From Crossiella sp. SN42 (GTDB taxonomy: Bacteria; Actinomycetota; Actinomycetes; Mycobacteriales; Pseudonocardiaceae), in assembly GCF_023897065.1 (NCBI RefSeq), contig NZ_JAMHIV010000007.1, positions 62,001-126,000 on the forward strand: a stretch of 64,000 bases of DNA. Direction: 5' to 3'. Each line of letters starts with the position of its first letter. Within the stretch, counting starts at the first letter, position 1. Positions 1-64,000 of the stretch are shown one piece after another. The notes beneath the pieces are model-generated. The model worked only from the letters and a program-made list of their open reading frames with translations. It ran no database searches and was not told the DNA's origin. The position numbers and the translations under genes were made by a program.

Positions 1-2822
1 GAGACCAGCGGCGCGCTGGTCCAGTTCGCCACCGGCTGGCCGTCGATGGCCTTGATCAGGGTCTCGTAGTTGTCGCCGGTGGTGAGCTTGAACTGGTAGC
101 GGCGGCCCTCGGCGGTGGTCATGGTGCCCGCCGACTGGTTGGCGATCTCGGTGGTCAGGTTCGGGTTGCGCTCCCTGGTGCGGGTGTGGAAGGCGGCGAA
201 GTCCATGGTGGTCGACTCCACCGCGTGCAGGACGCCGACCGTGCCGTGCGCGGGGTTTCCGCTGTCCACACTGTTGAGCGCCACGTACACGCCCAGGTTC
301 CCGCAGGCCGGGGTGTTGAGGTTGAGGAACTCCCAGCGGGCCTCGGTCACCCGCTGCGCGCACTCCCGCAGGAACTGCGGCACGCTCAGCCGCAGGCCAC
401 AGGCGAAGCCGTCCTGCACGCAGGTGTTGACCCGGTCCCGGTCGGCGGGGCCACCGCTGTTGTGGAAGCCGTCGAAGCGGATCAGGTCATCGGCGCGGGT
501 CTCCCGGCCCGGGGAGTTGAGGGTGGGCATCAGGGTGGTGGCCTGGGCGCGGCCGTAGAGCTTGGGGCCGCGGAGCTCGTCCAGGCCGTAGCCGCTGTTG
601 CCCCAGATCCCGCCCGCGGTGAGCTGGAAGGACGGCGAGCTGCGGTAGACCTCGATGCCCGGCATGGCGCTGTCGGCGGAGAAGCTCAGCTTCGGCCGCG
701 CGCCGTGGTGGAAGGAGTGCTGGTAGGCCGCGCCGGACTTGTCCATCGCCCGGTGGATCGCGGCACGCGGCGGCAGGTAGCCCGATACCCCGACGATGAG
801 CGCCTCACCGGTGAAGTGGTGCGGGATGCGCCCGCCGGTGTTGCCGGCCAGGCCGGTCCACAGCAGGAAGAAGCCGGTCTGCGGGTCGGAGTTGCCGGTG
901 TAGTAGCTCTGGTTGTCGGCATCGGCGCGGTCGGCGATCCGGCGGAACGGACCGGCCCGGCGCAGCTGGTTGCTACTGACCGCGAACTTGGTGGTGGCGT
1001 AGTCGAGCACGATCTGGGCCGCGGTGCGGATGGCCGGGTCCTGGGCGTGGTCGAACAGGTTGAGCAGCGCGTTGAGCGAGTACCGCTGGTAGGGGCGGGC
1101 GTTGTACTCCATGAAGTCGTGCTTGGCGAAGAGTTGCAGCAGCCGCAGCAGGTGCTCGCGCATGCCGTTGGCCACGTTGTCGTAGCGGGCCTCGCCGGTG
1201 GCCTCGCGCAGCCGTTGGTTGCTCAGGTAGCGGGAGCTCTCGATGAGCAGCCGGTGGTTCTCCGTCTCCGGCACGTTGACCAGGCCGCAGACGGTGATCT
1301 TCTCATCGTCCACCGAGTGCGGGCCGTGCTCGCTGAGCAGGTGGTGCAGCAGGTGCTTGCGGGTCAGCGGGTAGACCAGGTCCCAGTACCTGCTGGTGAT
1401 CACCACCAGGCTCTTGAGCACCGCGTCGTAGTCGGCGTCGCGGTGGCAGGTCGGGATGTCGTCAGTGGAGGAGCCGGTCAGGTACGGGCGCATCTGCCGC
1501 AGCACCCGGTTGACCAGCTCCTGGCTGGGCGCCTGGTTCTCGCACTGGCTGCCGGTGCCCTTGCGGCGCAGCCGTTCCAGATGCGCCATCAGCACGATGC
1601 CGGTGTCCTCGCCGGCCTTCTCCCCGGTCGGGCTGAGCACGCTCTGGCAGGCCTGGTAGTCCGCGACCAGCTCCCGGCGCTTGTCCAGGTGCCGGGGCGC
1701 CTCCGCGGGGGTGGTGGCGGTGACGCCGGCGAGGTCGACGCCGCCGGGGAAGCGCACCGTGGTGGCCACCCGCTGGGTCCAGCCCTGCCGGCACTGCGCG
1801 CCGCCGAGGCTGTTGTCGCAGCCCTGGACCTCCACGCCGATCTCACCGCCGACCTCGGCGTTGAAGCTGTAGAAGCCTTCCCGCCGCCGATCTTGGCGGT
1901 ACTTCACATCGGCCTGCTTGGCCTCCCGGCCCGGCTGGTACCAGCGCACGATGAAGAAGTCGTAGAAGTAGCCGTCGCTGGGTCCCCACTCGACGTAGAC
2001 CCGGCCCTTCACCGAGTAGGCAGCCACCACCAGGTTGCCGCCCTGGCCGGGTGACTCGGCGAGCTGGCCGTGCTGGAAGCTCTGCACCCGGCCCTTGGGC
2101 GCGGTCACCGCCGCGCCGGTCGGGCAGCCGAGCTTGCCGGTCGCCCCGCCCATCTCCCGCCAGCGCCGCCCGAGCGTGCCTTCCACCGCCGCGCCGGGGC
2201 AGCCGGTCGGGGTGGCGCCGGTGTCCGGCAGGGTGACGCTGACCGGGATGGACGCGCCCTGGTCGCACTTGTGCCCGGACTGGCCGGGCAGCTTGTCGCA
2301 GCCGGTGACGGTGAAGTCGTAGCGGCCGGCGCCGCGGGTCAGCGGCATGGTGAAGGTGCCCCAGGTGCGCGGGCCGCCGTAGACGTCCTCCACCCTGGAC
2401 AGGCCGTTGTGGAACCAGCCGATCAGGAAGCCGTCGTAGTTCCACGGGTCGTTGGTGGGACCCCAGTCCACGGTGACGTCGTTGTGCACCCGGTAGGCCG
2501 AGACGACCAGGTTCGGGCCCTGGTCGGGGGACCAGACGACTTCGCCGCGCTCGAAGGACTGCTTGCGGCCGCGGCGGCCGGGCACGTCCTGTTCCTGGCC
2601 GGTCGGGCAGCCCAGCGGGCCCGCGCCGGCGTTGAGGTCCTGCCAGCGCTGGCCGATCAGGCCGAACGGGGTGATCGCGCAGGTGACCGCGGGCGTCGCG
2701 GCTGGCGCGGCGGGCGGCTCGGGTGGTCTGGGCTGGGCCGTGGCGCTGGCCGTGAGCGTCCCGGCGGCCAGGGCTGAGGCGAGCAGCAGCCCCCACCAGC
2801 GCCGTGCGCGCGTTGCTGACAC
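1..2822 (-). CDS. Secreted LGFP-repeat protein (3' end outside window)
   Basis: At least 940 residues, C-terminus cut by the window edge. The GTG start at 2822 has an AGGGGAG ribosome site six bases upstream. Residues 1-30 are a signal peptide (Arg-rich start, hydrophobic core, Ala-rich cleavage region). Two LGFP-like modules follow, each with a W-x-G-G/N-A-x-G pattern and an LGCPTG core (about residues 45-75 and 165-200); such repeats are known to associate with the mycolic or peptidoglycan cell wall. After each comes a beta-rich stretch with W-Y/F and C-D motifs. From about residue 370 the protein is a long helical region that I cannot assign; a Gly-rich part with GNTGGRIPHHFTGEAL follows. 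Export and wall association are inferred from the signal peptide and repeats; enzymatic function is unknown. Confidence 0.72.
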   Translation of the reverse strand, partial: MSATRARRWWGLLLASALAAGTLTASATAQPRPPEPPAAPAATPAVTCAITPFGLIGQRWQDLNAGAGPLGCPTGQEQDVPGRRGRKQSFERGEVVWSPDQGPNLVVSAYRVHNDVTVDWGPTNDPWNYDGFLIGWFHNGLSRVEDVYGGPRTWGTFTMPLTRGAGRYDFTVTGCDKLPGQSGHKCDQGASIPVSVTLPDTGATPTGCPGAAVEGTLGRRWREMGGATGKLGCPTGAAVTAPKGRVQSFQHGQLAESPGQGGNLVVAAYSVKGRVYVEWGPSDGYFYDFFIVRWYQPGREAKQADVKYRQDRRREGFYSFNAEVGGEIGVEVQGCDNSLGGAQCRQGWTQRVATTVRFPGGVDLAGVTATTPAEAPRHLDKRRELVADYQACQSVLSPTGEKAGEDTGIVLMAHLERLRRKGTGSQCENQAPSQELVNRVLRQMRPYLTGSSTDDIPTCHRDADYDAVLKSLVVITSRYWDLVYPLTRKHLLHHLLSEHGPHSVDDEKITVCGLVNVPETENHRLLIESSRYLSNQRLREATGEARYDNVANGMREHLLRLLQLFAKHDFMEYNARPYQRYSLNALLNLFDHAQDPAIRTAAQIVLDYATTKFAVSSNQLRRAGPFRRIADRADADNQSYYTGNSDPQTGFFLLWTGLAGNTGGRIPHHFTGEALIVGVSGYLPPRAAIHRAMDKSGAAYQHSFHHGARPKLSFSADSAMPGIEVYRSSPSFQLTAGGIWGNSGYGLDELRGPKLYGRAQATTLMPTLNSPGRETRADDLIRFDGFHNSGGPADRDRVNTCVQDGFACGLRLSVPQFLRECAQRVTEARWEFLNLNTPACGNLGVYVALNSVDSGNPAHGTVGVLHAVESTTMDFAAFHTRTRERNPNLTTEIANQSAGTMTTAEGRRYQFKLTTGDNYETLIKAIDGQPVANWTSAPLV

Positions 2823-2967
2823 CGTGTTCTCCCCTGGCTCTCGTCCTGGCCGATCTGGCCGGTGCTGCCGAGTCTCGGGGCGAGCGAGGTTGTCCGGGCA
2901 GGGGTTCGCCGTATCCCAATCGCGCGGGAAACCGGGGATACCGGGAGTGAGCTGGGCGGGGAGGGGT

Positions 2968-3010
2968 TCTACGGGGCCGGTCCCGTGGGTGCCGGGACCG
3001 GCCCCGTAGA
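2968..3010 (-). terminator. 18-bp perfect hairpin after epoxide hydrolase
   Basis: Inverted repeat with arms 2968-2985 and 2993-3010 and a 7-base loop, perfect over 18 bp. It begins 11 bases after the stop codon at 3022. No U-tract follows, as is common for actinobacterial hairpin terminators. Confidence 0.8.
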
Positions 3011-3021
3011 GGCTTACTTGA

Positions 3022-4164
3022 TCACATGGGCAGCTGGTCGCGGAAGAACTTCCGCACATCCGCCACGAACAGCTCCGGCTCCTCCATGGCCGCGAAGTGC
3101 CCGCCGCGCGGCATCTCGCTCCAGTGCGTCAGCGTCGGCTGCTGCTTCTCGGCCAGCCGCCGCACCGGCTGGGTGAGGTCGTGCGGGAAGACCGCCACAC
3201 CCAGCGGGCAGCTCAGCGCGGGCTGGCGGCCCCAGGCGCGGGCGGACTCGTAGTACAGCCGCGCGGAGGAGCCGGCGGTGCCGGTGAGCCAGTACAGCAT
3301 CACGTTGGTCAGCAGGTGGTCGCGGTCCACCGCGTCCTCGGGCGCGGAGTCGGAGTCGGTCCACTCCTTGAACTTCTCCGCGATCCAGGCCAGCTGGCCC
3401 ACCGGGGAGTCGGTGAGCCCGTAGGAGAGGGTCTGCGGCCGGGTGGACTGGATCTTCATGTAGCCGGACAGCTCGTCCTGGTAGCGGCCCAGGGTGGCCA
3501 GCTTGGCCTGCTCCGCCTCGGTGAGCTCGATCTCGGGGTCGGGCAGGGTGATCAGCATGTTCAGGTGCACCGCGTGCACGTGGTCGGGGTCGGCCGCGCC
3601 CAGCGCCAGGCTGATCGCCGAGCCCCAGTCCCCGCCCTGGGCGAAGTAGCGGTCATAGCCCAGCCGCCGCATCAGCTCGGCGAAGGCATTGGCCACCCTG
3701 GCCACGTTCCAGCCGGCCTCGGTGGTCGGGCCGGAGAAGCCGTAGCCGGGGATGGAGGGCAGCACCAGGTGGAAGGCGGGGCTGCCCTCGGGGGCGCCGT
3801 GGCCGCGCGGGTCGGTCAGCGGGCCGATCACGTCCAGGAACTCCGCGATCGAGCCGGGCCAGCCGTGGGTCATGATCAGCGGCACCGCATCCGGCTCCAG
3901 GGAGCGGATGTGCAGGAAGTGCAGCCGGTGGCCGTCGATCTCGGTGGTGAACTGCGGATAGCCGTTGAGGCGCTGCTCGTGGGCGCGCCAGTCGTAGCCG
4001 TGCCGCCAGTGAGCGGCCAGCTCGCGCAGGTAGCCGAGCGGGACCCCGTGGTCCCAGCCCGCACCGGGCAGCTCCTCCGGCCAGCGGGTCAGGTCCAGCC
4101 GCGCGTGCAGGTCGTCCAGCTGGGACTGGGGGATGTCGATGCGGAAGGGGGCGATCTCGGTCAT
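3022..4164 (-). CDS. Epoxide hydrolase family protein
   Basis: 380 residues, full length for the EHN-type (juvenile-hormone/microsomal-like) epoxide hydrolases, alpha/beta-fold enzymes that open epoxides to diols. Residues 1-90 match the family's N-terminal EHN lid. HGWPGS at 100-105 is the oxyanion-hole motif, GGDWGS places the nucleophile at Asp179, and GGHF near the C-terminus gives the catalytic His356. No signal peptide, so cytosolic. The ATG at 4164 has a TACGGT hexamer exactly six bases upstream and no ribosome site, suggesting a leaderless mRNA. The gene is insulated by hairpins on both sides. Substrate unknown. Confidence 0.9.
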
Positions 4165-4170
4165 GACACC

Positions 4171-4176
4171 ACCGTA
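4171..4176 (-). promoter_or_regulatory. -10 hexamer TACGGT, leaderless epoxide hydrolase
   Basis: TACGGT (minus strand) with a six-base spacer to ATG 4164, so transcription would start at the start codon. Confidence 0.5.
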
Positions 4177-4181
4177 GGCAG

Positions 4182-4208
4182 CGAAGAGGACAACTTCGGT
4201 CCTCTTCG
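4182..4208 (-). terminator. 10-bp hairpin after HhH-GPD gene
   Basis: Arms 4182-4191 and 4199-4208, perfect 10 bp with a 7-base loop, starting eight bases after the stop codon at 4217. It separates the glycosylase from the epoxide hydrolase promoter. Confidence 0.7.
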
Positions 4209-4216
4209 GTCAGCGG

Positions 4217-4789
4217 TTAAGCCTTGGCCGCCGCTTTGGCCGCCTTCTTGAACTCGCGGACCTCGGTCAGGGTGGCGGTGTCCACCACGTCGGCCACGCT
4301 GCGCCGGGCGCCGTCCTCGCCGTAGGCGCCCGCGGCCGCGCGCCAGCCCTTCGGGGTGATGCCGCGCTGCTTGCCCAGCAGGGCCAGGAAGATCCGGGCC
4401 TTCTGGTCGCCGAAGCCGGGCAGCGCCTTGAGCCGCTTGAGGACCTCCTTGCCGTCCGGCTCGCCCTCGGTCCACAGCCGCTCGACCTGGCCGTCGTAGT
4501 GCTCGACCAGGAACCGCGCGAGTTCCTGGAGCCGCTTGCCCATCGAGCCGGGGAAGCGGTGCACCGCGGGCGGGGTGGCCATCACCGAGGTGAACTCCTC
4601 GGGGTCCAGCTCGGCGATGCGCCGCACGTCCAGCTCGCCCAGCCGGTCGGCGAGCACCCTGGGGCCCTTGAACGCCTTCTCCATCGGGATCTGCTGGTCC
4701 AGCAGCATGCCGAACAGCAGCGCCAGGTGGCTCTCGGTCAGCAGGGCGTCCGCGGCCGGGTCCTGGGCCAGGCACAGCGTGCGAGTCAT
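4217..4789 (-). CDS. HhH-GPD-type base-excision DNA repair protein
   Basis: 190 residues from ATG 4789. The frame stays open further upstream, but homology-like sequence begins at MTRTLCLAQDP. A helix-hairpin-helix core, LPGFGDQKARIFLALLGKQ, at about residues 127-145 resembles the actinobacterial short HhH-GPD family (TIGR03252-like), predicted DNA glycosylases removing damaged bases. No iron-sulfur Cys cluster is present at the C-terminus, unlike Nth/MutY. The basic Lys/Ala-rich tail may help DNA binding. Divergently transcribed from the VOC gene, with about 30 bp between the starts. Confidence 0.85.
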   Translation of the reverse strand: MTRTLCLAQDPAADALLTESHLALLFGMLLDQQIPMEKAFKGPRVLADRLGELDVRRIAELDPEEFTSVMATPPAVHRFPGSMGKRLQELARFLVEHYDGQVERLWTEGEPDGKEVLKRLKALPGFGDQKARIFLALLGKQRGITPKGWRAAAGAYGEDGARRSVADVVDTATLTEVREFKKAAKAAAKA

Positions 4790-4806
4790 GGCGACAAGGA
4801 TGGCAG

Positions 4807-4812
4807 TAGCCT
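4807..4812 (+). promoter_or_regulatory. -10 hexamer TAGCCT, leaderless VOC gene
   Basis: TAGCCT with a seven-base spacer to GTG 4820; no ribosome-binding site is visible. Confidence 0.45.
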
Positions 4813-4819
4813 CTCGCGG

Positions 4820-5200
4820 GTGCGTCCCTTGGGTGTGTTCCAGTGCGTCGTCCTGGACTGTCCGGCCCCGCGCCGACTGGCCGCCTTCTACCAGGAACTG
4901 CTCGGTGGCGAGGTCAACCGGCCGGACCGGCGGTGGGCGGTCAACGCCGACTGGTCCACCCTGCACCTGCCCGACGGCCAGGTGCTCTGCTTCCAGCGCC
5001 AGCCGCGGCACCAGCCCCCGGTGTGGGGCGATCCGGCGCGGCCGCAGCAGGCGCACCTGGACATCGACGTGGCCGACCTGGCCACCGCGCACGAGCGGGT
5101 CCTGGAGCTGGGGGCCACCCTGCTGGACGGCATGCTCGGGCGGGGCTGGCAGGTCTACGCCGATCCGGCCGGGCACCCGTTCTGCCTGCTCGGTCACTGA
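4820..5200 (+). CDS. VOC (glyoxalase/bleomycin-resistance) family protein
   Basis: 126 residues. Opens with FQCVVLDCPAP, continues with FYQELLGG and ends with VYADPAGHPFCLLGH, the strand and metal-ligand pattern of VOC-fold proteins of the glyoxalase-like type. Members bind a divalent metal or sequester small molecules. GTG 4820 is chosen because the family homology starts there and a -10 hexamer lies seven bases upstream. No linked substrate gene, so the ligand is unknown. Confidence 0.82.
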   Translation: MRPLGVFQCVVLDCPAPRRLAAFYQELLGGEVNRPDRRWAVNADWSTLHLPDGQVLCFQRQPRHQPPVWGDPARPQQAHLDIDVADLATAHERVLELGATLLDGMLGRGWQVYADPAGHPFCLLGH

Positions 5201-5264
5201 CCGCCGGGCCGCTGAGCTGGGCTGATGCCCTTCCGCCACGGGTGTGGCACCACAACTGGGGTGG

Positions 5265-5891
5265 TCAGCGGTCCAGGCCGCGCACGATGACGTCCAGCCC
5301 GGCCTGGTAGCGGCGGTCGAAGTCGCTGAACAGCTCCTCGCCCGCGGCCACCGCCAGCGGGGTCGCCCCGGCGTCCATCCGGGCCGCGCGGGTGGCGACG
5401 TCATAGCTCGGGTCGCGCTCGCCGGGGCGGGGCTGCACCGCCTGCTCCTCGATGACGAACCCGACGGTGAAGTGGTAGACCGTGGTCAGCGCGGTGATCG
5501 CGGCGGAGAGGCTGAAGCCGGCGGCGGTGAAGATCGCCAGCGTGCGCTCCATCGAGGCGTAGGCGCTGGTGTCGGTCAGGTGGGTGCCCGCGACCATGCG
5601 CGCGCCGTCGCGGTGGGCCAGCAACGCGCGGCGCAGGCCGTGGCCGTTGCGCCGGGCCACCCCGCGCCAGTCCAGCCCGGCCCACTCGGCCTCCGGGACC
5701 TCGGTGGCCGAGCGCAGCACCCGGGTGGCCATCTCGTCGACGAGCTCCTGCTTGTTCTTGAAGTGCCAGTACAGCGCCGGAGCCTGCACGTCGAGGCTGG
5801 CGGCGATCCGGCGCAGGGTCAGCGCGTCCAGGCCGACCTCGTCGAGCACCGCCAGTGCGGTGCGGACCACCGTGTCGCGATCCAGAGCCAT
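5265..5891 (-). CDS. TetR-family repressor of the adjacent monooxygenase
   Basis: 208 residues from ATG 5891; an upstream ATG at 5915 is in frame but abuts an operator-like palindrome, so the internal start is preferred. The N-terminal helix-turn-helix (residues about 20-50, TLRRIAASLDVQAPALYWHF) is typical TetR. The C-terminal domain resembles the TetR/Mta subgroup that binds lipophilic drugs. It is divergent from a FAD monooxygenase, and the 67-bp gap holds three palindromic sites, so autoregulation and repression of the monooxygenase are likely. The ligand is probably a substrate of that enzyme (inference). Confidence 0.9.
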   Translation of the reverse strand: MALDRDTVVRTALAVLDEVGLDALTLRRIAASLDVQAPALYWHFKNKQELVDEMATRVLRSATEVPEAEWAGLDWRGVARRNGHGLRRALLAHRDGARMVAGTHLTDTSAYASMERTLAIFTAAGFSLSAAITALTTVYHFTVGFVIEEQAVQPRPGERDPSYDVATRAARMDAGATPLAVAAGEELFSDFDRRYQAGLDVIVRGLDR

Positions 5892-5901
5892 GGTTGACAG
5901 C

Positions 5902-5914
5902 TTAACGCCGTTCA
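5902..5914. promoter_or_regulatory. TetR operator-like palindrome 1
   Basis: TTAACGCCGTTCA, matching TNAACGNCGTTNA, centred at 5908. Nearest to the TetR start. Confidence 0.6.
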
Positions 5915-5921
5915 AGCAACC

Positions 5922-5934
5922 TTAACGACGTTAA
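5922..5934. promoter_or_regulatory. TetR operator-like palindrome 2 (perfect)
   Basis: TTAACGACGTTAA, a perfect 13-bp palindrome around a central A at 5928. Probably the strongest site in the divergent promoter region. Confidence 0.7.
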
Positions 5935-5936
5935 AT

Positions 5937-5949
5937 TGAACGACGTTAA
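5937..5949. promoter_or_regulatory. TetR operator-like palindrome 3
   Basis: TGAACGACGTTAA centred at 5943, overlapping the monooxygenase ribosome-binding site at 5948-5953. Confidence 0.65.
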
Positions 5950-5958
5950 GGAGTGCTC

Positions 5959-7362
5959 GTGCTGCCCGTCCTCATCGCAGGCGCCGGACCCACCGGCCTC
6001 ACCCTGGCCATCGACCTGGCCCGCCGGAACATCCCGTTCCGCCTGGTCGAGGCCGCCACCGAACCCTTCAACGGCTCCCGCGGCAAGGGCATCCAGCCCC
6101 GCACCCAGGAGGTCTTCGAGGACCTCGGCGTGCTGGAGCGCCTCCTCGCCCACGGCGGCCCGTATCCGCGGATGCGCGCCTACCGCGGCTACCAGGTGCT
6201 CGGCGACCACCAGCTGTTCGTACCCCGCGAAGCCACCGACGCGGTGCCTTACCCGAACGGCCTGATGAGCCCGCAGTGGCGCACCGAGGCGCTGCTGCGC
6301 GAGCGCCTGGCCGAACTGGGCGGCGCGGTGGAGTTCGGCACGCCGCTGACCGGGTTCACCCAGGACGAGAACGGGGTGAGCGCGACCGTGGGCGGGCAGA
6401 GCGTGCGCGCCTGCTACCTGGTGGGCGCGGACGGCGGCCGCAGCTTCGTGCGCAAGACCCTGGGCGTGGACTTCCTCGGCGAGACCATCGAGACCCAGCA
6501 GATGCTCGTCGGCGACCTCCGGCTCACCGGCCTGGACCGCGAGTTCTGGCACATCTGGCGTGGCGAGTCCGGGCCGCTCGCGTTGTGCCCGCTGGCCGGG
6601 ACCGACACCTTCCAGCTCATCGCCCCGCCCCCGGACGGCGTCGAGTTGCCCACGCTGGCCGGGCTTCAGGAGCTGGTCACCGCCGCGACCGGGCGGGCGG
6701 AGCTGCGGCTGACCGAGCTGCGCTGGCTCTCCCGGTACCGGGCCAACGTGCGGATGGTGGACCGCTACCGGGTCGGCCGGGTGTTCCTGGCCGGGGACGC
6801 CGCGCACGTGCACTCCCCCGCCGGCGGCCAGGGACTCAACACCGGCGTGCAGGACGCCTACAACCTCGGCTGGAAACTGGCTGCGGTGCTCTCCGGAGAG
6901 CCGGCCGAGCTGCTGGAGACCTACCAGGCCGAGCGGCTGCCGGTGGCCGCGGACGTGCTGGGCCTGAGCTCACGGCTGGTCGAACGGGACGCCACCGAGG
7001 GCATCCGGCGCGGCAAGGAGACCGACCAGCTCGACATCAGCTACCGCGGCGGGCCACTGGCGCGGCCGGGTTGGCAGAGCGCGACCGGGCTTGCCGCCGG
7101 GGACCGCGCGCCCGATGCCCGGCTGGCTGACGGGCGGCGGTTGTTCGAGCTGTTCCGCGGGCCGCACTGGACCCGGCTGGAGTTCGGGACGAGCGCGACC
7201 ACTCCTGAGCTGACCAGCCAGAACGTGCGCACCGTCGTGGTCACCGAGGAGTCGGTGCGGGCGAGCTACGGCGTGCCGGAGGGCGCGGTGGTGCTGGTGC
7301 GGCCGGACGGCTACCTCGGTGCGATCGAGGTCCCCGCGCGCGCAGTTCACACTGTGGGCTGA
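5959..7362 (+). CDS. FAD-dependent aromatic monooxygenase
   Basis: 467 residues from GTG 5959, chosen because AAGGAG lies five bases upstream; a GTG six bases earlier is inside the ribosome site. Class A flavoprotein hydroxylase of the PheA/TfdB-FAD type: GAGPTG dinucleotide fold at residues 8-13, a DG motif (GADGGRSFVRK) near 157, and GDAAHVHSPAGGQGLN near 279-294 contacting the FAD ribityl chain. A thioredoxin-like C-terminal domain completes the family architecture. Such enzymes hydroxylate phenolic or polyketide aromatics, and some inactivate drugs such as rifamycins or tetracyclines. Control by the divergent TetR protein suggests induction by the substrate. Confidence 0.9.
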   Translation: MLPVLIAGAGPTGLTLAIDLARRNIPFRLVEAATEPFNGSRGKGIQPRTQEVFEDLGVLERLLAHGGPYPRMRAYRGYQVLGDHQLFVPREATDAVPYPNGLMSPQWRTEALLRERLAELGGAVEFGTPLTGFTQDENGVSATVGGQSVRACYLVGADGGRSFVRKTLGVDFLGETIETQQMLVGDLRLTGLDREFWHIWRGESGPLALCPLAGTDTFQLIAPPPDGVELPTLAGLQELVTAATGRAELRLTELRWLSRYRANVRMVDRYRVGRVFLAGDAAHVHSPAGGQGLNTGVQDAYNLGWKLAAVLSGEPAELLETYQAERLPVAADVLGLSSRLVERDATEGIRRGKETDQLDISYRGGPLARPGWQSATGLAAGDRAPDARLADGRRLFELFRGPHWTRLEFGTSATTPELTSQNVRTVVVTEESVRASYGVPEGAVVLVRPDGYLGAIEVPARAVHTVG

Positions 7363-7736
7363 TAGGTGCCGAAGCACCACACGTTGCCCTCGAGGTCGGT
7401 GGCCGCGTACTCCCTGGACCCGTACGGCTGGTCGGTCAGCGGCATGATCACCTGCGCCCCGGCGGCCACCGCCCGGTCGTGGTGGGCGTCCGGGTCGGCC
7501 ACCACCAGGTAGAGCACGCTGCGGCCGGTGTCGAACGGGCTGGGCTCAGCGCTGCGCTGGCTGAGCATGATCAGCCCGTTGCCCCAGGTCAGCTCGGCGT
7601 GCTCGATCATGCCCGCCGGGGACCGGGAGACCGACTTCTCGGCGAGGCCGAACACCGTGGTCAGCTGGGTGACCGCGGCGTCGGCGTCGGTGTAGCGCAG
7701 GGTCGGGTAGATGCTGGGCGGACTCGGATTGGTCAT
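7347..7736 (-). CDS. VOC family protein
   Basis: 129 residues with the VOC pattern: IYPTLRYTDADAAV at the start, LYLVVADPDAHHDRAVAAGA in the middle, DLEGNVWCFGTY at the end. This resembles the glyoxalase-like group often annotated as bleomycin-resistance-like. The last five codons overlap the 3' end of the convergent monooxygenase. The ATG at 7736 has TACGGT six bases upstream and no ribosome site. No substrate evidence. Confidence 0.85.
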   Translation of the reverse strand: MTNPSPPSIYPTLRYTDADAAVTQLTTVFGLAEKSVSRSPAGMIEHAELTWGNGLIMLSQRSAEPSPFDTGRSVLYLVVADPDAHHDRAVAAGAQVIMPLTDQPYGSREYAATDLEGNVWCFGTYQPTV

Positions 7737-7742
7737 CCCCCG

Positions 7743-7748
7743 ACCGTA
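7743..7748 (-). promoter_or_regulatory. -10 hexamer TACGGT, leaderless VOC gene
   Basis: TACGGT on the minus strand with a six-base spacer to ATG 7736; same architecture as the site at 4171-4176. Confidence 0.5.
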
Positions 7749-7749
7749 G

Positions 7750-10881
<3,132 letters not shown>

Positions 10882-10887
10882 GCGGCG

Positions 10888-10893
10888 ATCTTG
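10888..10893 (-). promoter_or_regulatory. -10 hexamer CAAGAT, leaderless PHP-UvrD gene
   Basis: CAAGAT with a six-base spacer to GTG 10881; matches only the A2/T6 positions of the consensus. Confidence 0.3.
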
Positions 10894-10918
10894 CCAGGGC
10901 GCACCGACACCCTCGTCT

Positions 10919-11269
10919 TCAGACTTCCCTGCGGCGCAAGGTGATCACCGGAATCGTCCGCGCCCCGGCCCTGACCTGGTACTCCGCCAGCGCCGGGGTG
11001 CGGCGCACCGCGGTGGACCAGATCCGGTACCGCTCCCGGCCGGTGGTGACCGCGGCGACGGCGGGGAAGGTCTCGCCGTCGAGCTCCACGGTGACCTCGG
11101 GGTGGGTGAGCACCTCGTGGAACCAGCGCGGGTGCTGCGGCGCCCCGCCCACCGCGGCGAAGACGACCAGGCGGTCACCATCGGTGTGGTAGGTCAGCTT
11201 GGGCCGTTCCCGGCCCGCGGCCAGCGTCAGCGTGTGCTCAACGGTGTCCGCGCTGCTCAGGTAGGTCAT
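10919..11269 (-). CDS. Deazaflavin (F420)-type nitroreductase family protein
   Basis: 116 residues from ATG 11269. Contains the DUF385 signature GGAPQHPRWFHEVLTHPEVT followed by a V-E-L-D-G-E-T-F strand, typical of split-barrel proteins that bind coenzyme F420 or quinones. Known members such as Ddn reduce nitro compounds with F420H2. It is shorter than usual at the N-terminus, lacking the hydrophobic helix of Ddn. The frame remains open upstream, but the -10 hexamer TACGCT seven bases before ATG 11269 supports this start. Confidence 0.82.
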   Translation of the reverse strand: MTYLSSADTVEHTLTLAAGRERPKLTYHTDGDRLVVFAAVGGAPQHPRWFHEVLTHPEVTVELDGETFPAVAAVTTGRERYRIWSTAVRRTPALAEYQVRAGARTIPVITLRRREV

Positions 11270-11276
11270 GGCCGGG

Positions 11277-11282
11277 AGCGTA
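11277..11282 (-). promoter_or_regulatory. -10 hexamer TACGCT, leaderless DUF385 gene
   Basis: TACGCT on the minus strand, seven bases before ATG 11269. Confidence 0.45.
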
Positions 11283-11345
11283 GGGGGCCGCTCTGACGTT
11301 GCGCTTAGCGCGAACACAACGCTGGGGCGCGGCCCCGCTAAACGC

Positions 11346-12092
11346 CTACAAACCGCCGGCCACCCGCACCACCGCACCTGTGGTGAACGAGGACTCCGGG
11401 GCGAGCAGCCAGGCCACCGCGGCCGCGATCTCCTCCGGTTCGCCCGGCCGCCCGGCCGGGATCCGGTCGGCCAGCCGCCACGGCCGGTCCGCATCGCCCA
11501 TGGCGGCGTGGATCTCGGTCTGGATGATGCCGGGGGCCACCGCGTTGACCCGGATGCCGTCGGCGGCCAGCTCCTTGGCCAGCCCCACCGTCATCGAGTC
11601 CACCGCGCCCTTGGTCGCCGCGTAGTGCACGTACTCGTTGGGGCTGCCCAGGGTCGCCGCGGCCGAGGAGATGTTCACGATCGCCCCGCCCGCACCACCG
11701 GCGGAGGTGGCCATCTGGCGCGCGGCGCGCTGGGCGCAGAGCAGGTAGCCGACCACGTTGACCTCCACCACCCGGCGCAGCGTCTCCTCCGACAGCTCGG
11801 CCAGGCGGCCCAGCGGCCCGGTGATCCCGGCGTTGTTGACCAGCCCGGTGACCACGCCCAGCTCCTGCCCGGCCAGGTCGAAGAGCCGGTCCACGTCCGC
11901 GCGCACCGTGGTGTCGGCGCGCACGCACAGGCAGTGCCCGCCCGCCGCGACGATCTCCCTGGCCAGCTCCTCGGCCGGCCCGCTGGCCTGGACGTAGCTG
12001 ATCGCCACCCGGTGGCCGTCGGCGGCCAGCTTGCGCGCGGTGGCCGCGCCGATGCCCCGACCGCCGCCGGTGATCACCGTGACCGGTGCCAT
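11346..12092 (-). CDS. SDR family oxidoreductase
   Basis: 248 residues, classical short-chain dehydrogenase length. TGGGRGIG at 8-15 binds NAD(P); NNAG stabilises the central sheet; NISSAAA supplies the catalytic Ser and YAATKG the Tyr/Lys pair. Similar to 3-oxoacyl-ACP/glucose dehydrogenase-like members. ATG 12092 is preceded by GGAGGA at good spacing, which decides the start although the frame is open further upstream. Divergent from a small truncated TetR-type gene, 81 bp away, a usual arrangement for a regulator and its target. Confidence 0.9.
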   Translation of the reverse strand: MAPVTVITGGGRGIGAATARKLAADGHRVAISYVQASGPAEELAREIVAAGGHCLCVRADTTVRADVDRLFDLAGQELGVVTGLVNNAGITGPLGRLAELSEETLRRVVEVNVVGYLLCAQRAARQMATSAGGAGGAIVNISSAAATLGSPNEYVHYAATKGAVDSMTVGLAKELAADGIRVNAVAPGIIQTEIHAAMGDADRPWRLADRIPAGRPGEPEEIAAAVAWLLAPESSFTTGAVVRVAGGL

Positions 12093-12173
12093 GTGTTCCT
12101 CCAACTCCGCTGTGTTCGGTTCTGGCGCCCGGTGGCGCGTTTGGCACTTGCGTGTCTCAGGCACACTCATGTG

Positions 12174-12413
12174 ATGACGCCTGGGGGCCAGCAACCACGA
12201 CGGCCGGGACGCCCGGCCCGACTGACAAGGGACGCGGTGGTCGCCGCCGCGGTGGCCATCGCCACGGAAGACGGCTTGGCGGGGGTGAGCATGCGCCGGG
12301 TCGCCGAACGCATGCGCTGCTCCCCCATGGCCCTCTACCGCCACATCAAGGACAAGGACGAGCTGGTGGAACTGGTCCGCGACCAGTTACCCGATGATCA
12401 CTCCAACCGGTAG
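12174..12413 (+). CDS. TetR-family DNA-binding domain only (truncated)
   Basis: 79 residues. After a basic PRRPGRPARLTRD segment it carries a full TetR helix-turn-helix (VSMRRVAERMRCSPMALYRH) and the start of helix 4, then stops at DDHSNR. The roughly 120-residue ligand-binding and dimerisation domain is missing. The stop lies inside the 3' end of the convergent PPOX gene (16-bp overlap), which suggests a deletion removed the rest. It may be a remnant or a ligand-blind DNA binder. Divergent from the SDR at 11346-12092. Confidence 0.7.
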   Translation: MTPGGQQPRRPGRPARLTRDAVVAAAVAIATEDGLAGVSMRRVAERMRCSPMALYRHIKDKDELVELVRDQLPDDHSNR

Positions 12414-13033
12414 AGCAGCGACTCCCGCTGGCTCTGCTCGACCATGGCGATGGTCATCTCGGGCATCCGCAGGTGCGCGTGCGTCACCTCGGCCGGACTG
12501 GGCTGCAAACCGGGATCCAGCCAGTGCTCCGGCTGCCAGGCCTTGGACCGCACAAACGCCTTCGGACAGTGCGCGTAGACCTCCTCCACCCGCACCACCA
12601 GCGCCGACCGGGGCGGCTTGCCCACCGCGGTCAGCGAATCCAGCAACTCAGGACGCGCGCTGACACAGGCGGCGCCGTTGACCCGCAGAGTCTGGCCGCG
12701 GCCGGGAATGACGAACAACAACCCGGCCCGGCCCGTCTCGATCACGTTCTGCCAGGTGTCCAACCGCTTGTTGCCAGTGGCGTCCGGGACCACCAGGTGC
12801 TGCTCGTCCAGCACCGAGACGAACCCGGCAGGCCCGCCGCGCGGGGTGACGTCGCAACTGCCGTTCGCACCGGCGCTGGAGATGAAGACCAGCGGCGAGC
12901 AGGCGATGAACCGGCGCGCCATCTCGTCGATCTCGGTGATCTGCTTGCGCGCGGCCAGCGGGGAGGGCGCTTCGTAGAGGTCGCGCAGGTGCTCGGGCGA
13001 GCGGATGGCGTCGGTGAACAGGTCCCCAGTCAT
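12398..13033 (-). CDS. PPOX-type FMN flavoprotein (pyridoxamine oxidase-like)
   Basis: 211 residues resembling the MSMEG_1061-type FMN-dependent family within the PNPOx-like split barrel. CDVTPRGGPAGFV (about residues 66-78) and DATGNKRLDTWQNVIETGRA are the conserved flavin-pocket segments; PGRGQTLRVNGAA continues the barrel. The C-terminal KAFVRSKAWQPEHW motif is typical of the group. Likely a cytosolic FMN oxidoreductase of unknown substrate. Its 3' end overlaps the truncated TetR gene. Confidence 0.85.
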   Translation of the reverse strand: MTGDLFTDAIRSPEHLRDLYEAPSPLAARKQITEIDEMARRFIACSPLVFISSAGANGSCDVTPRGGPAGFVSVLDEQHLVVPDATGNKRLDTWQNVIETGRAGLLFVIPGRGQTLRVNGAACVSARPELLDSLTAVGKPPRSALVVRVEEVYAHCPKAFVRSKAWQPEHWLDPGLQPSPAEVTHAHLRMPEMTIAMVEQSQRESLLYRLE

Positions 13034-13412
13034 GGGGTCAGGCTAGCCGCGGGTGATCGGGTGGTGGGTGGGGTTGCGGCGGTGGTCACGGCCGGTGGGA
13101 TGTTGGCCGCGGGGGTGCGGTTGCCGGTGGTCGCGGTGCCGTCGTTGGCGGTGGTTGGTGTTCTCGGTTCGCGTTGGCCGGTCGGGAGTCGGTGGGGGCG
13201 GTCCGGGGGTGGGTCGGTCGGGTATCTGCTGGTCGCGGGGGTATGCTGCTGGTGCGGGGCCGGTTGGCGTGGTGCGGCGACAGGCGTCCGGGTCACCCGA
13301 TTGAGTGGCAAGGTCAAGACGCGAGGCAACCAAAATCGCGGTTTTAGCGTTCCGCAGAGGAACGGTGGCGGCGGCGGACCCCGTCAGGGGCTCGGACCGG
13401 CGAGTCACACCG

Positions 13413-13529
13413 GCCGGTTTGTCGCAGAGGCCAGCCGGTTCGTCGCAAGAGCCGGTTCGTCCGAGACGGCCCGGGTGTCACAGACGGCCCGGTTTGTCGC
13501 TGACAGCCCGGCCGGTATGTCGACGACAG
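13413..13529. repeat. Degenerate tandem repeat, about six units of 17-24 bp
   Basis: Units start at 13413, 13434, 13451, 13468, 13486 and 13506 and share the core GCCGGTTTGTCGCAGA with scattered substitutions. Direct orientation, no spacers of conserved length, hence not CRISPR. Confidence 0.7.
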
Positions 13530-13871
13530 CGAGTGGGTGGCAGCCCGGTCCTGTTGGTGACGGGCCGCTTGGTGGCAGCACGCGCCAGCGCTCCTTGGCG
13601 GGCCGCCTGGCCAGTGGCGTCAGCCTGGCTGGTGGCGTCAGCGGGCTTGTTGGCATCGCCGGTCGTTGCCAGTCGTCAGGGCGGCGCGAGCTCGGGTTGC
13701 CGCTAGCGCAGAGCCTGGCGTCTGCGAGTCGGGGTCCCGGTCGAGTGCCGTCTCCGCCAGCGGTGAGAAGCGCGGCAGCAGGGTTGCGCAGGTTCGCGAG
13801 CAGCTTCGCGGTCGAGTTGGTCGAGCCGGTTGGTGTTGGGTCGCTGCTGGCGCTCGCGCGGGGCGTTGGGC

Positions 13872-13975
13872 GGCGCAGGTCGCCGGGTGGCGGAAGTCGC
13901 TGGCTGGCGCACGTCGCCGGATGGCGCACGTCGCTCCGGCGGCGGGAGTCGCTCCGGCGGCGAAAGTCGTTGGGC
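13872..13975. repeat. Tandem repeat, six units of 17-18 bp
   Basis: Contiguous units 13872-13888, 13889-13905, 13906-13922, 13923-13940, 13941-13958 and 13959-13975, consensus GGCGCACGTCGCYSSGGC. All begin GGCG and carry GTCG at positions 8-11. Confidence 0.8.
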
Positions 13976-14202
13976 GGGTTGCTGATCGCCTCGGGCCGGT
14001 GGGTGGCGAGCGACGCTGGGCGCTGGGCTGGTGCGTTCGTCGCCGGGAGGTTGGCGGTGCCGTCGGCGGGTTGCCGGGGCCCTCGTTGGCCAGCTGGCAG
14101 CGGGTCGGCGGGTCGGCGGGGCTGGGGCGGGGGCTGGGTTAGTTGCGTTTGGCGCAACTCGTCTTTGTCGAACTTGCGTTGGCAGGCAATCCAATCGGCT
14201 TC

Positions 14203-14208
14203 TAGCGT
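14203..14208 (+). promoter_or_regulatory. -10 hexamer TAGCGT, leaderless methyltransferase
   Basis: TAGCGT, seven bases before ATG 14216; this helps place the start. Confidence 0.5.
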
Positions 14209-14215
14209 CGATGCC

Positions 14216-14881
14216 ATGACGATCACTGATCAGCAGGTCACCGCCGTGCTGAACCGGCTGCATGCCGAAGCCGACCGGGTGGACGACCTGCACGTCGAGG
14301 CCGCTAGGCCCGCGCTGGAAGCCATGGCCGACCCGCGTGCGCTGGCCGAGTTGCTCGGCGAGGCCTATTTACCGGTGCCGAGGGAGGTGGGCGAGCTGCT
14401 CTACACCCTCGTCCGCGGCACCCGGGCGCGCACGGTGGTGGAGTTCGGCAGTTCGTTCGGGATTTCCACGCTCTACCTGGCCGCGGCGGTCCGGGACGGC
14501 GGCATCGGGGGGCGGGTCATTTCTACCGAGTTGCATCCGGGCAAGGCGGCGGCCGCGCGTGGGCACCTGGCTGAGGCGGGGCTGGGGGCCTACGCCGAGG
14601 TTCGGGGCGGGGATGCGCTGGAGACGCTTGGTGATGTGGCGGGGCCGATTGATCTTCTGTTGCTTGACGGGTGGGAGCAGTTGTACCTGCCGGTGCTGGT
14701 TTCGCTGCGGGCGCGGTTGCGGGTGGGGGCGTTGATCGTCGCCGATGACACCGAGGTCAACGGTGGGCGGCTCAGTGACTACCTCGCGCATGTGCGCGCG
14801 CCGGGCAACGGTTTCCACTCGCTTCCGCTCGCCATGGGCGACGGGCTGGAGCTGACCACGGTGGCCGACGGTGCACACTGA
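14216..14881 (+). CDS. O-methyltransferase (class I, SAM-dependent)
   Basis: 221 residues of the catechol/caffeoyl-CoA O-methyltransferase type (Methyltransf_24-like). VVEFGSSFGISTLYLA (about 70-85) is the SAM-binding motif I, STELHPGKA motif II with its acidic residue, and DLLLLDGWEQLYLPVL the metal- and catechol-facing strand; IVADDTEVNGG follows. Likely cytosolic methyl transfer to a small hydroxylated substrate. The frame is open far upstream through the repeat region, but homology and the -10 hexamer fix ATG 14216. Confidence 0.88.
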   Translation: MTITDQQVTAVLNRLHAEADRVDDLHVEAARPALEAMADPRALAELLGEAYLPVPREVGELLYTLVRGTRARTVVEFGSSFGISTLYLAAAVRDGGIGGRVISTELHPGKAAAARGHLAEAGLGAYAEVRGGDALETLGDVAGPIDLLLLDGWEQLYLPVLVSLRARLRVGALIVADDTEVNGGRLSDYLAHVRAPGNGFHSLPLAMGDGLELTTVADGAH

Positions 14882-14917
14882 TGGTGTGACCAGCATGAAC
14901 ACCGTCACGGAACGCGT

Positions 14918-15766
14918 ATGAACGGGTGCGCGGCGTGGCTGGGGGAACCCGTGGCGGCCACCGGGCCGGCCGCCGTCAACTGGCTGTGCCTGGAGCAGGG
15001 CGGGCCGTGGGGGCGCAAGGCGCTGCTGGAAAGCCGGTTGGATCCGGGGCTGGGTGCGGAGCTGGTCCGGCGCAGTGACGGGACCGGGACCCGGGTTCTG
15101 CTGGTCCGTCGGCCGGGGCGCAGTGCGCCGGGGCGGGGGCGGCGGGTGTTCCTGGCGCGGACCACGCCGGGGGCCACCAGCCTGCACACCGCGACGATCG
15201 AGGATCCGCGGGAGCTGCTGGACCTGGACTTCGGTGCGCCGGAGCTGGGTGAGACGACCGCCGAGCCGTTGATGTTGGTCTGCACCAACGGGCGGCGGGA
15301 CCGTTGTTGCGCGGTGCTGGGGCGGCCGATCGCCGAGGAGCTTGACCACGGGTTCCGGCCCTCGGTGTGGGAGTGCAGCCACCTCGGCGGCCACCGGTTC
15401 GCGCCCACCGCGCTGCTGCTGCCCACCGGCTACACCTACGGACGCCTGGACCTGGCCACAGCACAGGCCGCGTTGCTGGCCGCGCGCAAGGGGCAGGTCG
15501 AACTCGCCGGGGTGCGCGGGCGCAGCACCTGGAGCCGGCGGGGGCAGGCCGCGGAGCTGGCGGTGCGGGAGCGGCTGGGCGAGCTTGATCCGGACGCGCT
15601 GACCGTGGCGGAGGAACAGGACGAGCCGATCCAGGTCACACATCTGGACGGGCGGAGCTGGCTGGTGGAGGTTGTGGAGCGGCCGGTGCCGCCCGCTCCT
15701 GCCGGGTGCGGGGAGGAGCCCGAGCCCCGCTCGGCCTTCGTGGTGGCCGGGCTGCACCTGCGCTGA
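14918..15766 (+). CDS. Sucrase/ferredoxin-like protein
   Basis: 282 residues of the Suc_Fer-like family (thioredoxin-like ferredoxin fold). CTNGRRDRCCAVLG (about residues 123-136) and ECSHLGGHRFAPT (about 153-165) carry the conserved Cys and His residues expected to hold a [2Fe-2S] centre. The name comes from an early complementation result; the biochemical role is unproven, probably redox. An eight-codon frame, ATG 14895 to TGA 14921, overlaps the start by four bases (ATGA) and might couple translation. No clear ribosome site precedes ATG 14918 itself. Confidence 0.85.
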   Translation: MNGCAAWLGEPVAATGPAAVNWLCLEQGGPWGRKALLESRLDPGLGAELVRRSDGTGTRVLLVRRPGRSAPGRGRRVFLARTTPGATSLHTATIEDPRELLDLDFGAPELGETTAEPLMLVCTNGRRDRCCAVLGRPIAEELDHGFRPSVWECSHLGGHRFAPTALLLPTGYTYGRLDLATAQAALLAARKGQVELAGVRGRSTWSRRGQAAELAVRERLGELDPDALTVAEEQDEPIQVTHLDGRSWLVEVVERPVPPAPAGCGEEPEPRSAFVVAGLHLR

Positions 15767-15853
15767 GCTGGGCGGAGATGAGTTTCCGCGGCGGGGTCGG
15801 TCATAGGTGGTGACGCGCCGGCAAGCGGTGCGCCGGGAGTCCAGGGAGACGTC

Positions 15854-16846
15854 ATGAACGCCGCGACCACCATGACCGAGCAGGAGTTCGCCGAGCTGAC
15901 CGAACGGCACCGGCACGAGCTGCGGGTGCACTGCTACCGGATGCTGGGTTCCTTCGAGGAGTCCGAGGACCTGGTGCAGGAGACCTTCCTGCGGGCCTGG
16001 CGGCGGCGGGAGACCTACCAGGGCCGGGCCAGCGTCCGCGCCTGGCTGTACAAGATCGCCACCAACGCGACCCTGGACGCAATCGGCAAACGCCCCGCGG
16101 ACAAGCAGGTCGCGGTGGCCACCCCGGAGACCGCCACCACCGCCGAGGTCAGCTGGCTGCAGCCCTACCCCGACCACCTGCTCGACCTGGCCGCGCCCGC
16201 CGAGCAGGAACCCGACGCGGTGGCGGTGGCCAGGGAGACCATCGAGCTGGCCTACCTGGTCGCGTTGCAGCACCTCTCGCCCCGCCAGCGCGCGGCGCTG
16301 ATCCTGCGCGACGTGCTCGGCTGGTCGGCCGCCGAGACCGCCAAGGCGCTGGACACCACGGTCGCCTCGGCCAACAGCGCGCTGCAGCGGGCCCGCGTCA
16401 CCCTCAAGGAACACCTGCCCGCCCGCCGCGCCGACTGGAGCATGCCCGCCGAGCCCACCGCGGAGGAGAAGGACGTGCTGGCCCGCTTCGTCGCGGCCAC
16501 CGAGGCCTCCGACACCGACGCGCTGGCCGCGCTGCTGCGCGCGGACATCGTGCACACCATGCCGCCGGAGCCCTTCGCCACCAGTGGCCGGGACACCGTC
16601 ATCGAGGGCTGGGCCGCGGTGCTGGAAGGCGGCCGCGACTCCTGGGGCCAGTGGGCAGCGCTGCCCACCTGGGTCAACCGGCAGCCCGCCCTGGGCAACT
16701 ACGTGCGCAAGCCCGGCGCGGAGCTGTTCACCGCGACCAACGTGGACGTGCTGCGGGTGGAGGACGGCCTGGTCGCCGAGGTGACCACCTTCGGCCCGGA
16801 GTTCATCACCGCCTGCGGCCTGCCCGCCACGCTGCCCGCCCGCTAA
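15854..16846 (+). CDS. ECF RNA polymerase sigma factor with SnoaL-like tail
   Basis: 330 residues. Region 2 (VHCYRMLGSFEESEDLVQET, about 25-45) and region 4 (LSPRQRAALILRDVLGWSAA, about 140-160, then ASANSALQRAR) are canonical. The C-terminal third (about 205-325) is a SnoaL/NTF2-like domain, as in the SigG/TIGR02960-type group. These lack a classical anti-sigma; the fused domain is thought to control activity. AGGGAGA lies upstream of ATG 15854. The ABC exporter and kinase downstream may or may not be targets. Confidence 0.92.
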   Translation: MNAATTMTEQEFAELTERHRHELRVHCYRMLGSFEESEDLVQETFLRAWRRRETYQGRASVRAWLYKIATNATLDAIGKRPADKQVAVATPETATTAEVSWLQPYPDHLLDLAAPAEQEPDAVAVARETIELAYLVALQHLSPRQRAALILRDVLGWSAAETAKALDTTVASANSALQRARVTLKEHLPARRADWSMPAEPTAEEKDVLARFVAATEASDTDALAALLRADIVHTMPPEPFATSGRDTVIEGWAAVLEGGRDSWGQWAALPTWVNRQPALGNYVRKPGAELFTATNVDVLRVEDGLVAEVTTFGPEFITACGLPATLPAR

Positions 16847-16908
16847 GCCAGACGATCGTCAGCGCCTGGCTCGACTTTGGGCAACTGACGCGGTGACCTG
16901 CGCCTTTC

Positions 16909-16914
16909 TACGGT
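16909..16914 (+). promoter_or_regulatory. -10 hexamer TACGGT, leaderless ABC gene
   Basis: TACGGT with a six-base spacer to ATG 16921. Confidence 0.5.
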
Positions 16915-16920
16915 TGTGCC

Positions 16921-17634
16921 ATGTTTGAGGCAGAGAACGTGAGCAAGCGGTTCGGGCGCCGCACGGTGTTGGACGGGGTGTCCTTCGCCGCGGCGCCCGG
17001 ACAGGTCACCGCGCTGGTGGGCCACAACGGCGCGGGCAAGACCACCCTGATGCGCTGCGCCCTGCGGCTGGCCCGCCCCGCCGCCGGCCGGCTGCTGGTG
17101 CTCGGCAAGGACGTACGCGACTACGCCGCCGTCGGCCGGGTGGTGGGCAGCTCGCTGGACGCCTCCGCGCTGCCGCCCAACTGGACCGGGCGGCTGGCCG
17201 CGACCATCGTCGCCGACCTGCTCGGCCTGCCCGCGGGCGCGGCCGAGCACATGCTGGAACGGGTCGAGCTGACCAAGGCCGCCGGGGACCGGATCCGCAC
17301 CTACTCCCTCGGCATGCGCCAGCGGCTGGCCCTCGGCCTGGCGCTGCTGGGCGAGCGGCCGGTGCTGCTGCTGGACGAGCCCACCAACGGCCTGGACCCG
17401 GTCGCCCAGCGCTTCGTCCGCGACACCCTGGCCGAACGCGCGCTGGCCGGGGCGACCGTGCTCGTCTCCAGCCACGACCTGCACGCCCTGGAGACCTACG
17501 TCGACCGGGTGGTGCTCATCCGGGAAGGCCGGATCGTGCTCGACGAGTCGCTGCCCGTCCTGCGCGCGGGCGGCGCCAGCCTGGAAGAGCTGTACCTGCG
17601 GGCCCACCACACCGAACTGAGGAAAGCCGGATGA
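16921..17634 (+). CDS. ABC transporter ATP-binding protein
   Basis: 237 residues. Walker A GHNGAGKT at 34-41, the signature variant YSLGMRQR near 124, Walker B and D-loop [12 protein letters not shown] near 149-160, and the switch His in VSSHD near 181. This is the short ABC-2/CcmA-type nucleotide-binding subunit that pairs with a separate membrane protein. It overlaps the permease gene by four bases (ATGA), so the two are co-translated. Probably an efflux system or bacteriocin-immunity-like exporter regulated by the adjacent two-component system. Confidence 0.92.
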
Positions 17635-18386
17635 GCACCCTCGCCACCACCCCCATCAGCCTGTCCCGCCTCATCCGCGGCCACCTCGGCGCGCTGCGGG
17701 CACACCGGGCCGGGCAGCTCGCGCTGCTGCTGCCCGCCCTGCTCGGCACCGCGGTGCTGATCGCCGCGCTGGCCAACATCAGCGTCATCGACGCCGAGGT
17801 CCAGCGCGCCGCCGTCACCATCTACCTCGGCCTGCTGGCCCTGCTCGCCCCGATCGCCGGGGCGGTGCTCGCGGTCGACCCGTGGGCCCGCCGCGGGGTG
17901 GCCGTGGTGCTCGGCGTCAGCTCCGACCGCGGCCGCTGGCTCGGCGCCCAGGCCCTGTCCGGACTGCTCGCCGGGGTGCTCGGCCTCGGCCTGGCCACCG
18001 CGCTGGGCGGCATCACCACCGCCGCCTTCGCCGCCGCCGACGGCCAGGCGGTGGCCCGGCTCGACCTGCCACTGCTGACGGGCTTCGCCGGGATGCTGCT
18101 GAGCTTCGCCTTCGGCTTCGTGCTCGGCGCGGCCACCCGCAGTGTGCTGTTCACGCTGCTCATCGCGCTCGCGCTGCCGTTGCTGCTGGGCGCCGTGCAG
18201 GGGGTGTTCACCGCTTCGCCGCTGCTGGCTGACATCGTGTCCTGGCTCAACGTCAACGCCGCCTTCGACCGGCTGTTCACCGCGGGCCCGCTGCCGCTGT
18301 GGCAGGCGATCGTGATCTCGGTGCTGGCCATCGGCGGGCCACTGGCCATCGCAGTCGGCCGCACCGCCACCGCTGACCTGCGCTGA
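17631..18386 (+). CDS. ABC-2-type transporter permease
   Basis: 251 residues with six predicted membrane helices: about 27-48, 63-84, 107-130, 145-165, 168-190 and 223-242. No homology beyond the general ABC-2 permease pattern is obvious. The start overlaps the ATPase stop (ATGA), so the pair forms one exporter. Substrate unknown. The kinase gene begins 24 bp downstream with its own -10-like hexamer. Confidence 0.85.
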   Translation: MSTLATTPISLSRLIRGHLGALRAHRAGQLALLLPALLGTAVLIAALANISVIDAEVQRAAVTIYLGLLALLAPIAGAVLAVDPWARRGVAVVLGVSSDRGRWLGAQALSGLLAGVLGLGLATALGGITTAAFAAADGQAVARLDLPLLTGFAGMLLSFAFGFVLGAATRSVLFTLLIALALPLLLGAVQGVFTASPLLADIVSWLNVNAAFDRLFTAGPLPLWQAIVISVLAIGGPLAIAVGRTATADLR

Positions 18387-18398
18387 CCCCGCGATCAC

Positions 18399-18404
18399 TA
18401 GGCT
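18399..18404 (+). promoter_or_regulatory. -10 hexamer TAGGCT, leaderless kinase
   Basis: TAGGCT with a six-base spacer to ATG 18411, so the kinase/regulator pair may be transcribed apart from the exporter. Confidence 0.45.
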
Positions 18405-18410
18405 GAGCCG

Positions 18411-20000
18411 ATGGACACCACCGCCCGGCGGCCGTGGCTGGGCATCCGCGGCTGGCGGCAGTGGAGCCTGGAGATCGGGCTCTACCTGCTGGTCGGGCTG
18501 TCCCTGCTGGTGCTGGAACTACCGCCGCACCCCGCGCTGCGGGTCTTCGCGCTGACGGTGATCCCGCTGTGCCTGTTCGCCCGCCGCCGCTACCCGGCCA
18601 CCGCGCTGGTGCTCAGCGCGCTGGGCGCGGGCGTGGTGGCGGTCCCGCTGGCCTACGGGGCGGGACGGCGGATCGGGTCGCTGTACCAGCTGCTCGGCGC
18701 GGCGCTGGGGCACTTCCTGCTGGCCGGGGCGGTGTCCCCGCTGTACTCCGAGAGCGTGCTGACCAGCATGCTGGTGCTGGGCATCAACGTGATCATGACG
18801 CTGCTGTTCGTCGGGGTGCCCGCGGTGCTGGGCCGCTCCAGCGCCCGGCGCGCCCTGCTGGTGGAGGCGCTGCGCGAACGCGCGGTCTACCTGGAACGGG
18901 AGCGCCGGTCGCTGGTCGCCGAGGCCCGGATCCGGGAACGCACCCGGATCGCGGTGGACATGCACGACAGCCTCGGCCACCACCTCACCCTGATCTCCCT
19001 GCAGGCAGGTGGGCTCAAGCTGGCCGCGCACGGCGACGCCGCCCAGGCCGAGGCCGCCGGGGTGCTGCACGACACCGCGCGGCGGGCCATGGAGGAGCTG
19101 CGGGAGATCATCGGCGTGCTCAGCCAGGACAGCGAGGACGCGCCGCTGCACGCCCGCCGCCTGGACCAGCTGCCCGAGCTGGTGGCCACCGCGCGCAGCA
19201 GCGGCACCCCGGTCACCCAGACCGAGACCGGCGAGCCGGTGCCGCTGCCCCGCCCGGTGGAGAACGCGATCTACCGGGTCGCCCAGGAAGGCCTGACCAA
19301 TGCGCTGCGGCACGCACCCGGCGGCGCGGTCGCCGTCCGGCTCAACTACGAGTCCGACGCGGTGATCACCGAGGTGGTCAACTCCCCCGCCACCGCACCA
19401 CCCCGCGGCGGCGGCAGCGGACAGGGCCTGACCGGGCTGCGCGAGCGGGTGCGGCTGGCCGGGGGCGTGCTGCACGCCGCGCGCACCCCCGAGGGCGGGT
19501 TCCGGCTGGCCGCGGTGCTGCCCTTCGACGGTGAACCAGCCGAGGCGGTGGCCGAGCTCGACGGCCCGCCCGCACCCGGCCCGGCCACCCATCCGCTGGC
19601 CCGCACCGAGGTCAGCAAGCTGCTGTCGACCATCCGGCACCGGCCGGTGCTCACCGGGCTGGCCATCACCGGGCTGGTGCTCATCAGCGCGCTCTCCTTC
19701 GCCGGGATAGTCGCCTGGGTGATCATCCGCAACGGCGTGCTGCTGGAGGCGGAGAAGTTCGACCAGATCCAGCCAGGGGAGACCGAACAGGTCATGGTGG
19801 AGCGCTTCGGCGAGGCCAGCCCGGGCGCTGAGCTGCGCATCGCCGACCAGAGCGGCCCGCCGCCGGAGGGCGCGCACTGCCGCTACTACTACGTCGACGG
19901 CTCCGAGCTGCCGCAGAACCGCACCGAGGCGTTCCGGTTCTGCTTCCAGGACGGCAAGTTGGCCCGGAAAGATCGGTTGGTGGTCAAGCGGCCGTTCTAG
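18411..20000 (+). CDS. Sensor histidine kinase with extra C-terminal membrane/extracytoplasmic domain
   Basis: 529 residues. Four to six N-terminal membrane helices (about 20-145) precede a NarL-type HisKA_3 dimerisation helix; VDMHDSLGHHL places the phosphorylated His at 185. The ATPase has YRVAQEGLTNALRHAPGG (N-box) and GQGLTGLRERV (G-box). Beyond about residue 400, where such kinases end, a membrane helix (about 412-435) and a roughly 90-residue tail follow, with FDQIQPGETEQ, PPPEGAHCRYYY and FRFCFQDG. The tail is similar to the stand-alone protein at 20839-21237 and shares its two Cys, suggesting an outside location. Cognate regulator is directly downstream. Confidence 0.9.
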   Translation: MDTTARRPWLGIRGWRQWSLEIGLYLLVGLSLLVLELPPHPALRVFALTVIPLCLFARRRYPATALVLSALGAGVVAVPLAYGAGRRIGSLYQLLGAALGHFLLAGAVSPLYSESVLTSMLVLGINVIMTLLFVGVPAVLGRSSARRALLVEALRERAVYLERERRSLVAEARIRERTRIAVDMHDSLGHHLTLISLQAGGLKLAAHGDAAQAEAAGVLHDTARRAMEELREIIGVLSQDSEDAPLHARRLDQLPELVATARSSGTPVTQTETGEPVPLPRPVENAIYRVAQEGLTNALRHAPGGAVAVRLNYESDAVITEVVNSPATAPPRGGGSGQGLTGLRERVRLAGGVLHAARTPEGGFRLAAVLPFDGEPAEAVAELDGPPAPGPATHPLARTEVSKLLSTIRHRPVLTGLAITGLVLISALSFAGIVAWVIIRNGVLLEAEKFDQIQPGETEQVMVERFGEASPGAELRIADQSGPPPEGAHCRYYYVDGSELPQNRTEAFRFCFQDGKLARKDRLVVKRPF

Positions 20001-20061
20001 TGTGCGAGCATCACCGGGCACGAATTTCAGGGCCGGACGCGGCCGGATGGTGGAGGCAGAC

Positions 20062-20718
20062 GTGGTCCGGGTGATCATCGCCGATGACGAGCCGCTGGTG
20101 CGGGCGGGCATCAAGCTCGTGCTCTCCGCGGCCGAGGACATCGAGGTGATCGCCGAGGCCGGGGACGGCCGCGCGGCCATCGCCGAGGTCACCGCCCGCT
20201 CCGCCGACGTGCTGCTGCTGGACATCCGCATGCCCGGCATGGACGGGTTGTCCGCGCTGGCCGAGCTGACCGGCCTGGCCCCCGGCACCAGGGTCGTCAT
20301 CCTGACCACCTTCGGCGAGTCGGAGTACATCGGCCGCGCCCTGGACGCCGGGGCGGCCGGGTTCCTGCTCAAGGACTCCGCGCCGGAGGAGCTGATCCGC
20401 GCGGTCCGGGTGGTCGCCGCCGGGGAGGCCTACCTCTCGCCCTCGGTGACCAAGTGGGTGATCAACCGGGTCTCGGCCACCGGCGGCAACGCCAAGGCGG
20501 TGGACGCCCAGCGCCGCATGGACGTGCTCACCGACCGCGAGCGCGAGGTCCTCGAACTGCTCGCCCAGGGCCTGTCCAACGCCGACATCGGCGGCAGGCT
20601 CTACATGAGCGAGGCCACCGTGAAGATGTACGTCAGCCGGGTGCTGGGCAAGCTCGACTGCTCGAACCGGGTGCAGGCCGCGATCCTGGCGCACGAGGCC
20701 GGGCTCGGTGGCACCTGA
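20062..20718 (+). CDS. NarL/LuxR-type response regulator
   Basis: 218 residues from GTG 20062, selected because GGAGG lies five bases upstream; ATG 20047 and an earlier GTG are in frame but lack a site. Receiver domain with acidic pair Asp8-Asp9 and phospho-acceptor Asp54 in LLLDIRMPGMDG, conserved TTF and LKD. C-terminal GerE/LuxR helix-turn-helix from about residue 156 (LTDREREVLELLAQGLSN then ATVKMYVSRVLGKL). Partner of the kinase at 18411-20000; likely controls the ABC exporter and perhaps the membrane protein downstream. Confidence 0.93.
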   Translation: MVRVIIADDEPLVRAGIKLVLSAAEDIEVIAEAGDGRAAIAEVTARSADVLLLDIRMPGMDGLSALAELTGLAPGTRVVILTTFGESEYIGRALDAGAAGFLLKDSAPEELIRAVRVVAAGEAYLSPSVTKWVINRVSATGGNAKAVDAQRRMDVLTDREREVLELLAQGLSNADIGGRLYMSEATVKMYVSRVLGKLDCSNRVQAAILAHEAGLGGT

Positions 20719-20838
20719 GATGGACTCCGGGATAGACCTTGGAGAGCAGCGCCCCAGACTTCAGAGTGATGTGGTCGTAGCCGCGGCCACGGGAGGCTGG
20801 CGGGGACAGCGACGGCACTGGGGGAAGGAACGCTCGGG

Positions 20839-21237
20839 GTGATGAACCGGAAGGTCCGCAACGCACTCGGCATCGGTGTGGGTGTGGTGCTGACGGTGAC
20901 CCTGGTCGCCTTCGTCGCGGGCTGCTGGATCCTCAAGGCCTGGGAGGGCATGACCCTCACCCGCGGCGACTACGACTCGGTCGCGGTCGGCCAGACCAAG
21001 ACCGAGGCCGACCGGATCCTTCCGCACGGCGGCTCCAAGATGTTCGCCAGCTACCGCCAGCAGGGCCCGCCGCTGCCGCGCGGGGCCAAGTGCCGCCACT
21101 TCCTGTCCAAGGACGAGCAGGCCACGCTGCGCGGCGGGGTCGTGGTCTACCGGTTCTGCTTCGCCGCGGGCGCGGTGGTGGAGAAGAACCGGTTCGAGGC
21201 CGCCCGGGACAAGCGGACCAGCCAGCCCCGGTCCTGA
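20839..21237 (+). CDS. Membrane-anchored protein, paralogue of the kinase C-terminal domain
   Basis: 132 residues: one N-terminal membrane helix (about 10-32) and an extracytoplasmic domain. Not a family I can name. YDSVAVGQTKTEADRILP resembles the start of SmpA/BamE-like folds. The segments GPPLPRGAKCRHF and VVYRFCFAAG align with PPPEGAHCRYYY and AFRFCFQDG of the kinase tail at 18411-20000, including both Cys. GTG 20839 gives eight bases to an AAGGAA site; ATG 20842 is the alternative. Probably works with, or evolved from, the kinase sensor domain. Confidence 0.72.
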   Translation: MMNRKVRNALGIGVGVVLTVTLVAFVAGCWILKAWEGMTLTRGDYDSVAVGQTKTEADRILPHGGSKMFASYRQQGPPLPRGAKCRHFLSKDEQATLRGGVVVYRFCFAAGAVVEKNRFEAARDKRTSQPRS

Positions 21238-21271
21238 CCGCCGGCGCCCGCTGACTGTCGGTGCCTGCTGC

Positions 21272-21277
21272 CATAGT
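21272..21277 (+). promoter_or_regulatory. -10 hexamer CATAGT, leaderless ubiquitin-like gene
   Basis: CATAGT with a seven-base spacer to GTG 21285; matches A2 and T6 of the consensus. Confidence 0.35.
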
Positions 21278-21284
21278 CCGCGGC

Positions 21285-21608
21285 GTGGGGATGACAATCG
21301 TGGTGACCGACTCGACGCCGACCGGGCAGCAGACCGCCCGGCTGCTGCTGGCCGAGGTGCCCAGCCCGATCACGCTGCGGGAGCTGATCCGCTTCCGGGT
21401 GCGCGAGGAGGTGGCCCGGCGCAACGCCCGGACCACCGCCCGCCGGAACTGGGAGAGCGCCGCCGACACGGCGGTGCGGGCCTTCTCGCGCAACGGGTTC
21501 TTCGTCTTCGTCGGCGACCGGCAGGTCGATGACCTGGACGAGCCGCTGAGCCTGGCCGAGGCCGACGAGGTGAGCTTTGTCCGGCTGGTTCCGCTGGTGG
21601 GGGGCTGA
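21285..21608 (+). CDS. Small beta-grasp (ubiquitin/ThiS/MoaD-like) protein ending in Gly-Gly
   Basis: 107 residues from GTG 21285 (ATG 21291 is the alternative). A first strand TIVVTDS and ITLRELIRFRVREEVARRNA, a strand plus helix, are followed by FFVFVGDRQVDDLDEPLSLA and DEVSFVRLVPLVGG. The last part matches the logic of ThiS/MoaD and ubiquitin-like proteins: a turn, D/E-D-E-V-strand, and a C-terminal Gly-Gly that is the last codon pair before the stop. In those families the terminus is adenylated and thiocarboxylated or conjugated. No E1-, JAB- or ThiF-like gene is nearby. The DUF4132 gene starts one base after its stop, so the pair is translationally coupled. I recall similar small proteins beside DUF4132 genes in other actinomycetes, but cannot verify this here. 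Confidence 0.75.
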   Translation: MGMTIVVTDSTPTGQQTARLLLAEVPSPITLRELIRFRVREEVARRNARTTARRNWESAADTAVRAFSRNGFFVFVGDRQVDDLDEPLSLAEADEVSFVRLVPLVGG

Positions 21609-21609
21609 C

Positions 21610-23967
21610 GTGGGGTGGAAGGAACACGACGCGCGCGCCAAGGACCTGCTGGCACCGCTGCGCGCGGGCAGGCACGCGCAGTGGCGGGACAGCCTGGCCG
21701 GTGAGCCGCCGGAGCGGATCGGCTCGGCGCTGATGACGCTGGTGCGCCTGACCGCCACCGGGCGCTTCGACAGCCACTTCTGGCACGACCTGCGGGAGTC
21801 GGCGGCGGCCGCGCTGCGCAGACCGTTCACGGTCACCGCGGCCGAGGCCGAGCTCGCCGCCGGGGTCGCGGCCACGGCCACCTGCTCAGACCCGGTGGTG
21901 CCGTTCAAGATCGCCACCGCGCTGGCCGAACACGCCGGATCGGCGGCAGGCCTGCGGATCCTGGTGGCGGCGCTGGACGAACGGGCGGACCTGTTCCCCA
22001 GGGACCGCAGCGCGCTGCGGGCACGGATGGTCGCGGCCCTGCCGACGGACTCCGGCGAGCTGGACCTGTCCGTGGTGCTGCCGGTGGACGGCTGGTCCGC
22101 GGCGGTGCGCGCCGAACTGCCCGGCCACGACCACGCCGCCGCCACCGCGGTGCTGCGGCAGCTGGCCTCGGCCACCGGCAGCAAACCCGGCAAGGCCTGG
22201 TCCACCGCCACCGCCGCCCTGCTCGACGACCCCGCCGCGGCCGAGGTGCTGCGGATGCTGGTGGAGCGGGTGGCCGACGCCCCGGCGGTGCCCGGCAAGG
22301 ACCCCTGGGGCGAGTTCGAACCCATCGTGGTGGACGACCGCAACGCCGACGTGGTGCGCGCGGCGGCCTGGGCCGCGGCCGGGGTGCCAAGGGAGTGGGT
22401 GGTGCCCGCGCTCGTGGGTCTGGTGCGGCGGGCGATGAGCACCGAGGGCGGCTGGATCCCCAGCAAGAAGGTGGTCAACTCCGGCATCCTGGCCCTCGGC
22501 CTGCGCGGTGACGCCGAGGCCCTGCGCGCGCTGGCCAAGCTGGACACCACCACCAGGGACAACGGCGACCGCAAGCGGATCGCCGCCGCCCTGGAGATCG
22601 CGGGCGGCAAGCTCGGGCTCACCCCCGGCCAGCTCGCCGAGCAGCTGGTCGACCCGGCCGGGTTCGGCGCCGACGGGATCGCCGAGTACGCCGAGGACTC
22701 GGTGCGCGCCCGGCTCACGCTGGCCGAGGACCTGAAGCTGACCGTGCGCTGGCAGTCCGGCGCGGACTGGCTGGCCAAGCCGCCCGCGGACGCGCCGGAG
22801 GCGGCGGTGCGCGCGGTCAAGCGGCGGATCGCCGAGGCCAAGGCCACCATCGCGGCGGAGAAGCGGCGGATGGAGGGCCTGTTCGCCGAGGACCGCGAGT
22901 GGGCGCTGGCCGACTGGCGGCGGCACTACCTGGAGCACCCGATCACCGGCCGGATCGCCACCCGCCTGCTGTGGCGGATCGGCGGGACGACCGGGCTCCC
23001 GGCAGGCTCCCGGCTGCGCACCCTCGACGGCGAGGCCGAGCTGCCCGCCGAGGCCACGGTTCGGCTGTGGCACCCGGTGCGCGCGAGCACCGAGGAGGTC
23101 GCCGCCTGGCGAACCTGGTTGCTGGACAAGGAGTTCCGCCAGCCGACCAAACAGGCCTTCCGCGAGGTGTACCCGCTCACCGAGGCCGAACGCGCCACCG
23201 GCACCTACTCCAACCGCTTCGCCGCGCACATCCTGCGCTACGGCCAGACCTACGCCCTGTTCAAGGAACGCGGCTGGCCCGCCAACTACCTCGGCCCCTA
23301 CGACGGCGGCTACGAAGGCCGGGCCCGGCGGGAGTTCCGGGACGCGGGCGTGGTCGCGGTCTTCGAACACTTCCCGGTGGACCCGAACTACCCCGGCCCG
23401 CCCCAGCTGTGCTCCACCGACCGCGTCTGGTTCCACCGCGCCGGCGACCGCGGCCAGACCCCGCTGGCCCTGACCGAGGTCCCGGAGCTGGTGTTCACCG
23501 AGGCCATGCGCGATGTCGACCTCTTCACCGGGGTCTGCTCCATCGCCCTGGACCCGGACTGGGCCGACCGCGGCCAGGACGCCCACCACGACTACTGGCA
23601 GCGGGTCTCCTTCGGCGCGCTGAGCGCACTGGCCGAGGTGCGCAGGGACGTGCTCGCCCGCCTGCTGCCCAAGCTCGCCGTGGCCGACCGGGTGGAGCTG
23701 ACCGACCGGTTCGTCCGGGTGCGCGGCCGCCTCGCCACCTACCGGGTGCACCTCGGCTCGGCCAACATCCTCATCGAACCCGACGACCGCTACCTGTGCG
23801 TGGTGCCCAGTGGCCGGGCCAAGGGCGGCAAGGTGCACCTGCCCTTCGAGGGCGACGAGCTGCTCAGCGTGATCCTGTCCAAGGTGCTGCTGCTGGCCGC
23901 CGACGACAAGATCACCGACCCGGCCATCACCAGCCAGCTGGCCCTGCGGAAGCGGATCGAAGCCTGA
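21610..23967 (+). CDS. DUF4132 (MolR-like) protein
   Basis: 785 residues from GTG 21610. N-terminal two thirds are helical repeat-like (Ala/Leu-rich, residues about 40-400). The C-terminal half contains the DUF4132 signature: WRHHY-like DWRRHYLEHPITGRIA, LLDKEFRQPTKQAFREVYPL, YSNRFAAHILRY and a closing HLGSANILIEPDDRYLCVVP strand pair. DUF4132/MolR proteins have no established activity and are often next to other regulators of unknown function. Coupling to the Gly-Gly protein suggests it is a partner, possibly the target, ligase or receptor of that protein (inference). Confidence 0.85.
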   Translation: MGWKEHDARAKDLLAPLRAGRHAQWRDSLAGEPPERIGSALMTLVRLTATGRFDSHFWHDLRESAAAALRRPFTVTAAEAELAAGVAATATCSDPVVPFKIATALAEHAGSAAGLRILVAALDERADLFPRDRSALRARMVAALPTDSGELDLSVVLPVDGWSAAVRAELPGHDHAAATAVLRQLASATGSKPGKAWSTATAALLDDPAAAEVLRMLVERVADAPAVPGKDPWGEFEPIVVDDRNADVVRAAAWAAAGVPREWVVPALVGLVRRAMSTEGGWIPSKKVVNSGILALGLRGDAEALRALAKLDTTTRDNGDRKRIAAALEIAGGKLGLTPGQLAEQLVDPAGFGADGIAEYAEDSVRARLTLAEDLKLTVRWQSGADWLAKPPADAPEAAVRAVKRRIAEAKATIAAEKRRMEGLFAEDREWALADWRRHYLEHPITGRIATRLLWRIGGTTGLPAGSRLRTLDGEAELPAEATVRLWHPVRASTEEVAAWRTWLLDKEFRQPTKQAFREVYPLTEAERATGTYSNRFAAHILRYGQTYALFKERGWPANYLGPYDGGYEGRARREFRDAGVVAVFEHFPVDPNYPGPPQLCSTDRVWFHRAGDRGQTPLALTEVPELVFTEAMRDVDLFTGVCSIALDPDWADRGQDAHHDYWQRVSFGALSALAEVRRDVLARLLPKLAVADRVELTDRFVRVRGRLATYRVHLGSANILIEPDDRYLCVVPSGRAKGGKVHLPFEGDELLSVILSKVLLLAADDKITDPAITSQLALRKRIEA

Positions 23968-24056
23968 CGAGTGACCTGCCAAACTGGTTGGGGGACCGGA
24001 ATGGACTACGTGCGGGAATCGAGGCGGGTCCTCGGCTCACGTCCGCCGGCGGCGTC

Positions 24057-25196
24057 ATGAGCGAGCGGCGCGACCGGGTCGCCCTCGCGGTCATGTTCAC
24101 CCTGGCCGGCATGGCCAACGGCAACTGGTCCGGCCGCATCCCCTGGGTGCAGGAGGCGCTCGCGCTCGGCCCTGGCGCCCTGGGGCTCGCGCTCACCGCA
24201 CCCGGGATCGGCTCGATCCTGGGCGCCCCGGTGGCGGCCCGGCTGGTGTCGCGGTGGGGCAGCCGGGCGGTGACCACCGGGGCGATGTGCGCCCTGGCGG
24301 TGGCGACCGCGCTGGTCACGCTCTCCCCCGGCCTGCCGGCCCTGGTCGGGCTGCTGGTGCTGCTGGGACTGTCCTCCGGGGTCGGGGACATCGCCGCCAA
24401 CGCCAACGGCGCGGAGATCGAACGTGGGCACGGCCGGCCGGTGCTCTCCGGGCTGCACGCGATGTGGAGCGTGGGCGCGTTGCTGGGCACGGCCACGGCA
24501 GGCGCGGTGGCCGCGGCCGGTGTGCCCGCGCCGCCGCACCTGGCCGCGGTGGGCGTGCTGACCCTCGCCGTCGCCGCGCTGACCGGGCGTTACCTGCGAG
24601 CGGAGCCACCGGTGCCCAGGGGTGCGCCGGTGTTCGCCTGGCCGGGCAGGCCGGTGCTGCTGATCGGGCTGATCGGTCTCAGCTCGGTCTTCGTGGAGGC
24701 GGCCGTGGCCAACTGGGGGGCGATCCTGCTGATCCAGGAGATGGCGGCCACGCCGGGTGTGGCGGCGCTGGGGTTCGGCGTGTTCTCCGTGGCCCTGGCG
24801 CTGGCCCGGCTCGGCGGCGACTGGCTGGTGGCGCGGTTCGACCGGGTGGTGCTGGTGCGGGTGAGCACCGGCGTGGGGGCGCTCGGGCTGGCGATGCTGC
24901 TGCTGGGCGGTTCGGTGGTCACCGGGTTCGCCGGGCTGGTGCTGCTGGCCGCCGGGGTGGCGCTGCCCTCGCCGCTGGCCTTCAGCGCCGCGGGCAGCCG
25001 GGAGCAGGCGCACGACCGGGGGCGCAACGTGGCCGCGGTGGCGGTGCTGCGGTTCGCCGGTCTGCTCGCCGGGCCGGCTCTGGTGGGGGCGGTCGCCCAG
25101 GGCGCGGGTCTGCCGGCCGGGTTCGGCCTCGCCGGTCTCGCCCTCGCGGTGATCGCGTTCCTGGCGCACGTGTTGCGAGTTTCGCGCGCTACCTGA
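24057..25196 (+). CDS. MFS transporter
   Basis: 379 residues, about 11-12 hydrophobic helices. Motif A-like RLVSRWGSRAVT follows helix 2, and the pattern NGNWSGRIPWVQEALALGPG at the start fits the drug/sugar-type MFS group (YbjJ-like). ATG 24057 is chosen as the first residue of the N-terminal cytosolic tail; the frame is open upstream through an unrelated segment. The stop lies one base from the stop of the convergent kinase gene. Substrate unknown. Confidence 0.85.
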   Translation: MSERRDRVALAVMFTLAGMANGNWSGRIPWVQEALALGPGALGLALTAPGIGSILGAPVAARLVSRWGSRAVTTGAMCALAVATALVTLSPGLPALVGLLVLLGLSSGVGDIAANANGAEIERGHGRPVLSGLHAMWSVGALLGTATAGAVAAAGVPAPPHLAAVGVLTLAVAALTGRYLRAEPPVPRGAPVFAWPGRPVLLIGLIGLSSVFVEAAVANWGAILLIQEMAATPGVAALGFGVFSVALALARLGGDWLVARFDRVVLVRVSTGVGALGLAMLLLGGSVVTGFAGLVLLAAGVALPSPLAFSAAGSREQAHDRGRNVAAVAVLRFAGLLAGPALVGAVAQGAGLPAGFGLAGLALAVIAFLAHVLRVSRAT

Positions 25197-25197
25197 C

Positions 25198-26472
25198 CTA
25201 GGCCTCGCCGCTGACGGTGCTGGGCACCGGTTCGCACGGCAGGTCCATCACCACCACGGTGGGTCCGCCGAGTGGGCTGGTCACCATCACCCGGCCGTCG
25301 AAGGCGGAGAGCCGGCGTTCGATGCCGCGCAGGCCGGTGCCGCCGCTGGCGTCGGCTCCGCCCTGGCCGTCGTCGCCGACCAGCACGTGCAGCTGGCCAT
25401 CGGAGTGGGTCAGCCGGACCCAGGCCTTGGCCGCGCCGCTGTGCTTGACCACGTTGGTCAGCGCCTCGGCCACCGCGAAGTAGGCCGCGGACTCCACCGG
25501 GGCGGGCAGTCTGCCGGGTAGTTCGATCTCCACGTCGGTGGGCAGGGGGTTGGCCATCACCAGTGCCTGGACCGCGCCGGCCAGGCCGCGGTCGGCCAGC
25601 ACCGGCGGGTGGATGCCGCGCACCAGGTCCCGGAGCTCGGCCAGGGCCTGGGTGTTGGCCTGGCGGGCCTCGGCCAGGAGCTCCTGGGCCGCTTGGGGGT
25701 CCTTGGTCATGAGTTGTTCGGCCATACCCAGGCTCATACCCATGGCCACCATCCTGGCCTGGGCGCCGTCGTGCAGGTCGCGCTCGATCCGGCGCAGCTC
25801 GGCGGCCTGGGTGTCCACCGCGTCCGCCCGCGACTCCGACAGCTCGCGCACCCTGGTGACCAGCATGGTCTTCTCGGTGGGCGCCAGCAGCATCCTGGCC
25901 AGGCTGGCGTAGCCGCGGAAGATCCACTGGCTACCGATGTACCACAGCGCCAGGTAGACGATGCCGTGCCCGGTGCCGACGAAGAACGCGCTGGACCAGG
26001 AGTCGATGGTCCAGAAGGTCAGGCTGAAGCTGGCTCCGTCGGGCAGGAACGGCCAGATCAACCAGGGCAGCGCGATGATCCCGCCCAGCCCGGCGAAGAA
26101 CAGGGCCAGGGTGACCGAGCAGGCCGCGATCGAGGCGACCAGGTTCAGCGGCAGCCAGGCGAAGTCGCGCCAGCTGGCCGGGTCGGTCATCACGTGCCGC
26201 AGCAGCCGGAAGAAGCCCTTGTTCGTGCGCAGCCGGTACGGGCGGCCGATCCGGACCCCCAGCACCGCGCCGGCCCAGCGGCGGTGCAGGTCGTTGTAGC
26301 CGCGCAGGACCGCGAAGCACAGCACCGACATCGGCAGGCCCAGCCACACCGTGTACAGCGCGAAGGAGGCGATCACCAACCCGAACAGCACCATGCCCAG
26401 CGCGGCGTACACCAGCAGCGGGATCGTCCAGGACAACAGGGCGAACCTGCCAACGCGGTGTGCCACGGCCAT
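25198..26472 (-). CDS. Orphan NarL-type sensor histidine kinase
   Basis: 424 residues. Four membrane helices in the first 190 residues, then a HisKA_3 helix with ELRRIERDLHDGAQARMVAM (His in LHDGAQ) and an ATPase domain with an N-box-like FAVAEALTNVVKHSG and GDDGQGG, GGTGLRGIERRL. This resembles the short DesK/NarX-like actinobacterial kinases. No response regulator is adjacent, so the partner must be encoded elsewhere. A GGGAGGA ribosome site precedes ATG 26472. Confidence 0.9.
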   Translation of the reverse strand: MAVAHRVGRFALLSWTIPLLVYAALGMVLFGLVIASFALYTVWLGLPMSVLCFAVLRGYNDLHRRWAGAVLGVRIGRPYRLRTNKGFFRLLRHVMTDPASWRDFAWLPLNLVASIAACSVTLALFFAGLGGIIALPWLIWPFLPDGASFSLTFWTIDSWSSAFFVGTGHGIVYLALWYIGSQWIFRGYASLARMLLAPTEKTMLVTRVRELSESRADAVDTQAAELRRIERDLHDGAQARMVAMGMSLGMAEQLMTKDPQAAQELLAEARQANTQALAELRDLVRGIHPPVLADRGLAGAVQALVMANPLPTDVEIELPGRLPAPVESAAYFAVAEALTNVVKHSGAAKAWVRLTHSDGQLHVLVGDDGQGGADASGGTGLRGIERRLSAFDGRVMVTSPLGGPTVVVMDLPCEPVPSTVSGEA

Positions 26473-26587
26473 GCCTCAGATCCTCCCAGCGCGAGTGTTG
26501 CCCGCTCATTCTCGCTGGCCGCTCCGGCAGGCACAGTGGTGGTGGACCTACTCCTGCGGGTAGTGCCGCCCTGTCGGTGCCAGCCGC

Positions 26588-26593
26588 TAGTTT
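26588..26593 (+). promoter_or_regulatory. -10 hexamer TAGTTT, leaderless unknown gene
   Basis: TAGTTT with a six-base spacer to GTG 26600. Confidence 0.45.
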
Positions 26594-26599
26594 CGCCGG

Positions 26600-28147
26600 G
26601 TGGCTCTCCTGGGGATGTTCATCGACGACGAGTACCTGCCCGAGTACGGCACCCTGGTGCTGATCGACGCCTACCGCGGTGGGGACCCGGAACCCCCGGC
26701 GGGCGGCGAGCAGCTCAACCCCGGCGCGCTGGACGTGCTCGGTGGCGGCACCGTGGCCATCGGCGGGTTCGGCTGGCTGCACGGGGACGCCTGCGACGGC
26801 TACCACCGGGTCGCGCTGGAGCTGCACGACGGGCCGCCGCCGCCGGAGCGGGCGCCGTGGACCGACGTGGCCGAGACCTCCTACCTGAGCCACTCCGGGT
26901 TCGTCGGGCTGACCTTCCTCACCGGCGGCATGATCACCGAGGGCCTGGAGCTGGGCGGGCCGGGCGCCTACCGGGTGCGGGTGTGCAGCCGGCCGGCGCA
27001 GGACGAGGGCAAGCTGTGGCGGTTGCAGTTCTGGGCCGCCGAAGCGGACGTGCCGCGCTGGTTCGCCCGCCAGCAGCGCAACTACGACCTGATGAGCTGG
27101 TTCACCTCCGACCTGGTGATGACGGCGGCCTGGAGCGAGCTGACCGGGCGGCGCTGGCGGCTGCCCGAGCTCGCCGAGTGGCTACTGGTGGAGCCCTCGG
27201 TGGTCAGGGAAGCGTTCGAGCTGACCGCGGACAAGGGCTCGGTGACCGTGGTCGGCGACCTGTCCGGGCAGTTCGCGCTGACCACCAACCCGCCGAAGCA
27301 GCCCGCCTACACCAGCGGGGTCAGCCAGCTGCCGGAGCCGGGCGCGCCGTGGGACTCCCCCGGCTACCGGCCGCCTGCCGGGCTGCCGCCGCTGGCCGGG
27401 ATCCTCGCCGAGGACGGCACGCTGACCCGGTGGCGGGAGGGCGAACCGGTCACCTGGCCCACCGTGCCCGCGCCGCGGCGGGCGATGGAGACCCCGCACG
27501 GCGTGCTGGTCTTCGCCGCGGAGACGACGGTGCTGCTCCGGCCGGACGGGGAGCTGCTCGGGCTGGGCAAGGAGCTGCTGCCCGGCACCGCGCGGCTGGA
27601 CCGGGAGGGGCGGTGGCTGACCGTGGAGGAGCACCACATCGGCCGCCAGTCCTACCGGCGACGGCACCACGTCGACCTCGCCGACGGGTCCCGCCGGATG
27701 GAATGGCTGCCCGAGTACGAGTGGCCGACCGGGCCGATCAGCCTGCCCGACAGCCGGTCCGGGCTGATCCTGACCATCGAGGCCCAGGACCGCCTGGTGC
27801 TCACCGGACCCGGCGGGCTGCGCCGCGAACTGTGGCTGCCCGGCACCGCGCGACTGGCCCCCGGTGCGGCCGGGCTGTACACCACCAGCTCGGGCCCGCC
27901 CGCGCTGACCTGGTACGACCTGGCCGAGGCCGATCCCTCCGGGGTCGTCCGCTGGCTGCCGAAGCGGACCTGGCCTGACCACGGTCTGGTGTGGGAGACC
28001 CCGGACCAGGTGGTGCTGCCCCTGGATCCCTACGCCGCGACGCGGATCGAGGCGCGTTTCCTCCGGGTCGGCCTGCGCACCGGGCGCTACGAGGCCGTGC
28101 CCGGTGACGGCGGCCTGCTGGTGGAGCCATGGTTCACCGTGGACTAA
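26600..28147 (+). CDS. Hypothetical protein, 515 residues
   Basis: I do not recognise this protein. No signal peptide or membrane helix. Residues 1-230 are beta-rich with several Asp/Gly-rich turns (FIDDEYLPEYGTLVLIDAYR, GGTVAIGGFGWLHGD). After a Pro-rich linker (about 235-270) the C-terminal part has repeated strands of the type ...GVLVFAAETTVLLRPDGELL..., which could be a small beta-propeller. High G/C at codon third positions throughout supports real coding. GTG 26600 has a TAGTTT hexamer six bases upstream. Function unknown. Confidence 0.8.
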   Translation: MALLGMFIDDEYLPEYGTLVLIDAYRGGDPEPPAGGEQLNPGALDVLGGGTVAIGGFGWLHGDACDGYHRVALELHDGPPPPERAPWTDVAETSYLSHSGFVGLTFLTGGMITEGLELGGPGAYRVRVCSRPAQDEGKLWRLQFWAAEADVPRWFARQQRNYDLMSWFTSDLVMTAAWSELTGRRWRLPELAEWLLVEPSVVREAFELTADKGSVTVVGDLSGQFALTTNPPKQPAYTSGVSQLPEPGAPWDSPGYRPPAGLPPLAGILAEDGTLTRWREGEPVTWPTVPAPRRAMETPHGVLVFAAETTVLLRPDGELLGLGKELLPGTARLDREGRWLTVEEHHIGRQSYRRRHHVDLADGSRRMEWLPEYEWPTGPISLPDSRSGLILTIEAQDRLVLTGPGGLRRELWLPGTARLAPGAAGLYTTSSGPPALTWYDLAEADPSGVVRWLPKRTWPDHGLVWETPDQVVLPLDPYAATRIEARFLRVGLRTGRYEAVPGDGGLLVEPWFTVD

Positions 28148-28175
28148 AAGAATTGGCCGGTGGCGCGGCCGGGGC

Positions 28176-28181
28176 GATGCT
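28176..28181 (+). promoter_or_regulatory. -10 hexamer GATGCT, leaderless GNAT gene
   Basis: GATGCT with a six-base spacer to ATG 28188; weak match (A2, T6). Confidence 0.3.
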
Positions 28182-28187
28182 GCACGC

Positions 28188-29030
28188 ATGATCGCCCCGA
28201 CCGCGCCGTTCGAGCGCCTCACCCCCGCTGACCTGCCCGCCTGCTCCGCGCTCTCGGTCGACCGCGAGTGGCCGCGTGAGGAGGCCAAGTGGCGGTTCCT
28301 GATGGAGGTCGGTGAGGTGCACGCGCTGCGCGACCCCGACGGCGGACTGGCCGCGACCACGGTGCTCACCCGCCACGGCGCCGAGCTGGTCGCGGTCAGC
28401 ATGGTCCTGGTCGCCGCCCGGCACGCCCGCCAGGGCCTGGGCAAACGGCTCATGCGGCACGCCATCGCCCAGGCGGGCGGGGCCCCCCTGGCGCTGACCG
28501 CCACCGCCCAGGGCCTCGGGCTCTACCAGCAGCTCGGCTTCGACAGCCACGGCCGGATCGCCTACCACCGGGGCCGCTTCCAGCCCGAACCCGGCGCGGC
28601 TGGGCACAGCCGGGCGGCCACCGCCGCGGACCTGCCCGCGATCCTGGCGCTGGACCGCGCGGTGTTCGGGGCCGACCGGGCACACGTGCTCAACCGCCTG
28701 CCCGGGTTCGCCGAACAGCTGCGGGTGGTCGAGGACGGCGGCAGGCTGACCGGGTTCGCCGGGGCCTGGCGCAACGACGACCACCTGGTGCTCGGCCCGC
28801 TGGTGGCCGAGACGCCCGAGCTGGCCAAGGCGCTGGTCACCGACCTGGCCGTAGGGGCGGGCGAGGCGGAGGTTCGGGTGGACGTCGACGACGTGCACAC
28901 CGGCCTGATGGAGTGGGTGCGGGCGCGCGGACTGACGCCGGGGTTCCAGTCCACGATCATGACCTACGGCGGCCCGCTGCCCAGCGACCGGGACCGGCTC
29001 TTCAGCCCCCTGATGCAGGCACTGGGCTGA
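28188..29030 (+). CDS. Double-domain GNAT acetyltransferase
   Basis: 280 residues. The first GNAT domain (about 8-135) has the acetyl-CoA loop VLVAARHARQGLGKRLMRHA, i.e. R/Q-x-x-G-x-G/A, and GLYQQLGFDSHGR at its end. The second half (about 140-275) is a degenerate GNAT-like domain of the Acetyltransf_18 type. Such tandem proteins acylate small amines or peptides; the substrate is unknown. It ends before a 358-bp gene-poor stretch. Confidence 0.87.
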   Translation: MIAPTAPFERLTPADLPACSALSVDREWPREEAKWRFLMEVGEVHALRDPDGGLAATTVLTRHGAELVAVSMVLVAARHARQGLGKRLMRHAIAQAGGAPLALTATAQGLGLYQQLGFDSHGRIAYHRGRFQPEPGAAGHSRAATAADLPAILALDRAVFGADRAHVLNRLPGFAEQLRVVEDGGRLTGFAGAWRNDDHLVLGPLVAETPELAKALVTDLAVGAGEAEVRVDVDDVHTGLMEWVRARGLTPGFQSTIMTYGGPLPSDRDRLFSPLMQALG

Positions 29031-29168
29031 GCCATCCGGCCGTATCATTTCGCACTGACCTGCGGATATCGAAAATCCAACTAATTTCGTTGGCGCGATT
29101 CCGGCGGCTTGGGCATTATTGGTCATGCACCACATTGTTTGGTGACAACTGAACTGGGGAGCATTTCC

Positions 29169-29285
29169 ATGGGGGAAAGATGGGGATCGCTCGGCATTGC
29201 CAGGGGTAGGCAGTGCCGGGCAGGCAGCATCAAACGGGGCTGGGACCAGTCAGCCCGGGTCAGCACGCAGAGGGGTGGAAGGTGA
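29169..29285 (+). CDS. Possible small basic protein, 38 residues
   Basis: ATG 29169 has a good GGGGAG site seven bases upstream. The product is rich in Arg and Gly, with one Cys and no hydrophobic stretch. It resembles no family I know. It could be a real small protein or chance; the ribosome site and A/T-rich upstream DNA are the only support. Confidence 0.3.
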   Translation: MGERWGSLGIARGRQCRAGSIKRGWDQSARVSTQRGGR

Positions 29286-29302
29286 TCACCACCTGATCGG
29301 TT

Positions 29303-29345
29303 CGGCGGCCGGAAGAAACGCGTCTTGCATTTGTTCCGGCCGCCG
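29303..29345. terminator. 12-bp hairpin between convergent GNAT and HAD genes
   Basis: Arms 29303-29314 and 29334-29345 are perfect complements, loop 19 bases. It lies 43 bp past the HAD stop (minus) and 270 bp past the GNAT stop (plus). Confidence 0.6.
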
Positions 29346-29388
29346 GAAACGGTGATCTATTCGTTACTGAGGTTTTGGCAACCTTTTA

Positions 29389-30075
29389 TCAGTGCGCGGT
29401 GTCCGCAATGAGTTCCCCGCGCAATCCGGCCAGGGTGGCCAGGTCGAGACCGGCCAGGGTGTCGCGGAAGACGCGCCGGGGGCCTGGCTCGACCGGCACC
29501 TCGCAGGGCACCACCAGCACCGTGCACCCGGCCGCGGCCGCCGCCGTCACTCCGGTGGGCGAGTCCTCCACGACCACGCAGTCGGCGGGCTCGACGCCGA
29601 GGCGCTCGGCCGCGGTCAGGTACGGCTCCGGGTGCGGCTTGGTCCGGCCGACCTCGTCCCCGCAGAGGGTGAGGTCGAAGAACTCCCGGCCGATGCTGTC
29701 CAGGGCCAGCTCGGTCAGGTCCCGCTGGGTGGAGGTGACCAGCGCGGTCGGCAACCCGCTGGCGCGCACCAGGCGCAGCGCCGCCAGCGCGCCCGGCCGC
29801 CAGGGCAGGCCCGCGGAGAACAGCTCGCCGGTGCGCTTGGTCAGCCAGGCCGAGGCCGCGGCCATCTCCGCCGGGTCGTGCGGGCGGCCCAGCTCGGTGA
29901 ACAGCATGGTGATCGTGCGGTCCTGGCTGGAGCCGGTCATCGCCTTGCGGGTGGCCAGCGACAGCGTGCCGCCCAGCTCAGCGGCCAGGTCGTCCAGGGA
30001 GATGTCCCAGACCTTCTCCGAGTCGACCAGGGTGCCGTCCATGTCCCACAGCACCGCGGCGGGGAACCCGGTCAC
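29389..30075 (-). CDS. HAD-family phosphatase/phosphomutase
   Basis: 228 residues, HAD subfamily IA with variant 3 motifs as in beta-phosphoglucomutase and phosphoglycolate phosphatase. Motif I DMDGTLVDSE at 11-20 with nucleophile Asp11, motif II TST near 112-115, the Lys in GRTKPHPEPY, and motif IV VVVEDSPTGVTAA. The helical cap lies between residues 20 and 90. Acts on small phosphate esters in the cytosol; substrate not inferable. The ATG at 30075 lies 89 bp from the divergent PAC2 gene. Confidence 0.9.
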   Translation of the reverse strand: MTGFPAAVLWDMDGTLVDSEKVWDISLDDLAAELGGTLSLATRKAMTGSSQDRTITMLFTELGRPHDPAEMAAASAWLTKRTGELFSAGLPWRPGALAALRLVRASGLPTALVTSTQRDLTELALDSIGREFFDLTLCGDEVGRTKPHPEPYLTAAERLGVEPADCVVVEDSPTGVTAAAAAGCTVLVVPCEVPVEPGPRRVFRDTLAGLDLATLAGLRGELIADTAH

Positions 30076-30152
30076 CGCGCCTCCACCAGCGTGAACACGT
30101 CATGATCAGACATGCCGACAGCCTACGGGCACCGGCTGGGGGTGCTGGGCCT

Positions 30153-30158
30153 TAGTCT
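30153..30158 (+). promoter_or_regulatory. -10 hexamer TAGTCT, leaderless PAC2 gene
   Basis: TAGTCT with a six-base spacer to GTG 30165. Confidence 0.45.
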
Positions 30159-30164
30159 TGCCCG

Positions 30165-31103
30165 GTGACAGAACCCGAAGAGCGCCCTGCTGCATCCGAG
30201 GACACCCGGGCTGACCCGCCGACCCTCGTCAACCCGGTGCTCATCGCGGCTTTCGAAGGATGGAACGACGCAGGTGACGCGGCCAGCACCGCGATAGAGC
30301 ACCTCCAGCTCACCTGGGACGCCACCCCGCTGGCGGAGATCGACCCGGACGACTACTACGACTTCCAGGTGACCAGGCCCACCGTGCACATGGTGGACGG
30401 GGTGACCCGCCGGGTGGAGTGGCCGACGACCAGGCTGTCGGTCTGCCGTCCACCTGGCGCGGACTTCGACGTGGTGCTCATGCACGGCATCGAGCCCAAC
30501 ATGCGCTGGCGGGCCTTCTGCGCCGAGCTGCTGCACCACGTGGAGAGCCTCGGCGTGACCACCGTGGTGACCCTGGGCGCGCTGCTGATGGACATCGCGC
30601 ACACCCGCCCGGTGCAGGTCACCGGCACCGCCTACGACGCGGAGTCGGCGGCGACCTTCGGGCTGGAACGCTCCCGCTACGAGGGGGCCACCGGCATCGT
30701 CGGGGTCTTCCAGGACGCGTGTGTGCAGATGGGCGTGCCGGCCATCTCCTTCTGGGCCGCGGTGCCGCACTACGTCTCCCAGCCGCCCTCGCCCAAGGCC
30801 ACCCTGGCCCTGCTGCACCGGGTGGAGGAGGTCCTCGACCTGGAGGTGCCCCTGGGCGCGCTGCCGGAGCAGGCCGAGGAGTGGGAGCGCACGGTCACCG
30901 AGATGGCCGAGGAGGACGAGGACGTGGCCAGCTACGTCCGCTCCCTGGAAGAGCGCGGCGACCCTGACGGCGACATCAACGACCGGCTCACCGAGCTGAG
31001 CGGGGACGCCATCGCCGCGGACTTCGAGCGCTACCTGCGCCGCCGCGGCGGCCGGGGCAAACCGGGCGGCGACCAGGGTCCGCACGGGCCGGGCGCGCGC
31101 TGA
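30165..31103 (+). CDS. PAC2 family protein
   Basis: 312 residues. The PAC2 core runs from PVLIAAFEGWNDAGDAAS (about 24-41) to PAISFWAAVPHYVSQPPSP, with GIEPNMRWRAFCAEL and TLGALLMDIAHTRPV between. Related to the proteasome assembly chaperone PAC2; actinobacteria carry proteasomes, so a link to Pup/proteasome biology is often proposed but unproven for this family. The acidic C-terminal helix ends in a basic R/G tail. GTG 30165 has a -10 hexamer six bases upstream. Confidence 0.9.
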   Translation: MTEPEERPAASEDTRADPPTLVNPVLIAAFEGWNDAGDAASTAIEHLQLTWDATPLAEIDPDDYYDFQVTRPTVHMVDGVTRRVEWPTTRLSVCRPPGADFDVVLMHGIEPNMRWRAFCAELLHHVESLGVTTVVTLGALLMDIAHTRPVQVTGTAYDAESAATFGLERSRYEGATGIVGVFQDACVQMGVPAISFWAAVPHYVSQPPSPKATLALLHRVEEVLDLEVPLGALPEQAEEWERTVTEMAEEDEDVASYVRSLEERGDPDGDINDRLTELSGDAIAADFERYLRRRGGRGKPGGDQGPHGPGAR

Positions 31104-31115
31104 GCCGAAGCTCAG
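31100..31115 (+). terminator. Short hairpin at the PAC2 stop
   Basis: CTGAGC, CGAA loop, GCTCAG: a perfect 6-bp stem with a stable tetraloop that includes the TGA stop codon at 31101-31103. Short, so a weak call. Confidence 0.35.
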
Positions 31116-31138
31116 GGCGACTGGCCTGGCGGCCGGCG

Positions 31139-31667
31139 GTGCTGCGCGCCGGGCTGGTCGCCGTGGTGGCCGCCGGGCTGGCCGTGCTGGGCCTGCCTGG
31201 GCGGGCTGTCCTACCTGGTGGCGCTGCGCCTGGACGAGGACTTCCAGCTCTCCGCCGGGGCCAGGGGGCTGGTGCTGACCGGGTTCGGACTGACCGGGAT
31301 CCTCACCGCGCGGGCGGTCGGCCGGGCGGTCGACCGCTTCGGCGCGCGGCGCTGCGCGCTGACCGGGACCGTGGCAGGTGGGGTGCTGCTGGCCGGGGTG
31401 GGCCTGCTGTGGGCGGCCGCGGGCCCGGCCATGCAGCTGATCATGGTCGGGTTGAACGCGCTGGTGCTGGCAGGCAACGGGGACAACCGGGGTGGCGCGG
31501 TCTCGGTGGGGCAGTCGCTGCGCTTCGGCGGTGGCGCGCTGTCCCCGGTGGCCTTCGTGCCGGTCTACCACCTGGACCCCCTGGACGCGTTCCTGCTACC
31601 TGCGGCTTTGCTGCTGACCACCGCACCTGTGGTGCTTCCGCGGATGCCGCCCGCGCAGCCGCGATGA
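31139..31667 (+). pseudogene. Decayed MFS transporter
   Basis: Helix 1 (RAGLVAVVAAGLAVLGL) is in one frame and the continuation (GGLSYLVALRLDEDFQLSAG) in another, so a frameshift lies near 31196-31206. The rest, open from 31218, has helix 2 and the loop TARAVGRAVDRFGARRCA (motif A), but only about 150 of the usual 400 residues: after helix 4-5 the text jumps to the last helices (AVSVGQSLRFGGGALSPVAF). A large internal deletion plus a frameshift make function unlikely. Upstream gene is PAC2. Confidence 0.75.
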
Positions 31668-31722
31668 CTTTTGACCGGCTGGTGAGTCTGTACTGGTGAC
31701 CCCTGAGATCACGGAGGACACC

Positions 31723-32481
31723 ATGACGAGCACGTCCGCCCACCCGCCGGTGGTCGACCTGGCCACCTGGCAGGCCGCCAGGGACGAGCTGCTGGTCCGG
31801 GAGAAGGCGCACACCCGCGCCGGTGACGCCCTGGCCGCGGCCCGCCGCAGGCTGCCGATGGTCGAGCTCGACGGCACGGTCGAGGTCATCGGAGCCGACG
31901 GCCCGGTGCCGTTCCTGGCGCTGTTCCAGGGCCGCGAGGAGCTGGTGGTCTACCAGCACATGTGGTTCGACGGCGCGCCGCACCAGGGGCAGTGCGAGGG
32001 CTGCACCACCACCGCCTGGCACCTCGACGACTCGGCCTACCTCAACGCCCGCGGCGTCTCCTTCGCCGTGCTGACCACCGGCCGCTGGCACGAGGTGGCC
32101 GCCTACGTGGAGTTCATGGGCTACCGCCAGCCCTGGTACTCGGTGCGCGACGCGCCGGCCCCGATCGGCGGCGAGATGGGCTACCTGGCCTGCTTCCTGC
32201 GCCGGGGCGAGCGCGTGTTCCTCACCTACTCCACCACCAGCCGGGGCAACGAGCCGGTCAACTCCGCCCTCGCGCTGCTCGACCTGACCCCCTACGGCCG
32301 CGGCGAGGCCTGGGAGGACAACCCCGAGGGCTGGCCGGAGGGGCGCGAGTCGTGCTGGTCCTGGCGCTGCGACGCCGAGGGCAACCCCACCTGGGGTCCG
32401 ACCAGCCGCCCGGTGCCGCAGTGGACCCGCCCCGGCGCGACCCCGGTGGACACCCTCGGCAGGCAGGGCGACTGCCACTGA
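31723..32481 (+). CDS. DUF899 (thioredoxin-like) family protein
   Basis: 252 residues. GGAGGA lies five bases before ATG 31723, which decides the start over an in-frame upstream GTG. Typical DUF899 features: ELLVREKAHTRAGDALAAAR near the start, MVELDG, FQGREELVVYQHMWF and CEGCTTTAWHLDD; the CxxC sits where thioredoxin-fold proteins have theirs. Members are predicted to be redox-active, function unproven. Confidence 0.85.
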   Translation: MTSTSAHPPVVDLATWQAARDELLVREKAHTRAGDALAAARRRLPMVELDGTVEVIGADGPVPFLALFQGREELVVYQHMWFDGAPHQGQCEGCTTTAWHLDDSAYLNARGVSFAVLTTGRWHEVAAYVEFMGYRQPWYSVRDAPAPIGGEMGYLACFLRRGERVFLTYSTTSRGNEPVNSALALLDLTPYGRGEAWEDNPEGWPEGRESCWSWRCDAEGNPTWGPTSRPVPQWTRPGATPVDTLGRQGDCH

Positions 32482-32525
32482 CCGCCCCCGCCGGAAACCC
32501 GGTCGCCACCCCCGTGGCGGCCCGC

Positions 32526-32531
32526 TACGGT
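32526..32531 (+). promoter_or_regulatory. -10 hexamer TACGGT, leaderless SDR
   Basis: TACGGT, seven bases before GTG 32539. It overlaps another in-frame GTG at 32530, which argues against that start. Confidence 0.5.
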
Positions 32532-32538
32532 GGCTCGC

Positions 32539-33333
32539 GTGGCTGATCTCGCACGTGATCCGTTCCCGCTGCGTGGCCGCGTCGCGCTGGTGACCGGGGC
32601 CAGCCGGGTCGCCGGTATCGGCTACGCCACCGCCCGCCGCCTGCACGCCTACGGCGCGGACCTGCTGCTGCACCACCACAGTCCGCACGACGCGGACCAG
32701 CCCTGGGGCGCGGATCCGCTGACGGAGGTGCTGGCCGGGGTCCGCGAGGCCGGGTCAGGACGGGTCGAGGAGATCGGCGGTGACCTGACCGCCCCGGATG
32801 CGCCCGCGGCGATCGTGGACGCGGCCGTCGAGCGGTTCGGGCGGCTGGACATCCTGGTGTGCAACCACGCGCGCAGCGGCGGCGACGGCACCCTGGCCGA
32901 GATGACCGCGGCCAAGCTGGACGGGCACTACGCGGTGAACACCCGCTCCGCGCTGCTGCTCGCCCAGCGCTTCGCCCACCACTTCCGGGCCGGTCGCGGC
33001 GGGCGGATCGTGTTCCTGACCTCGGGCCAGCAGCTCGGGCCGATGCCCGGCGAGGTCGCCTACGCCGCCTCCAAGGGCGCGCTGGCCGCGATCACTCAGA
33101 CCATCTCGCACGAGCTGGCCGAGGCCGGGATCACGGTGAACGCGGTCAACCCCGGCCCGGTGGACACCGGCTGGGCGGGACCTGAGCTCGACGAGTTCGT
33201 CACCAAGAGCATGCCCGCGGGCCGCTGGGGACAGCCGGACGACCCGGCCCGGCTGATCTCCTGGCTGGCCACCGACGAAGCCGAGTGGATCACCGGGCAG
33301 GTGATCAACTCCGAGGGCGGGTTCCGCCGCTAG
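32539..33333 (+). CDS. SDR family oxidoreductase
   Basis: 264 residues from GTG 32539. VTGASRVAGIG (about 20-30) is a divergent nucleotide-binding loop with an insertion relative to TGxxxGIG. NHA-type VCNHARSG replaces NNAG; the active-site segment has Ser in FLTSGQQ and YAASKG with Tyr and Lys. AVNPGPVDTGW and INSEGGFRR are normal for the classical family. The stop codon overlaps the stop of the convergent methyltransferase (shared CTAG). Confidence 0.88.
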   Translation: MADLARDPFPLRGRVALVTGASRVAGIGYATARRLHAYGADLLLHHHSPHDADQPWGADPLTEVLAGVREAGSGRVEEIGGDLTAPDAPAAIVDAAVERFGRLDILVCNHARSGGDGTLAEMTAAKLDGHYAVNTRSALLLAQRFAHHFRAGRGGRIVFLTSGQQLGPMPGEVAYAASKGALAAITQTISHELAEAGITVNAVNPGPVDTGWAGPELDEFVTKSMPAGRWGQPDDPARLISWLATDEAEWITGQVINSEGGFRR

Positions 33334-34148
33334 AACCGGTAGCGCAGCAGCCGGTACAGGCGGCGCAGCGGCCCGACTCGGTCGGCGGCGTGCGCGGCCA
33401 GCCGGTAGAGCCGGGGCAGCCGGTGCAGGCCGGGCAGCTGGGTCGGCGAGCGCTCCTCTGCCAGGCGCGCGCCGGGCACCTGCCGTTCGAGGTCCCTGGC
33501 CTGGTCCAGGCCCCACTGGAAGCGCGCGCCGGTCTTGCGCAGCAGCGGGGTGTGGTTGCTCGCGCGGGCGCCGAGCCGGTTGAACGCGTCGAACTGCAAC
33601 TCCCCCGCCGGGAAGTGGCCGGTGACCCGGCGCAGCAGCGGCAGCACCTCGGCCTCGGTGAGGTACATGGTCAGGCCCTCGGTGATCATCAGCCCCGGCC
33701 GGTCCGCCGGGATCCGCTCCAACCAGTCCGGGTCGGTGACCGAGGCGCCCAGCAGGTGGTAGCCGGGCGGTTCCGGCGGGAACAGGCGGCGGCGCAGGTC
33801 CACCACGTCCGGGAAGTCCACGTCGAACCAGTCCACCGTGGCGGGCGGGCGTAGTCGCAGGTAGCGGCTGTCCAGGCCGCAGGCCAGGTGCAGCACCACC
33901 GCGTCGGGGTGGCGGCGCAGGAAGGTCGCCGCCCACTCGTCGAACTGGCGGGCCCGCAGCGCCACCGCCGCCGCGGCGGCCCGGTCGATGCGCATCCGCC
34001 CGAAGTCGTAGTCGATCCGGGCCACCAGCTCTTCGGCGACCTCGTCCCGCAGGATCGGCTCGGGTTCCGCGCTGTGCACCGCCCGCCCGTACAGCGTGGC
34101 CAGGTTGGTCTCCCGCACCTCGCGATAGTCGATCTTCTCCCTGCTCAC
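33330..34148 (-). CDS. LCMT/PPM-type SAM-dependent methyltransferase
   Basis: 272 residues of the leucine-carboxyl-methyltransferase-like group. RAAAAAVALRARQFDEWAAT is the family's N-terminal helix, VVLHLACGLDSRYLRL the SAM site, VDWFDVDFPDVVDLRRRLFP motif II, and MITEGLTMYLTEAEVLPLL the active-site strand. Bacterial members modify small carboxylates or polyketide intermediates. GTG 34148 is the most likely start; the frame is open upstream on the opposite side of the sigma gene. Divergent from the ECF sigma factor. Confidence 0.87.
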   Translation of the reverse strand: MSREKIDYREVRETNLATLYGRAVHSAEPEPILRDEVAEELVARIDYDFGRMRIDRAAAAAVALRARQFDEWAATFLRRHPDAVVLHLACGLDSRYLRLRPPATVDWFDVDFPDVVDLRRRLFPPEPPGYHLLGASVTDPDWLERIPADRPGLMITEGLTMYLTEAEVLPLLRRVTGHFPAGELQFDAFNRLGARASNHTPLLRKTGARFQWGLDQARDLERQVPGARLAEERSPTQLPGLHRLPRLYRLAAHAADRVGPLRRLYRLLRYRF

Positions 34149-34238
34149 CCCGCCGATGATCGCGCTATCCCCCCGCGCCGCGCATCCGGCAATAGGCTCG
34201 AAACGGGAACTCGGGCTGGGCCGCGGACAGGCAGAGGT

Positions 34239-34838
34239 GTGGGGACATCCATTCGCGCCAGGTTGCGCGCAGGCGATCCGGTCGCCTTCGGAGAGCTGTT
34301 CGACGAGCACGCCGCGGCGGTGCACCGGCACGCCACCCGGGTCACCGGCAACTCCTCGACGGCCGAGGACGTGGTCTCGCTGACCTTCCTGGAGGCCTGG
34401 CGGGTCCGGGAACGGCTGGATCCGGAAGGGGACTCGGTACGGCCCTGGCTGTTCGGCATCGCGGTCAACGTGCTGCGCAACACCGCGCGGGCCGCGCGGC
34501 GCCACCAGCTCGCGCTGACCAAGCTGCCGCCGCCGGAGTCGGTGCCGGACTTCACCGACGAGCTGGTCGGCCGGTGGCACGACGGGGAACTGCTGGACCG
34601 GGCCAAGGCCGCGCTGGCCAAGCTGCGGCGGGCCGAGCGGGAGGTGGTGACGCTGTGCGTGTGGGCCGGGCTGGACTACGCCGAGACCGCGCAGGCGCTG
34701 GGCATCCCGGTCGGCACGGTCCGCTCCCGGCTGTCCAGGGCCAGGGCCAAGTTGCGGTCGCTGGCCGCGGAACCACCGCCACGAGCCGGACAGGTAGCAG
34801 GTGACCAGGCACTTTCGACCCAGGAGAGCTTCCGATGA
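34239..34838 (+). CDS. ECF-type RNA polymerase sigma factor
   Basis: 199 residues from GTG 34239. Region 2: FGELFDEHAAAVHRHATRVT and DVVSLTFLEAWRVRE; region 4: LRRAEREVVTLCVWAGLDYAETAQ with a normal helix-turn-helix and VRSRLSRARAKLR. The stop overlaps the next gene by four bases (ATGA). This pairing with a CU044_5270-type membrane protein is a recognised actinobacterial arrangement. AGAGG lies before the start at marginal spacing. Confidence 0.9.
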   Translation: MGTSIRARLRAGDPVAFGELFDEHAAAVHRHATRVTGNSSTAEDVVSLTFLEAWRVRERLDPEGDSVRPWLFGIAVNVLRNTARAARRHQLALTKLPPPESVPDFTDELVGRWHDGELLDRAKAALAKLRRAEREVVTLCVWAGLDYAETAQALGIPVGTVRSRLSRARAKLRSLAAEPPPRAGQVAGDQALSTQESFR

Positions 34839-35794
34839 ACGACCAAAACGACCGGGCCGAGCTGGCCCGCCTGCTGCCGCCACCGCAAGCCCCGGCCCTC
34901 CTCCAGCAGCGGCAGGCCGAGCTGCGGACCGACCTGCTCCAGCGGATCGACGCGGCCGCGCCCCGAGCCGGGCGGGCGCGGGTGCGGTGGCCGATGGTCG
35001 CGGTGCCGCTCGCGCTGGCGGCCGCGGTGACCGCGGTGCTGGTGGTGGTGCCCGCGCTGGTGCGGCCCGAAGCGGGGCCCTCCGCCGAGGACCGGACGGT
35101 CGCCTCGGTGCTGGCCAGGGCGGCCCAGTCCGCCATCGCGGTGCCCTCGAACGTCCGGCCGGACCAGTACATCTACGTCAAGAGCCGCAACCAGTGGCGG
35201 GGCCACAGGGCCGATTCCGACGGCAAGGTCACCGAACTGCCCGGCCCGGAGTACAACATCGTGGAGTCCTGGCTGGCCATGGACCCGGCCAAGCAGAGCT
35301 TCAGCCGGATGAACGGCGCGCCGCTGCGCGAGACTTCGAGCTACAACGAGAGCACCAACCCGAGGACGCACCACTTCGAGCAGACCAAGTTGCCCACCGA
35401 TCCGGACCAGCTGCTGGCCTGGCTGTACCAGGACATCCCGTCGGACAAGCCCCGGGACCTGACCGCGTTCCGGCACCTGAGCGACCTGCTCAAGTTCCCG
35501 GTGGCCTCCCCCGCGGTGCTCTCCGCGATCTACCGGGCCGCGGCCAAGATCCCCGGGGTGCAGCTGGTCGGCGAGACCGTCGACGGACTCGGCAGGCCGG
35601 CGCTGGCGGTCGGCTTCCTCTTCGACAACGGCGCCGACCGGCTCGACCTGCTCTTCCACCGCGACAGCTTCGACTTCCTCGGTGAACGCAAGGTCACCCT
35701 GCGGGACACCGGCTACGGCAAGGCCGGGGAGGTCCGCGGCCCGGAGGAGATCATCCGGCGGGCCGTGGTGGACAAGCCCGGTCAGCTGCCGTGA
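34835..35794 (+). CDS. CU044_5270 family membrane protein (presumed sigma partner)
   Basis: 319 residues: a cytosolic N-terminal part (about 1-50), one membrane helix (about 52-74, PMVAVPLALAAAVTAVLVVV) and an extracytoplasmic domain with conserved DQYIYVKSRNQW, LLAWLYQDIPSDKP and LPGPEYNIVESW. Such proteins follow ECF sigma genes and are thought to anchor or sense for them. The ATGA overlap supports co-translation. No zinc HxxxCxxC motif of classical ZAS anti-sigma proteins is present. Confidence 0.85.
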   Translation: MNDQNDRAELARLLPPPQAPALLQQRQAELRTDLLQRIDAAAPRAGRARVRWPMVAVPLALAAAVTAVLVVVPALVRPEAGPSAEDRTVASVLARAAQSAIAVPSNVRPDQYIYVKSRNQWRGHRADSDGKVTELPGPEYNIVESWLAMDPAKQSFSRMNGAPLRETSSYNESTNPRTHHFEQTKLPTDPDQLLAWLYQDIPSDKPRDLTAFRHLSDLLKFPVASPAVLSAIYRAAAKIPGVQLVGETVDGLGRPALAVGFLFDNGADRLDLLFHRDSFDFLGERKVTLRDTGYGKAGEVRGPEEIIRRAVVDKPGQLP

Positions 35795-35830
35795 TCACCT
35801 CATCGGGTCAGCCGAGGGCCTGACTCTGCT

Positions 35831-35842
35831 CGCAAATTTGCG
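35831..35842. promoter_or_regulatory. Perfect 12-bp palindrome CGCAAATTTGCG
   Basis: Twenty bases upstream of the HTH regulator start. A second palindrome GTATAC lies at 35848-35853. Probable operator for the DUF5753-type regulator. Confidence 0.55.
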
Positions 35843-35861
35843 TACAGGTATACGTGGGGTC

Positions 35862-36710
35862 ATGTCCAGCCCGAAGCACGCCATCCTGCCTGGGCGCAGT
35901 GTGGGCGGTGAGCTCCGCGCCCTGCGCAAACAGCGCGGGCTGACCTGCGTGCAGGTGGCCGCGGAGCTGGGCTGGCAGGCGTCCAAGGTCTCCAGGATGG
36001 AGACCGGGAAACAGGGCGTGACCCCGGCCGACGCCGCCTCCATGCTGGCCATCTACCGGGTGGTCGGCGTGGAGCGGCAGCGGCTGCTCACCCTGGCCGA
36101 GCGGGCCGGCGAGGACGCCTGGTGGGAGCTGAGCGGGCCGCTGTCGGAGGAGGTCAGGACGCTGATCCGGCTGGAGAACGAGGCCATCCGGATCGACAGC
36201 TGCCAGCCGCTGCTCATCCCCGGCCTGCTGCAGACCGCCGACTACACCAGGGCGCTGATGAAGGCCGCGGGCGTGCCGGAGGCCGATGTGGAGCCCAGGG
36301 TGGCGATCCGGATGGGCAGGCAGGCGGTGCTCAGCCGGGACCTCCCGCCGGAGTACCACGCGATCATGGACGAGATGGCGCTGCGGCGGGTGCTGGGCAG
36401 CCCTCGGGTGATGGCCCGGCAGCTGCGGCAGCTGCTGGACACCGCGGAGCGGCCCTCGGTGACCTTGCAGGTGCTGCCCTTCGACCTGGGCGGGCACGCG
36501 GGGCTGGACGGGCCGTTCACCCTGCTGGACTTCGCCGAGCAGGGGCCGGTGGCCTTCCTGGACCACAAGATCTCCGGGCTGTTCCTGGACAAGCCGGAGG
36601 AGCTGGCCTTCTTCCAGCACGAGGTGGACAAGCTCATCGAGGTCGCGCTCAGCCCGGCGCGGTCGGTGGAGTTCATCGCCGGTCTGGCCAAGCAGTACGA
36701 CCAGGCGTGA
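35862..36710 (+). CDS. Scr1-type HTH regulator (DUF5753)
   Basis: 282 residues. XRE-type helix-turn-helix at about 15-70 (LRALRKQRGLTCVQVAAELG ... KVSRMETGKQGVTP), then the DUF5753 domain with IPGLLQTADYTRALM and RQAVLSRDLPPEYHAIMDEM. This family pairs with a small DUF397 protein encoded immediately downstream, as here, and is proposed to act as an antitoxin-like regulator of the WhiJ/Scr1 type. Upstream palindrome at 35831-35842 suggests autoregulation. Confidence 0.92.
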   Translation: MSSPKHAILPGRSVGGELRALRKQRGLTCVQVAAELGWQASKVSRMETGKQGVTPADAASMLAIYRVVGVERQRLLTLAERAGEDAWWELSGPLSEEVRTLIRLENEAIRIDSCQPLLIPGLLQTADYTRALMKAAGVPEADVEPRVAIRMGRQAVLSRDLPPEYHAIMDEMALRRVLGSPRVMARQLRQLLDTAERPSVTLQVLPFDLGGHAGLDGPFTLLDFAEQGPVAFLDHKISGLFLDKPEELAFFQHEVDKLIEVALSPARSVEFIAGLAKQYDQA

Positions 36711-36724
36711 AGGAGCGGAAACTG

Positions 36725-36970
36725 ATGGACCGATCGGCGAGTGCGCGCTGGGCGCGGGCACGGTGGCGGCGCAGCAGCCGCAGCGGCACCGGCGCGGACT
36801 GCGTGGAGGTGGCCTGGGCGGACGGGCTGACCGGGGTGCGCGACTCCAAGCAGCCGGAGGGGCCGGTGCTGGAGTTCGCCCCGGCCGCCTGGCTGGCCTT
36901 CCTCAGCTCGGTTCCCGCCACATCCCGAACAGCGCCGGGGCGCCCGGCGGCAGGTCCAGCTTCTCGGTGA
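36725..36970 (+). CDS. DUF397 protein, C-terminally extended
   Basis: 81 residues from ATG 36725; GGAG is eight to nine bases upstream. DUF397 signature: WRRSSRSGTGADCVEVAW and VRDSKQPEGPVLEF, then the family's last segment WLAFLSSV. Normal members end about there; here the frame continues for about 20 more residues across the 3' end of the convergent GNAT gene (68-bp overlap), so the original stop may be lost. Partner of the preceding regulator; these pairs are thought to form a toxin/antitoxin-like or signalling unit. Confidence 0.8.
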   Translation: MDRSASARWARARWRRSSRSGTGADCVEVAWADGLTGVRDSKQPEGPVLEFAPAAWLAFLSSVPATSRTAPGRPAAGPASR

Positions 36971-37517
36971 CGGTGAAGCCGAAGCGCTCGTAGTAGCCGA
37001 CGTTGTCCGGCACGCACTCCAGGTAGGCGGGCAGCCGGGTACGGGTCAGCCGGGAGCGCAGCAGCGCGCCGCCGACGCCGGTGCGCTGCCGGTCCGGGTC
37101 GGCGGCCAGCAGCGAGAGGTACCAGTGCGGTGTGCGCGGCCGGCCCGCGGTCAGCGCCCGGTCCACTGCGCGGCCGCGCTCGGCGAACTCGCGGAAGTTG
37201 CGCGCGCCCATCGCGGCCAGGATGCCGGGCATCAGCAGCGCCTTGCCCCAGCGGCTGCTCTTCGGCGGGTCGGGCGGGGCCCACACGCCGCCGCCGAGCA
37301 GCCTGCCCTCGGTGTCCACCGCGACCTCCACCCCGCCGCCGGGCAGGTAGTGGCGGCGCAGCGCGTCCCCGGTCATCCGGCCGTGCACGCGGGCGCGGCT
37401 GGCCGGGTCCAGGTAGACCCAGCCGATGAACTCGTCCGGCGCGAAGGCCCGCACCAGCAGGTCGGTCAGCGCGGGCAGGTCGGCGCGTTCGGCCGGGCGG
37501 ATGCGGAGCTCGGTCAT
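36903..37517 (-). CDS. GNAT N-acetyltransferase
   Basis: 204 residues. A short N-terminal region (IRPAERADLPALTDLLVRAF) and the acetyl-CoA loop PDRQRTGVGGALLRSRLTRT, then YLECVPDNVGYYERFGFTVT, are standard GNAT elements. The start overlaps the stop of the upstream MarR-type gene by four bases (ATGA), so they are one operon. A link between the regulator's ligand and the acyl acceptor is plausible. Confidence 0.9.
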   Translation of the reverse strand: MTELRIRPAERADLPALTDLLVRAFAPDEFIGWVYLDPASRARVHGRMTGDALRRHYLPGGGVEVAVDTEGRLLGGGVWAPPDPPKSSRWGKALLMPGILAAMGARNFREFAERGRAVDRALTAGRPRTPHWYLSLLAADPDRQRTGVGGALLRSRLTRTRLPAYLECVPDNVGYYERFGFTVTEKLDLPPGAPALFGMWREPS

Positions 37518-38002
37518 CCGGCGGCCCGCTCGGCGCGCCAGCGGTCGAGCAGCTTGGGCAGCTCGGTGGTCATGTGCGTGAGGAAGTCCTGGGTGACCAG
37601 CATCCGGTGCCCGGCCGGGGTGCCCGGGCCGAGCACGGCCACGCCCTCGGCGGCCACGGCCAGCAGGTCGGTCACCGCCCGGTTCTTGCGGGCCATGGTG
37701 TCGTACCAGAACAGCTCGCCGATCCGGAAGACGTCCCGGCGCTGGCCGGGCTCGCGGTCGCGGACGATGAGCCGCAGCTCGGTCAGGTAGCGGACCGCGC
37801 CGGAGACCGCGGCCGGGCTGATGTCCAGCCGCTGGGCGATCTCGGCCGCGGTGTGCGCGCCCTCGGGTGAGGCCATGATCAGCGCGAACACCCTGGCCGC
37901 CATCCGCTGCATGCCGCCCTCGGTCATCAGCAGGGCGAACCGCTCCACGAACCGGGCCACCGCTTCCTCGTCGCGGGGCCGTTCGGGCTCGATGTCGTTC
38001 AT
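37514..38002 (-). CDS. MarR/GbsR-type winged-helix regulator
   Basis: 162 residues. The central wing-helix segment TAAEIAQRLDISPAAVSGAVRYL (about 51-73) with ARVFALIMASPEGAH before it resembles the GbsR/MarR-like subgroup; VRDREPGQRRDVFRIGELFW follows. Encoded first in an operon with the GNAT and divergent from the ArsR-like gene (60 bp). It could regulate both directions. Confidence 0.87.
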   Translation of the reverse strand: MNDIEPERPRDEEAVARFVERFALLMTEGGMQRMAARVFALIMASPEGAHTAAEIAQRLDISPAAVSGAVRYLTELRLIVRDREPGQRRDVFRIGELFWYDTMARKNRAVTDLLAVAAEGVAVLGPGTPAGHRMLVTQDFLTHMTTELPKLLDRWRAERAAG

Positions 38003-38038
38003 GACCCGGGTTTACCACACCCCCGCGTGCACAACTTT

Positions 38039-38059
38039 CTTTGCACAGGTATCTTTGCA
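38039..38059. promoter_or_regulatory. Direct repeat CTTTGCA x2 in divergent promoter
   Basis: CTTTGCA at 38039-38045 and 38053-38059, centres 14 bp apart, with a related TGCACA at 38028-38033. They overlap the -10 hexamer TATCTT (38050-38055), so a repressor bound here would block transcription. Confidence 0.4.
38050..38055 (+). promoter_or_regulatory. -10 hexamer TATCTT, leaderless ArsR-like gene
   Basis: TATCTT, seven bases before ATG 38063. Confidence 0.5.
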
Positions 38060-38062
38060 ACT

Positions 38063-38629
38063 ATGACCGAGTCTCCCCGGGAGCTGACCGACCCAGCGGC
38101 GCTGAAGGCCTTCACGCACCCGCTGCGGCAGCGCATCCTGCGGGAGCTGCACCGCAACGGCCCGGCCACCGCGACCACCCTGGCCGCCGCGCTCGGGCAG
38201 AACACCGGGGCCACCAGCTACCACCTGCGCCAGCTCGCCCGGCACGACTTCATCCGCGAGGACCCGGAGCTGGGCCACGGCAAGCAACGCTGGTGGCGGC
38301 CCACCGCCAAGGACATCCGCTTCCCCCGCGCCGCCGGGCAGCCGCCGGAGGTGCAGGCCCTGCTGGCCAAGCTCGCCGACGAGGGCCTGGCCGCCGACCT
38401 GGCCACCTACGCGCGCTTTGCCGAGCGCCGGGCCGAGTTCGGCGAGTGGCGGGACGCGGTGCCCTACTCCAGGGGCGCGCTCACCCTGACCCAGGAGGAG
38501 CTGGGCCGGTTCTTCGCCGACTACCTCGACCTGCTCAACCGGTACCGGGAGCAGCACGACCCGGACGCCCCCGACTCCCGCCGCCTGCTGGTGCGCTGGG
38601 TTGCCTTCCCCGATCCAGGGGACGGCTGA
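38063..38629 (+). CDS. ArsR-type winged-helix regulator
   Basis: 188 residues. N-terminal wHTH: LKAFTHPLRQRILRELHRNG then ATTLAAALGQNTGATSYHLR (about 12-60), with RHDFIREDPELGHGKQRWW as the wing. The C-terminal part is of the helix-turn-helix-domain type with RGALTLTQEELGRFFADY, often near a hydrolase or transporter. The hydrolase gene begins 107 bp downstream. Divergent from the MarR operon. Confidence 0.88.
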   Translation: MTESPRELTDPAALKAFTHPLRQRILRELHRNGPATATTLAAALGQNTGATSYHLRQLARHDFIREDPELGHGKQRWWRPTAKDIRFPRAAGQPPEVQALLAKLADEGLAADLATYARFAERRAEFGEWRDAVPYSRGALTLTQEELGRFFADYLDLLNRYREQHDPDAPDSRRLLVRWVAFPDPGDG

Positions 38630-38736
38630 GAAAAGGAAGACCGGTGTCGCCGAGTTGCCGCTCGGCGACACCGGAGCAACGGAAGCACGCGCCATTTCCC
38701 GTGTACGCAACCTCCGCATGGAAAGGAGAGCACCCT

Positions 38737-40095
38737 GTGCTGCTCCGGATCAAGCTCGCCACGCTGCTCGCGGTCACCGCGACGCTCGCTGCTGCCTTAC
38801 CCGGTCACGCCCAACCGTCCTCGCGGTCGGAACAGGTCAGCTTCAGCCGGGAGGGACTGAACTTCCCTGCTCTGGTCACCTCCCCCGGCACGCCCGGCCG
38901 CCACCCGGCGGTGGTGCTGATCAGCGGTTCCGGGGCCACCGAGGCGGACAACATGCTGCCCGAGGCGCAGGCCTTCGCCAGGGCCGGGATCGTCGCGCTG
39001 ACCTACCGCAAGCGCACCGAGGGCTACTCCAAGTTCCACCGGGACTACACCCAGCTCGCCGACGACGCCCTCGCCGGGCTCGCGCTGCTGCGGAACCGGC
39101 CGGACGTCGACCCGGCCCGGATCGGGGTGTTCGGCTTCTCCGAGGGCGGCTGGGTGGCCCCGCTGGCCGCGACCCGCTCGGCCGAGGTCCGGTTCCTGAT
39201 CACGGTGGGCGCCAACGGGTTGACCCCGGCCCGGCAGGAGACCTGGGCGATCGCCAACCGGGCCCGCCGGCACGGCCTCCAGGGCTCGCTCAACCACTTC
39301 CTGCGCACCGCGATGCGGCAGGTCACCGAGGGCGGGGTGTTCCCGGAACCGTTCTACGACCCGGTGCCCACGCTGGCGAAGGTGACCGTGCCGGTGCTCG
39401 CGGTGTGGGGCGGCTACGACGTGCTCACCCCGCCCGGTGAGTCCCTGGAGGTCTACCGGGACACCTTCGCCCGCACCGGGCACCGGCAGCACACGCTCAA
39501 GACCTATCCGGACGGTCAGCACCGCGTCCTGGGCACCGACGACCGCGGCTTCACCAAGCGCGCGGACTACCAGCCGGGCTACCTGGACCTGTTGGGCGAC
39601 TGGGTGAACACCACCGCCTTCAGCACCGCGGCCTCCACTGTGGACGCTCCGGCCAGGCAGGAGGCGCGCACCCTGCCGAGGGAACCCCTGTCCTGGTGGG
39701 AGGCGGGCTGGCTCCAGCTGGCCGCGCTGGCCCTGATGCTGCTCGGCTTCCTCGGTTACGGGGTCGGCGCGCTGCGGCGGACCCGGTCGGTGCGCCCGGC
39801 GCGCTGGCTGGCCGGACTGGGTGGCGTGGCAGTGCTGGGCGCGCTCGGCTACTTCGCGTTCCTGTTCAGCAGCAACGCCTCTGTGGTCGGCGGTCCGATC
39901 ATCCTCGGCCGCCCGCTGCCCTACCTGGCGCTGCAACTGCTGTGGCTGGCCACCGTGGTGGCCGGGGTGGTCACCGCGCTGGCCTGGCGGCGGGAGCGGG
40001 CGGAGGTGGTCGCGCGGGTGCGGCTGCCGCTGCTGCTGGCCGGGACCGCGGTGCTGGTGCCCTTCGGCCTGTACTGGGGCCTGCTGCTGCCCTGA
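38737..40095 (+). CDS. Secreted/membrane alpha/beta hydrolase with C-terminal membrane helices
   Basis: 452 residues from GTG 38737, chosen for its AAGGAGAG site six bases upstream. A signal peptide (LLRIKLATLLAVTATLAAAL) precedes an alpha/beta hydrolase: GFSEGG with the nucleophile Ser near 133, the acid in WGGYDVLTPP and the base in YPDGQHR. After a 40-residue linker, four hydrophobic helices (about 328-450) would anchor it in the membrane with the catalytic domain outside. Substrate unknown. Regulated perhaps by the upstream ArsR-like protein. Confidence 0.85.
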   Translation: MLLRIKLATLLAVTATLAAALPGHAQPSSRSEQVSFSREGLNFPALVTSPGTPGRHPAVVLISGSGATEADNMLPEAQAFARAGIVALTYRKRTEGYSKFHRDYTQLADDALAGLALLRNRPDVDPARIGVFGFSEGGWVAPLAATRSAEVRFLITVGANGLTPARQETWAIANRARRHGLQGSLNHFLRTAMRQVTEGGVFPEPFYDPVPTLAKVTVPVLAVWGGYDVLTPPGESLEVYRDTFARTGHRQHTLKTYPDGQHRVLGTDDRGFTKRADYQPGYLDLLGDWVNTTAFSTAASTVDAPARQEARTLPREPLSWWEAGWLQLAALALMLLGFLGYGVGALRRTRSVRPARWLAGLGGVAVLGALGYFAFLFSSNASVVGGPIILGRPLPYLALQLLWLATVVAGVVTALAWRRERAEVVARVRLPLLLAGTAVLVPFGLYWGLLLP

Positions 40096-40215
40096 TCCAC
40101 AACCGCTGAACGGCGCTACCCCGGTCCCGCACCGCATGTTAGGAACTGACTGTTCCTGCGGCAAGGTTGCCAACAGGTAACCACGCCGTGCCGTCCCCCA
40201 CCACGGCAGGTGTCC

Positions 40216-40602
40216 ATGACCGGAATCCCGTTACGCACGCTCATAGTCGGCGGCGCCGCCCTGGTGGCGGCGCTGTCGAGCGCCCCGGCCGCGCTGGCCG
40301 ACTCCTCCCGCTGCACCGCGGATGCCGCCTGCGCGGGCAAGGCCTCGTTCAAGTCCCTCGGCGAGGTCTTCACCGTCACCGACCAGGTCGGCGACGGCCA
40401 CTCCGCGGTGCTGCTCTACTGGCTGCCCGACGGCACCGGCCCGCACCTGGTGTGGAACGCCAAGGGCAAGGGCACCAGCGTCACCGCGAACCTGGAACTG
40501 GCCGAGGGCAGCTGGGTGCACTACCGGGTCTGCCTCGGCGAGCACGGCACCAAGGACGTGCTGGAGAGCACCTGCGGCGTCACCGTCACCGACCGAGCCT
40601 GA
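40216..40602 (+). CDS. Small secreted protein
   Basis: 128 residues. A clear signal peptide (residues 1-29, ending APAALA) precedes about 100 residues with four Cys (DAACAGK, YRVCLGEHG, ESTCGV and CTADA) that may form two disulfides. No family recognised. Fourteen bases separate it from the PhoD gene, so the two probably share an mRNA and it may assist the phosphatase or the wall. Confidence 0.75.
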   Translation: MTGIPLRTLIVGGAALVAALSSAPAALADSSRCTADAACAGKASFKSLGEVFTVTDQVGDGHSAVLLYWLPDGTGPHLVWNAKGKGTSVTANLELAEGSWVHYRVCLGEHGTKDVLESTCGVTVTDRA

Positions 40603-40616
40603 CCAGGAGGATCCCG

Positions 40617-42143
40617 ATGTCGCTGAACCGTCGTCTGTTCCTGGTCACCGGCCTGGCCACCACCGGAGCCCTGGCCGCCCCCGCCACCGTGCTCGGCCTC
40701 TCCGACGCCCCCGCCCGCCGCCTCGCGCCGCTGGCCGACCCGTTCACCCTCGGCGTCGGCTCCGGGGAACCGCGCCCGGACGGCATGGTGCTGTGGACCC
40801 GCCTCGCGCAGAACCCCCTGGACCCCGACGGCGGCATGGGCGCCGCGGCGGTGGAGGTGGAGTGGCAGGTGGCCACCGACGCGGCGATGACCGCGGTCGT
40901 GGCCACGGGCAAGGAGACCGCGGTGGCCGCCGAGGGCCACAGCGTGCACGCTGAACCCCGCGGCTTGCAGCCCGGCCGGGAGTACTTCTACCGGTTCAAG
41001 GCAGGGGCCGCCCTCTCCCCCGTCGGCCGCACCCGCACCGCGCCCGCGGCCGGGACCGAGCCGGCCAAGCTGACCTTCTCCTTCGCCTCCTGCGCGCACT
41101 TCGAGGAGGGCTGGTACCACGCCTACCGCTACCTGGCCGCCGACCGGCCGGACCTGGTGCTCTTCCTCGGCGACTACATGTACGAGAAGCCCTCCGGGCA
41201 GGCCACCAAGGTGCGCGGCTACACCGACTTCGACGAGACCGACACCCTGGGCGAGTACCGCATCCGCTACGCCCAGCACCGCCTCGATCCGATGCTGCGG
41301 GCCGCGCACGCCGCCGCGCCCTGGCTGGTGGTCTTCGACGACCACGAGCTGCGCAACAACTGGGCCGGTGGCCACACCGAACCCGCCGCGGCCCGCAGGC
41401 AGGCCTCGTTCCAGGCGTTCTGGGAGAACATGCCGCTGCCCAAGGCGATGAAACCAGCCAGCGGCAAGATCAACCTCTATCGCGGGGTGGCCTGGGGCTC
41501 ACTGGCCCGCTTCCACCTGATGGACACCCGCCAGCACCGCTGGCTGCAAGCCCCGGCCGGGTCCTGCGCGGAGATCACCAAGGAGGCGCGCACCCTCACC
41601 GGCGCCGCCCAGGAGAAGTGGCTCCTCGATCGGCTCGCGGTCAAGGAGTCGCGCTGGGACATCCTGGGCCAGCAGGTCTTCTTCGCCCAGCGCGACACCG
41701 ACGGCGCGGCAGGCACCTGCGACGTCTCCACCGACGCCTGGGACGGCTACCGGCGCAACCGGGAGCGGATCACCCAGGGCTGGATCGACCGAGGCGTGCG
41801 CAACCCGGTGGTGCTCACCGGCGACGTGCACCGGGCCTGGGCGAACAACCTGCGGCTGAACTACTTCCAGCACAGCTCGCCGATCGTGGGCGCGGAGCTG
41901 GTCACCACCTCGATCACCTCGCACAGCTCCACCACCCCGCCCGCCGGGCTGGCCAAGAACCCGCACCTCAACTACGTCGGGCACACCCGCGGCTACGTGC
42001 GGGCCACGCTCACCCCGGCGCAGCTGACCGCGGAGTTCATGCAGGTGTCCTCGGTGCTGGAGAAGGATCCGGCCAAGGTGACGCTGTCGGTGGCGCGCAG
42101 GTTCGCGGTGCTGGACGGCAAACCGGGGGTGCAGCGGCTCTGA
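40617..42143 (+). CDS. phoD: PhoD-type alkaline phosphatase/phosphodiesterase
   Basis: 508 residues with a strong AGGAGG site. NRRLFLVTG at 4-12 is a twin-arginine signal, so the protein is exported folded via Tat. A N-terminal PhoD-N domain (LGVGSGEPRPDGMVLWTRLA) precedes the metallophosphatase: SFASCAHFEEG, LVLFLGDYMYE, FDDHELRNNW and LTGDVHRAW carry the Fe/Ca ligands. Family members hydrolyse phosphodiesters, including teichoic acid and phospholipid, usually under phosphate limitation. No obvious PHO box was found in the 120 bp upstream of the operon. Confidence 0.92.
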   Translation: MSLNRRLFLVTGLATTGALAAPATVLGLSDAPARRLAPLADPFTLGVGSGEPRPDGMVLWTRLAQNPLDPDGGMGAAAVEVEWQVATDAAMTAVVATGKETAVAAEGHSVHAEPRGLQPGREYFYRFKAGAALSPVGRTRTAPAAGTEPAKLTFSFASCAHFEEGWYHAYRYLAADRPDLVLFLGDYMYEKPSGQATKVRGYTDFDETDTLGEYRIRYAQHRLDPMLRAAHAAAPWLVVFDDHELRNNWAGGHTEPAAARRQASFQAFWENMPLPKAMKPASGKINLYRGVAWGSLARFHLMDTRQHRWLQAPAGSCAEITKEARTLTGAAQEKWLLDRLAVKESRWDILGQQVFFAQRDTDGAAGTCDVSTDAWDGYRRNRERITQGWIDRGVRNPVVLTGDVHRAWANNLRLNYFQHSSPIVGAELVTTSITSHSSTTPPAGLAKNPHLNYVGHTRGYVRATLTPAQLTAEFMQVSSVLEKDPAKVTLSVARRFAVLDGKPGVQRL

Positions 42144-42148
42144 CGAAG

Positions 42149-42154
42149 TACCGT
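42149..42154 (+). promoter_or_regulatory. -10 hexamer TACCGT, leaderless small gene
   Basis: TACCGT, seven bases before ATG 42162. Confidence 0.45.
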
Positions 42155-42161
42155 GGGGGGC

Positions 42162-42335
42162 ATGGCACAGCTTGGTGAACTGTTCCCCAGCCGCAAGCTC
42201 GGCAAGGTGACCTCCGATGAGGACGGCACCGGCGAGAAGTTCGAGCGCGGACCCCTGGACCTGGACTCCGGTGTCGTGCGGTTCGGCCGCCCCGCCCAGC
42301 GCAAGGCGGCCGAACCCACTGAAGACAAGGACTAG
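42162..42335 (+). CDS. Small acidic protein, DUF6191-like
   Basis: 57 residues: AQLGELFPSRKLGKVTSDED, then FERGPLDLDSGVVRFGRP and an acidic/basic tail. The L-G-E-L-F start and the GPLDLDSGVVR motif resemble small actinobacterial proteins grouped as DUF6191. No known role. Its stop overlaps the stop of the convergent PrmC-like gene. Confidence 0.65.
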   Translation: MAQLGELFPSRKLGKVTSDEDGTGEKFERGPLDLDSGVVRFGRPAQRKAAEPTEDKD

Positions 42336-43105
42336 GCCGGGCGCTGCCCGATGACGACGGTGGCTCCCGCTTCCTCGTCCTCGGCGATCTCCGGCACCAG
42401 CCCGCAGGCGGCGAAGGTGTCGGCGGTGCGCGGGGCCTGCCGGGCGCTGGTCTCCACCAGCAGGTGACCGCCGGGAGCCAGCCAGTCCGCGGCCCCGGCG
42501 GCGACCCTGCGCTGCACGTCCAGGCCGTCCGGTCCGCCGTCCAGGGCCACCCACGGCTCGTGCAGCCTGGCCTCGGCCGGCAGCAGGCCAATGGCCTCGG
42601 TGGGCACGTAGGGCGCGTTGGCCACCAGCACGTCGATCCGGCCGCGCAGGTCGGCGGGCAGCGGTTCGTACAGGTCGCCCTGGTGGACCGGGCCGAGGAC
42701 GTTGCGGCGGGCGCAGCGCACCGCGGCCGGGTCGATGTCGGCGGCGTGCAGCTCCACCTCGCCCAGCTCGACCTCGATGGCCGCGCCCAGCGCGCCGGAG
42801 CCGCAGCACAGGTCGAGCACCACCGCCCCGGGTTTGGCCAGCGCGACCGCGCGGCTGACCAGGAACTCGGTGCGGCGGCGGGGCACGAACACACCGGGGT
42901 CGACCGCGATGCGCAGGCCGTGGAACTCCGCCCAGCCGAGCACGTGCTCCAGGGGTTCGCCGGCGATCCGGCGCAGCACCATGGCCTCGATGGCGGCCGG
43001 GAGCGGGGCGGTGGACAGGATCAATTGGGCCTCGTCCTCGGCGAAGACGCAGCCGGCGGCCCGCAGGCGGGCGGTGATGGTGGTGAAGACAGACAGGGTC
43101 GTCAT
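42332..43105 (-). CDS. PrmC-like protein-(glutamine-N5) methyltransferase
   Basis: 257 residues from ATG 43105. VVLDLCCGSGALGAAI is the SAM motif; HAADIDPAAVRCARRN follows. The catalytic motif is NAPYVPTEA instead of the NPPY of PrmC/HemK, as I recall for the TIGR03704-type subfamily of unknown substrate. The N-terminal helical domain (about 10-75) matches PrmC's substrate-binding part but is shortened. This is probably not the release-factor methylase itself. The frame is open upstream of ATG 43105 without support. Confidence 0.83.
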   Translation of the reverse strand: MTTLSVFTTITARLRAAGCVFAEDEAQLILSTAPLPAAIEAMVLRRIAGEPLEHVLGWAEFHGLRIAVDPGVFVPRRRTEFLVSRAVALAKPGAVVLDLCCGSGALGAAIEVELGEVELHAADIDPAAVRCARRNVLGPVHQGDLYEPLPADLRGRIDVLVANAPYVPTEAIGLLPAEARLHEPWVALDGGPDGLDVQRRVAAGAADWLAPGGHLLVETSARQAPRTADTFAACGLVPEIAEDEEAGATVVIGQRPA

Positions 43106-43246
43106 GGAACGCGCCTTCCGGAATGCCGAGTAGGGGCGCTCGGGATCGACGCGGTCAGGCGAACCGCGGGTCCGGGTGGCGAGAGCACCCCGCTGCACAA
43201 GCGGTAATGGGTCCCACCTCCTCGGCCGATCCGATGTTCCGGCCGC

Positions 43247-43867
43247 TCACGCTACACCAGGAGGCCCTGGCGCCCGTGCCGGGTCGGTGACCAGCAGCGG
43301 GTTGTCCCCGGCCAGTTCGGCCAGCACCGCGGCCGTGCCGCCGGCGCGCATCCGGGCCTGTTCGGCCGCGGTCACCCCGACGGCCTGCAGGAACAGCACC
43401 TTCCCGTTCGGCGTGGCCAGCTCGCCCAGCTCGGGGTCGGCCACGAGGGTGAAGGCGGTGAGCCCGGTGGGCGGGGCGTCGGGCAGGGTGGGGTGGCCGG
43501 TGATGGGGCGGCGCAGGTCCAGGCGGTGGCCGGGTTCCAGCAGCAGCAGGCGGGTGTTCACCTGCCGGGCCAGGTGGTGCACGATCTCGAACGGCCAGCC
43601 TGGCGCCTCGGCCTCGTCGCCGCGGCGCACTCGCAGGGTCAGCTCGAAGCCCCAGCCGGAGAACTCCGGGTCCTCCTCCGGGCCCGCCTCGTGCAGTTCG
43701 CTGAGGCCGTAGCTGATGTAGTGCCAGTGCCCGGCGGCCGGGTAGGCCACGCAGCAGGCCAGCGCGCCACCGGGCGGGAAGCCGACCCTGCGGGGCTGGC
43801 GGCCGGGGTAGAGCGCGGCCAGCGCGGCGTCGATGGCGTCCTGGCCGGGCGCCGGGCATTGGGTCAT
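43247..43867 (-). CDS. Suppressor-of-fused (SUFU) domain protein
   Basis: 206 residues. Bacterial SUFU-like proteins share an HWHYISYGLSELHE segment (about 48-61), SGWGFELTLRVRR and NGKVLFLQAVGVT; all are present here. The eukaryotic relative regulates Hedgehog signalling, but bacterial members have no known function and are often found in polymorphic-toxin immunity contexts. No toxin gene is adjacent. The gene is followed on the same strand (17 bp upstream) by a hydrolase operon. Confidence 0.83.
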   Translation of the reverse strand: MTQCPAPGQDAIDAALAALYPGRQPRRVGFPPGGALACCVAYPAAGHWHYISYGLSELHEAGPEEDPEFSGWGFELTLRVRRGDEAEAPGWPFEIVHHLARQVNTRLLLLEPGHRLDLRRPITGHPTLPDAPPTGLTAFTLVADPELGELATPNGKVLFLQAVGVTAAEQARMRAGGTAAVLAELAGDNPLLVTDPARAPGPPGVA

Positions 43868-43884
43868 CGGGGCATCATGCCGTT

Positions 43885-44670
43885 TCAGCCGACCGTGCGC
43901 AGGAAGCCGCGCACGGCCTCGGCGAAGGCGGCCGGATCGTCGTCGTGGATCCAGTGCCCGCACCCGGCCAGCTCCACCAGCTCCACTCCCGGCCGCACCA
44001 TCTCCTTGGCCAGCGCGGCCGGCAGCATCGGGCTGTGTTCGCCGCGCAGCAACAGGGCCGGGCAGGTGACGGCCAGCCAGTCGGCCCAGTGGTCGCCGAG
44101 CCCGCCGCGCTGGGTGGCGGCCAGGTCGGCGTAGTCGAAGCAGAGCCGCCAGCCCTGCGCGGTCTGGATGGCGCTGGCCATGAAGTAGTCCAGCACCGGC
44201 ACCCGCTGGGCGATCTGTGCCCGCAGCTCCTCCTCGGTATCGGCCAGCAGGGGCCAGCCGGTGAGGTCGAGCTCGGGGTGTTCGATCTCCGGGGCGCGCA
44301 TCACCGCGCCGAAGTCCTCCACCACCAGCGCGCGCACCAGCTCGGGGTGCCGGGCGGCGAGCTGGTAGGCGTTGAGGCCGCCCAGGGAGTGGCCGAGCAC
44401 CGGCAGCGGGCCGAGGTCCAGGTGCCGCAGGAAGGCCGCGGCGTCGGCGACGAACTCCGCGCGGCCGAAGTCGCCGCCGTGCTCGCTGCGCCCGTGCCCG
44501 CGCTGGTCCAGGGCGAGCACCCGGTACTCCGGCGCGAGGTCGGCGGCCAGCCGGGCGAACTGGCTGCCGCGCCCGAAACTGCCGTGCAGCAACAGGATCG
44601 GCGCTCCCGCACCGCCGAAGTCGACCCAGCCGAACCGCCGCCCGCCAAGGTCCACAGTGGACTCGATCAT
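43885..44670 (-). CDS. Alpha/beta-fold hydrolase
   Basis: 261 residues. LLLHGSFGRGSQFARLA (oxyanion region), LGHSLGG with nucleophile Ser near 95, the acid near LLRGEHSPM and the base in ELAGCGHWIHDDDP. Resembles bacterial haloperoxidase-like or esterase-type hydrolases. Its start overlaps the upstream Fes-like gene stop (ATGA), so the two are coupled. Substrate unknown. Confidence 0.87.
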   Translation of the reverse strand: MIESTVDLGGRRFGWVDFGGAGAPILLLHGSFGRGSQFARLAADLAPEYRVLALDQRGHGRSEHGGDFGRAEFVADAAAFLRHLDLGPLPVLGHSLGGLNAYQLAARHPELVRALVVEDFGAVMRAPEIEHPELDLTGWPLLADTEEELRAQIAQRVPVLDYFMASAIQTAQGWRLCFDYADLAATQRGGLGDHWADWLAVTCPALLLRGEHSPMLPAALAKEMVRPGVELVELAGCGHWIHDDDPAAFAEAVRGFLRTVG

Positions 44671-45944
44671 GCCCCGGCTCCCGGCAGCAGCGTGCACAGG
44701 GCGCGGATGGCGTTGCGGCGGAAGGAGACGAACTCGTGCCCGCCGGGGGCCTCGAAGTAGTCGACCTGGTTTCCCTTGGCGCGCAACACGGTCCGGAAGT
44801 GCCGGTTGGCCGCGCGCGGGTCGACGCCGGGGATCCACGGCACGTTCCCGGCTTCGAGGACCCCGCAGTCCAGCCAGAACCGGACCGGGACGCGCGGTGA
44901 CCCGGCGTACTGGCGGGTGAGCCACTCGGGTTCGCCGTCCTTGCCGCCGAGCATTTTCGCGACCGGGTGGTCGGCGTAGCCCCACCAGAAGGAGCCGGAG
45001 CTGGCGAGCACGTTGCCGTAGACCTCGGGCCGGTGCAGCGCGGTGAACGCGGCGGCCAGCCCGGTGAGGCTGTTGCCGGCCAGCACGGTGCGCGCGGGGT
45101 CGGTGGTGACGTCGAACTCGGCCAGCAGCGGCGGCAGCTCCTCGGCCAGCATGGTGGTCAGCGCCGGGTTGCAGGTGCTCTCCCCGATCCGCGCGCCCGG
45201 CCGGTCGGCCACCTCGGGGGTGTGCACGAAGGCGACCACCACCGGCGCGAGGCTGCCGTCGGCGATCCGGTTGTCCAGCGCGGTCGGCAGGTCGGCCACG
45301 CGGGTCCAGCACTCGCCGTCCAGCATGACCACCAGCGGGAACGGGCCCTGCCCGCTCGGCGGCCGGTAGACGGTGACCTGGCGTTCGTTGCCCAGCGCCG
45401 CCGAGGTCAGCCGCCGCTCGACCAGGGTCCCGGCCGGTGCGCCGGCGGGGGTGAACCAGGGCGCGGGCTCGGTCTCCGGCAGTTCCAGGATCGAGTCCCA
45501 CTGGTGTTCGGGCAGGTCGAGGCGGCCGGCGATGATGCCGGTCTGCGGGTAGATCCGCCGGGGGTTGAACGGGTCGGCTCGCCAGCAGTCGACCTGGCGG
45601 CGCAGCGCCTCGAAGGCGTCGGCGATCAGGTCGCCGGCGGCGGGTTCGTCCACGATGTACTGGTAGCTGCTGGTGACATCGGCGCGCACCACGGTGGAGC
45701 GGTGCCAGATGTCGGTGCCCGGCAGGCGTTCCAGGGCGTGCGAGGGCGCGAGGTGGTCGGCGAAGAGCTGGCCCGCCCTGATCGAGACCCGCTCGGCTTC
45801 CCCCAGCCAGACGAAGGTGACCAGCACCGAGCCCGGGTTGTCAGGAGCGGGTTCGACCAGCGGGCCGCCCGCGGTCTTGAGGTGTTCGGCGAGCGCGGCC
45901 GGGTCGCCGGCGAGCGCGGCGAGGGCGGGGCTGGTGATCGTCAT
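44667..45944 (-). CDS. Enterochelin-esterase (Fes)-like protein
   Basis: 425 residues. An N-terminal Ig-like segment (about 40-130) is followed by the esterase-D-type hydrolase of the Fes family: YRPPSGQGPFPLVVMLDGE, the nucleophile elbow GNSLTGLAA, a distal acid and the base in EAPGGHEFVSFR. No signal peptide, so cytosolic, as for siderophore esterases. No siderophore genes are nearby, so release of iron from an acquired siderophore or another ester-cleaving role is possible. Confidence 0.87.
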   Translation of the reverse strand: MTITSPALAALAGDPAALAEHLKTAGGPLVEPAPDNPGSVLVTFVWLGEAERVSIRAGQLFADHLAPSHALERLPGTDIWHRSTVVRADVTSSYQYIVDEPAAGDLIADAFEALRRQVDCWRADPFNPRRIYPQTGIIAGRLDLPEHQWDSILELPETEPAPWFTPAGAPAGTLVERRLTSAALGNERQVTVYRPPSGQGPFPLVVMLDGECWTRVADLPTALDNRIADGSLAPVVVAFVHTPEVADRPGARIGESTCNPALTTMLAEELPPLLAEFDVTTDPARTVLAGNSLTGLAAAFTALHRPEVYGNVLASSGSFWWGYADHPVAKMLGGKDGEPEWLTRQYAGSPRVPVRFWLDCGVLEAGNVPWIPGVDPRAANRHFRTVLRAKGNQVDYFEAPGGHEFVSFRRNAIRALCTLLPGAGA

Positions 45945-45986
45945 GGCGACCTACCTTTGACCACCGCGCCCCGCCGCGCAACCGGG

Positions 45987-48407
<2,421 letters not shown>

Positions 48408-48478
48408 CGTCTCTCCATCTGCTGACGCGCCGGCCGGGCTGGGCCGTCCTGCTTGCTCGGGGTGGTGCGGGGTGGGGC

Positions 48479-48889
48479 TCAGCCGACCTGCTGGACGCGG
48501 ATCATGTTGCCCGCGGGGTCCCGGATGGCGAAGTCGCGCACGCCGTAGGGCTGGTCGGTGGGCTCCTGCACCACCTCGGTGTCCCCGGCCTGCAGCTTCT
48601 CGAAGGCGGCGTCCACGTCGGCGCTGGCCAGCACCAGGCTGGCGAAGGTGCCCTTGGCCATCATCTCGGTGATGGTCTGACGCTCGGCCTCGGTGACGCC
48701 GGGGTCGGCGCCGGGCGGGTAGAGCACGATGGAGGTGCCGGGCTGGTCGACCGGGCCGACGGTGAGCCAGCGCAGCCCGTTGTAGCCGACGTCGTTGCGG
48801 ACCTCGAAGCCGAGGGCGTCCCGGTAGAAGGCCAGGCTGGCCTCGGGGTCGGTGTGCGGCAGGAAGCTCGCGTGGATGGTGAAGGTCAT
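48479..48889 (-). CDS. VOC family protein
   Basis: 136 residues from ATG 48889; GTG 48898 is the alternative. FLPHTDPEASLAFYRDALGF and DQPYGVRDFAIRDPAGNMIR are standard VOC strands. The gene follows an AraC-type regulator with a gap of only a few bases and precedes the UvrA-like ATPase, suggesting a small resistance or detoxification operon. Confidence 0.87.
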   Translation of the reverse strand: MTFTIHASFLPHTDPEASLAFYRDALGFEVRNDVGYNGLRWLTVGPVDQPGTSIVLYPPGADPGVTEAERQTITEMMAKGTFASLVLASADVDAAFEKLQAGDTEVVQEPTDQPYGVRDFAIRDPAGNMIRVQQVG

Positions 48890-48899
48890 GGCGGTCACG

Positions 48900-49343
48900 C
48901 TAGTTGCGCTCGAACACCGGCGCTTCTCGATTCCTGATCGGTCTGGTCACCTGGTTGACCACGCAGGACGGCAGTCCGGCGGGTCCGGCGGCCTGCTGCC
49001 GGTAGACGCTGGGCGGCACGCCGACCAGCTCGGTGAAGCGGGTGCTGAAGGTGCCGAGGGACTGGCAGCCGACGGTGAAGCAGACCTCGGTGACACTGAG
49101 GTCGCCGCGGCGCAGCAGCGCCATCGCGCGCTCGATCCGCCGGGTCATCAGGTAGGAGTAGGGCGACTCGCCGTAGGCCCGGCGGAACTCCCGGCTGAGG
49201 TGCCCGGCGGACATGTTCACCCCGCGGGCGAGGGCCTCCACGTTGAGCGGCTGGGCGTGCTCGCGGTCGATCCGGTCGCGCACGCGGCGCAGCAGCGCGA
49301 GGTCGCGCAGGTGTTGCGCCGTGGCGTCGGGCTTGCTGCTCAC
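48900..49343 (-). CDS. AraC-type regulator, DNA-binding domain only
   Basis: 147 residues, nearly all helix-turn-helix pair: LNVEALARGVNMSAGHLSRE (first HTH) and VTEVCFTVGCQSLGTFSTRF (second), with RAYGESPYSYLMTRRIERA between. There is no N-terminal ligand domain, as in small actinobacterial AraC proteins. Expressed together with the VOC gene; the UvrA-like gene downstream may be a target. Confidence 0.88.
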   Translation of the reverse strand: MSSKPDATAQHLRDLALLRRVRDRIDREHAQPLNVEALARGVNMSAGHLSREFRRAYGESPYSYLMTRRIERAMALLRRGDLSVTEVCFTVGCQSLGTFSTRFTELVGVPPSVYRQQAAGPAGLPSCVVNQVTRPIRNREAPVFERN

Positions 49344-49453
49344 AGGCCAGATCGTGCCACGTCAGGGCGGTGCTGTCCGCTCCAGCGCGGCATCTCGGGC
49401 CGGCCGGGATTCCGCCGGTGGCGTAACCGGTCCCGGCCGCGCGGCCGGAGCCC

Positions 49454-49459
49454 TACGGT
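49454..49459 (+). promoter_or_regulatory. -10 hexamer TACGGT, leaderless hydrolase
   Basis: TACGGT with a six-base spacer to ATG 49466. Confidence 0.5.
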
Positions 49460-49465
49460 GGCCGC

Positions 49466-50254
49466 ATGCAGTCACCGATCACCGGCACCGCCGCCGGCGT
49501 GCCGTTCACCGCCCTGCCGCCGGCCGGGGAGGGTCCCGCTCCGCTGATCGTCACCTGGCACATGCTGGACGCGCCGCGCTCCGACGCCGCCTTCGCCGCC
49601 GCGCTGCCCATGCACGGCCTGCCCGCGTGGCGGGTGCACCTGGGCATGCCGATGTGCGGGGCGCGCATGGTCGACGGCTCCATGGACGCGGGCCTGGCGC
49701 TGGTGCAGGAGGACCCGCTGATGTCCTTCCTGTACCCGTTCGTGCGACAGGCTTTCGAGGAGTTCCCGGCCGCGCTGGCCGCGCTCCGCGAGCAGCTGCC
49801 GGTGGCCGAGGGCCCGATCGGCGTGCTCGGCGGCTCACTGGGCGGGGCGGTCGCGCTGCGGGTGCTCGCCGACAGCGACGTCCCGGTCTTCGCCGCCGCC
49901 CTGCTCAACGCCGCCATCCACCTGCGCTCGGTGGTGGACCTGTTCCCGGGCGACTACCCCTACGACGCGGAGTCCAGCGCGGCCGTGGACAGCCTGGACT
50001 TCCTCGCCAAGGCCGGGCAGCTGGCCGGTCGCGCGCCGCTGCTGGTGGTCAGTGGCGAGCTGGACCACCCCGCGCTGCGCGCCGACGCGATCCGCCTGGC
50101 CGAGGAGCTGGGCGAGCAGGCCGAGCTGGCCTCGATCCCCGGGCTGGCGCACCCGCTGGCCGAGGAGCCCGGCATCGAGCCCGCCCCGCAGCTGCCGCTG
50201 ACCCGCGAGGTGGACCGGGTGCTGACCGAGTGGTTCGGCCGCCACCTCAGCTGA
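49466..50254 (+). CDS. Alpha/beta-fold hydrolase
   Basis: 262 residues. The nucleophile elbow GVLGGSLGGAVALR (Ser near 121), the acid in GELDHPALRADA and the base in SIPGLAHPLAEEPG are visible. The N-terminal part (PLIVTWHMLDAPRSD) replaces the usual HG oxyanion loop with WHM. No signal peptide. Divergent from the AraC/VOC operon and overlapping the SARP stop at its own 3' end. Confidence 0.82.
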   Translation: MQSPITGTAAGVPFTALPPAGEGPAPLIVTWHMLDAPRSDAAFAAALPMHGLPAWRVHLGMPMCGARMVDGSMDAGLALVQEDPLMSFLYPFVRQAFEEFPAALAALREQLPVAEGPIGVLGGSLGGAVALRVLADSDVPVFAAALLNAAIHLRSVVDLFPGDYPYDAESSAAVDSLDFLAKAGQLAGRAPLLVVSGELDHPALRADAIRLAEELGEQAELASIPGLAHPLAEEPGIEPAPQLPLTREVDRVLTEWFGRHLS

Positions 50255-53159
50255 GCCCGGCCAGGAACGCCAGCCCGGCCCGCTCGTCGCGCGGGTTGCC
50301 GATCCGCCGGAACTCCGCCACCGCCCGCTCCCCCAGCTCGATCGCGCGAGCGGTCTGGCCGAGGGCGGCCCGCACCTCGGCGTGCTCCAGCACCGCGCGG
50401 GCGGCCAGCATCCGGGAGTCCATCAGGTGCAGGCTCTGCTGCACGGACTCCATCACCGGCAGCGCCTCCTCGGCCCGGCCCAGCGCGCGCAGCGCCTGGG
50501 ACAGCCGCAGCCTGATCTCATCGGCCACGCCGCCGACCGCCCCGCCCTGTTCCAGCAGGGCTTCCTGGTGGCAACTCAGGGCTTCGGTGAGCCTGCCGGC
50601 CTTGCGGTGCAGCACGCCGAGGACGTTGAGGGCGAAGGCCCGCATCCGGTAGTCGTGCGCGCCCACCAGCCGCCTGCGCACCTCGTGGGCCACGGCGTGC
50701 GCCTCGGCGTCGTGCCCGGCCTCGGCCAGCACGTCGGCCAGGAAGACCTGCATGGCGGTGGCGCTGTGCCAGGCGTCGCCGCCTGCGGAGACCGCCAGGG
50801 CTTCGCGGAGGTGCGCGATGGCGGGTTCGAGCCTGCCCTGTTCCCAGTGCGCCGAGGCCAGCCCGGCCAGGAAGGCGGCCCGGTCGCCGGGTTCGGAGTC
50901 CAGGGTCAGGCCCAGCTCGGAGACCCGGACCAGCTCCGCCAGCTCGCTGGTGGCCCACCGGCCGACCACCAGCACGTAGACCGCGGCGACCTGCCCCTTG
51001 TTGTCCCCCAGCTCGGTGCACTCGGCCAGCAGCGCCTCGAGCTGGCCGAAGACCTCGGGCCAGTTGCCGCGGTAGCCCTCCAGCAGCAGCAGGTTGGCCC
51101 TGGCCACCCGCTCGGTCGAGCCGGTGCCGAGCTCGCGGGCGCGGGTGAGCGGCTCGGTGGCCGAGTTGTGCTGGCCGAGGGTGACCAGCACCTCGCCGAG
51201 CACGAGCGCGAGCTTGGCCTCGGCTTCCTGGTCGCCGTCCTTGGCCGCGGCGTGGCAACCGGCCTCGCAGACGGTGGCGATGGCGGCGGAGAGCCCGTGC
51301 CGCAACAGGTCCGGCAGCATCGCGGTGACCAGCCGGTGGCAGGGGCCGTGCGGCCCCTGTACGGCGGCCTGTTCGACGGTGGCCAGCAGCACCGCGCGTT
51401 CGGCGGCCAGCCACTCCGGTGTGGCGGTGGCCGCGGTGGCGGCGTAGTGCTCGGTGAGCGCGGTCAGGGCGGCCGGTCCGTCGGTGTCCTCGGCGGCCAG
51501 TTCGGCGGCGTAGAGGCGCAGCAGGTCGTGGCAGCTGTGCCGGCCGTCCTCGCTGGTGAGCAGCCCGGCCGCGGTGAGCTCGGCGAGCAGTCCGGTGGCC
51601 TCGTCCCCGCAGAGGGCGGTGGCGGCGGGGGCGGTGATGTCCGGGCCGGGGATCAGGCCGCAGAGCCGGAACAGGCGTCGCGCGGCCGGGCTGAGGCGCT
51701 GGTAGGACTGGTCGAACACGGCGCGCACGGCGGCCTCGGGGTCGCCGGGGATGGACAGTTCGGAGAGCCGGTCGCTGACCCGGAGCCGGGCCACGTGCGC
51801 GGGCAGGTCGGCCCCGTCCAGGGCGTTGGCTGCGGCGATGCGCAGCGCCAGGGGCAGGCGGCCGCACAGGTCGAGCAGCTCGGCGGCGGCTTCCGGGCAG
51901 GCGGCGACCTGCTCGCCGAGCAGGCTGGTGAGCAGGTCGAGGGCGGCCGGGGTGTCGAGCACGCCGACCGGGCAGGTGTGCGCGCCGGGCAGGCGCAGCT
52001 CGGCGCGGCTGGTGGCCAGCACGGCGCAGTCACCGAGGTCGGGCAGCAGGGCGGCTTCGGTGAGGTTGTCCAGCAGCACCAGCAGCCGTCGGCCCGCGGT
52101 GACCTGGCGCAGCAGCGCGGTCAGCTCCGTGGTCCCGCTGGGCAGTTCGGCCGGGGGCAGGCCGAGCGCGCGCAGCAGCCTGGCCAGCAGTTCGGCCGGG
52201 TCGGTGAGCGCGCCGGTGGTGTAGCCGCGCAGGTTGACGTGCAGCTGTCCGTCCGGGAACCGGCCGCGCAGCCGGTGCGCCAGGTGCACGGCCAGCGCGG
52301 TCTTGCCGATGCCGGGCGGCCCGGACAGCAGCACCCGCGCGCCGGGCCGCAGCAGGCGGTCCAGCTCGGCGAGCAGGTCGGCGCGGCCGACGAAGGCGGC
52401 GATGTCGCCGGGCAGCTGGTTCACCGGCCGCCACGGCGCGGCCGGTGCGCTGTCACCGGTGAGGATGGCCTGGTAGGCCGCCCGCAGCGCGGGTCCCGGC
52501 TCGGCGCCGAGCTCTTCGGCCAGCACCGCGCGGGCGCGCTGGTAGACGGTGAGCGCCTCGCCCTGGCGGTCGCCGTGGCGCAGCGCGAGCATGAGCAGCC
52601 GCCAGAAGTCCTCGTGCAGCGGGTGCCGGGCGGTGAGCACCTGGAGCTCGGCGACCAGTTCGGCGTGCGCGCCCGCGGCCAGGTCCAGCTCGATCCGCCG
52701 TTGCAGGGCCGCCAGGCGTTCCCGTTCCAGCCGGGGCACCTCGTGCTCGTGCAGCTGCCCGGCCGGCACGCCTTGCAGCGCGGGCCCGCGCCAGAGCGCC
52801 AGTGCCTGGTGCAGCCGCTGCCGCTGCCCCGCTCCCTCGGCCACCAGCGCGCGGAAGCGGTGCACGTCCACGGTCTCCGGTGGCACGGCCGCGCGGTAGC
52901 CGGTGGGTTCGGTGCGCAGCAGGCCGTCGCCGAGCTGCCGCCGCAGCCGGGAGACGTAGGTCTGCACGGTCGCCTTGGCCTGCTCGCCCGCGCCGTCCGG
53001 CCACAGCTCGCGGACCAGGTCGGCCACCGGGACGGTGCGGCCGGCCCGCAGCAGCAGGCTGGCCAGCACGATCCGGTGCTTGGCCGCGCCGATCTCGACC
53101 TCCCGCCCGCCGATGACCACCTGGAGCGGGCCGAGCAGGCGGAAGTCGAGATCGGGCAC
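50247..53159 (-). CDS. SARP-type (AfsR-like) transcriptional regulator
   Basis: 970 residues from GTG 53159. OmpR-like winged helix (about 5-95: FRLLGPLQVVIGGREVEI, AKATVQTYVSRLRRQLGDGL), BTAD (about 100-245: HRFRALVAEGA, HEDFWRLLMLALRHGDRQGE), NB-ARC with Walker A LLSGPPGIGKTAL near 270-282 and Walker B RRLLVLLDNL, then a long TPR region (about 600-970). Such proteins activate secondary-metabolite or stress genes. Its start is five bases after the mshC stop, so they may be cotranscribed; the frame continues upstream over mshC in another register. Targets unknown. Confidence 0.9.
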   Translation of the reverse strand: MPDLDFRLLGPLQVVIGGREVEIGAAKHRIVLASLLLRAGRTVPVADLVRELWPDGAGEQAKATVQTYVSRLRRQLGDGLLRTEPTGYRAAVPPETVDVHRFRALVAEGAGQRQRLHQALALWRGPALQGVPAGQLHEHEVPRLERERLAALQRRIELDLAAGAHAELVAELQVLTARHPLHEDFWRLLMLALRHGDRQGEALTVYQRARAVLAEELGAEPGPALRAAYQAILTGDSAPAAPWRPVNQLPGDIAAFVGRADLLAELDRLLRPGARVLLSGPPGIGKTALAVHLAHRLRGRFPDGQLHVNLRGYTTGALTDPAELLARLLRALGLPPAELPSGTTELTALLRQVTAGRRLLVLLDNLTEAALLPDLGDCAVLATSRAELRLPGAHTCPVGVLDTPAALDLLTSLLGEQVAACPEAAAELLDLCGRLPLALRIAAANALDGADLPAHVARLRVSDRLSELSIPGDPEAAVRAVFDQSYQRLSPAARRLFRLCGLIPGPDITAPAATALCGDEATGLLAELTAAGLLTSEDGRHSCHDLLRLYAAELAAEDTDGPAALTALTEHYAATAATATPEWLAAERAVLLATVEQAAVQGPHGPCHRLVTAMLPDLLRHGLSAAIATVCEAGCHAAAKDGDQEAEAKLALVLGEVLVTLGQHNSATEPLTRARELGTGSTERVARANLLLLEGYRGNWPEVFGQLEALLAECTELGDNKGQVAAVYVLVVGRWATSELAELVRVSELGLTLDSEPGDRAAFLAGLASAHWEQGRLEPAIAHLREALAVSAGGDAWHSATAMQVFLADVLAEAGHDAEAHAVAHEVRRRLVGAHDYRMRAFALNVLGVLHRKAGRLTEALSCHQEALLEQGGAVGGVADEIRLRLSQALRALGRAEEALPVMESVQQSLHLMDSRMLAARAVLEHAEVRAALGQTARAIELGERAVAEFRRIGNPRDERAGLAFLAGLS

Positions 53160-53164
53160 AGCGG

Positions 53165-54406
53165 CTAGAGTGCCACGCCCAGCAGCGCGTCCACCGCCGC
53201 CCGCACCAGCGCGGGGGCGGCCGGGTCGCCCCCGGCGCGCCGTTCCAGGGCCTCGGCCGCCCAGGCGTCCACCGCGGCGAGCGCGCGCGGGGTGTCCAGG
53301 TCGTCGGCGAGGTGGTCGCGCAGCCGGTCCACCAGCGCCTGCCCGTCCGGCCCGGCGTCCAGGGCGACCGCGGCCCGCCAGGTGTCCAGCCGCCGCTGCG
53401 CGGCCTGGAGCAGGTCGTCGCTCCACGGCCGGTCCGCCCGGTAGTGGTCGGCGAGCAGGCCGAGGCGCACGGCCATGGAGTCGACCTTGTCCGCGCGCAG
53501 CCGGGAGACGAAGACCAGGTTGCCGCGGGACTTGGACATCTTCTCCCCGTCCAGCCCGATCATCCCGGCGTGGCTGTAGTGCCGGGCGAAGGGCTGGAAC
53601 CCGGTCAGCGCCTCGGCGTGCGCCGCGCTGTACTCGTGGTGCGGGAACACCAGGTCCGACCCGCCGCCCTGCACGTCGGGGCCCGCGCCGAGCCGGTTGA
53701 GCGCGATCACCGAACACTCGATGTGCCAGCCGGGCCGCCCGCGCCCGAACTCGGAGTCCCAGGCCGGCTCGCCCGGCCGCTCCAGCCGCCACAGCAGCGC
53801 GTCCAGCGGATGCCGCTTGCCGGGCCGCTCCGGGTCGCCGCCGCGTTCGGCGAAGTAGCCGAGCATGGTCGCCTCGTCGTAGTTGGACTCGTAGCCGAAG
53901 CGGCCGGTGGCGTTGTGGTCGAAGTAGACGTCCGGGAACTCCGCGTCCTCGACCCGGTAGGCCGCGCCGGAGGCCAGCAGCTTGGCGATGGCCTCGGTGA
54001 TCTCCGGGATGGCCTCCACCGCGCCCACGTAGTCCCGCGGCGGCAGCACCCGCAGCGCCTCCATGTCCTCCCGGAACAGCGCGGTCTCCCGCATCCCGAG
54101 CACCACCCAGTCGTCCTGGTCGCGGGCGGCGCGCTCCAGCAGCGGGTCGTCGATGTCGGTGACGTTCTGCACGTAGTGCACGGTGTGCCCGTTGTCCAGC
54201 CACAGCCGGTGCACCAGGTCGAAGGCCAGGTAGGTGGCGGCGTGCCCGAGGTGGGTGGCGTCGTAGGGGGTGATGCCGCAGACGTAGAGCCGGGCCGTGT
54301 CGCCCGGGGTCGTCGGCCGGACCTCCGCGGCGGCGGTGTCGTAGAGCCGCAGGGGGCGGGGGGTGCCGGGGAGCCGGGGTACCGGAGTTGACGACCAGGT
54401 CTGCAT
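53165..54406 (-). CDS. mshC: Cysteine--1-D-myo-inosityl 2-amino-2-deoxy-alpha-D-glucopyranoside ligase
   Basis: 413 residues, the usual MshC length. It joins Cys to GlcN-Ins with ATP, the penultimate step of mycothiol synthesis. [19 protein letters not shown] (41-59) contains the zinc ligand Cys43 and the HIGH-like HLGH at 52-55; KMSKS sits near 287 after [20 protein letters not shown] supplies further zinc ligands. Unlike cysteinyl-tRNA synthetase it lacks the C-terminal anticodon domain. A GAGG site precedes ATG 54406. Located between an MFS gene and a SARP gene on the same strand. Confidence 0.93.
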
Positions 54407-54491
54407 TCCTCAGACGATAATCAACAGCTCCGCATGAGTCACAGCCCACAGCGTCTTCTCGTGATCCTCCCAACATGAGGGAATGACCTGG

Positions 54492-55670
54492 TCAGCGGTG
54501 TACGGCAACCGCGGGCAGGGTGCGGCCCAGCACCGGCAGCGCCGCGGTGGCCGCGGTCAGCACAGCGGCGAGAACCAGCCACGGCAGGACCGGGTGCACA
54601 GCGGTCAGCGAGATCACCGCGGGCGCGACCACGTTCGACACCCCGAAGGAGTACTGGAAGCTGGCCACGTACCGGCCGCGCGCCCCGGGCGGGGCGCTGG
54701 CCTCGGCCAGGGCGGTGGAGGTGGGGGCGTGCACCAGGTTGGCCACGCAGTGCACCAGGGTGATCACGAGCAGGTAGGCCAGGTTCCACGGGGCGGGCAC
54801 CCAGAGCGCGGCCGCGGTGGCCAGTGCCCAGGTGATCCACAGCAGGCCCGCGCCGGCCAGCGCCGTGGTGCGCGGGACGTTGCGCAGCCGGTCCACCGTG
54901 GCGACCTGGAAGCACAGCCGGAACACGGTGCTGGTGACGATGACCGCGCCGATCATCCAGGCCGGCGCGCCCAGCACCAGGCGCAGGTAGACCGGGACGC
55001 CGAGCACGAACAGGTCCACCGCCAGCGCGAAGGCGAAGTTGACCAGGATCAGGCCCAGGTACGGGCGGTCGCCCAGCAGTTGCCGGAAGGCGCCGTCGCC
55101 GCGTTCGCTCGGGGTGTGCGGGGCGGGGCGCACGAAGCGGAGCAGGATGGCCGCGCACACCAGGAAGCTGACCGCGTTGCCCGCCGCGACCAGCCGGTAC
55201 GGCCAGTCCCCCTCGGCGCCGGTGAGCAGCCCGGCCACCCCGGCGCCGAGGCCGAAGCACACCGACATGGTCACCCCGGCCAGTGCGAACGGCCGATCTT
55301 TGCTGGTCTCGGCGGACAGGTCGGCGATGAGCACGAACACCGAGCAGTAGAACCCGCGCTGCCCCATGGCCAGCAGCGCCGCGGCCAGGAACGCCTCCGG
55401 CACGCTGGTGGCCACCAGGTACATCCCGGCCCCGGCCGCCTGCACCAGTTGGGCGGTGACCAGCACCGTGCGCGGCCCCCACCGGTCCACCAGGTGCCCG
55501 GCCAGTGGCGGCACCAGCAGGCCGACCGCGGTGGCCGCCGCGCCGACCAGCCCGGCCGTCGGCAGGTCCAGGCCGATGACGAAGGTCAGGTACAGCACGG
55601 TGACCGGCAGGAACACCCCGGTGCCGAAGGAGTCCACCCCGAGCGCGACCAGCAGCGCGTTTCTCCCCAT
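54492..55670 (-). CDS. MFS transporter
   Basis: 392 residues, about 11-12 helices. GHLVDRWGPRTVLV after helix 2 is motif A; the N-terminal VALGVDSFGTGVFLPVTVLY fits a drug-efflux-like MFS. 85 bp separate its stop from mshC. A possible GG-rich site is not clear before ATG 55670. Substrate unknown. Confidence 0.87.
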   Translation of the reverse strand: MGRNALLVALGVDSFGTGVFLPVTVLYLTFVIGLDLPTAGLVGAAATAVGLLVPPLAGHLVDRWGPRTVLVTAQLVQAAGAGMYLVATSVPEAFLAAALLAMGQRGFYCSVFVLIADLSAETSKDRPFALAGVTMSVCFGLGAGVAGLLTGAEGDWPYRLVAAGNAVSFLVCAAILLRFVRPAPHTPSERGDGAFRQLLGDRPYLGLILVNFAFALAVDLFVLGVPVYLRLVLGAPAWMIGAVIVTSTVFRLCFQVATVDRLRNVPRTTALAGAGLLWITWALATAAALWVPAPWNLAYLLVITLVHCVANLVHAPTSTALAEASAPPGARGRYVASFQYSFGVSNVVAPAVISLTAVHPVLPWLVLAAVLTAATAALPVLGRTLPAVAVHR

Positions 55671-55692
55671 GCGGGCAAGACAACCAGAGTGC

Positions 55693-56580
55693 TCAGGGGG
55701 TGCTGGGCGTCGGCCCGGCGGGATGGCCGTACAGGCCCGGCCCGTCCACCCGCAGCGTGGCCAGGAACTCGGTGGACTCGGCGTAGGAGGTGGCGATCAG
55801 CTCGTTGGTGAACCGGAAGTCCAGCGGCGTCACCGGCCGGGCGGGAGCACCTGGCAGGTAGACGATCGGCGCGGTCTCCGCCCAGCGGGTGGCCTCCAGC
55901 ACCGCCTGGTTGCGGGTGGCCAGAGTGGCCCAGAACAGCAGCGTCTCCGGCAGCGAGGCGGGCACCCCTGGCAGGTGGCCAGGGAAGGCGCAGTCGAGCA
56001 CGACCAGGGACTTCGCGCCCATGCTCAGCGCCTGCTGCACCGGCACGTTGGCCAGCACGCCGCCGTCGTAGAGCACCCGCCCGCCGATGCGCACCGGCGG
56101 GTAGATGCCGGGGATGGCCGCGCTGGCCAGGATCGCCGGGATCAGCTCGCCCTCGGTCAGCACCACCGGGGAGGCGGTGACCGCGTCCACCGCGACCGCG
56201 CCGAAGGGCAGCGCCAGGTCGCTGAACCGGCTCGCGCCGGCCAGGCCCTCGGCGAGCACCTCGGCCAGGCCGGTGTTGCGGAACAGGTGGTTGCGCCCGG
56301 CGCGCAGGGTGCGCAGCTGCCGGACCGGGCCGCCGGGGAAGACCCTGGAGCGGGTCATCAGCGCCCACATCCTGGTCAGCCTGCCCGCGGCGTGCTCGGG
56401 ATCGAGGGCCAGCAGCGAGCCGTTGACCGAGCCGACCGAGGTGCCGATCACCAGGTCGGGCCGGATGCCGTGTTCGGCCAGCGCGCGGAGCATGCCGACC
56501 TGGATGGCGCCCAGGCTGCCGCCGCCACCGAGAACGAAGCCGACCGGGGTCGGCAGACCGTGGTCCCGCACGCCGAGCAT
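55693..56580 (-). CDS. Patatin-like phospholipase
   Basis: 295 residues from ATG 56580. VGFVLGGGGSLGAIQVGML (oxyanion Gly-rich loop, 13-31), GTSVGS with the nucleophile Ser48, and the catalytic Asp in VLYDGGVLANVP near 170. The Ser-Asp dyad hydrolyses acyl esters of lipids. No signal peptide. Its start codon lies 266 bp from the ABC-F start; the shared region carries the ABC-F leader. Confidence 0.88.
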   Translation of the reverse strand: MLGVRDHGLPTPVGFVLGGGGSLGAIQVGMLRALAEHGIRPDLVIGTSVGSVNGSLLALDPEHAAGRLTRMWALMTRSRVFPGGPVRQLRTLRAGRNHLFRNTGLAEVLAEGLAGASRFSDLALPFGAVAVDAVTASPVVLTEGELIPAILASAAIPGIYPPVRIGGRVLYDGGVLANVPVQQALSMGAKSLVVLDCAFPGHLPGVPASLPETLLFWATLATRNQAVLEATRWAETAPIVYLPGAPARPVTPLDFRFTNELIATSYAESTEFLATLRVDGPGLYGHPAGPTPSTP

Positions 56581-56771
56581 CGTCTCATGTGGACGGAGCG
56601 AAAACGCGTTGCGGCGCGAGCGGCGGGCGCCTAACGTAGCCGTCGTCCCATTGCCGTCCAGGGGAGCACAGGTTGATCGGCTGAGGTTGCGAGTCACCGC
56701 GACGTTGAGGCATGCCCGCCTCCGCCCGTGCTCGGACCCGGCCGCGACTCCCCCGTTGGACGCGCCCCTTC

Positions 56772-56836
56772 CCTGAGTTCCGTGTCGTCGCCGTGCGCTC
56801 GCGTGTCGCCCTCTCTTCTCGCGACGACACCTCAGG
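56772..56836 (+). promoter_or_regulatory. RBS-sequestering leader hairpin of the ABC-F gene
   Basis: Outer stem CCTGAG (56772-56777) with CTCAGG (56831-56836), a four-base bulge, inner stem GTGTCGTCGC (56782-56791) with GCGACGACAC (56821-56830), loop 29 bases. The right arm ends inside the ribosome site AGGAGG (56834-56839) of the ABC-F gene. Expected to reduce translation until the stem is opened, as in resistance-gene attenuators. Confidence 0.6.
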
Positions 56837-56845
56837 AGGTGCGCC

Positions 56846-58444
56846 ATGTCCGCATCCGTCACCTGTTCCGCACTCGACTTCCGCTGGCCCGACGGCGAGC
56901 CGGTGTTCGAGGAGCTGAACCTGCTCATCGGCGAGGGCCGGACCGGATTGGTCGGGGTCAACGGCTCCGGCAAGTCGACGCTGCTGCGCCTGCTCGCCGG
57001 TGAGCTCACGCCAGCGGCCGGGTCGATCGCGGTCACCGGCGAGATCGGCTATCTGCCGCAGACCATCACGTTGGACGCTTCCAGGAGGATTGATGACGTA
57101 CTCGGTATCTCGGCGCAGCGCGCGGCCCTCGCGGCGATCGAGTCCGGCCGGGGCACCGAAGCCGACTTCGGTGTCCTCGGTGAGGACTGGGACGTCGAGG
57201 AACGCACCCGTGCCACCCTCGACCGCCTCGGTCTCGGTCACCTCGGCCTCGACCGCACCGTCGGCGGAGTCTCCGGCGGCGAGTCCGTCCTGCTCGCGCT
57301 TGCCGCGCTGCTGGTGCGACGGCCGCCGGTCCTGCTGCTCGACGAGCCCACGAACAACCTGGACCTTCGTGCCCGCCGCCTGGTGCACCGCGCCGTAGCG
57401 GAGTGGCCGGGGATCCTGGTGGTGGTCTCGCACGACCGGGAGCTGCTGGACCTGATGGACCGGATCGCGGACCTGCGGGACGGGGAAGTCCGCTACTACG
57501 GCGGCAACTTCACCGACTACCAGGCCGCGGTGGCCGCCGAGCAGGAGACCGCGCTGCGGCTGGTGCGCGCGGCCGAGCAGGACCTGCGGCGGCAGCAGCG
57601 GGAGCTCATCGACGCGCGGGTCAAGCTGGACCGGCGGCTGCGTTACGGGCAGAAGATGTGGGACCAGAAGCGGGAGCCCAAGATGGTGATGGGCAACCGG
57701 AAACGGGCCGCGGAGGTCTCCGCGGGCAAGCACCGCAACATGCACCTGGACAAGCTGGCCGAGGCCAAGGACCGGGTGCAGGAGGCCGAGGAGGCGGTGC
57801 GCGCGGACGGGCAGATCCGGGTGGAGCTGCCGCACACCGAGGTGCCGCCGGGCCGCGAGGTGCTCCGACTGTCCACAGTGGAGCTTCGCTGCGGACCGGT
57901 GGTGGACCTGGATGTGCGCGGCCCGGAACGGATCGCGCTCATCGGGGCCAACGGCTCCGGCAAGACCACGCTGCTGCGCACCATCACCGGCGCGCTGGCC
58001 CCGGTCTCCGGCGAGGTGTCGCTGAAGGTGCCGATGCGGTGGCTGCCGCAACGGCTGGACGTGCTCGACGACGAGCTGTCCGCCATCGGCAACGTGGCCA
58101 AGGCCGCGCCGGAGGCCGGTCACCAGCGGATCAGGGCGCAGCTGGCCCGGTTCCTGCTGCGCGGCCGCAAGGCCGAACAGGCCGCGGGCACGCTCTCCGG
58201 CGGGGAGCGGTTCCGGGCCTCGCTGGCCACACTGCTGCTCGCCGAGCCCGCCCCGCAGCTGTTCCTGCTGGACGAGCCGACGAACAACCTGGACCTGGCC
58301 AGCGTGGCCCAGCTGACCCAGGCCCTGTCGGCCTACGCGGGCGCGCTCGTGGTCGCCAGCCACGACCTGCCGTTCCTGCGCACCCTCGGCATCACCCGCT
58401 GGCTCCTGCTCACCGACACCCTCACGGAGGTGGACCCCATGTGA
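56846..58444 (+). CDS. ABC-F ribosome-protection-type ATPase
   Basis: 532 residues, two ABC modules: Walker A GVNGSGKST at about 37-45 and GANGSGKTT near 371; signatures VSGGESVLLAL and LSGGERFRAS; Walker [13 protein letters not shown] in both halves. The linker between modules (about 230-330) is a long charged helical arm, as in antibiotic-resistance ABC-F proteins that displace drugs from the ribosome. No membrane helices. Target drug not inferable. AGGAGG ribosome site partly buried in the leader hairpin. Confidence 0.9.
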   Translation: MSASVTCSALDFRWPDGEPVFEELNLLIGEGRTGLVGVNGSGKSTLLRLLAGELTPAAGSIAVTGEIGYLPQTITLDASRRIDDVLGISAQRAALAAIESGRGTEADFGVLGEDWDVEERTRATLDRLGLGHLGLDRTVGGVSGGESVLLALAALLVRRPPVLLLDEPTNNLDLRARRLVHRAVAEWPGILVVVSHDRELLDLMDRIADLRDGEVRYYGGNFTDYQAAVAAEQETALRLVRAAEQDLRRQQRELIDARVKLDRRLRYGQKMWDQKREPKMVMGNRKRAAEVSAGKHRNMHLDKLAEAKDRVQEAEEAVRADGQIRVELPHTEVPPGREVLRLSTVELRCGPVVDLDVRGPERIALIGANGSGKTTLLRTITGALAPVSGEVSLKVPMRWLPQRLDVLDDELSAIGNVAKAAPEAGHQRIRAQLARFLLRGRKAEQAAGTLSGGERFRASLATLLLAEPAPQLFLLDEPTNNLDLASVAQLTQALSAYAGALVVASHDLPFLRTLGITRWLLLTDTLTEVDPM

Positions 58445-58462
58445 AGCATCGAACCGGTGGCG

Positions 58463-60424
58463 CTACCGCGAGCGCCGGTTGCGCAGGTAGTCCGAGACCA
58501 CCGCGGCCCCCAGGCCGTCCAGGTCCGGGGCGACCACGCGGCCGTTGCTGCGCCGGGCCATCAGGTCCACGAACCGGGTGAGCCGAGGGTCCTCGCCGAG
58601 CCGGAACACGGTCAGGTTGCTGCCCAGCCTGGCCAGCGCGTCCAGCTCGGCGAGGGTCCGGGCCAGGGTCTCCGGCCGGGGCGGGTAGTCGAAGACCGCC
58701 TCGCCGTCGGGTTCCAGGTGCGCGGTGGGCTCGCCGTCGGTGACCACCAGCACCACCGGCTGGGCGTCGGGGTGGCGGCGCAGGTGCCGTCCGGCCAGCA
58801 GCAGCGCGTGGTGCAGGTTGGTGCCCTGCTCCCAGGCGCCCTCCAGCGCGGTCAGCTCGCCGATGTCCATGGTGGCCGCTTCCCGGCCGAAGGTGATGAC
58901 CTGCAGGGCATCCGCGCGGAACCGGGTGCTGATCAGGTGGTGCAGGGCCAGCGCGGTGCGCTTCATCGGCAGCCACCGCCCGTCCTGCACCATCGACCAG
59001 GAGGTGTCCACGCACAGCGCGACCGCGGCCCTGGACCGGTGCTCGGTCTCGGCCACCTCGACATCGGCCACGTCCAGGCGCACCGCGTGCTCCCGCTGCC
59101 CCGCGGCGCGCAGCACGGCGTTGCGCACGGTCCGCCCCACGTCCCACGGTTCGGTGTCGCCGAACTGCCACGGCCTGGTGGCTCCGCTGAGCTCGCCCGC
59201 CGCGCCCGCGGCCTGGTTGTCCCGGTCGCCGCGCCGGGTGCGGACCTGGTCGAGCACATCGCGCAGCGCGGTGTCGCCGAGCTGCCGCATGGCCTTGGGG
59301 GTCAGCCGCAGCTCCCCGTCGGGGGCGCGTTCCAGCAGGCCGCGTTCGCGCAGCTGGCGTTCCAGCTCGGCCAGCCGCCGCATGTCCACAGTGGACTCCC
59401 GGCCGAGCTGGCGGGCCAGCGCGTCCAGGTCGATGTCCTCCAGCCGCGCGCCGGGATAGGACTGGGCGAGCTGTTCGGCGAGCTGGTCGAGCTCGGCCAG
59501 GTCCTGTAACGCGGCCGCGCCCTCGGCCATGCCCAGCGGGGTGTCGCCGCGGAAGCGGCCGCGCCCGGTCCAGTCCTGGCCGGGCCGCAGCTGCCGCAGC
59601 TGGTTGTCCAGCTGTTGCAGGGCCTGGGCCAGCCGGGGGTCGCCGAAGGCCTGCTGGGACAGCTGGGAGAGCTCCTGGCGCTGCTGCTGGGACAGCGAGT
59701 TGAGCAGTCGCTGCGCCGCCGCGGCCCGCGCGGCCAGCAGGTCGACCAGCTCGTCGACGGTGCGCGGGTTCTCCGGGAAGAACTCGCCGTGCCTGGCCAT
59801 GAACTCGGCGAACTTGGCCTCGATGTCCGGGTCGCCTTGGGCTCGCTGGCCGAGCAGCGCGGAGAGGTCCTCCAGCATCTCCCGCACCCGGGCCACGTCC
59901 TCGGGCGTGGTGGCCTTGAGCGCTTCGCTCATGCCGCGGAAGCGCTGTTCCAGGGCCTCCTGGCCGAGCATCCGCTGGATCTCCTGGTAGGCCTCGCGGG
60001 CCTCGCCGGAGCGCCAGTCGTACTCGGTGAGCTCGCGGACCGCCCCGGCCGGGCTGGCCGGCAGCGCGTCGAGCTGGAACTCCTGGAAGCGGGCGTTGTC
60101 GTCGAGGTCGCGGGCCAGGGCCTGGCGTTCCTTGGTCAGTGCCCGCTGGAGCAGCTCCTTGACCTGCTCCAGGGTGCCGTCCAGGCGGTGCCGCCGCTGC
60201 AGCTCGCTGCGCTTGCGCCACAGCCGTTGGGTGAGGTCGTCGAGCCCGTGCTGACCGGGCAGGCCGCGGCGGAGCAGCTCGCGCAGCGCGGCATCGGGTG
60301 AGCGGCCCTCCATCACGTCCCGGCCGATCTCCTCCAGCGCGGCCCGCAGGTCGGGCGGTGGCGCCAGCGGGTCGGGCCCGCCGGAGAAGCGCCCATACCG
60401 GTAGCGCCGAACCGGATCGCTCAT
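58463..60424 (-). CDS. VWA-domain (CoxE-like) protein
   Basis: 653 residues from ATG 60424; a -10 hexamer seven bases upstream excludes the in-frame GTG nine bases earlier. The first two thirds are helical and Gln/Arg-rich. The C-terminal VWA domain (about 460-650) has the MIDAS motif DTSWS in ALCVDTSWSMVQDGRW (about 469-484) and VTDGEPTAH. VWA proteins of this kind act with MoxR-type AAA+ ATPases, here encoded at 61692-63101, probably to remodel or insert a metal into a partner. Confidence 0.88.
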   Translation of the reverse strand: MSDPVRRYRYGRFSGGPDPLAPPPDLRAALEEIGRDVMEGRSPDAALRELLRRGLPGQHGLDDLTQRLWRKRSELQRRHRLDGTLEQVKELLQRALTKERQALARDLDDNARFQEFQLDALPASPAGAVRELTEYDWRSGEAREAYQEIQRMLGQEALEQRFRGMSEALKATTPEDVARVREMLEDLSALLGQRAQGDPDIEAKFAEFMARHGEFFPENPRTVDELVDLLAARAAAAQRLLNSLSQQQRQELSQLSQQAFGDPRLAQALQQLDNQLRQLRPGQDWTGRGRFRGDTPLGMAEGAAALQDLAELDQLAEQLAQSYPGARLEDIDLDALARQLGRESTVDMRRLAELERQLRERGLLERAPDGELRLTPKAMRQLGDTALRDVLDQVRTRRGDRDNQAAGAAGELSGATRPWQFGDTEPWDVGRTVRNAVLRAAGQREHAVRLDVADVEVAETEHRSRAAVALCVDTSWSMVQDGRWLPMKRTALALHHLISTRFRADALQVITFGREAATMDIGELTALEGAWEQGTNLHHALLLAGRHLRRHPDAQPVVLVVTDGEPTAHLEPDGEAVFDYPPRPETLARTLAELDALARLGSNLTVFRLGEDPRLTRFVDLMARRSNGRVVAPDLDGLGAAVVSDYLRNRRSR

Positions 60425-60431
60425 ATCCGCC

Positions 60432-60437
60432 ACCCTA
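60432..60437 (-). promoter_or_regulatory. -10 hexamer TAGGGT, leaderless VWA gene
   Basis: TAGGGT, seven bases before ATG 60424, so the VWA gene likely has its own promoter despite the upstream neighbours. Confidence 0.45.
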
Positions 60438-60514
60438 CGCCTGCCGATCTCCGGTCAGGCAACGGGAAAACGGCAGGCCACCGGAGGGATGGTGGCCTGC
60501 CGTCGGCGGCGTGG

Positions 60515-60826
60515 TCAGCAGGCGGTGAGCCTGGCGAAGCTCACCGGCTTGGCCCTGGACTCGGTGTGGCTCCAGCGGGGCGGGATGCTGGTGCAGGCGC
60601 CTGCCGGACCGGGCTCGTAGCCGACCCGCACCCGCACCGGGAAGTCGCAGTTGTTGCGCACCACCACGGTCAGCGTGCTGGCGCCGTCCTGGACCAGGCT
60701 CTGCACGCAGCTGGGCACCGAGGCGGGCTCGGCGGCGATCGCGGGCGTGCTGACGGCCAGTGCCGCGCCCCCGGCCAGCGCCAGGCTCACCCCGGCCACG
60801 ACGAGCTTGTTCATCGACTCACGCAT
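60515..60826 (-). CDS. Small secreted Cys-containing protein
   Basis: 103 residues. The first 31 residues are a signal peptide ending STPAIA; the mature part has four Cys (PSCVQ, NNCDF, GACTS, LTAC). ATG 60814 is an alternative start. Secreted, likely disulfide-bonded; family unknown. Same strand and between the VanX-like and VWA genes. Confidence 0.72.
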   Translation of the reverse strand: MRESMNKLVVAGVSLALAGGAALAVSTPAIAAEPASVPSCVQSLVQDGASTLTVVVRNNCDFPVRVRVGYEPGPAGACTSIPPRWSHTESRAKPVSFARLTAC

Positions 60827-60893
60827 GCCGGCCACGAAACCAGAGCCACGACGATCTTGGCACCGGATTCGCCCATAACTGAACAGCCCCGGT

Positions 60894-61679
60894 TCAGGGC
60901 CGTGCGCGGCGGGCGACCGGGAAGTCGAAGTAGGTGCCGGGGAAGGGCTCGTTGTTCAGGGTGAAGTGCCACCACTCCTCGGCCAGGTTGCGGAAACCGG
61001 CCGAGGCCAGGGTGCCGCGCAGCAGGTCGCGGTGCACGCGGGCCGGGCCGGTGATAGCCGGGTTGTCGGTGTGGGACAACGGGTCGAAGCAGTCGTAGCC
61101 GGTGCCCATGTCCACGGTGTTGTCCGGGAACCGGGCGCCCACCGGCGCGAAGCAGGGCGTGAGCGGCTCACCGGGCCGGTACGGGCGCTGCGGGCGGACC
61201 GGCAGCTTGACCAGGGTGAGGTCCACGGTGCTGCCGCGGCTGTGCCCGGACTTCTCCGCGATGTAGCCGTCGGCGAAGAGCCGGTCCTTGGCCACGTTGG
61301 GGTAGAACTCGGCCTTCATCCGCTCGTCGGCGAGGTCCTTGGCCCAGCGCACGAAGTGGTCCACCGCGCGCTGCGGCCGGTAGCAGTCGTAGACCTTGAG
61401 CGTGTAGCCCTGCCGCAGCAGCGCGCGCTGGGCGGTGCGCAGCGCGGTCGCGGCCTGGCGGGTGAGCACGCACAGCGGCCGCCGGTAGCCGTCGATGCGC
61501 TCGCCGACGAAGTTGTGCCGCCCGAAGTAGCGGATGTCGTGCCGGATGGTGGGGTCGACGTCGGAGAGCACCACGAACCCCGGCGGCAGCCCGCCCCCGG
61601 CCGCGGTGGCCGGGGGCGTGAGCGTGCCGGTCGCGGCGACCGCGAGCAGGAGCGAGCCGAGAACTGAGCGCAGGGACAT
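60894..61679 (-). CDS. VanX-like D-Ala-D-Ala dipeptidase (M15), secreted
   Basis: 261 residues. Signal peptide (about 1-27), then the M15D core: KSGHSRGSTVDLT with zinc ligands His146 and Asp153, and EEWWHF with Glu235 and His238. VYDCYRPQRA and FGRHNFVGERI are conserved substrate-pocket elements. In pathogens VanX removes D-Ala-D-Ala for vancomycin resistance; chromosomal, exported homologues are thought to recycle peptidoglycan stem fragments. No vanH/vanA neighbours, so resistance is not indicated. Confidence 0.88.
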   Translation of the reverse strand: MSLRSVLGSLLLAVAATGTLTPPATAAGGGLPPGFVVLSDVDPTIRHDIRYFGRHNFVGERIDGYRRPLCVLTRQAATALRTAQRALLRQGYTLKVYDCYRPQRAVDHFVRWAKDLADERMKAEFYPNVAKDRLFADGYIAEKSGHSRGSTVDLTLVKLPVRPQRPYRPGEPLTPCFAPVGARFPDNTVDMGTGYDCFDPLSHTDNPAITGPARVHRDLLRGTLASAGFRNLAEEWWHFTLNNEPFPGTYFDFPVARRARP

Positions 61680-61691
61680 CGCCCTGTTCTA

Positions 61692-63101
61692 TCAGCCCCC
61701 GTAGACCGCGTCCCCGGACTCGACGTCCTTGGCCAGGTTCCGCGACAGGTACAGCGACTCCAGGGCCAGCTCCACCACCGCGGCGATCCGGCCGGGCGGG
61801 TCGGCCGGTGACACGCCGAAGCGGGCGGCGACCTCGTGCAGCACCGGCAGCTCCGGCAGCGCGCCCAGCACCTCCGCGGCCCGCACCCTCGGCCCGGTGC
61901 GCACCGGGTGTCCCTCGGCCACGGCCTCCACCAGCGAGCGCAGGTCGATCCCGGCCAGCGAGGTGCGCGCGGTCTCGGCCAGCGAGCGCCGCAGCAGGTG
62001 GGTGAGCAGTTCCCCGGCCTCTTCCTCCAGGCCGGCGTGGAACTCCAGCTTGCCGCGCAGCACCGGGGTCACCGCGTCCAGGTCCACCGGCCGCGCCACC
62101 GCGGGCCACTCCCCGGTGCGCGCGGCGCGTTGCAGGGCCGCGGCGGCCACGGTCTCGGCGGCGGCCACCGCGAACCGGGCGGAGACGCCGGAGCGCTGGT
62201 CCACCGCGCTGGACTCGCGCAGGTGCCCGACGAACCGGGCCAGCACCTCCAGCAGCGGGTCGCCGACCTCGGCCACCAGCTCGGCTTCCTGGCGGATGAG
62301 GTTGATCTCGTCGTCGAGGTCGCTGAGGTAGTGGGTGCGGATCTCCGCGCCGAAGCGGTCCTTGAGCGGGGTGATGATCCGGCCGCGGTTGGTGTAGTCC
62401 TCCGGGTTGGCGGTGGCCACCAGCAGCAGGTCCAGCGGCAGCCGCAGGGTGTAGCCACGGACCTGGATGTCGCGCTCTTCCATCACGTTGAGCAGCGCGA
62501 CCTGGATCCGCTCGGCCAGGTCGGGCAGCTCGTTGATGGCCACGATGCCGCGGTGGGCGCGCGGGATGAGCCCGAAGTGGATGGTCTCCGGATCGCCCAG
62601 GCTGCGGCCCTCGGCGACCTTGACCGGGTCGACGTCACCGACCAGGTCGCCCACGGAGGTGTCGGGGGTGGCCAGCTTCTCGGCGTAGCGCTGCGAGCGG
62701 TGCAGCCAGGCCACCGGCAGGTCCTCGCCCAGTTCGGCGGCGCGGCGGCGGGAGGCCGGCGTGATCGGGTCCAGGGGGTGCTCGGCGAGCTCGGACCCCT
62801 CGATCACCGGGGTCCACTCGTCCAGCAGTTCGGCCAGGGTCCGGGCGAGCCTGGTCTTGCCCTGGCCGCGTTCGCCGAGCAGCACCAGGTGGTGCCCGGC
62901 CAGCAACGCGCGTTCCAGCTGCGGCAGCACGGTCTCGTCGAAGCCGACGATGCCGCGCCACACCGGGCGCCCGTCACCGAGGGCGGCCAGCAGGTTGGTC
63001 CGGATCTCCTCGGCCACGCTGCGCGGCTGGTGCCCGGCGGCGCGCAGGGCGCCCACGGTGCGCGGCAGGTCGGCGGGAGCCGTTGGCACACTGGTGTTCA
63101 C
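61692..63101 (-). CDS. MoxR-type AAA+ ATPase (Mg-chelatase-like)
   Basis: 469 residues. Walker A is GERGQGKT (about 82-89) and Walker B GIVAINELPDLAERIQVALL, followed by ATANPEDYTNRG (sensor 1). The C-terminal lid and a long helical region resemble the BchI/MoxR clade. GTG 63101 is favoured over upstream in-frame starts because a TACCGT hexamer lies seven bases before it. Works with a VWA protein, probably 58463-60424, as a chaperone that matures or inserts metal into a third protein. Confidence 0.9.
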   Translation of the reverse strand: MNTSVPTAPADLPRTVGALRAAGHQPRSVAEEIRTNLLAALGDGRPVWRGIVGFDETVLPQLERALLAGHHLVLLGERGQGKTRLARTLAELLDEWTPVIEGSELAEHPLDPITPASRRRAAELGEDLPVAWLHRSQRYAEKLATPDTSVGDLVGDVDPVKVAEGRSLGDPETIHFGLIPRAHRGIVAINELPDLAERIQVALLNVMEERDIQVRGYTLRLPLDLLLVATANPEDYTNRGRIITPLKDRFGAEIRTHYLSDLDDEINLIRQEAELVAEVGDPLLEVLARFVGHLRESSAVDQRSGVSARFAVAAAETVAAAALQRAARTGEWPAVARPVDLDAVTPVLRGKLEFHAGLEEEAGELLTHLLRRSLAETARTSLAGIDLRSLVEAVAEGHPVRTGPRVRAAEVLGALPELPVLHEVAARFGVSPADPPGRIAAVVELALESLYLSRNLAKDVESGDAVYGG

Positions 63102-63108
63102 CCGCGCG

Positions 63109-63114
63109 ACGGTA
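63109..63114 (-). promoter_or_regulatory. -10 hexamer TACCGT, leaderless MoxR gene
   Basis: TACCGT on the minus strand, seven bases before GTG 63101. Confidence 0.45.
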
Positions 63115-63185
63115 CGCCTGTCCACCGGCTGCCCGCCGCCGGACATCGATGATCAACCGGAGAGCCGCTGACGCGTCCTGGGAAC

Positions 63186-63914
63186 ATGCGGAGATTTCGA
63201 CCTCGCCGATGGCTGGTCTGGACCCTGGTGCCGGTGCTGGTGCTGCTCATCTCGTTGTGGGGAACCTGGCAGGTGAGCGACTCGCGGACCTTCCAGTTCT
63301 ACGGCGGGCTCACCGACCGGGTGGACACCGCGGACAAGGTGGTCGCGCTGACCTTCGACGACGGCCCCACCGAAGGCACCCCCGAGGTGCTCAAAGCCCT
63401 GGCGGAGGCGCAGGTGAAGGCCACCTTCTTCGTCACCGGCCGGGAGCTGGCCGCCCACCCCGAGCACGGCAAGGCGATCGTGCGGGCCGGGCACGAGCTG
63501 GGCAACCACACCTACTCGCACCAGCGGATGGTGCTGGTGGGCGGGGACTTCGTGCGCTCCGAGGTCGAGCGCACCGACGCGCTGATCAGGGCGGCCGGGC
63601 ACACCGGGGAGATCCACTTCCGGCCGCCGAACGGCAAGAAGCTGCTCAGCCTGCCCCGCTACCTGGCACAGCACCAGCGCCAGACGATCATGTGGGACGT
63701 GGAGCCGGAGTCCGACGGCACCGACGCCGCCGATCCGGCCGCGATCACCAGGGCGGTGCTGGAGAAGACCCGCCCGGGGTCGATCGTCCTGCTGCACGTC
63801 ATGTACCCGGTGCGCCAACCCTCCCTGGCCGCGGTGCCGGGACTGGTCGCCGGACTGAAGGAACGCGGCTACCGCTTCGTGACCGTCTCGGAGCTCTTGG
63901 CCCTGCGCCGCTGA
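63186..63914 (+). CDS. Polysaccharide deacetylase (NodB)
   Basis: 242 residues. An N-terminal membrane helix (about 9-29) anchors or exports the protein. NodB core: TFDDGP at 56-61 (Asp58 base and Asp59 metal ligand), NHTYSH with metal ligands His108 and His112, FRPPNG and LLHV. Removes acetyl groups from peptidoglycan or chitin-type sugars on the outside. Divergent from the MoxR gene. Confidence 0.9.
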   Translation: MRRFRPRRWLVWTLVPVLVLLISLWGTWQVSDSRTFQFYGGLTDRVDTADKVVALTFDDGPTEGTPEVLKALAEAQVKATFFVTGRELAAHPEHGKAIVRAGHELGNHTYSHQRMVLVGGDFVRSEVERTDALIRAAGHTGEIHFRPPNGKKLLSLPRYLAQHQRQTIMWDVEPESDGTDAADPAAITRAVLEKTRPGSIVLLHVMYPVRQPSLAAVPGLVAGLKERGYRFVTVSELLALRR

Positions 63915-64000
63915 CCGGGCGGCAACGCCACCGAGACCTGGCCCTCCACCACCCGGCCGCGCTGGGCCGCCGGGAGCTTCCACCAGCCCGAGCACCCCTG
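63869..64000 (-). CDS. 3' end of an unknown minus-strand gene
   Basis: The minus-strand frame from the window edge to the stop at 63869 (tag) has almost exclusively G/C third positions (about 34 of 35 codons up to the overlap). It contains WWKLPAAQRGRVVEGQ and a closing K-R. It overlaps the deacetylase by 46 bases. Only the last 43 residues are visible, so no family can be given. Confidence 0.35.
   Translation of the reverse strand, partial: QGCSGWWKLPAAQRGRVVEGQVSVALPPGQRRRAKSSETVTKR

Follow-up and report, generated by a model that had tools for sequence, protein, structure and literature searches.

A small gene and its downstream neighbour in Crossiella sp. SN42 encode what looks like a putative two-protein ubiquitin-like system, comprising a small protein that ends in Gly-Gly and one large partner with a near-invariant cysteine. 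The pair lies in a 64,000-nucleotide stretch of genomic DNA, referred to here in its entirety as the window, and the coordinates of its features are collected in Table 1.

Table 1. Features of the gene pair in the window
Feature	Position	Strand	Details and evidence
Small protein, predicted ubiquitin-like β-grasp	21291..21608	+	105 aa, ATG start; translation, alignment of relatives, AlphaFold2
C-terminal Gly-Gly codons, directly before the stop	21600..21605	+	Translation; Gly-Gly end in 119 of 134 distinct closed family ORFs
Partner gene	21610..23967	+	785 aa, GTG start; sequence, AlphaFold2 (pLDDT 90.5)
Partner N-terminal part (about residues 1–390), mostly helical, repeat-like	21610..22779	+	Secondary structure of the model, Foldseek
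DUF4132 domain (residues 395–556), PF13569	22792..23277	+	Pfam, 142.5 bits
DUF7737 domain (residues 675–777), PF24879	23632..23940	+	Pfam, 133.4 bits
Cys730 codon, candidate site for the Gly-Gly tail	23797..23799	+	Sequence; invariant in aligned partners

Translated from 21285 to 21608 on the forward strand, the small gene reads ...DEVSFVRLVPLVGG* at its C-terminal end, and the translation bears out an earlier, sequence-only reading of this DNA in which Gly-Gly occupies the last codons. The reading frame of that reading stands; its length of 107 residues, counted from a GTG at 21285, gives way to 105 residues, as the relatives favour the ATG at 21291, which appears to be the better start. The protein has no family over the cut-off in Pfam or NCBIfam. 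Family members are mostly about 130 residues long, and in the alignment about 24 residues that most relatives carry between the two helices are absent from the window copy. The stop codon of the small gene ends at 21608, leaving one base before the partner gene, the same spacing that the sequence-only reading gave. Genes for a histidine kinase and a LuxR-type response regulator lie upstream of the pair in the window; their clusters are found only in 7 and 10, respectively, of 81 loci (the window and the best 80 of 289 relatives), and they are therefore not counted as members of the system.

The partner combines a helical N-terminal part with the two Pfam domains, both far over their cut-offs (27 for DUF4132 and 27 for DUF7737), and all 10 diverse partners scanned carry the same two domains. 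The DUF4132 domain contains many residues that are polar and invariant among aligned partners. In a Foldseek search with the whole partner, the helical repeat dominates the results; its matches, at E 1.4e-3 or weaker, are weak ones to designed-repeat, armadillo and HEAT-type proteins. Pfam gives no WGR match for the partner at E up to 1, no cofactor- or RNA-binding Pfam domain is recognised in it or in ten others, and no sequence resemblance to a known transferase is seen in DUF7737 or in the partner as a whole.

The AlphaFold2 model of the small protein, built from an alignment of 41 sequences, has a pLDDT of 87.5 and the order strand-strand-helix-helix-strand-strand-strand, with confidence dropping to 53 in the last block, which contains the tail. 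Among the 50 Foldseek matches listed, most are SUMO, ubiquitin, ISG15 and MoaD proteins, and the best fit is to human MOCS2A (5mpo; TM 0.62 by target length). All E-values are 0.015 or weaker, so that none reaches E 0.001; the first-ranked match (E 0.015) is an S. aureus EapH1 complex and not a ubiquitin-like modifier, and a PI3K complex is also among the 50. On sequence profiles alone, the family is not connected to ubiquitin. A Pfam scan of the 41 members at E up to 10, in which filters remove most matches above about 0.1, places no MoaD or ThiS among the nine families listed. A relationship to baeRF or LpoB was rejected, the profile hits being weak and under the cut-off, with baeRF matching one of the 41 members. 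The small protein is thus predicted to adopt a β-grasp (ubiquitin/MoaD) fold with a flexible tail ending in Gly-Gly; AlphaFold2 and Foldseek support a fold that had been proposed by pattern.

Neither Pfam nor NCBIfam has a name for the family of the small protein. Relatives were collected by a species-level scan with two peptide patterns, one of which extends into the C terminus (..LV[PA]LV) and stops short of the two glycines; the top match is a Crossiella strain, and the best 80 of 289 relatives were retained as loci. These are mainly from Actinomycetota, with others from Chloroflexota, Verrucomicrobiota, Planctomycetota, Armatimonadota and one cyanobacterium. Further searches found the family in Deinococcus, Novosphingobium and Bacteroides, bringing to nine the phyla that contain the family and the gene pair. 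In every one of the 80 retained loci Gly-Gly stands immediately before the stop codon, which argues that the ending is not due to chance. Together with the translation and the Pfam matches, this count confirms the central observation of the sequence-only reading, a Gly-Gly small protein coupled to a DUF4132 gene. The conservation survey that the same reading called for gave a Gly-Gly end in nearly all relatives that adjoin the partner. Homologues lacking a terminal Gly-Gly, named there as evidence against the proposal, do exist, some without the doublet and some with residues after it: 15 of the 134 distinct closed family ORFs lack the GG end and 119 keep it.

The partner is the one gene that travels with this family. 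Neighbour clustering of the 81 loci (the window and the best 80 of 289) recovered the small gene in 75 and the large partner in 71; the next cluster reached 11, and no third gene recurs near the pair. A three-gene system was discarded on this result, which also indicates that no E1, E2 or protease travels with the pair. No ORF matching both profiles, as a natural fusion would, was found. Within the best 80 of 289 loci, 65 have an ORF bearing DUF7737 downstream of the small gene and on its strand, one of them (L088) holding a remnant only. A further 5 loci carry such an ORF at another place in the stretch, and in 10 the stretch, which in some cases ends early, contains none.

Co-occurrence was also followed across whole genomes. 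Of 396 genomes from the phylum of the window, the family profile matched 18 and the DUF7737 profile 10, and the latter 10 coincide exactly with the genomes in which the family member has a Gly-Gly end. All 10 pairs are adjacent, on one contig and one strand; in one of them (G481) the small gene has an in-frame stop upstream of an intact end. The family members of the other eight genomes have the tails SGS, SAS, AEA, GDA, RDA, RSG and RRG, and none of these genomes has DUF7737. Similarly, DUF7737 was found in 5 of 194 Verrucomicrobiota genomes, and the family profile in the same 5, with each pair adjacent on the same contig and strand; four of the small proteins end in GG and one in AGRMW. With the two centre genomes set aside, DUF7737 occurs in 13 of 588 genomes, all 13 within the 21 that have a family member, a co-occurrence with a naive probability of 1.4e-21 when all family members are counted and relatedness is ignored. 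Among the genomes reached through small-gene loci, 22 of 23 have DUF7737, the exception being an Acidimicrobiales MAG, and DUF7737 is present in 9 of the 10 genomes whose small-gene locus has no intact adjoining partner.

For three further phyla the search used DUF7737 alone, and the gene upstream was then read. Around a Phycisphaerae MAG, 14 of 226 genomes have DUF7737, and in 11 of these a Gly-Gly small protein lies beside it; the remainder are a contig edge, one case below the cut-off and a partner that lacks both the cysteine and a small protein. The corresponding figures are 4 of 6 for 214 genomes around Lyngbya (the rest being a contig edge and a Cys-less partner without a small protein) and 3 of 5 for 221 genomes around a Chloroflexi MAG, where the other two small proteins end in GGA and GGSA. 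The genome of the window encodes two DUF4132 proteins and one DUF7737; the other DUF4132 protein ends ahead of where such a domain would lie and is missing several of the conserved residues. Among 14 control genomes, DUF7737 matched in none and DUF4132 in two, one of these over the cut-off. On these grounds the link of the small gene is specific to DUF4132 proteins ending in DUF7737: the conserved link to DUF4132 anticipated by the sequence-only reading holds genome-wide for this subtype and does not extend to DUF4132/MolR proteins in general.

A cysteine of the DUF7737 domain stands out in the partner. Cys730 is invariant in all 56 aligned partners and, in the model, directly follows a strand and shortly precedes a poorly ordered loop. 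The position could be read in 126 distinct partners, of which 121 have the cysteine and 5 do not. Directly upstream of 88 of the 121 lies the gene of a small protein with a GG end; in 2 more the doublet is followed by one or two residues (GGA or GGSA), in 1 the small gene is broken, and for the other 30 no small gene was recognised upstream within the stretch covered. These 30 include short stretches, several solo paralogues, and other gene orders or orientations. Of the 5 Cys-less partners, two are paired with a small protein (tails AGRMW and LLAGA); the remaining three lack one, and one of these lies at a contig edge. Named replicons supplied five more Cys/Gly-Gly pairs (four from Deinococcus and one from Novosphingobium), a Cys-less pair from Bacteroides finegoldii with the small-protein tail SGRLW, and a Cys-less partner without a small protein from Acetobacter pasteurianus. 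Of the resulting seven Cys-less partners, one is truncated at the end of its contig and the other six can be judged; none is accompanied by a Gly-Gly protein, three of the six having a small protein with another ending and three having none in the stretch. A profile search at E up to 1, confined to the four Cys-less stretches without a small protein, was empty.

In the Cys-less partners the remaining conserved positions of DUF4132 and DUF7737 are for the most part intact, which argues that the cysteine was not lost through general decay; two of these partners, L225 and L232, show greater divergence. In a tree of 85 partners, whose alignment included the cysteine's own column, parsimony places four cysteine changes, three of which are forced by well-supported branches. 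A plain one-sided Fisher test of the association between the cysteine and Gly-Gly gives 1.3e-4 over 99 pairs. Of the roughly four changes, only two retain a small protein for comparison, too few for a sign test. Treating the association as statistically proven was abandoned, the tree yielding only one or two independent comparisons; no significance is therefore claimed, and reliance is placed on the direction and specificity of the changes. On this sequence evidence, the DUF7737 cysteine (C730 in the window) is the candidate site at which the Gly-Gly tail may work.

A homologous pair occurs in Deinococcus radiodurans. In the DRR11 record, a 134-residue protein ending in LTALAGG adjoins a DUF4132 protein; the C-terminal region of the latter is matched by the partner profile and retains the cysteine. 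At 1626 residues, this protein is larger than the 785-residue partner of the window; two similar large partners that were scanned carry DUF5724. Gene order and the published operator suggest that the pair is DR_A0165 (SEP068184) and DR_A0166. PMC8533742 reports the drA0165-drA0166 operon to be a DdrO target, prints its operator and describes the DRA0166 protein as increasing after mitomycin C in an IrrE-dependent manner. That operator is found with zero mismatches in the DRR11 record, 63–82 bases before the annotated start. PMC9650054 (2022) reports that deletion of DR_A0165 raised antioxidant capacity, that 157 co-purifying proteins were common to C-terminally and N-terminally tagged forms, and that DR_A0165 binds thioredoxin 1. 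The protein is there called MoaD-like or SAMP1-like, with MOCS2 also named, and is stated to be restricted to Deinococcus, to have no upstream operator and to lie outside the radiation regulon. The located operator and the occurrence of the family in nine phyla indicate that the first two of these statements need revision. The sequence-only reading had called the system undescribed. That is only partly true, as the Deinococcus homologue DR_A0165 has already been deleted and likened to MoaD; the family, the pairing and the cysteine link were not found in a literature search that covered few subscription journals and no bioRxiv preprints.

Similar to MoaD, ThiS, Urm1 and SAMP, the small protein has a predicted β-grasp fold and a C-terminal Gly-Gly. 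Unlike them, it belongs to a family whose 41 scanned members have no Pfam match to such a family, its model contains an extra helix, and its gene accompanies that of a DUF4132-DUF7737 partner, no further gene recurring beside them. Bil and type II CBASS are bacterial ubiquitin-like operons with E1, E2 and/or JAB genes. A Gly-Gly β-grasp protein in a conserved operon is likewise a feature of such operons as described in Iyer 2006 (PMC1779556). In contrast to those operons, the pair has a single partner from other families, and neither E1, E2 nor JAB appears as a recurrent operon member in the 81 loci, where no cluster besides the pair exceeds 11. The DUF4132 domain is shared with DUF4132 proteins of the MolR/YehI type; unlike MolR, the partner has no WGR match and carries DUF7737 in addition.

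The best explanation, to which we assign about even odds (roughly 0.5), is a putative paired modifier and DUF7737-Cys730 partner that form a thioester after activation in trans. The two genes would encode proteins working as a pair, in which the small protein, a ubiquitin-like modifier, would dock its flexible Gly-Gly tail at Cys730 in the DUF7737 domain of the partner. A ThiF/MoeB-type (E1-like) enzyme of the cell would activate the tail in trans, the tail would then be transferred to Cys730 as a thioester, and the partner, with its helical arm and DUF4132 site, would hand the modifier to a target or retain it as a stress-response switch. An activating enzyme acting in trans is possible because the genome of the window has five ThiF-family matches, all elsewhere than the pair, and covalent transfer of the tail is plausible. 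Counted against this explanation are the lack of an E1, E2 or protease gene travelling with the pair, the Foldseek list with no match at E 0.001 and the EapH1 complex in first place, and the lack of transferase-like sequence. Also counted against it are the co-loss on about four cysteine changes, the two Cys pairs with residues after Gly-Gly, the thirty Cys partners without a recognised upstream small gene and the proteins that C-terminally tagged DR_A0165 shares with the N-tagged form. A bolder form of the same explanation is held tentatively, as possible and somewhat doubtful: DUF7737 may be a new ubiquitin-transfer domain, forming a Cys-thioester with the Gly-Gly tail and unrelated in sequence to UBC, HECT and RING, with which a helical-arm DUF4132 protein would deliver the modifier in stress and DNA-damage responses of many phyla.

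The pair could instead be non-covalent, the small protein serving as a regulatory subunit whose tail fits a cysteine-lined groove, with Gly-Gly and the cysteine kept for packing rather than chemistry. That a side branch retains the pair with a GRMW or GRLW tail and no cysteine, so that the pair persists without either, speaks for such an arrangement, as do the lack of a recurrent activating-enzyme gene nearby and the survival of co-purification with a C-terminal tag reported in PMC9650054, which does not call for a free Gly-Gly. Packing poorly explains a terminal double glycine in 119 of 134 distinct closed ORFs, or a cysteine that changes while most neighbouring conserved residues remain, and we regard this reading as doubtful. 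A role as sulfur carrier is unlikely. The tail would bear a thiocarboxylate as in MoaD, ThiS and Urm1, with the DUF7737 cysteine taking part in sulfur transfer to a cofactor, an RNA or an enzyme; the closest fit of the model is indeed to a MoaD homologue, the Deinococcus study names MOCS2 and SAMP1, and the next gene upstream of the D. radiodurans pair encodes thioredoxin, reported there to bind DR_A0165. Against it, no third gene recurs nearby, eleven partners including that of the window have no recognised cofactor- or RNA-binding Pfam domain, and PMC8533742, which suggests molybdopterin for DUF4132, reports that moeA and moeB were not differentially expressed. It is highly improbable that an orphan small protein with a chance Gly-Gly merely sits beside a DUF4132 gene. 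No support for this was found, and the rarity of the pair (10 of 396 genomes of the phylum) sits beside co-occurrence and adjacency in the two phyla surveyed both ways and the presence of the pair in nine; both a chance Gly-Gly and an unrelated neighbour are ruled out by the co-occurrence.

Several other assignments were tried and set aside. E2 enzymes carry the motif HPNI..G.ICL, and the DUF7737 stretch HLGS.NI....YLC with helices behind it prompted a comparison. Because hhalign against three human E2 sequences gave a probability of 0.2% and no PDB sequence matched, identity of DUF7737 with an E2 (UBC) domain is not claimed. Anti-phage defence was rejected, five proteins having no PADLOC match at E up to 1, and a single small-protein query of a phage collection gave no match. 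Plasmid cargo was rejected as well: in a plasmid collection, the small-protein query matched one record, an 11.85-Mb replicon, and the partner query matched 35 records, none covering 80% of the partner.

Through this pairing, DUF4132 and DUF7737, both of unknown function, gain a partner, a candidate active residue and testable chemistry. D. radiodurans makes the proposal testable in a laboratory organism, its pair lying under a published DNA-damage operator and a strain with the small gene deleted having been reported. If the tail works through the DUF7737 cysteine, the pair would represent a widespread bacterial two-protein ubiquitin-like system that operates without an adjoining dedicated E1, E2 or protease gene.

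The terminal Gly-Gly of the small, predicted ubiquitin-like protein is replaced or absent in several branches of the family. The small proteins of Bacteroides finegoldii and a Verrucomicrobiota genome (L251 and L167) end in GRLW or GRMW, and go with a partner that lacks the DUF7737 cysteine. In an actinobacterial branch, f30 (L118-L123, L125, L126, L242 and L243), the small protein is kept without Gly-Gly in genomes that are devoid of DUF7737. A further small-protein branch (L015, L016 and L244) has the C-terminal end RFVRLVPLAD; by eye, the gene that follows resembles an amidase, and no DUF7737 open reading frame (ORF) was found within 12 kb around one of these three loci.

There is also variability in the number and integrity of the paired genes. 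In the Verrucomicrobiota genome G506 (L246), a single partner gene is preceded by a run of three small-gene copies, of which two are full-length and the third is shortened. In Herbidospora and Nonomuraea (L056, L060, L062 and L068), a single small gene is followed by a tandem of two partner-type genes. Decay within the pair is observed at L176, L234, L113 and L088, comprising degenerate or interrupted small genes next to partner genes and, at L088, a partner remnant next to an intact small gene.

In the window, the pair lies between regulatory genes and is spanned by long minus-strand ORFs, which are probably shadows of the high G+C coding sequence.

Features surrounding or overlapping the pair
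Feature	Window coordinates	Strand	Position relative to the pair
Histidine kinase and LuxR-type regulator	18411-20718		upstream
Antisense ORF, 567 aa	21147-22850	minus	overlaps the pair
Antisense ORF, 698 aa	21886-23982	minus	overlaps the pair
Second histidine kinase	25198-26472	other strand	downstream

According to PMC9650054, the small gene of Deinococcus radiodurans has no DdrO operator. This is contradicted by a match at L248:783-802, where the operator printed in PMC8533742 is found 5′ of that gene.
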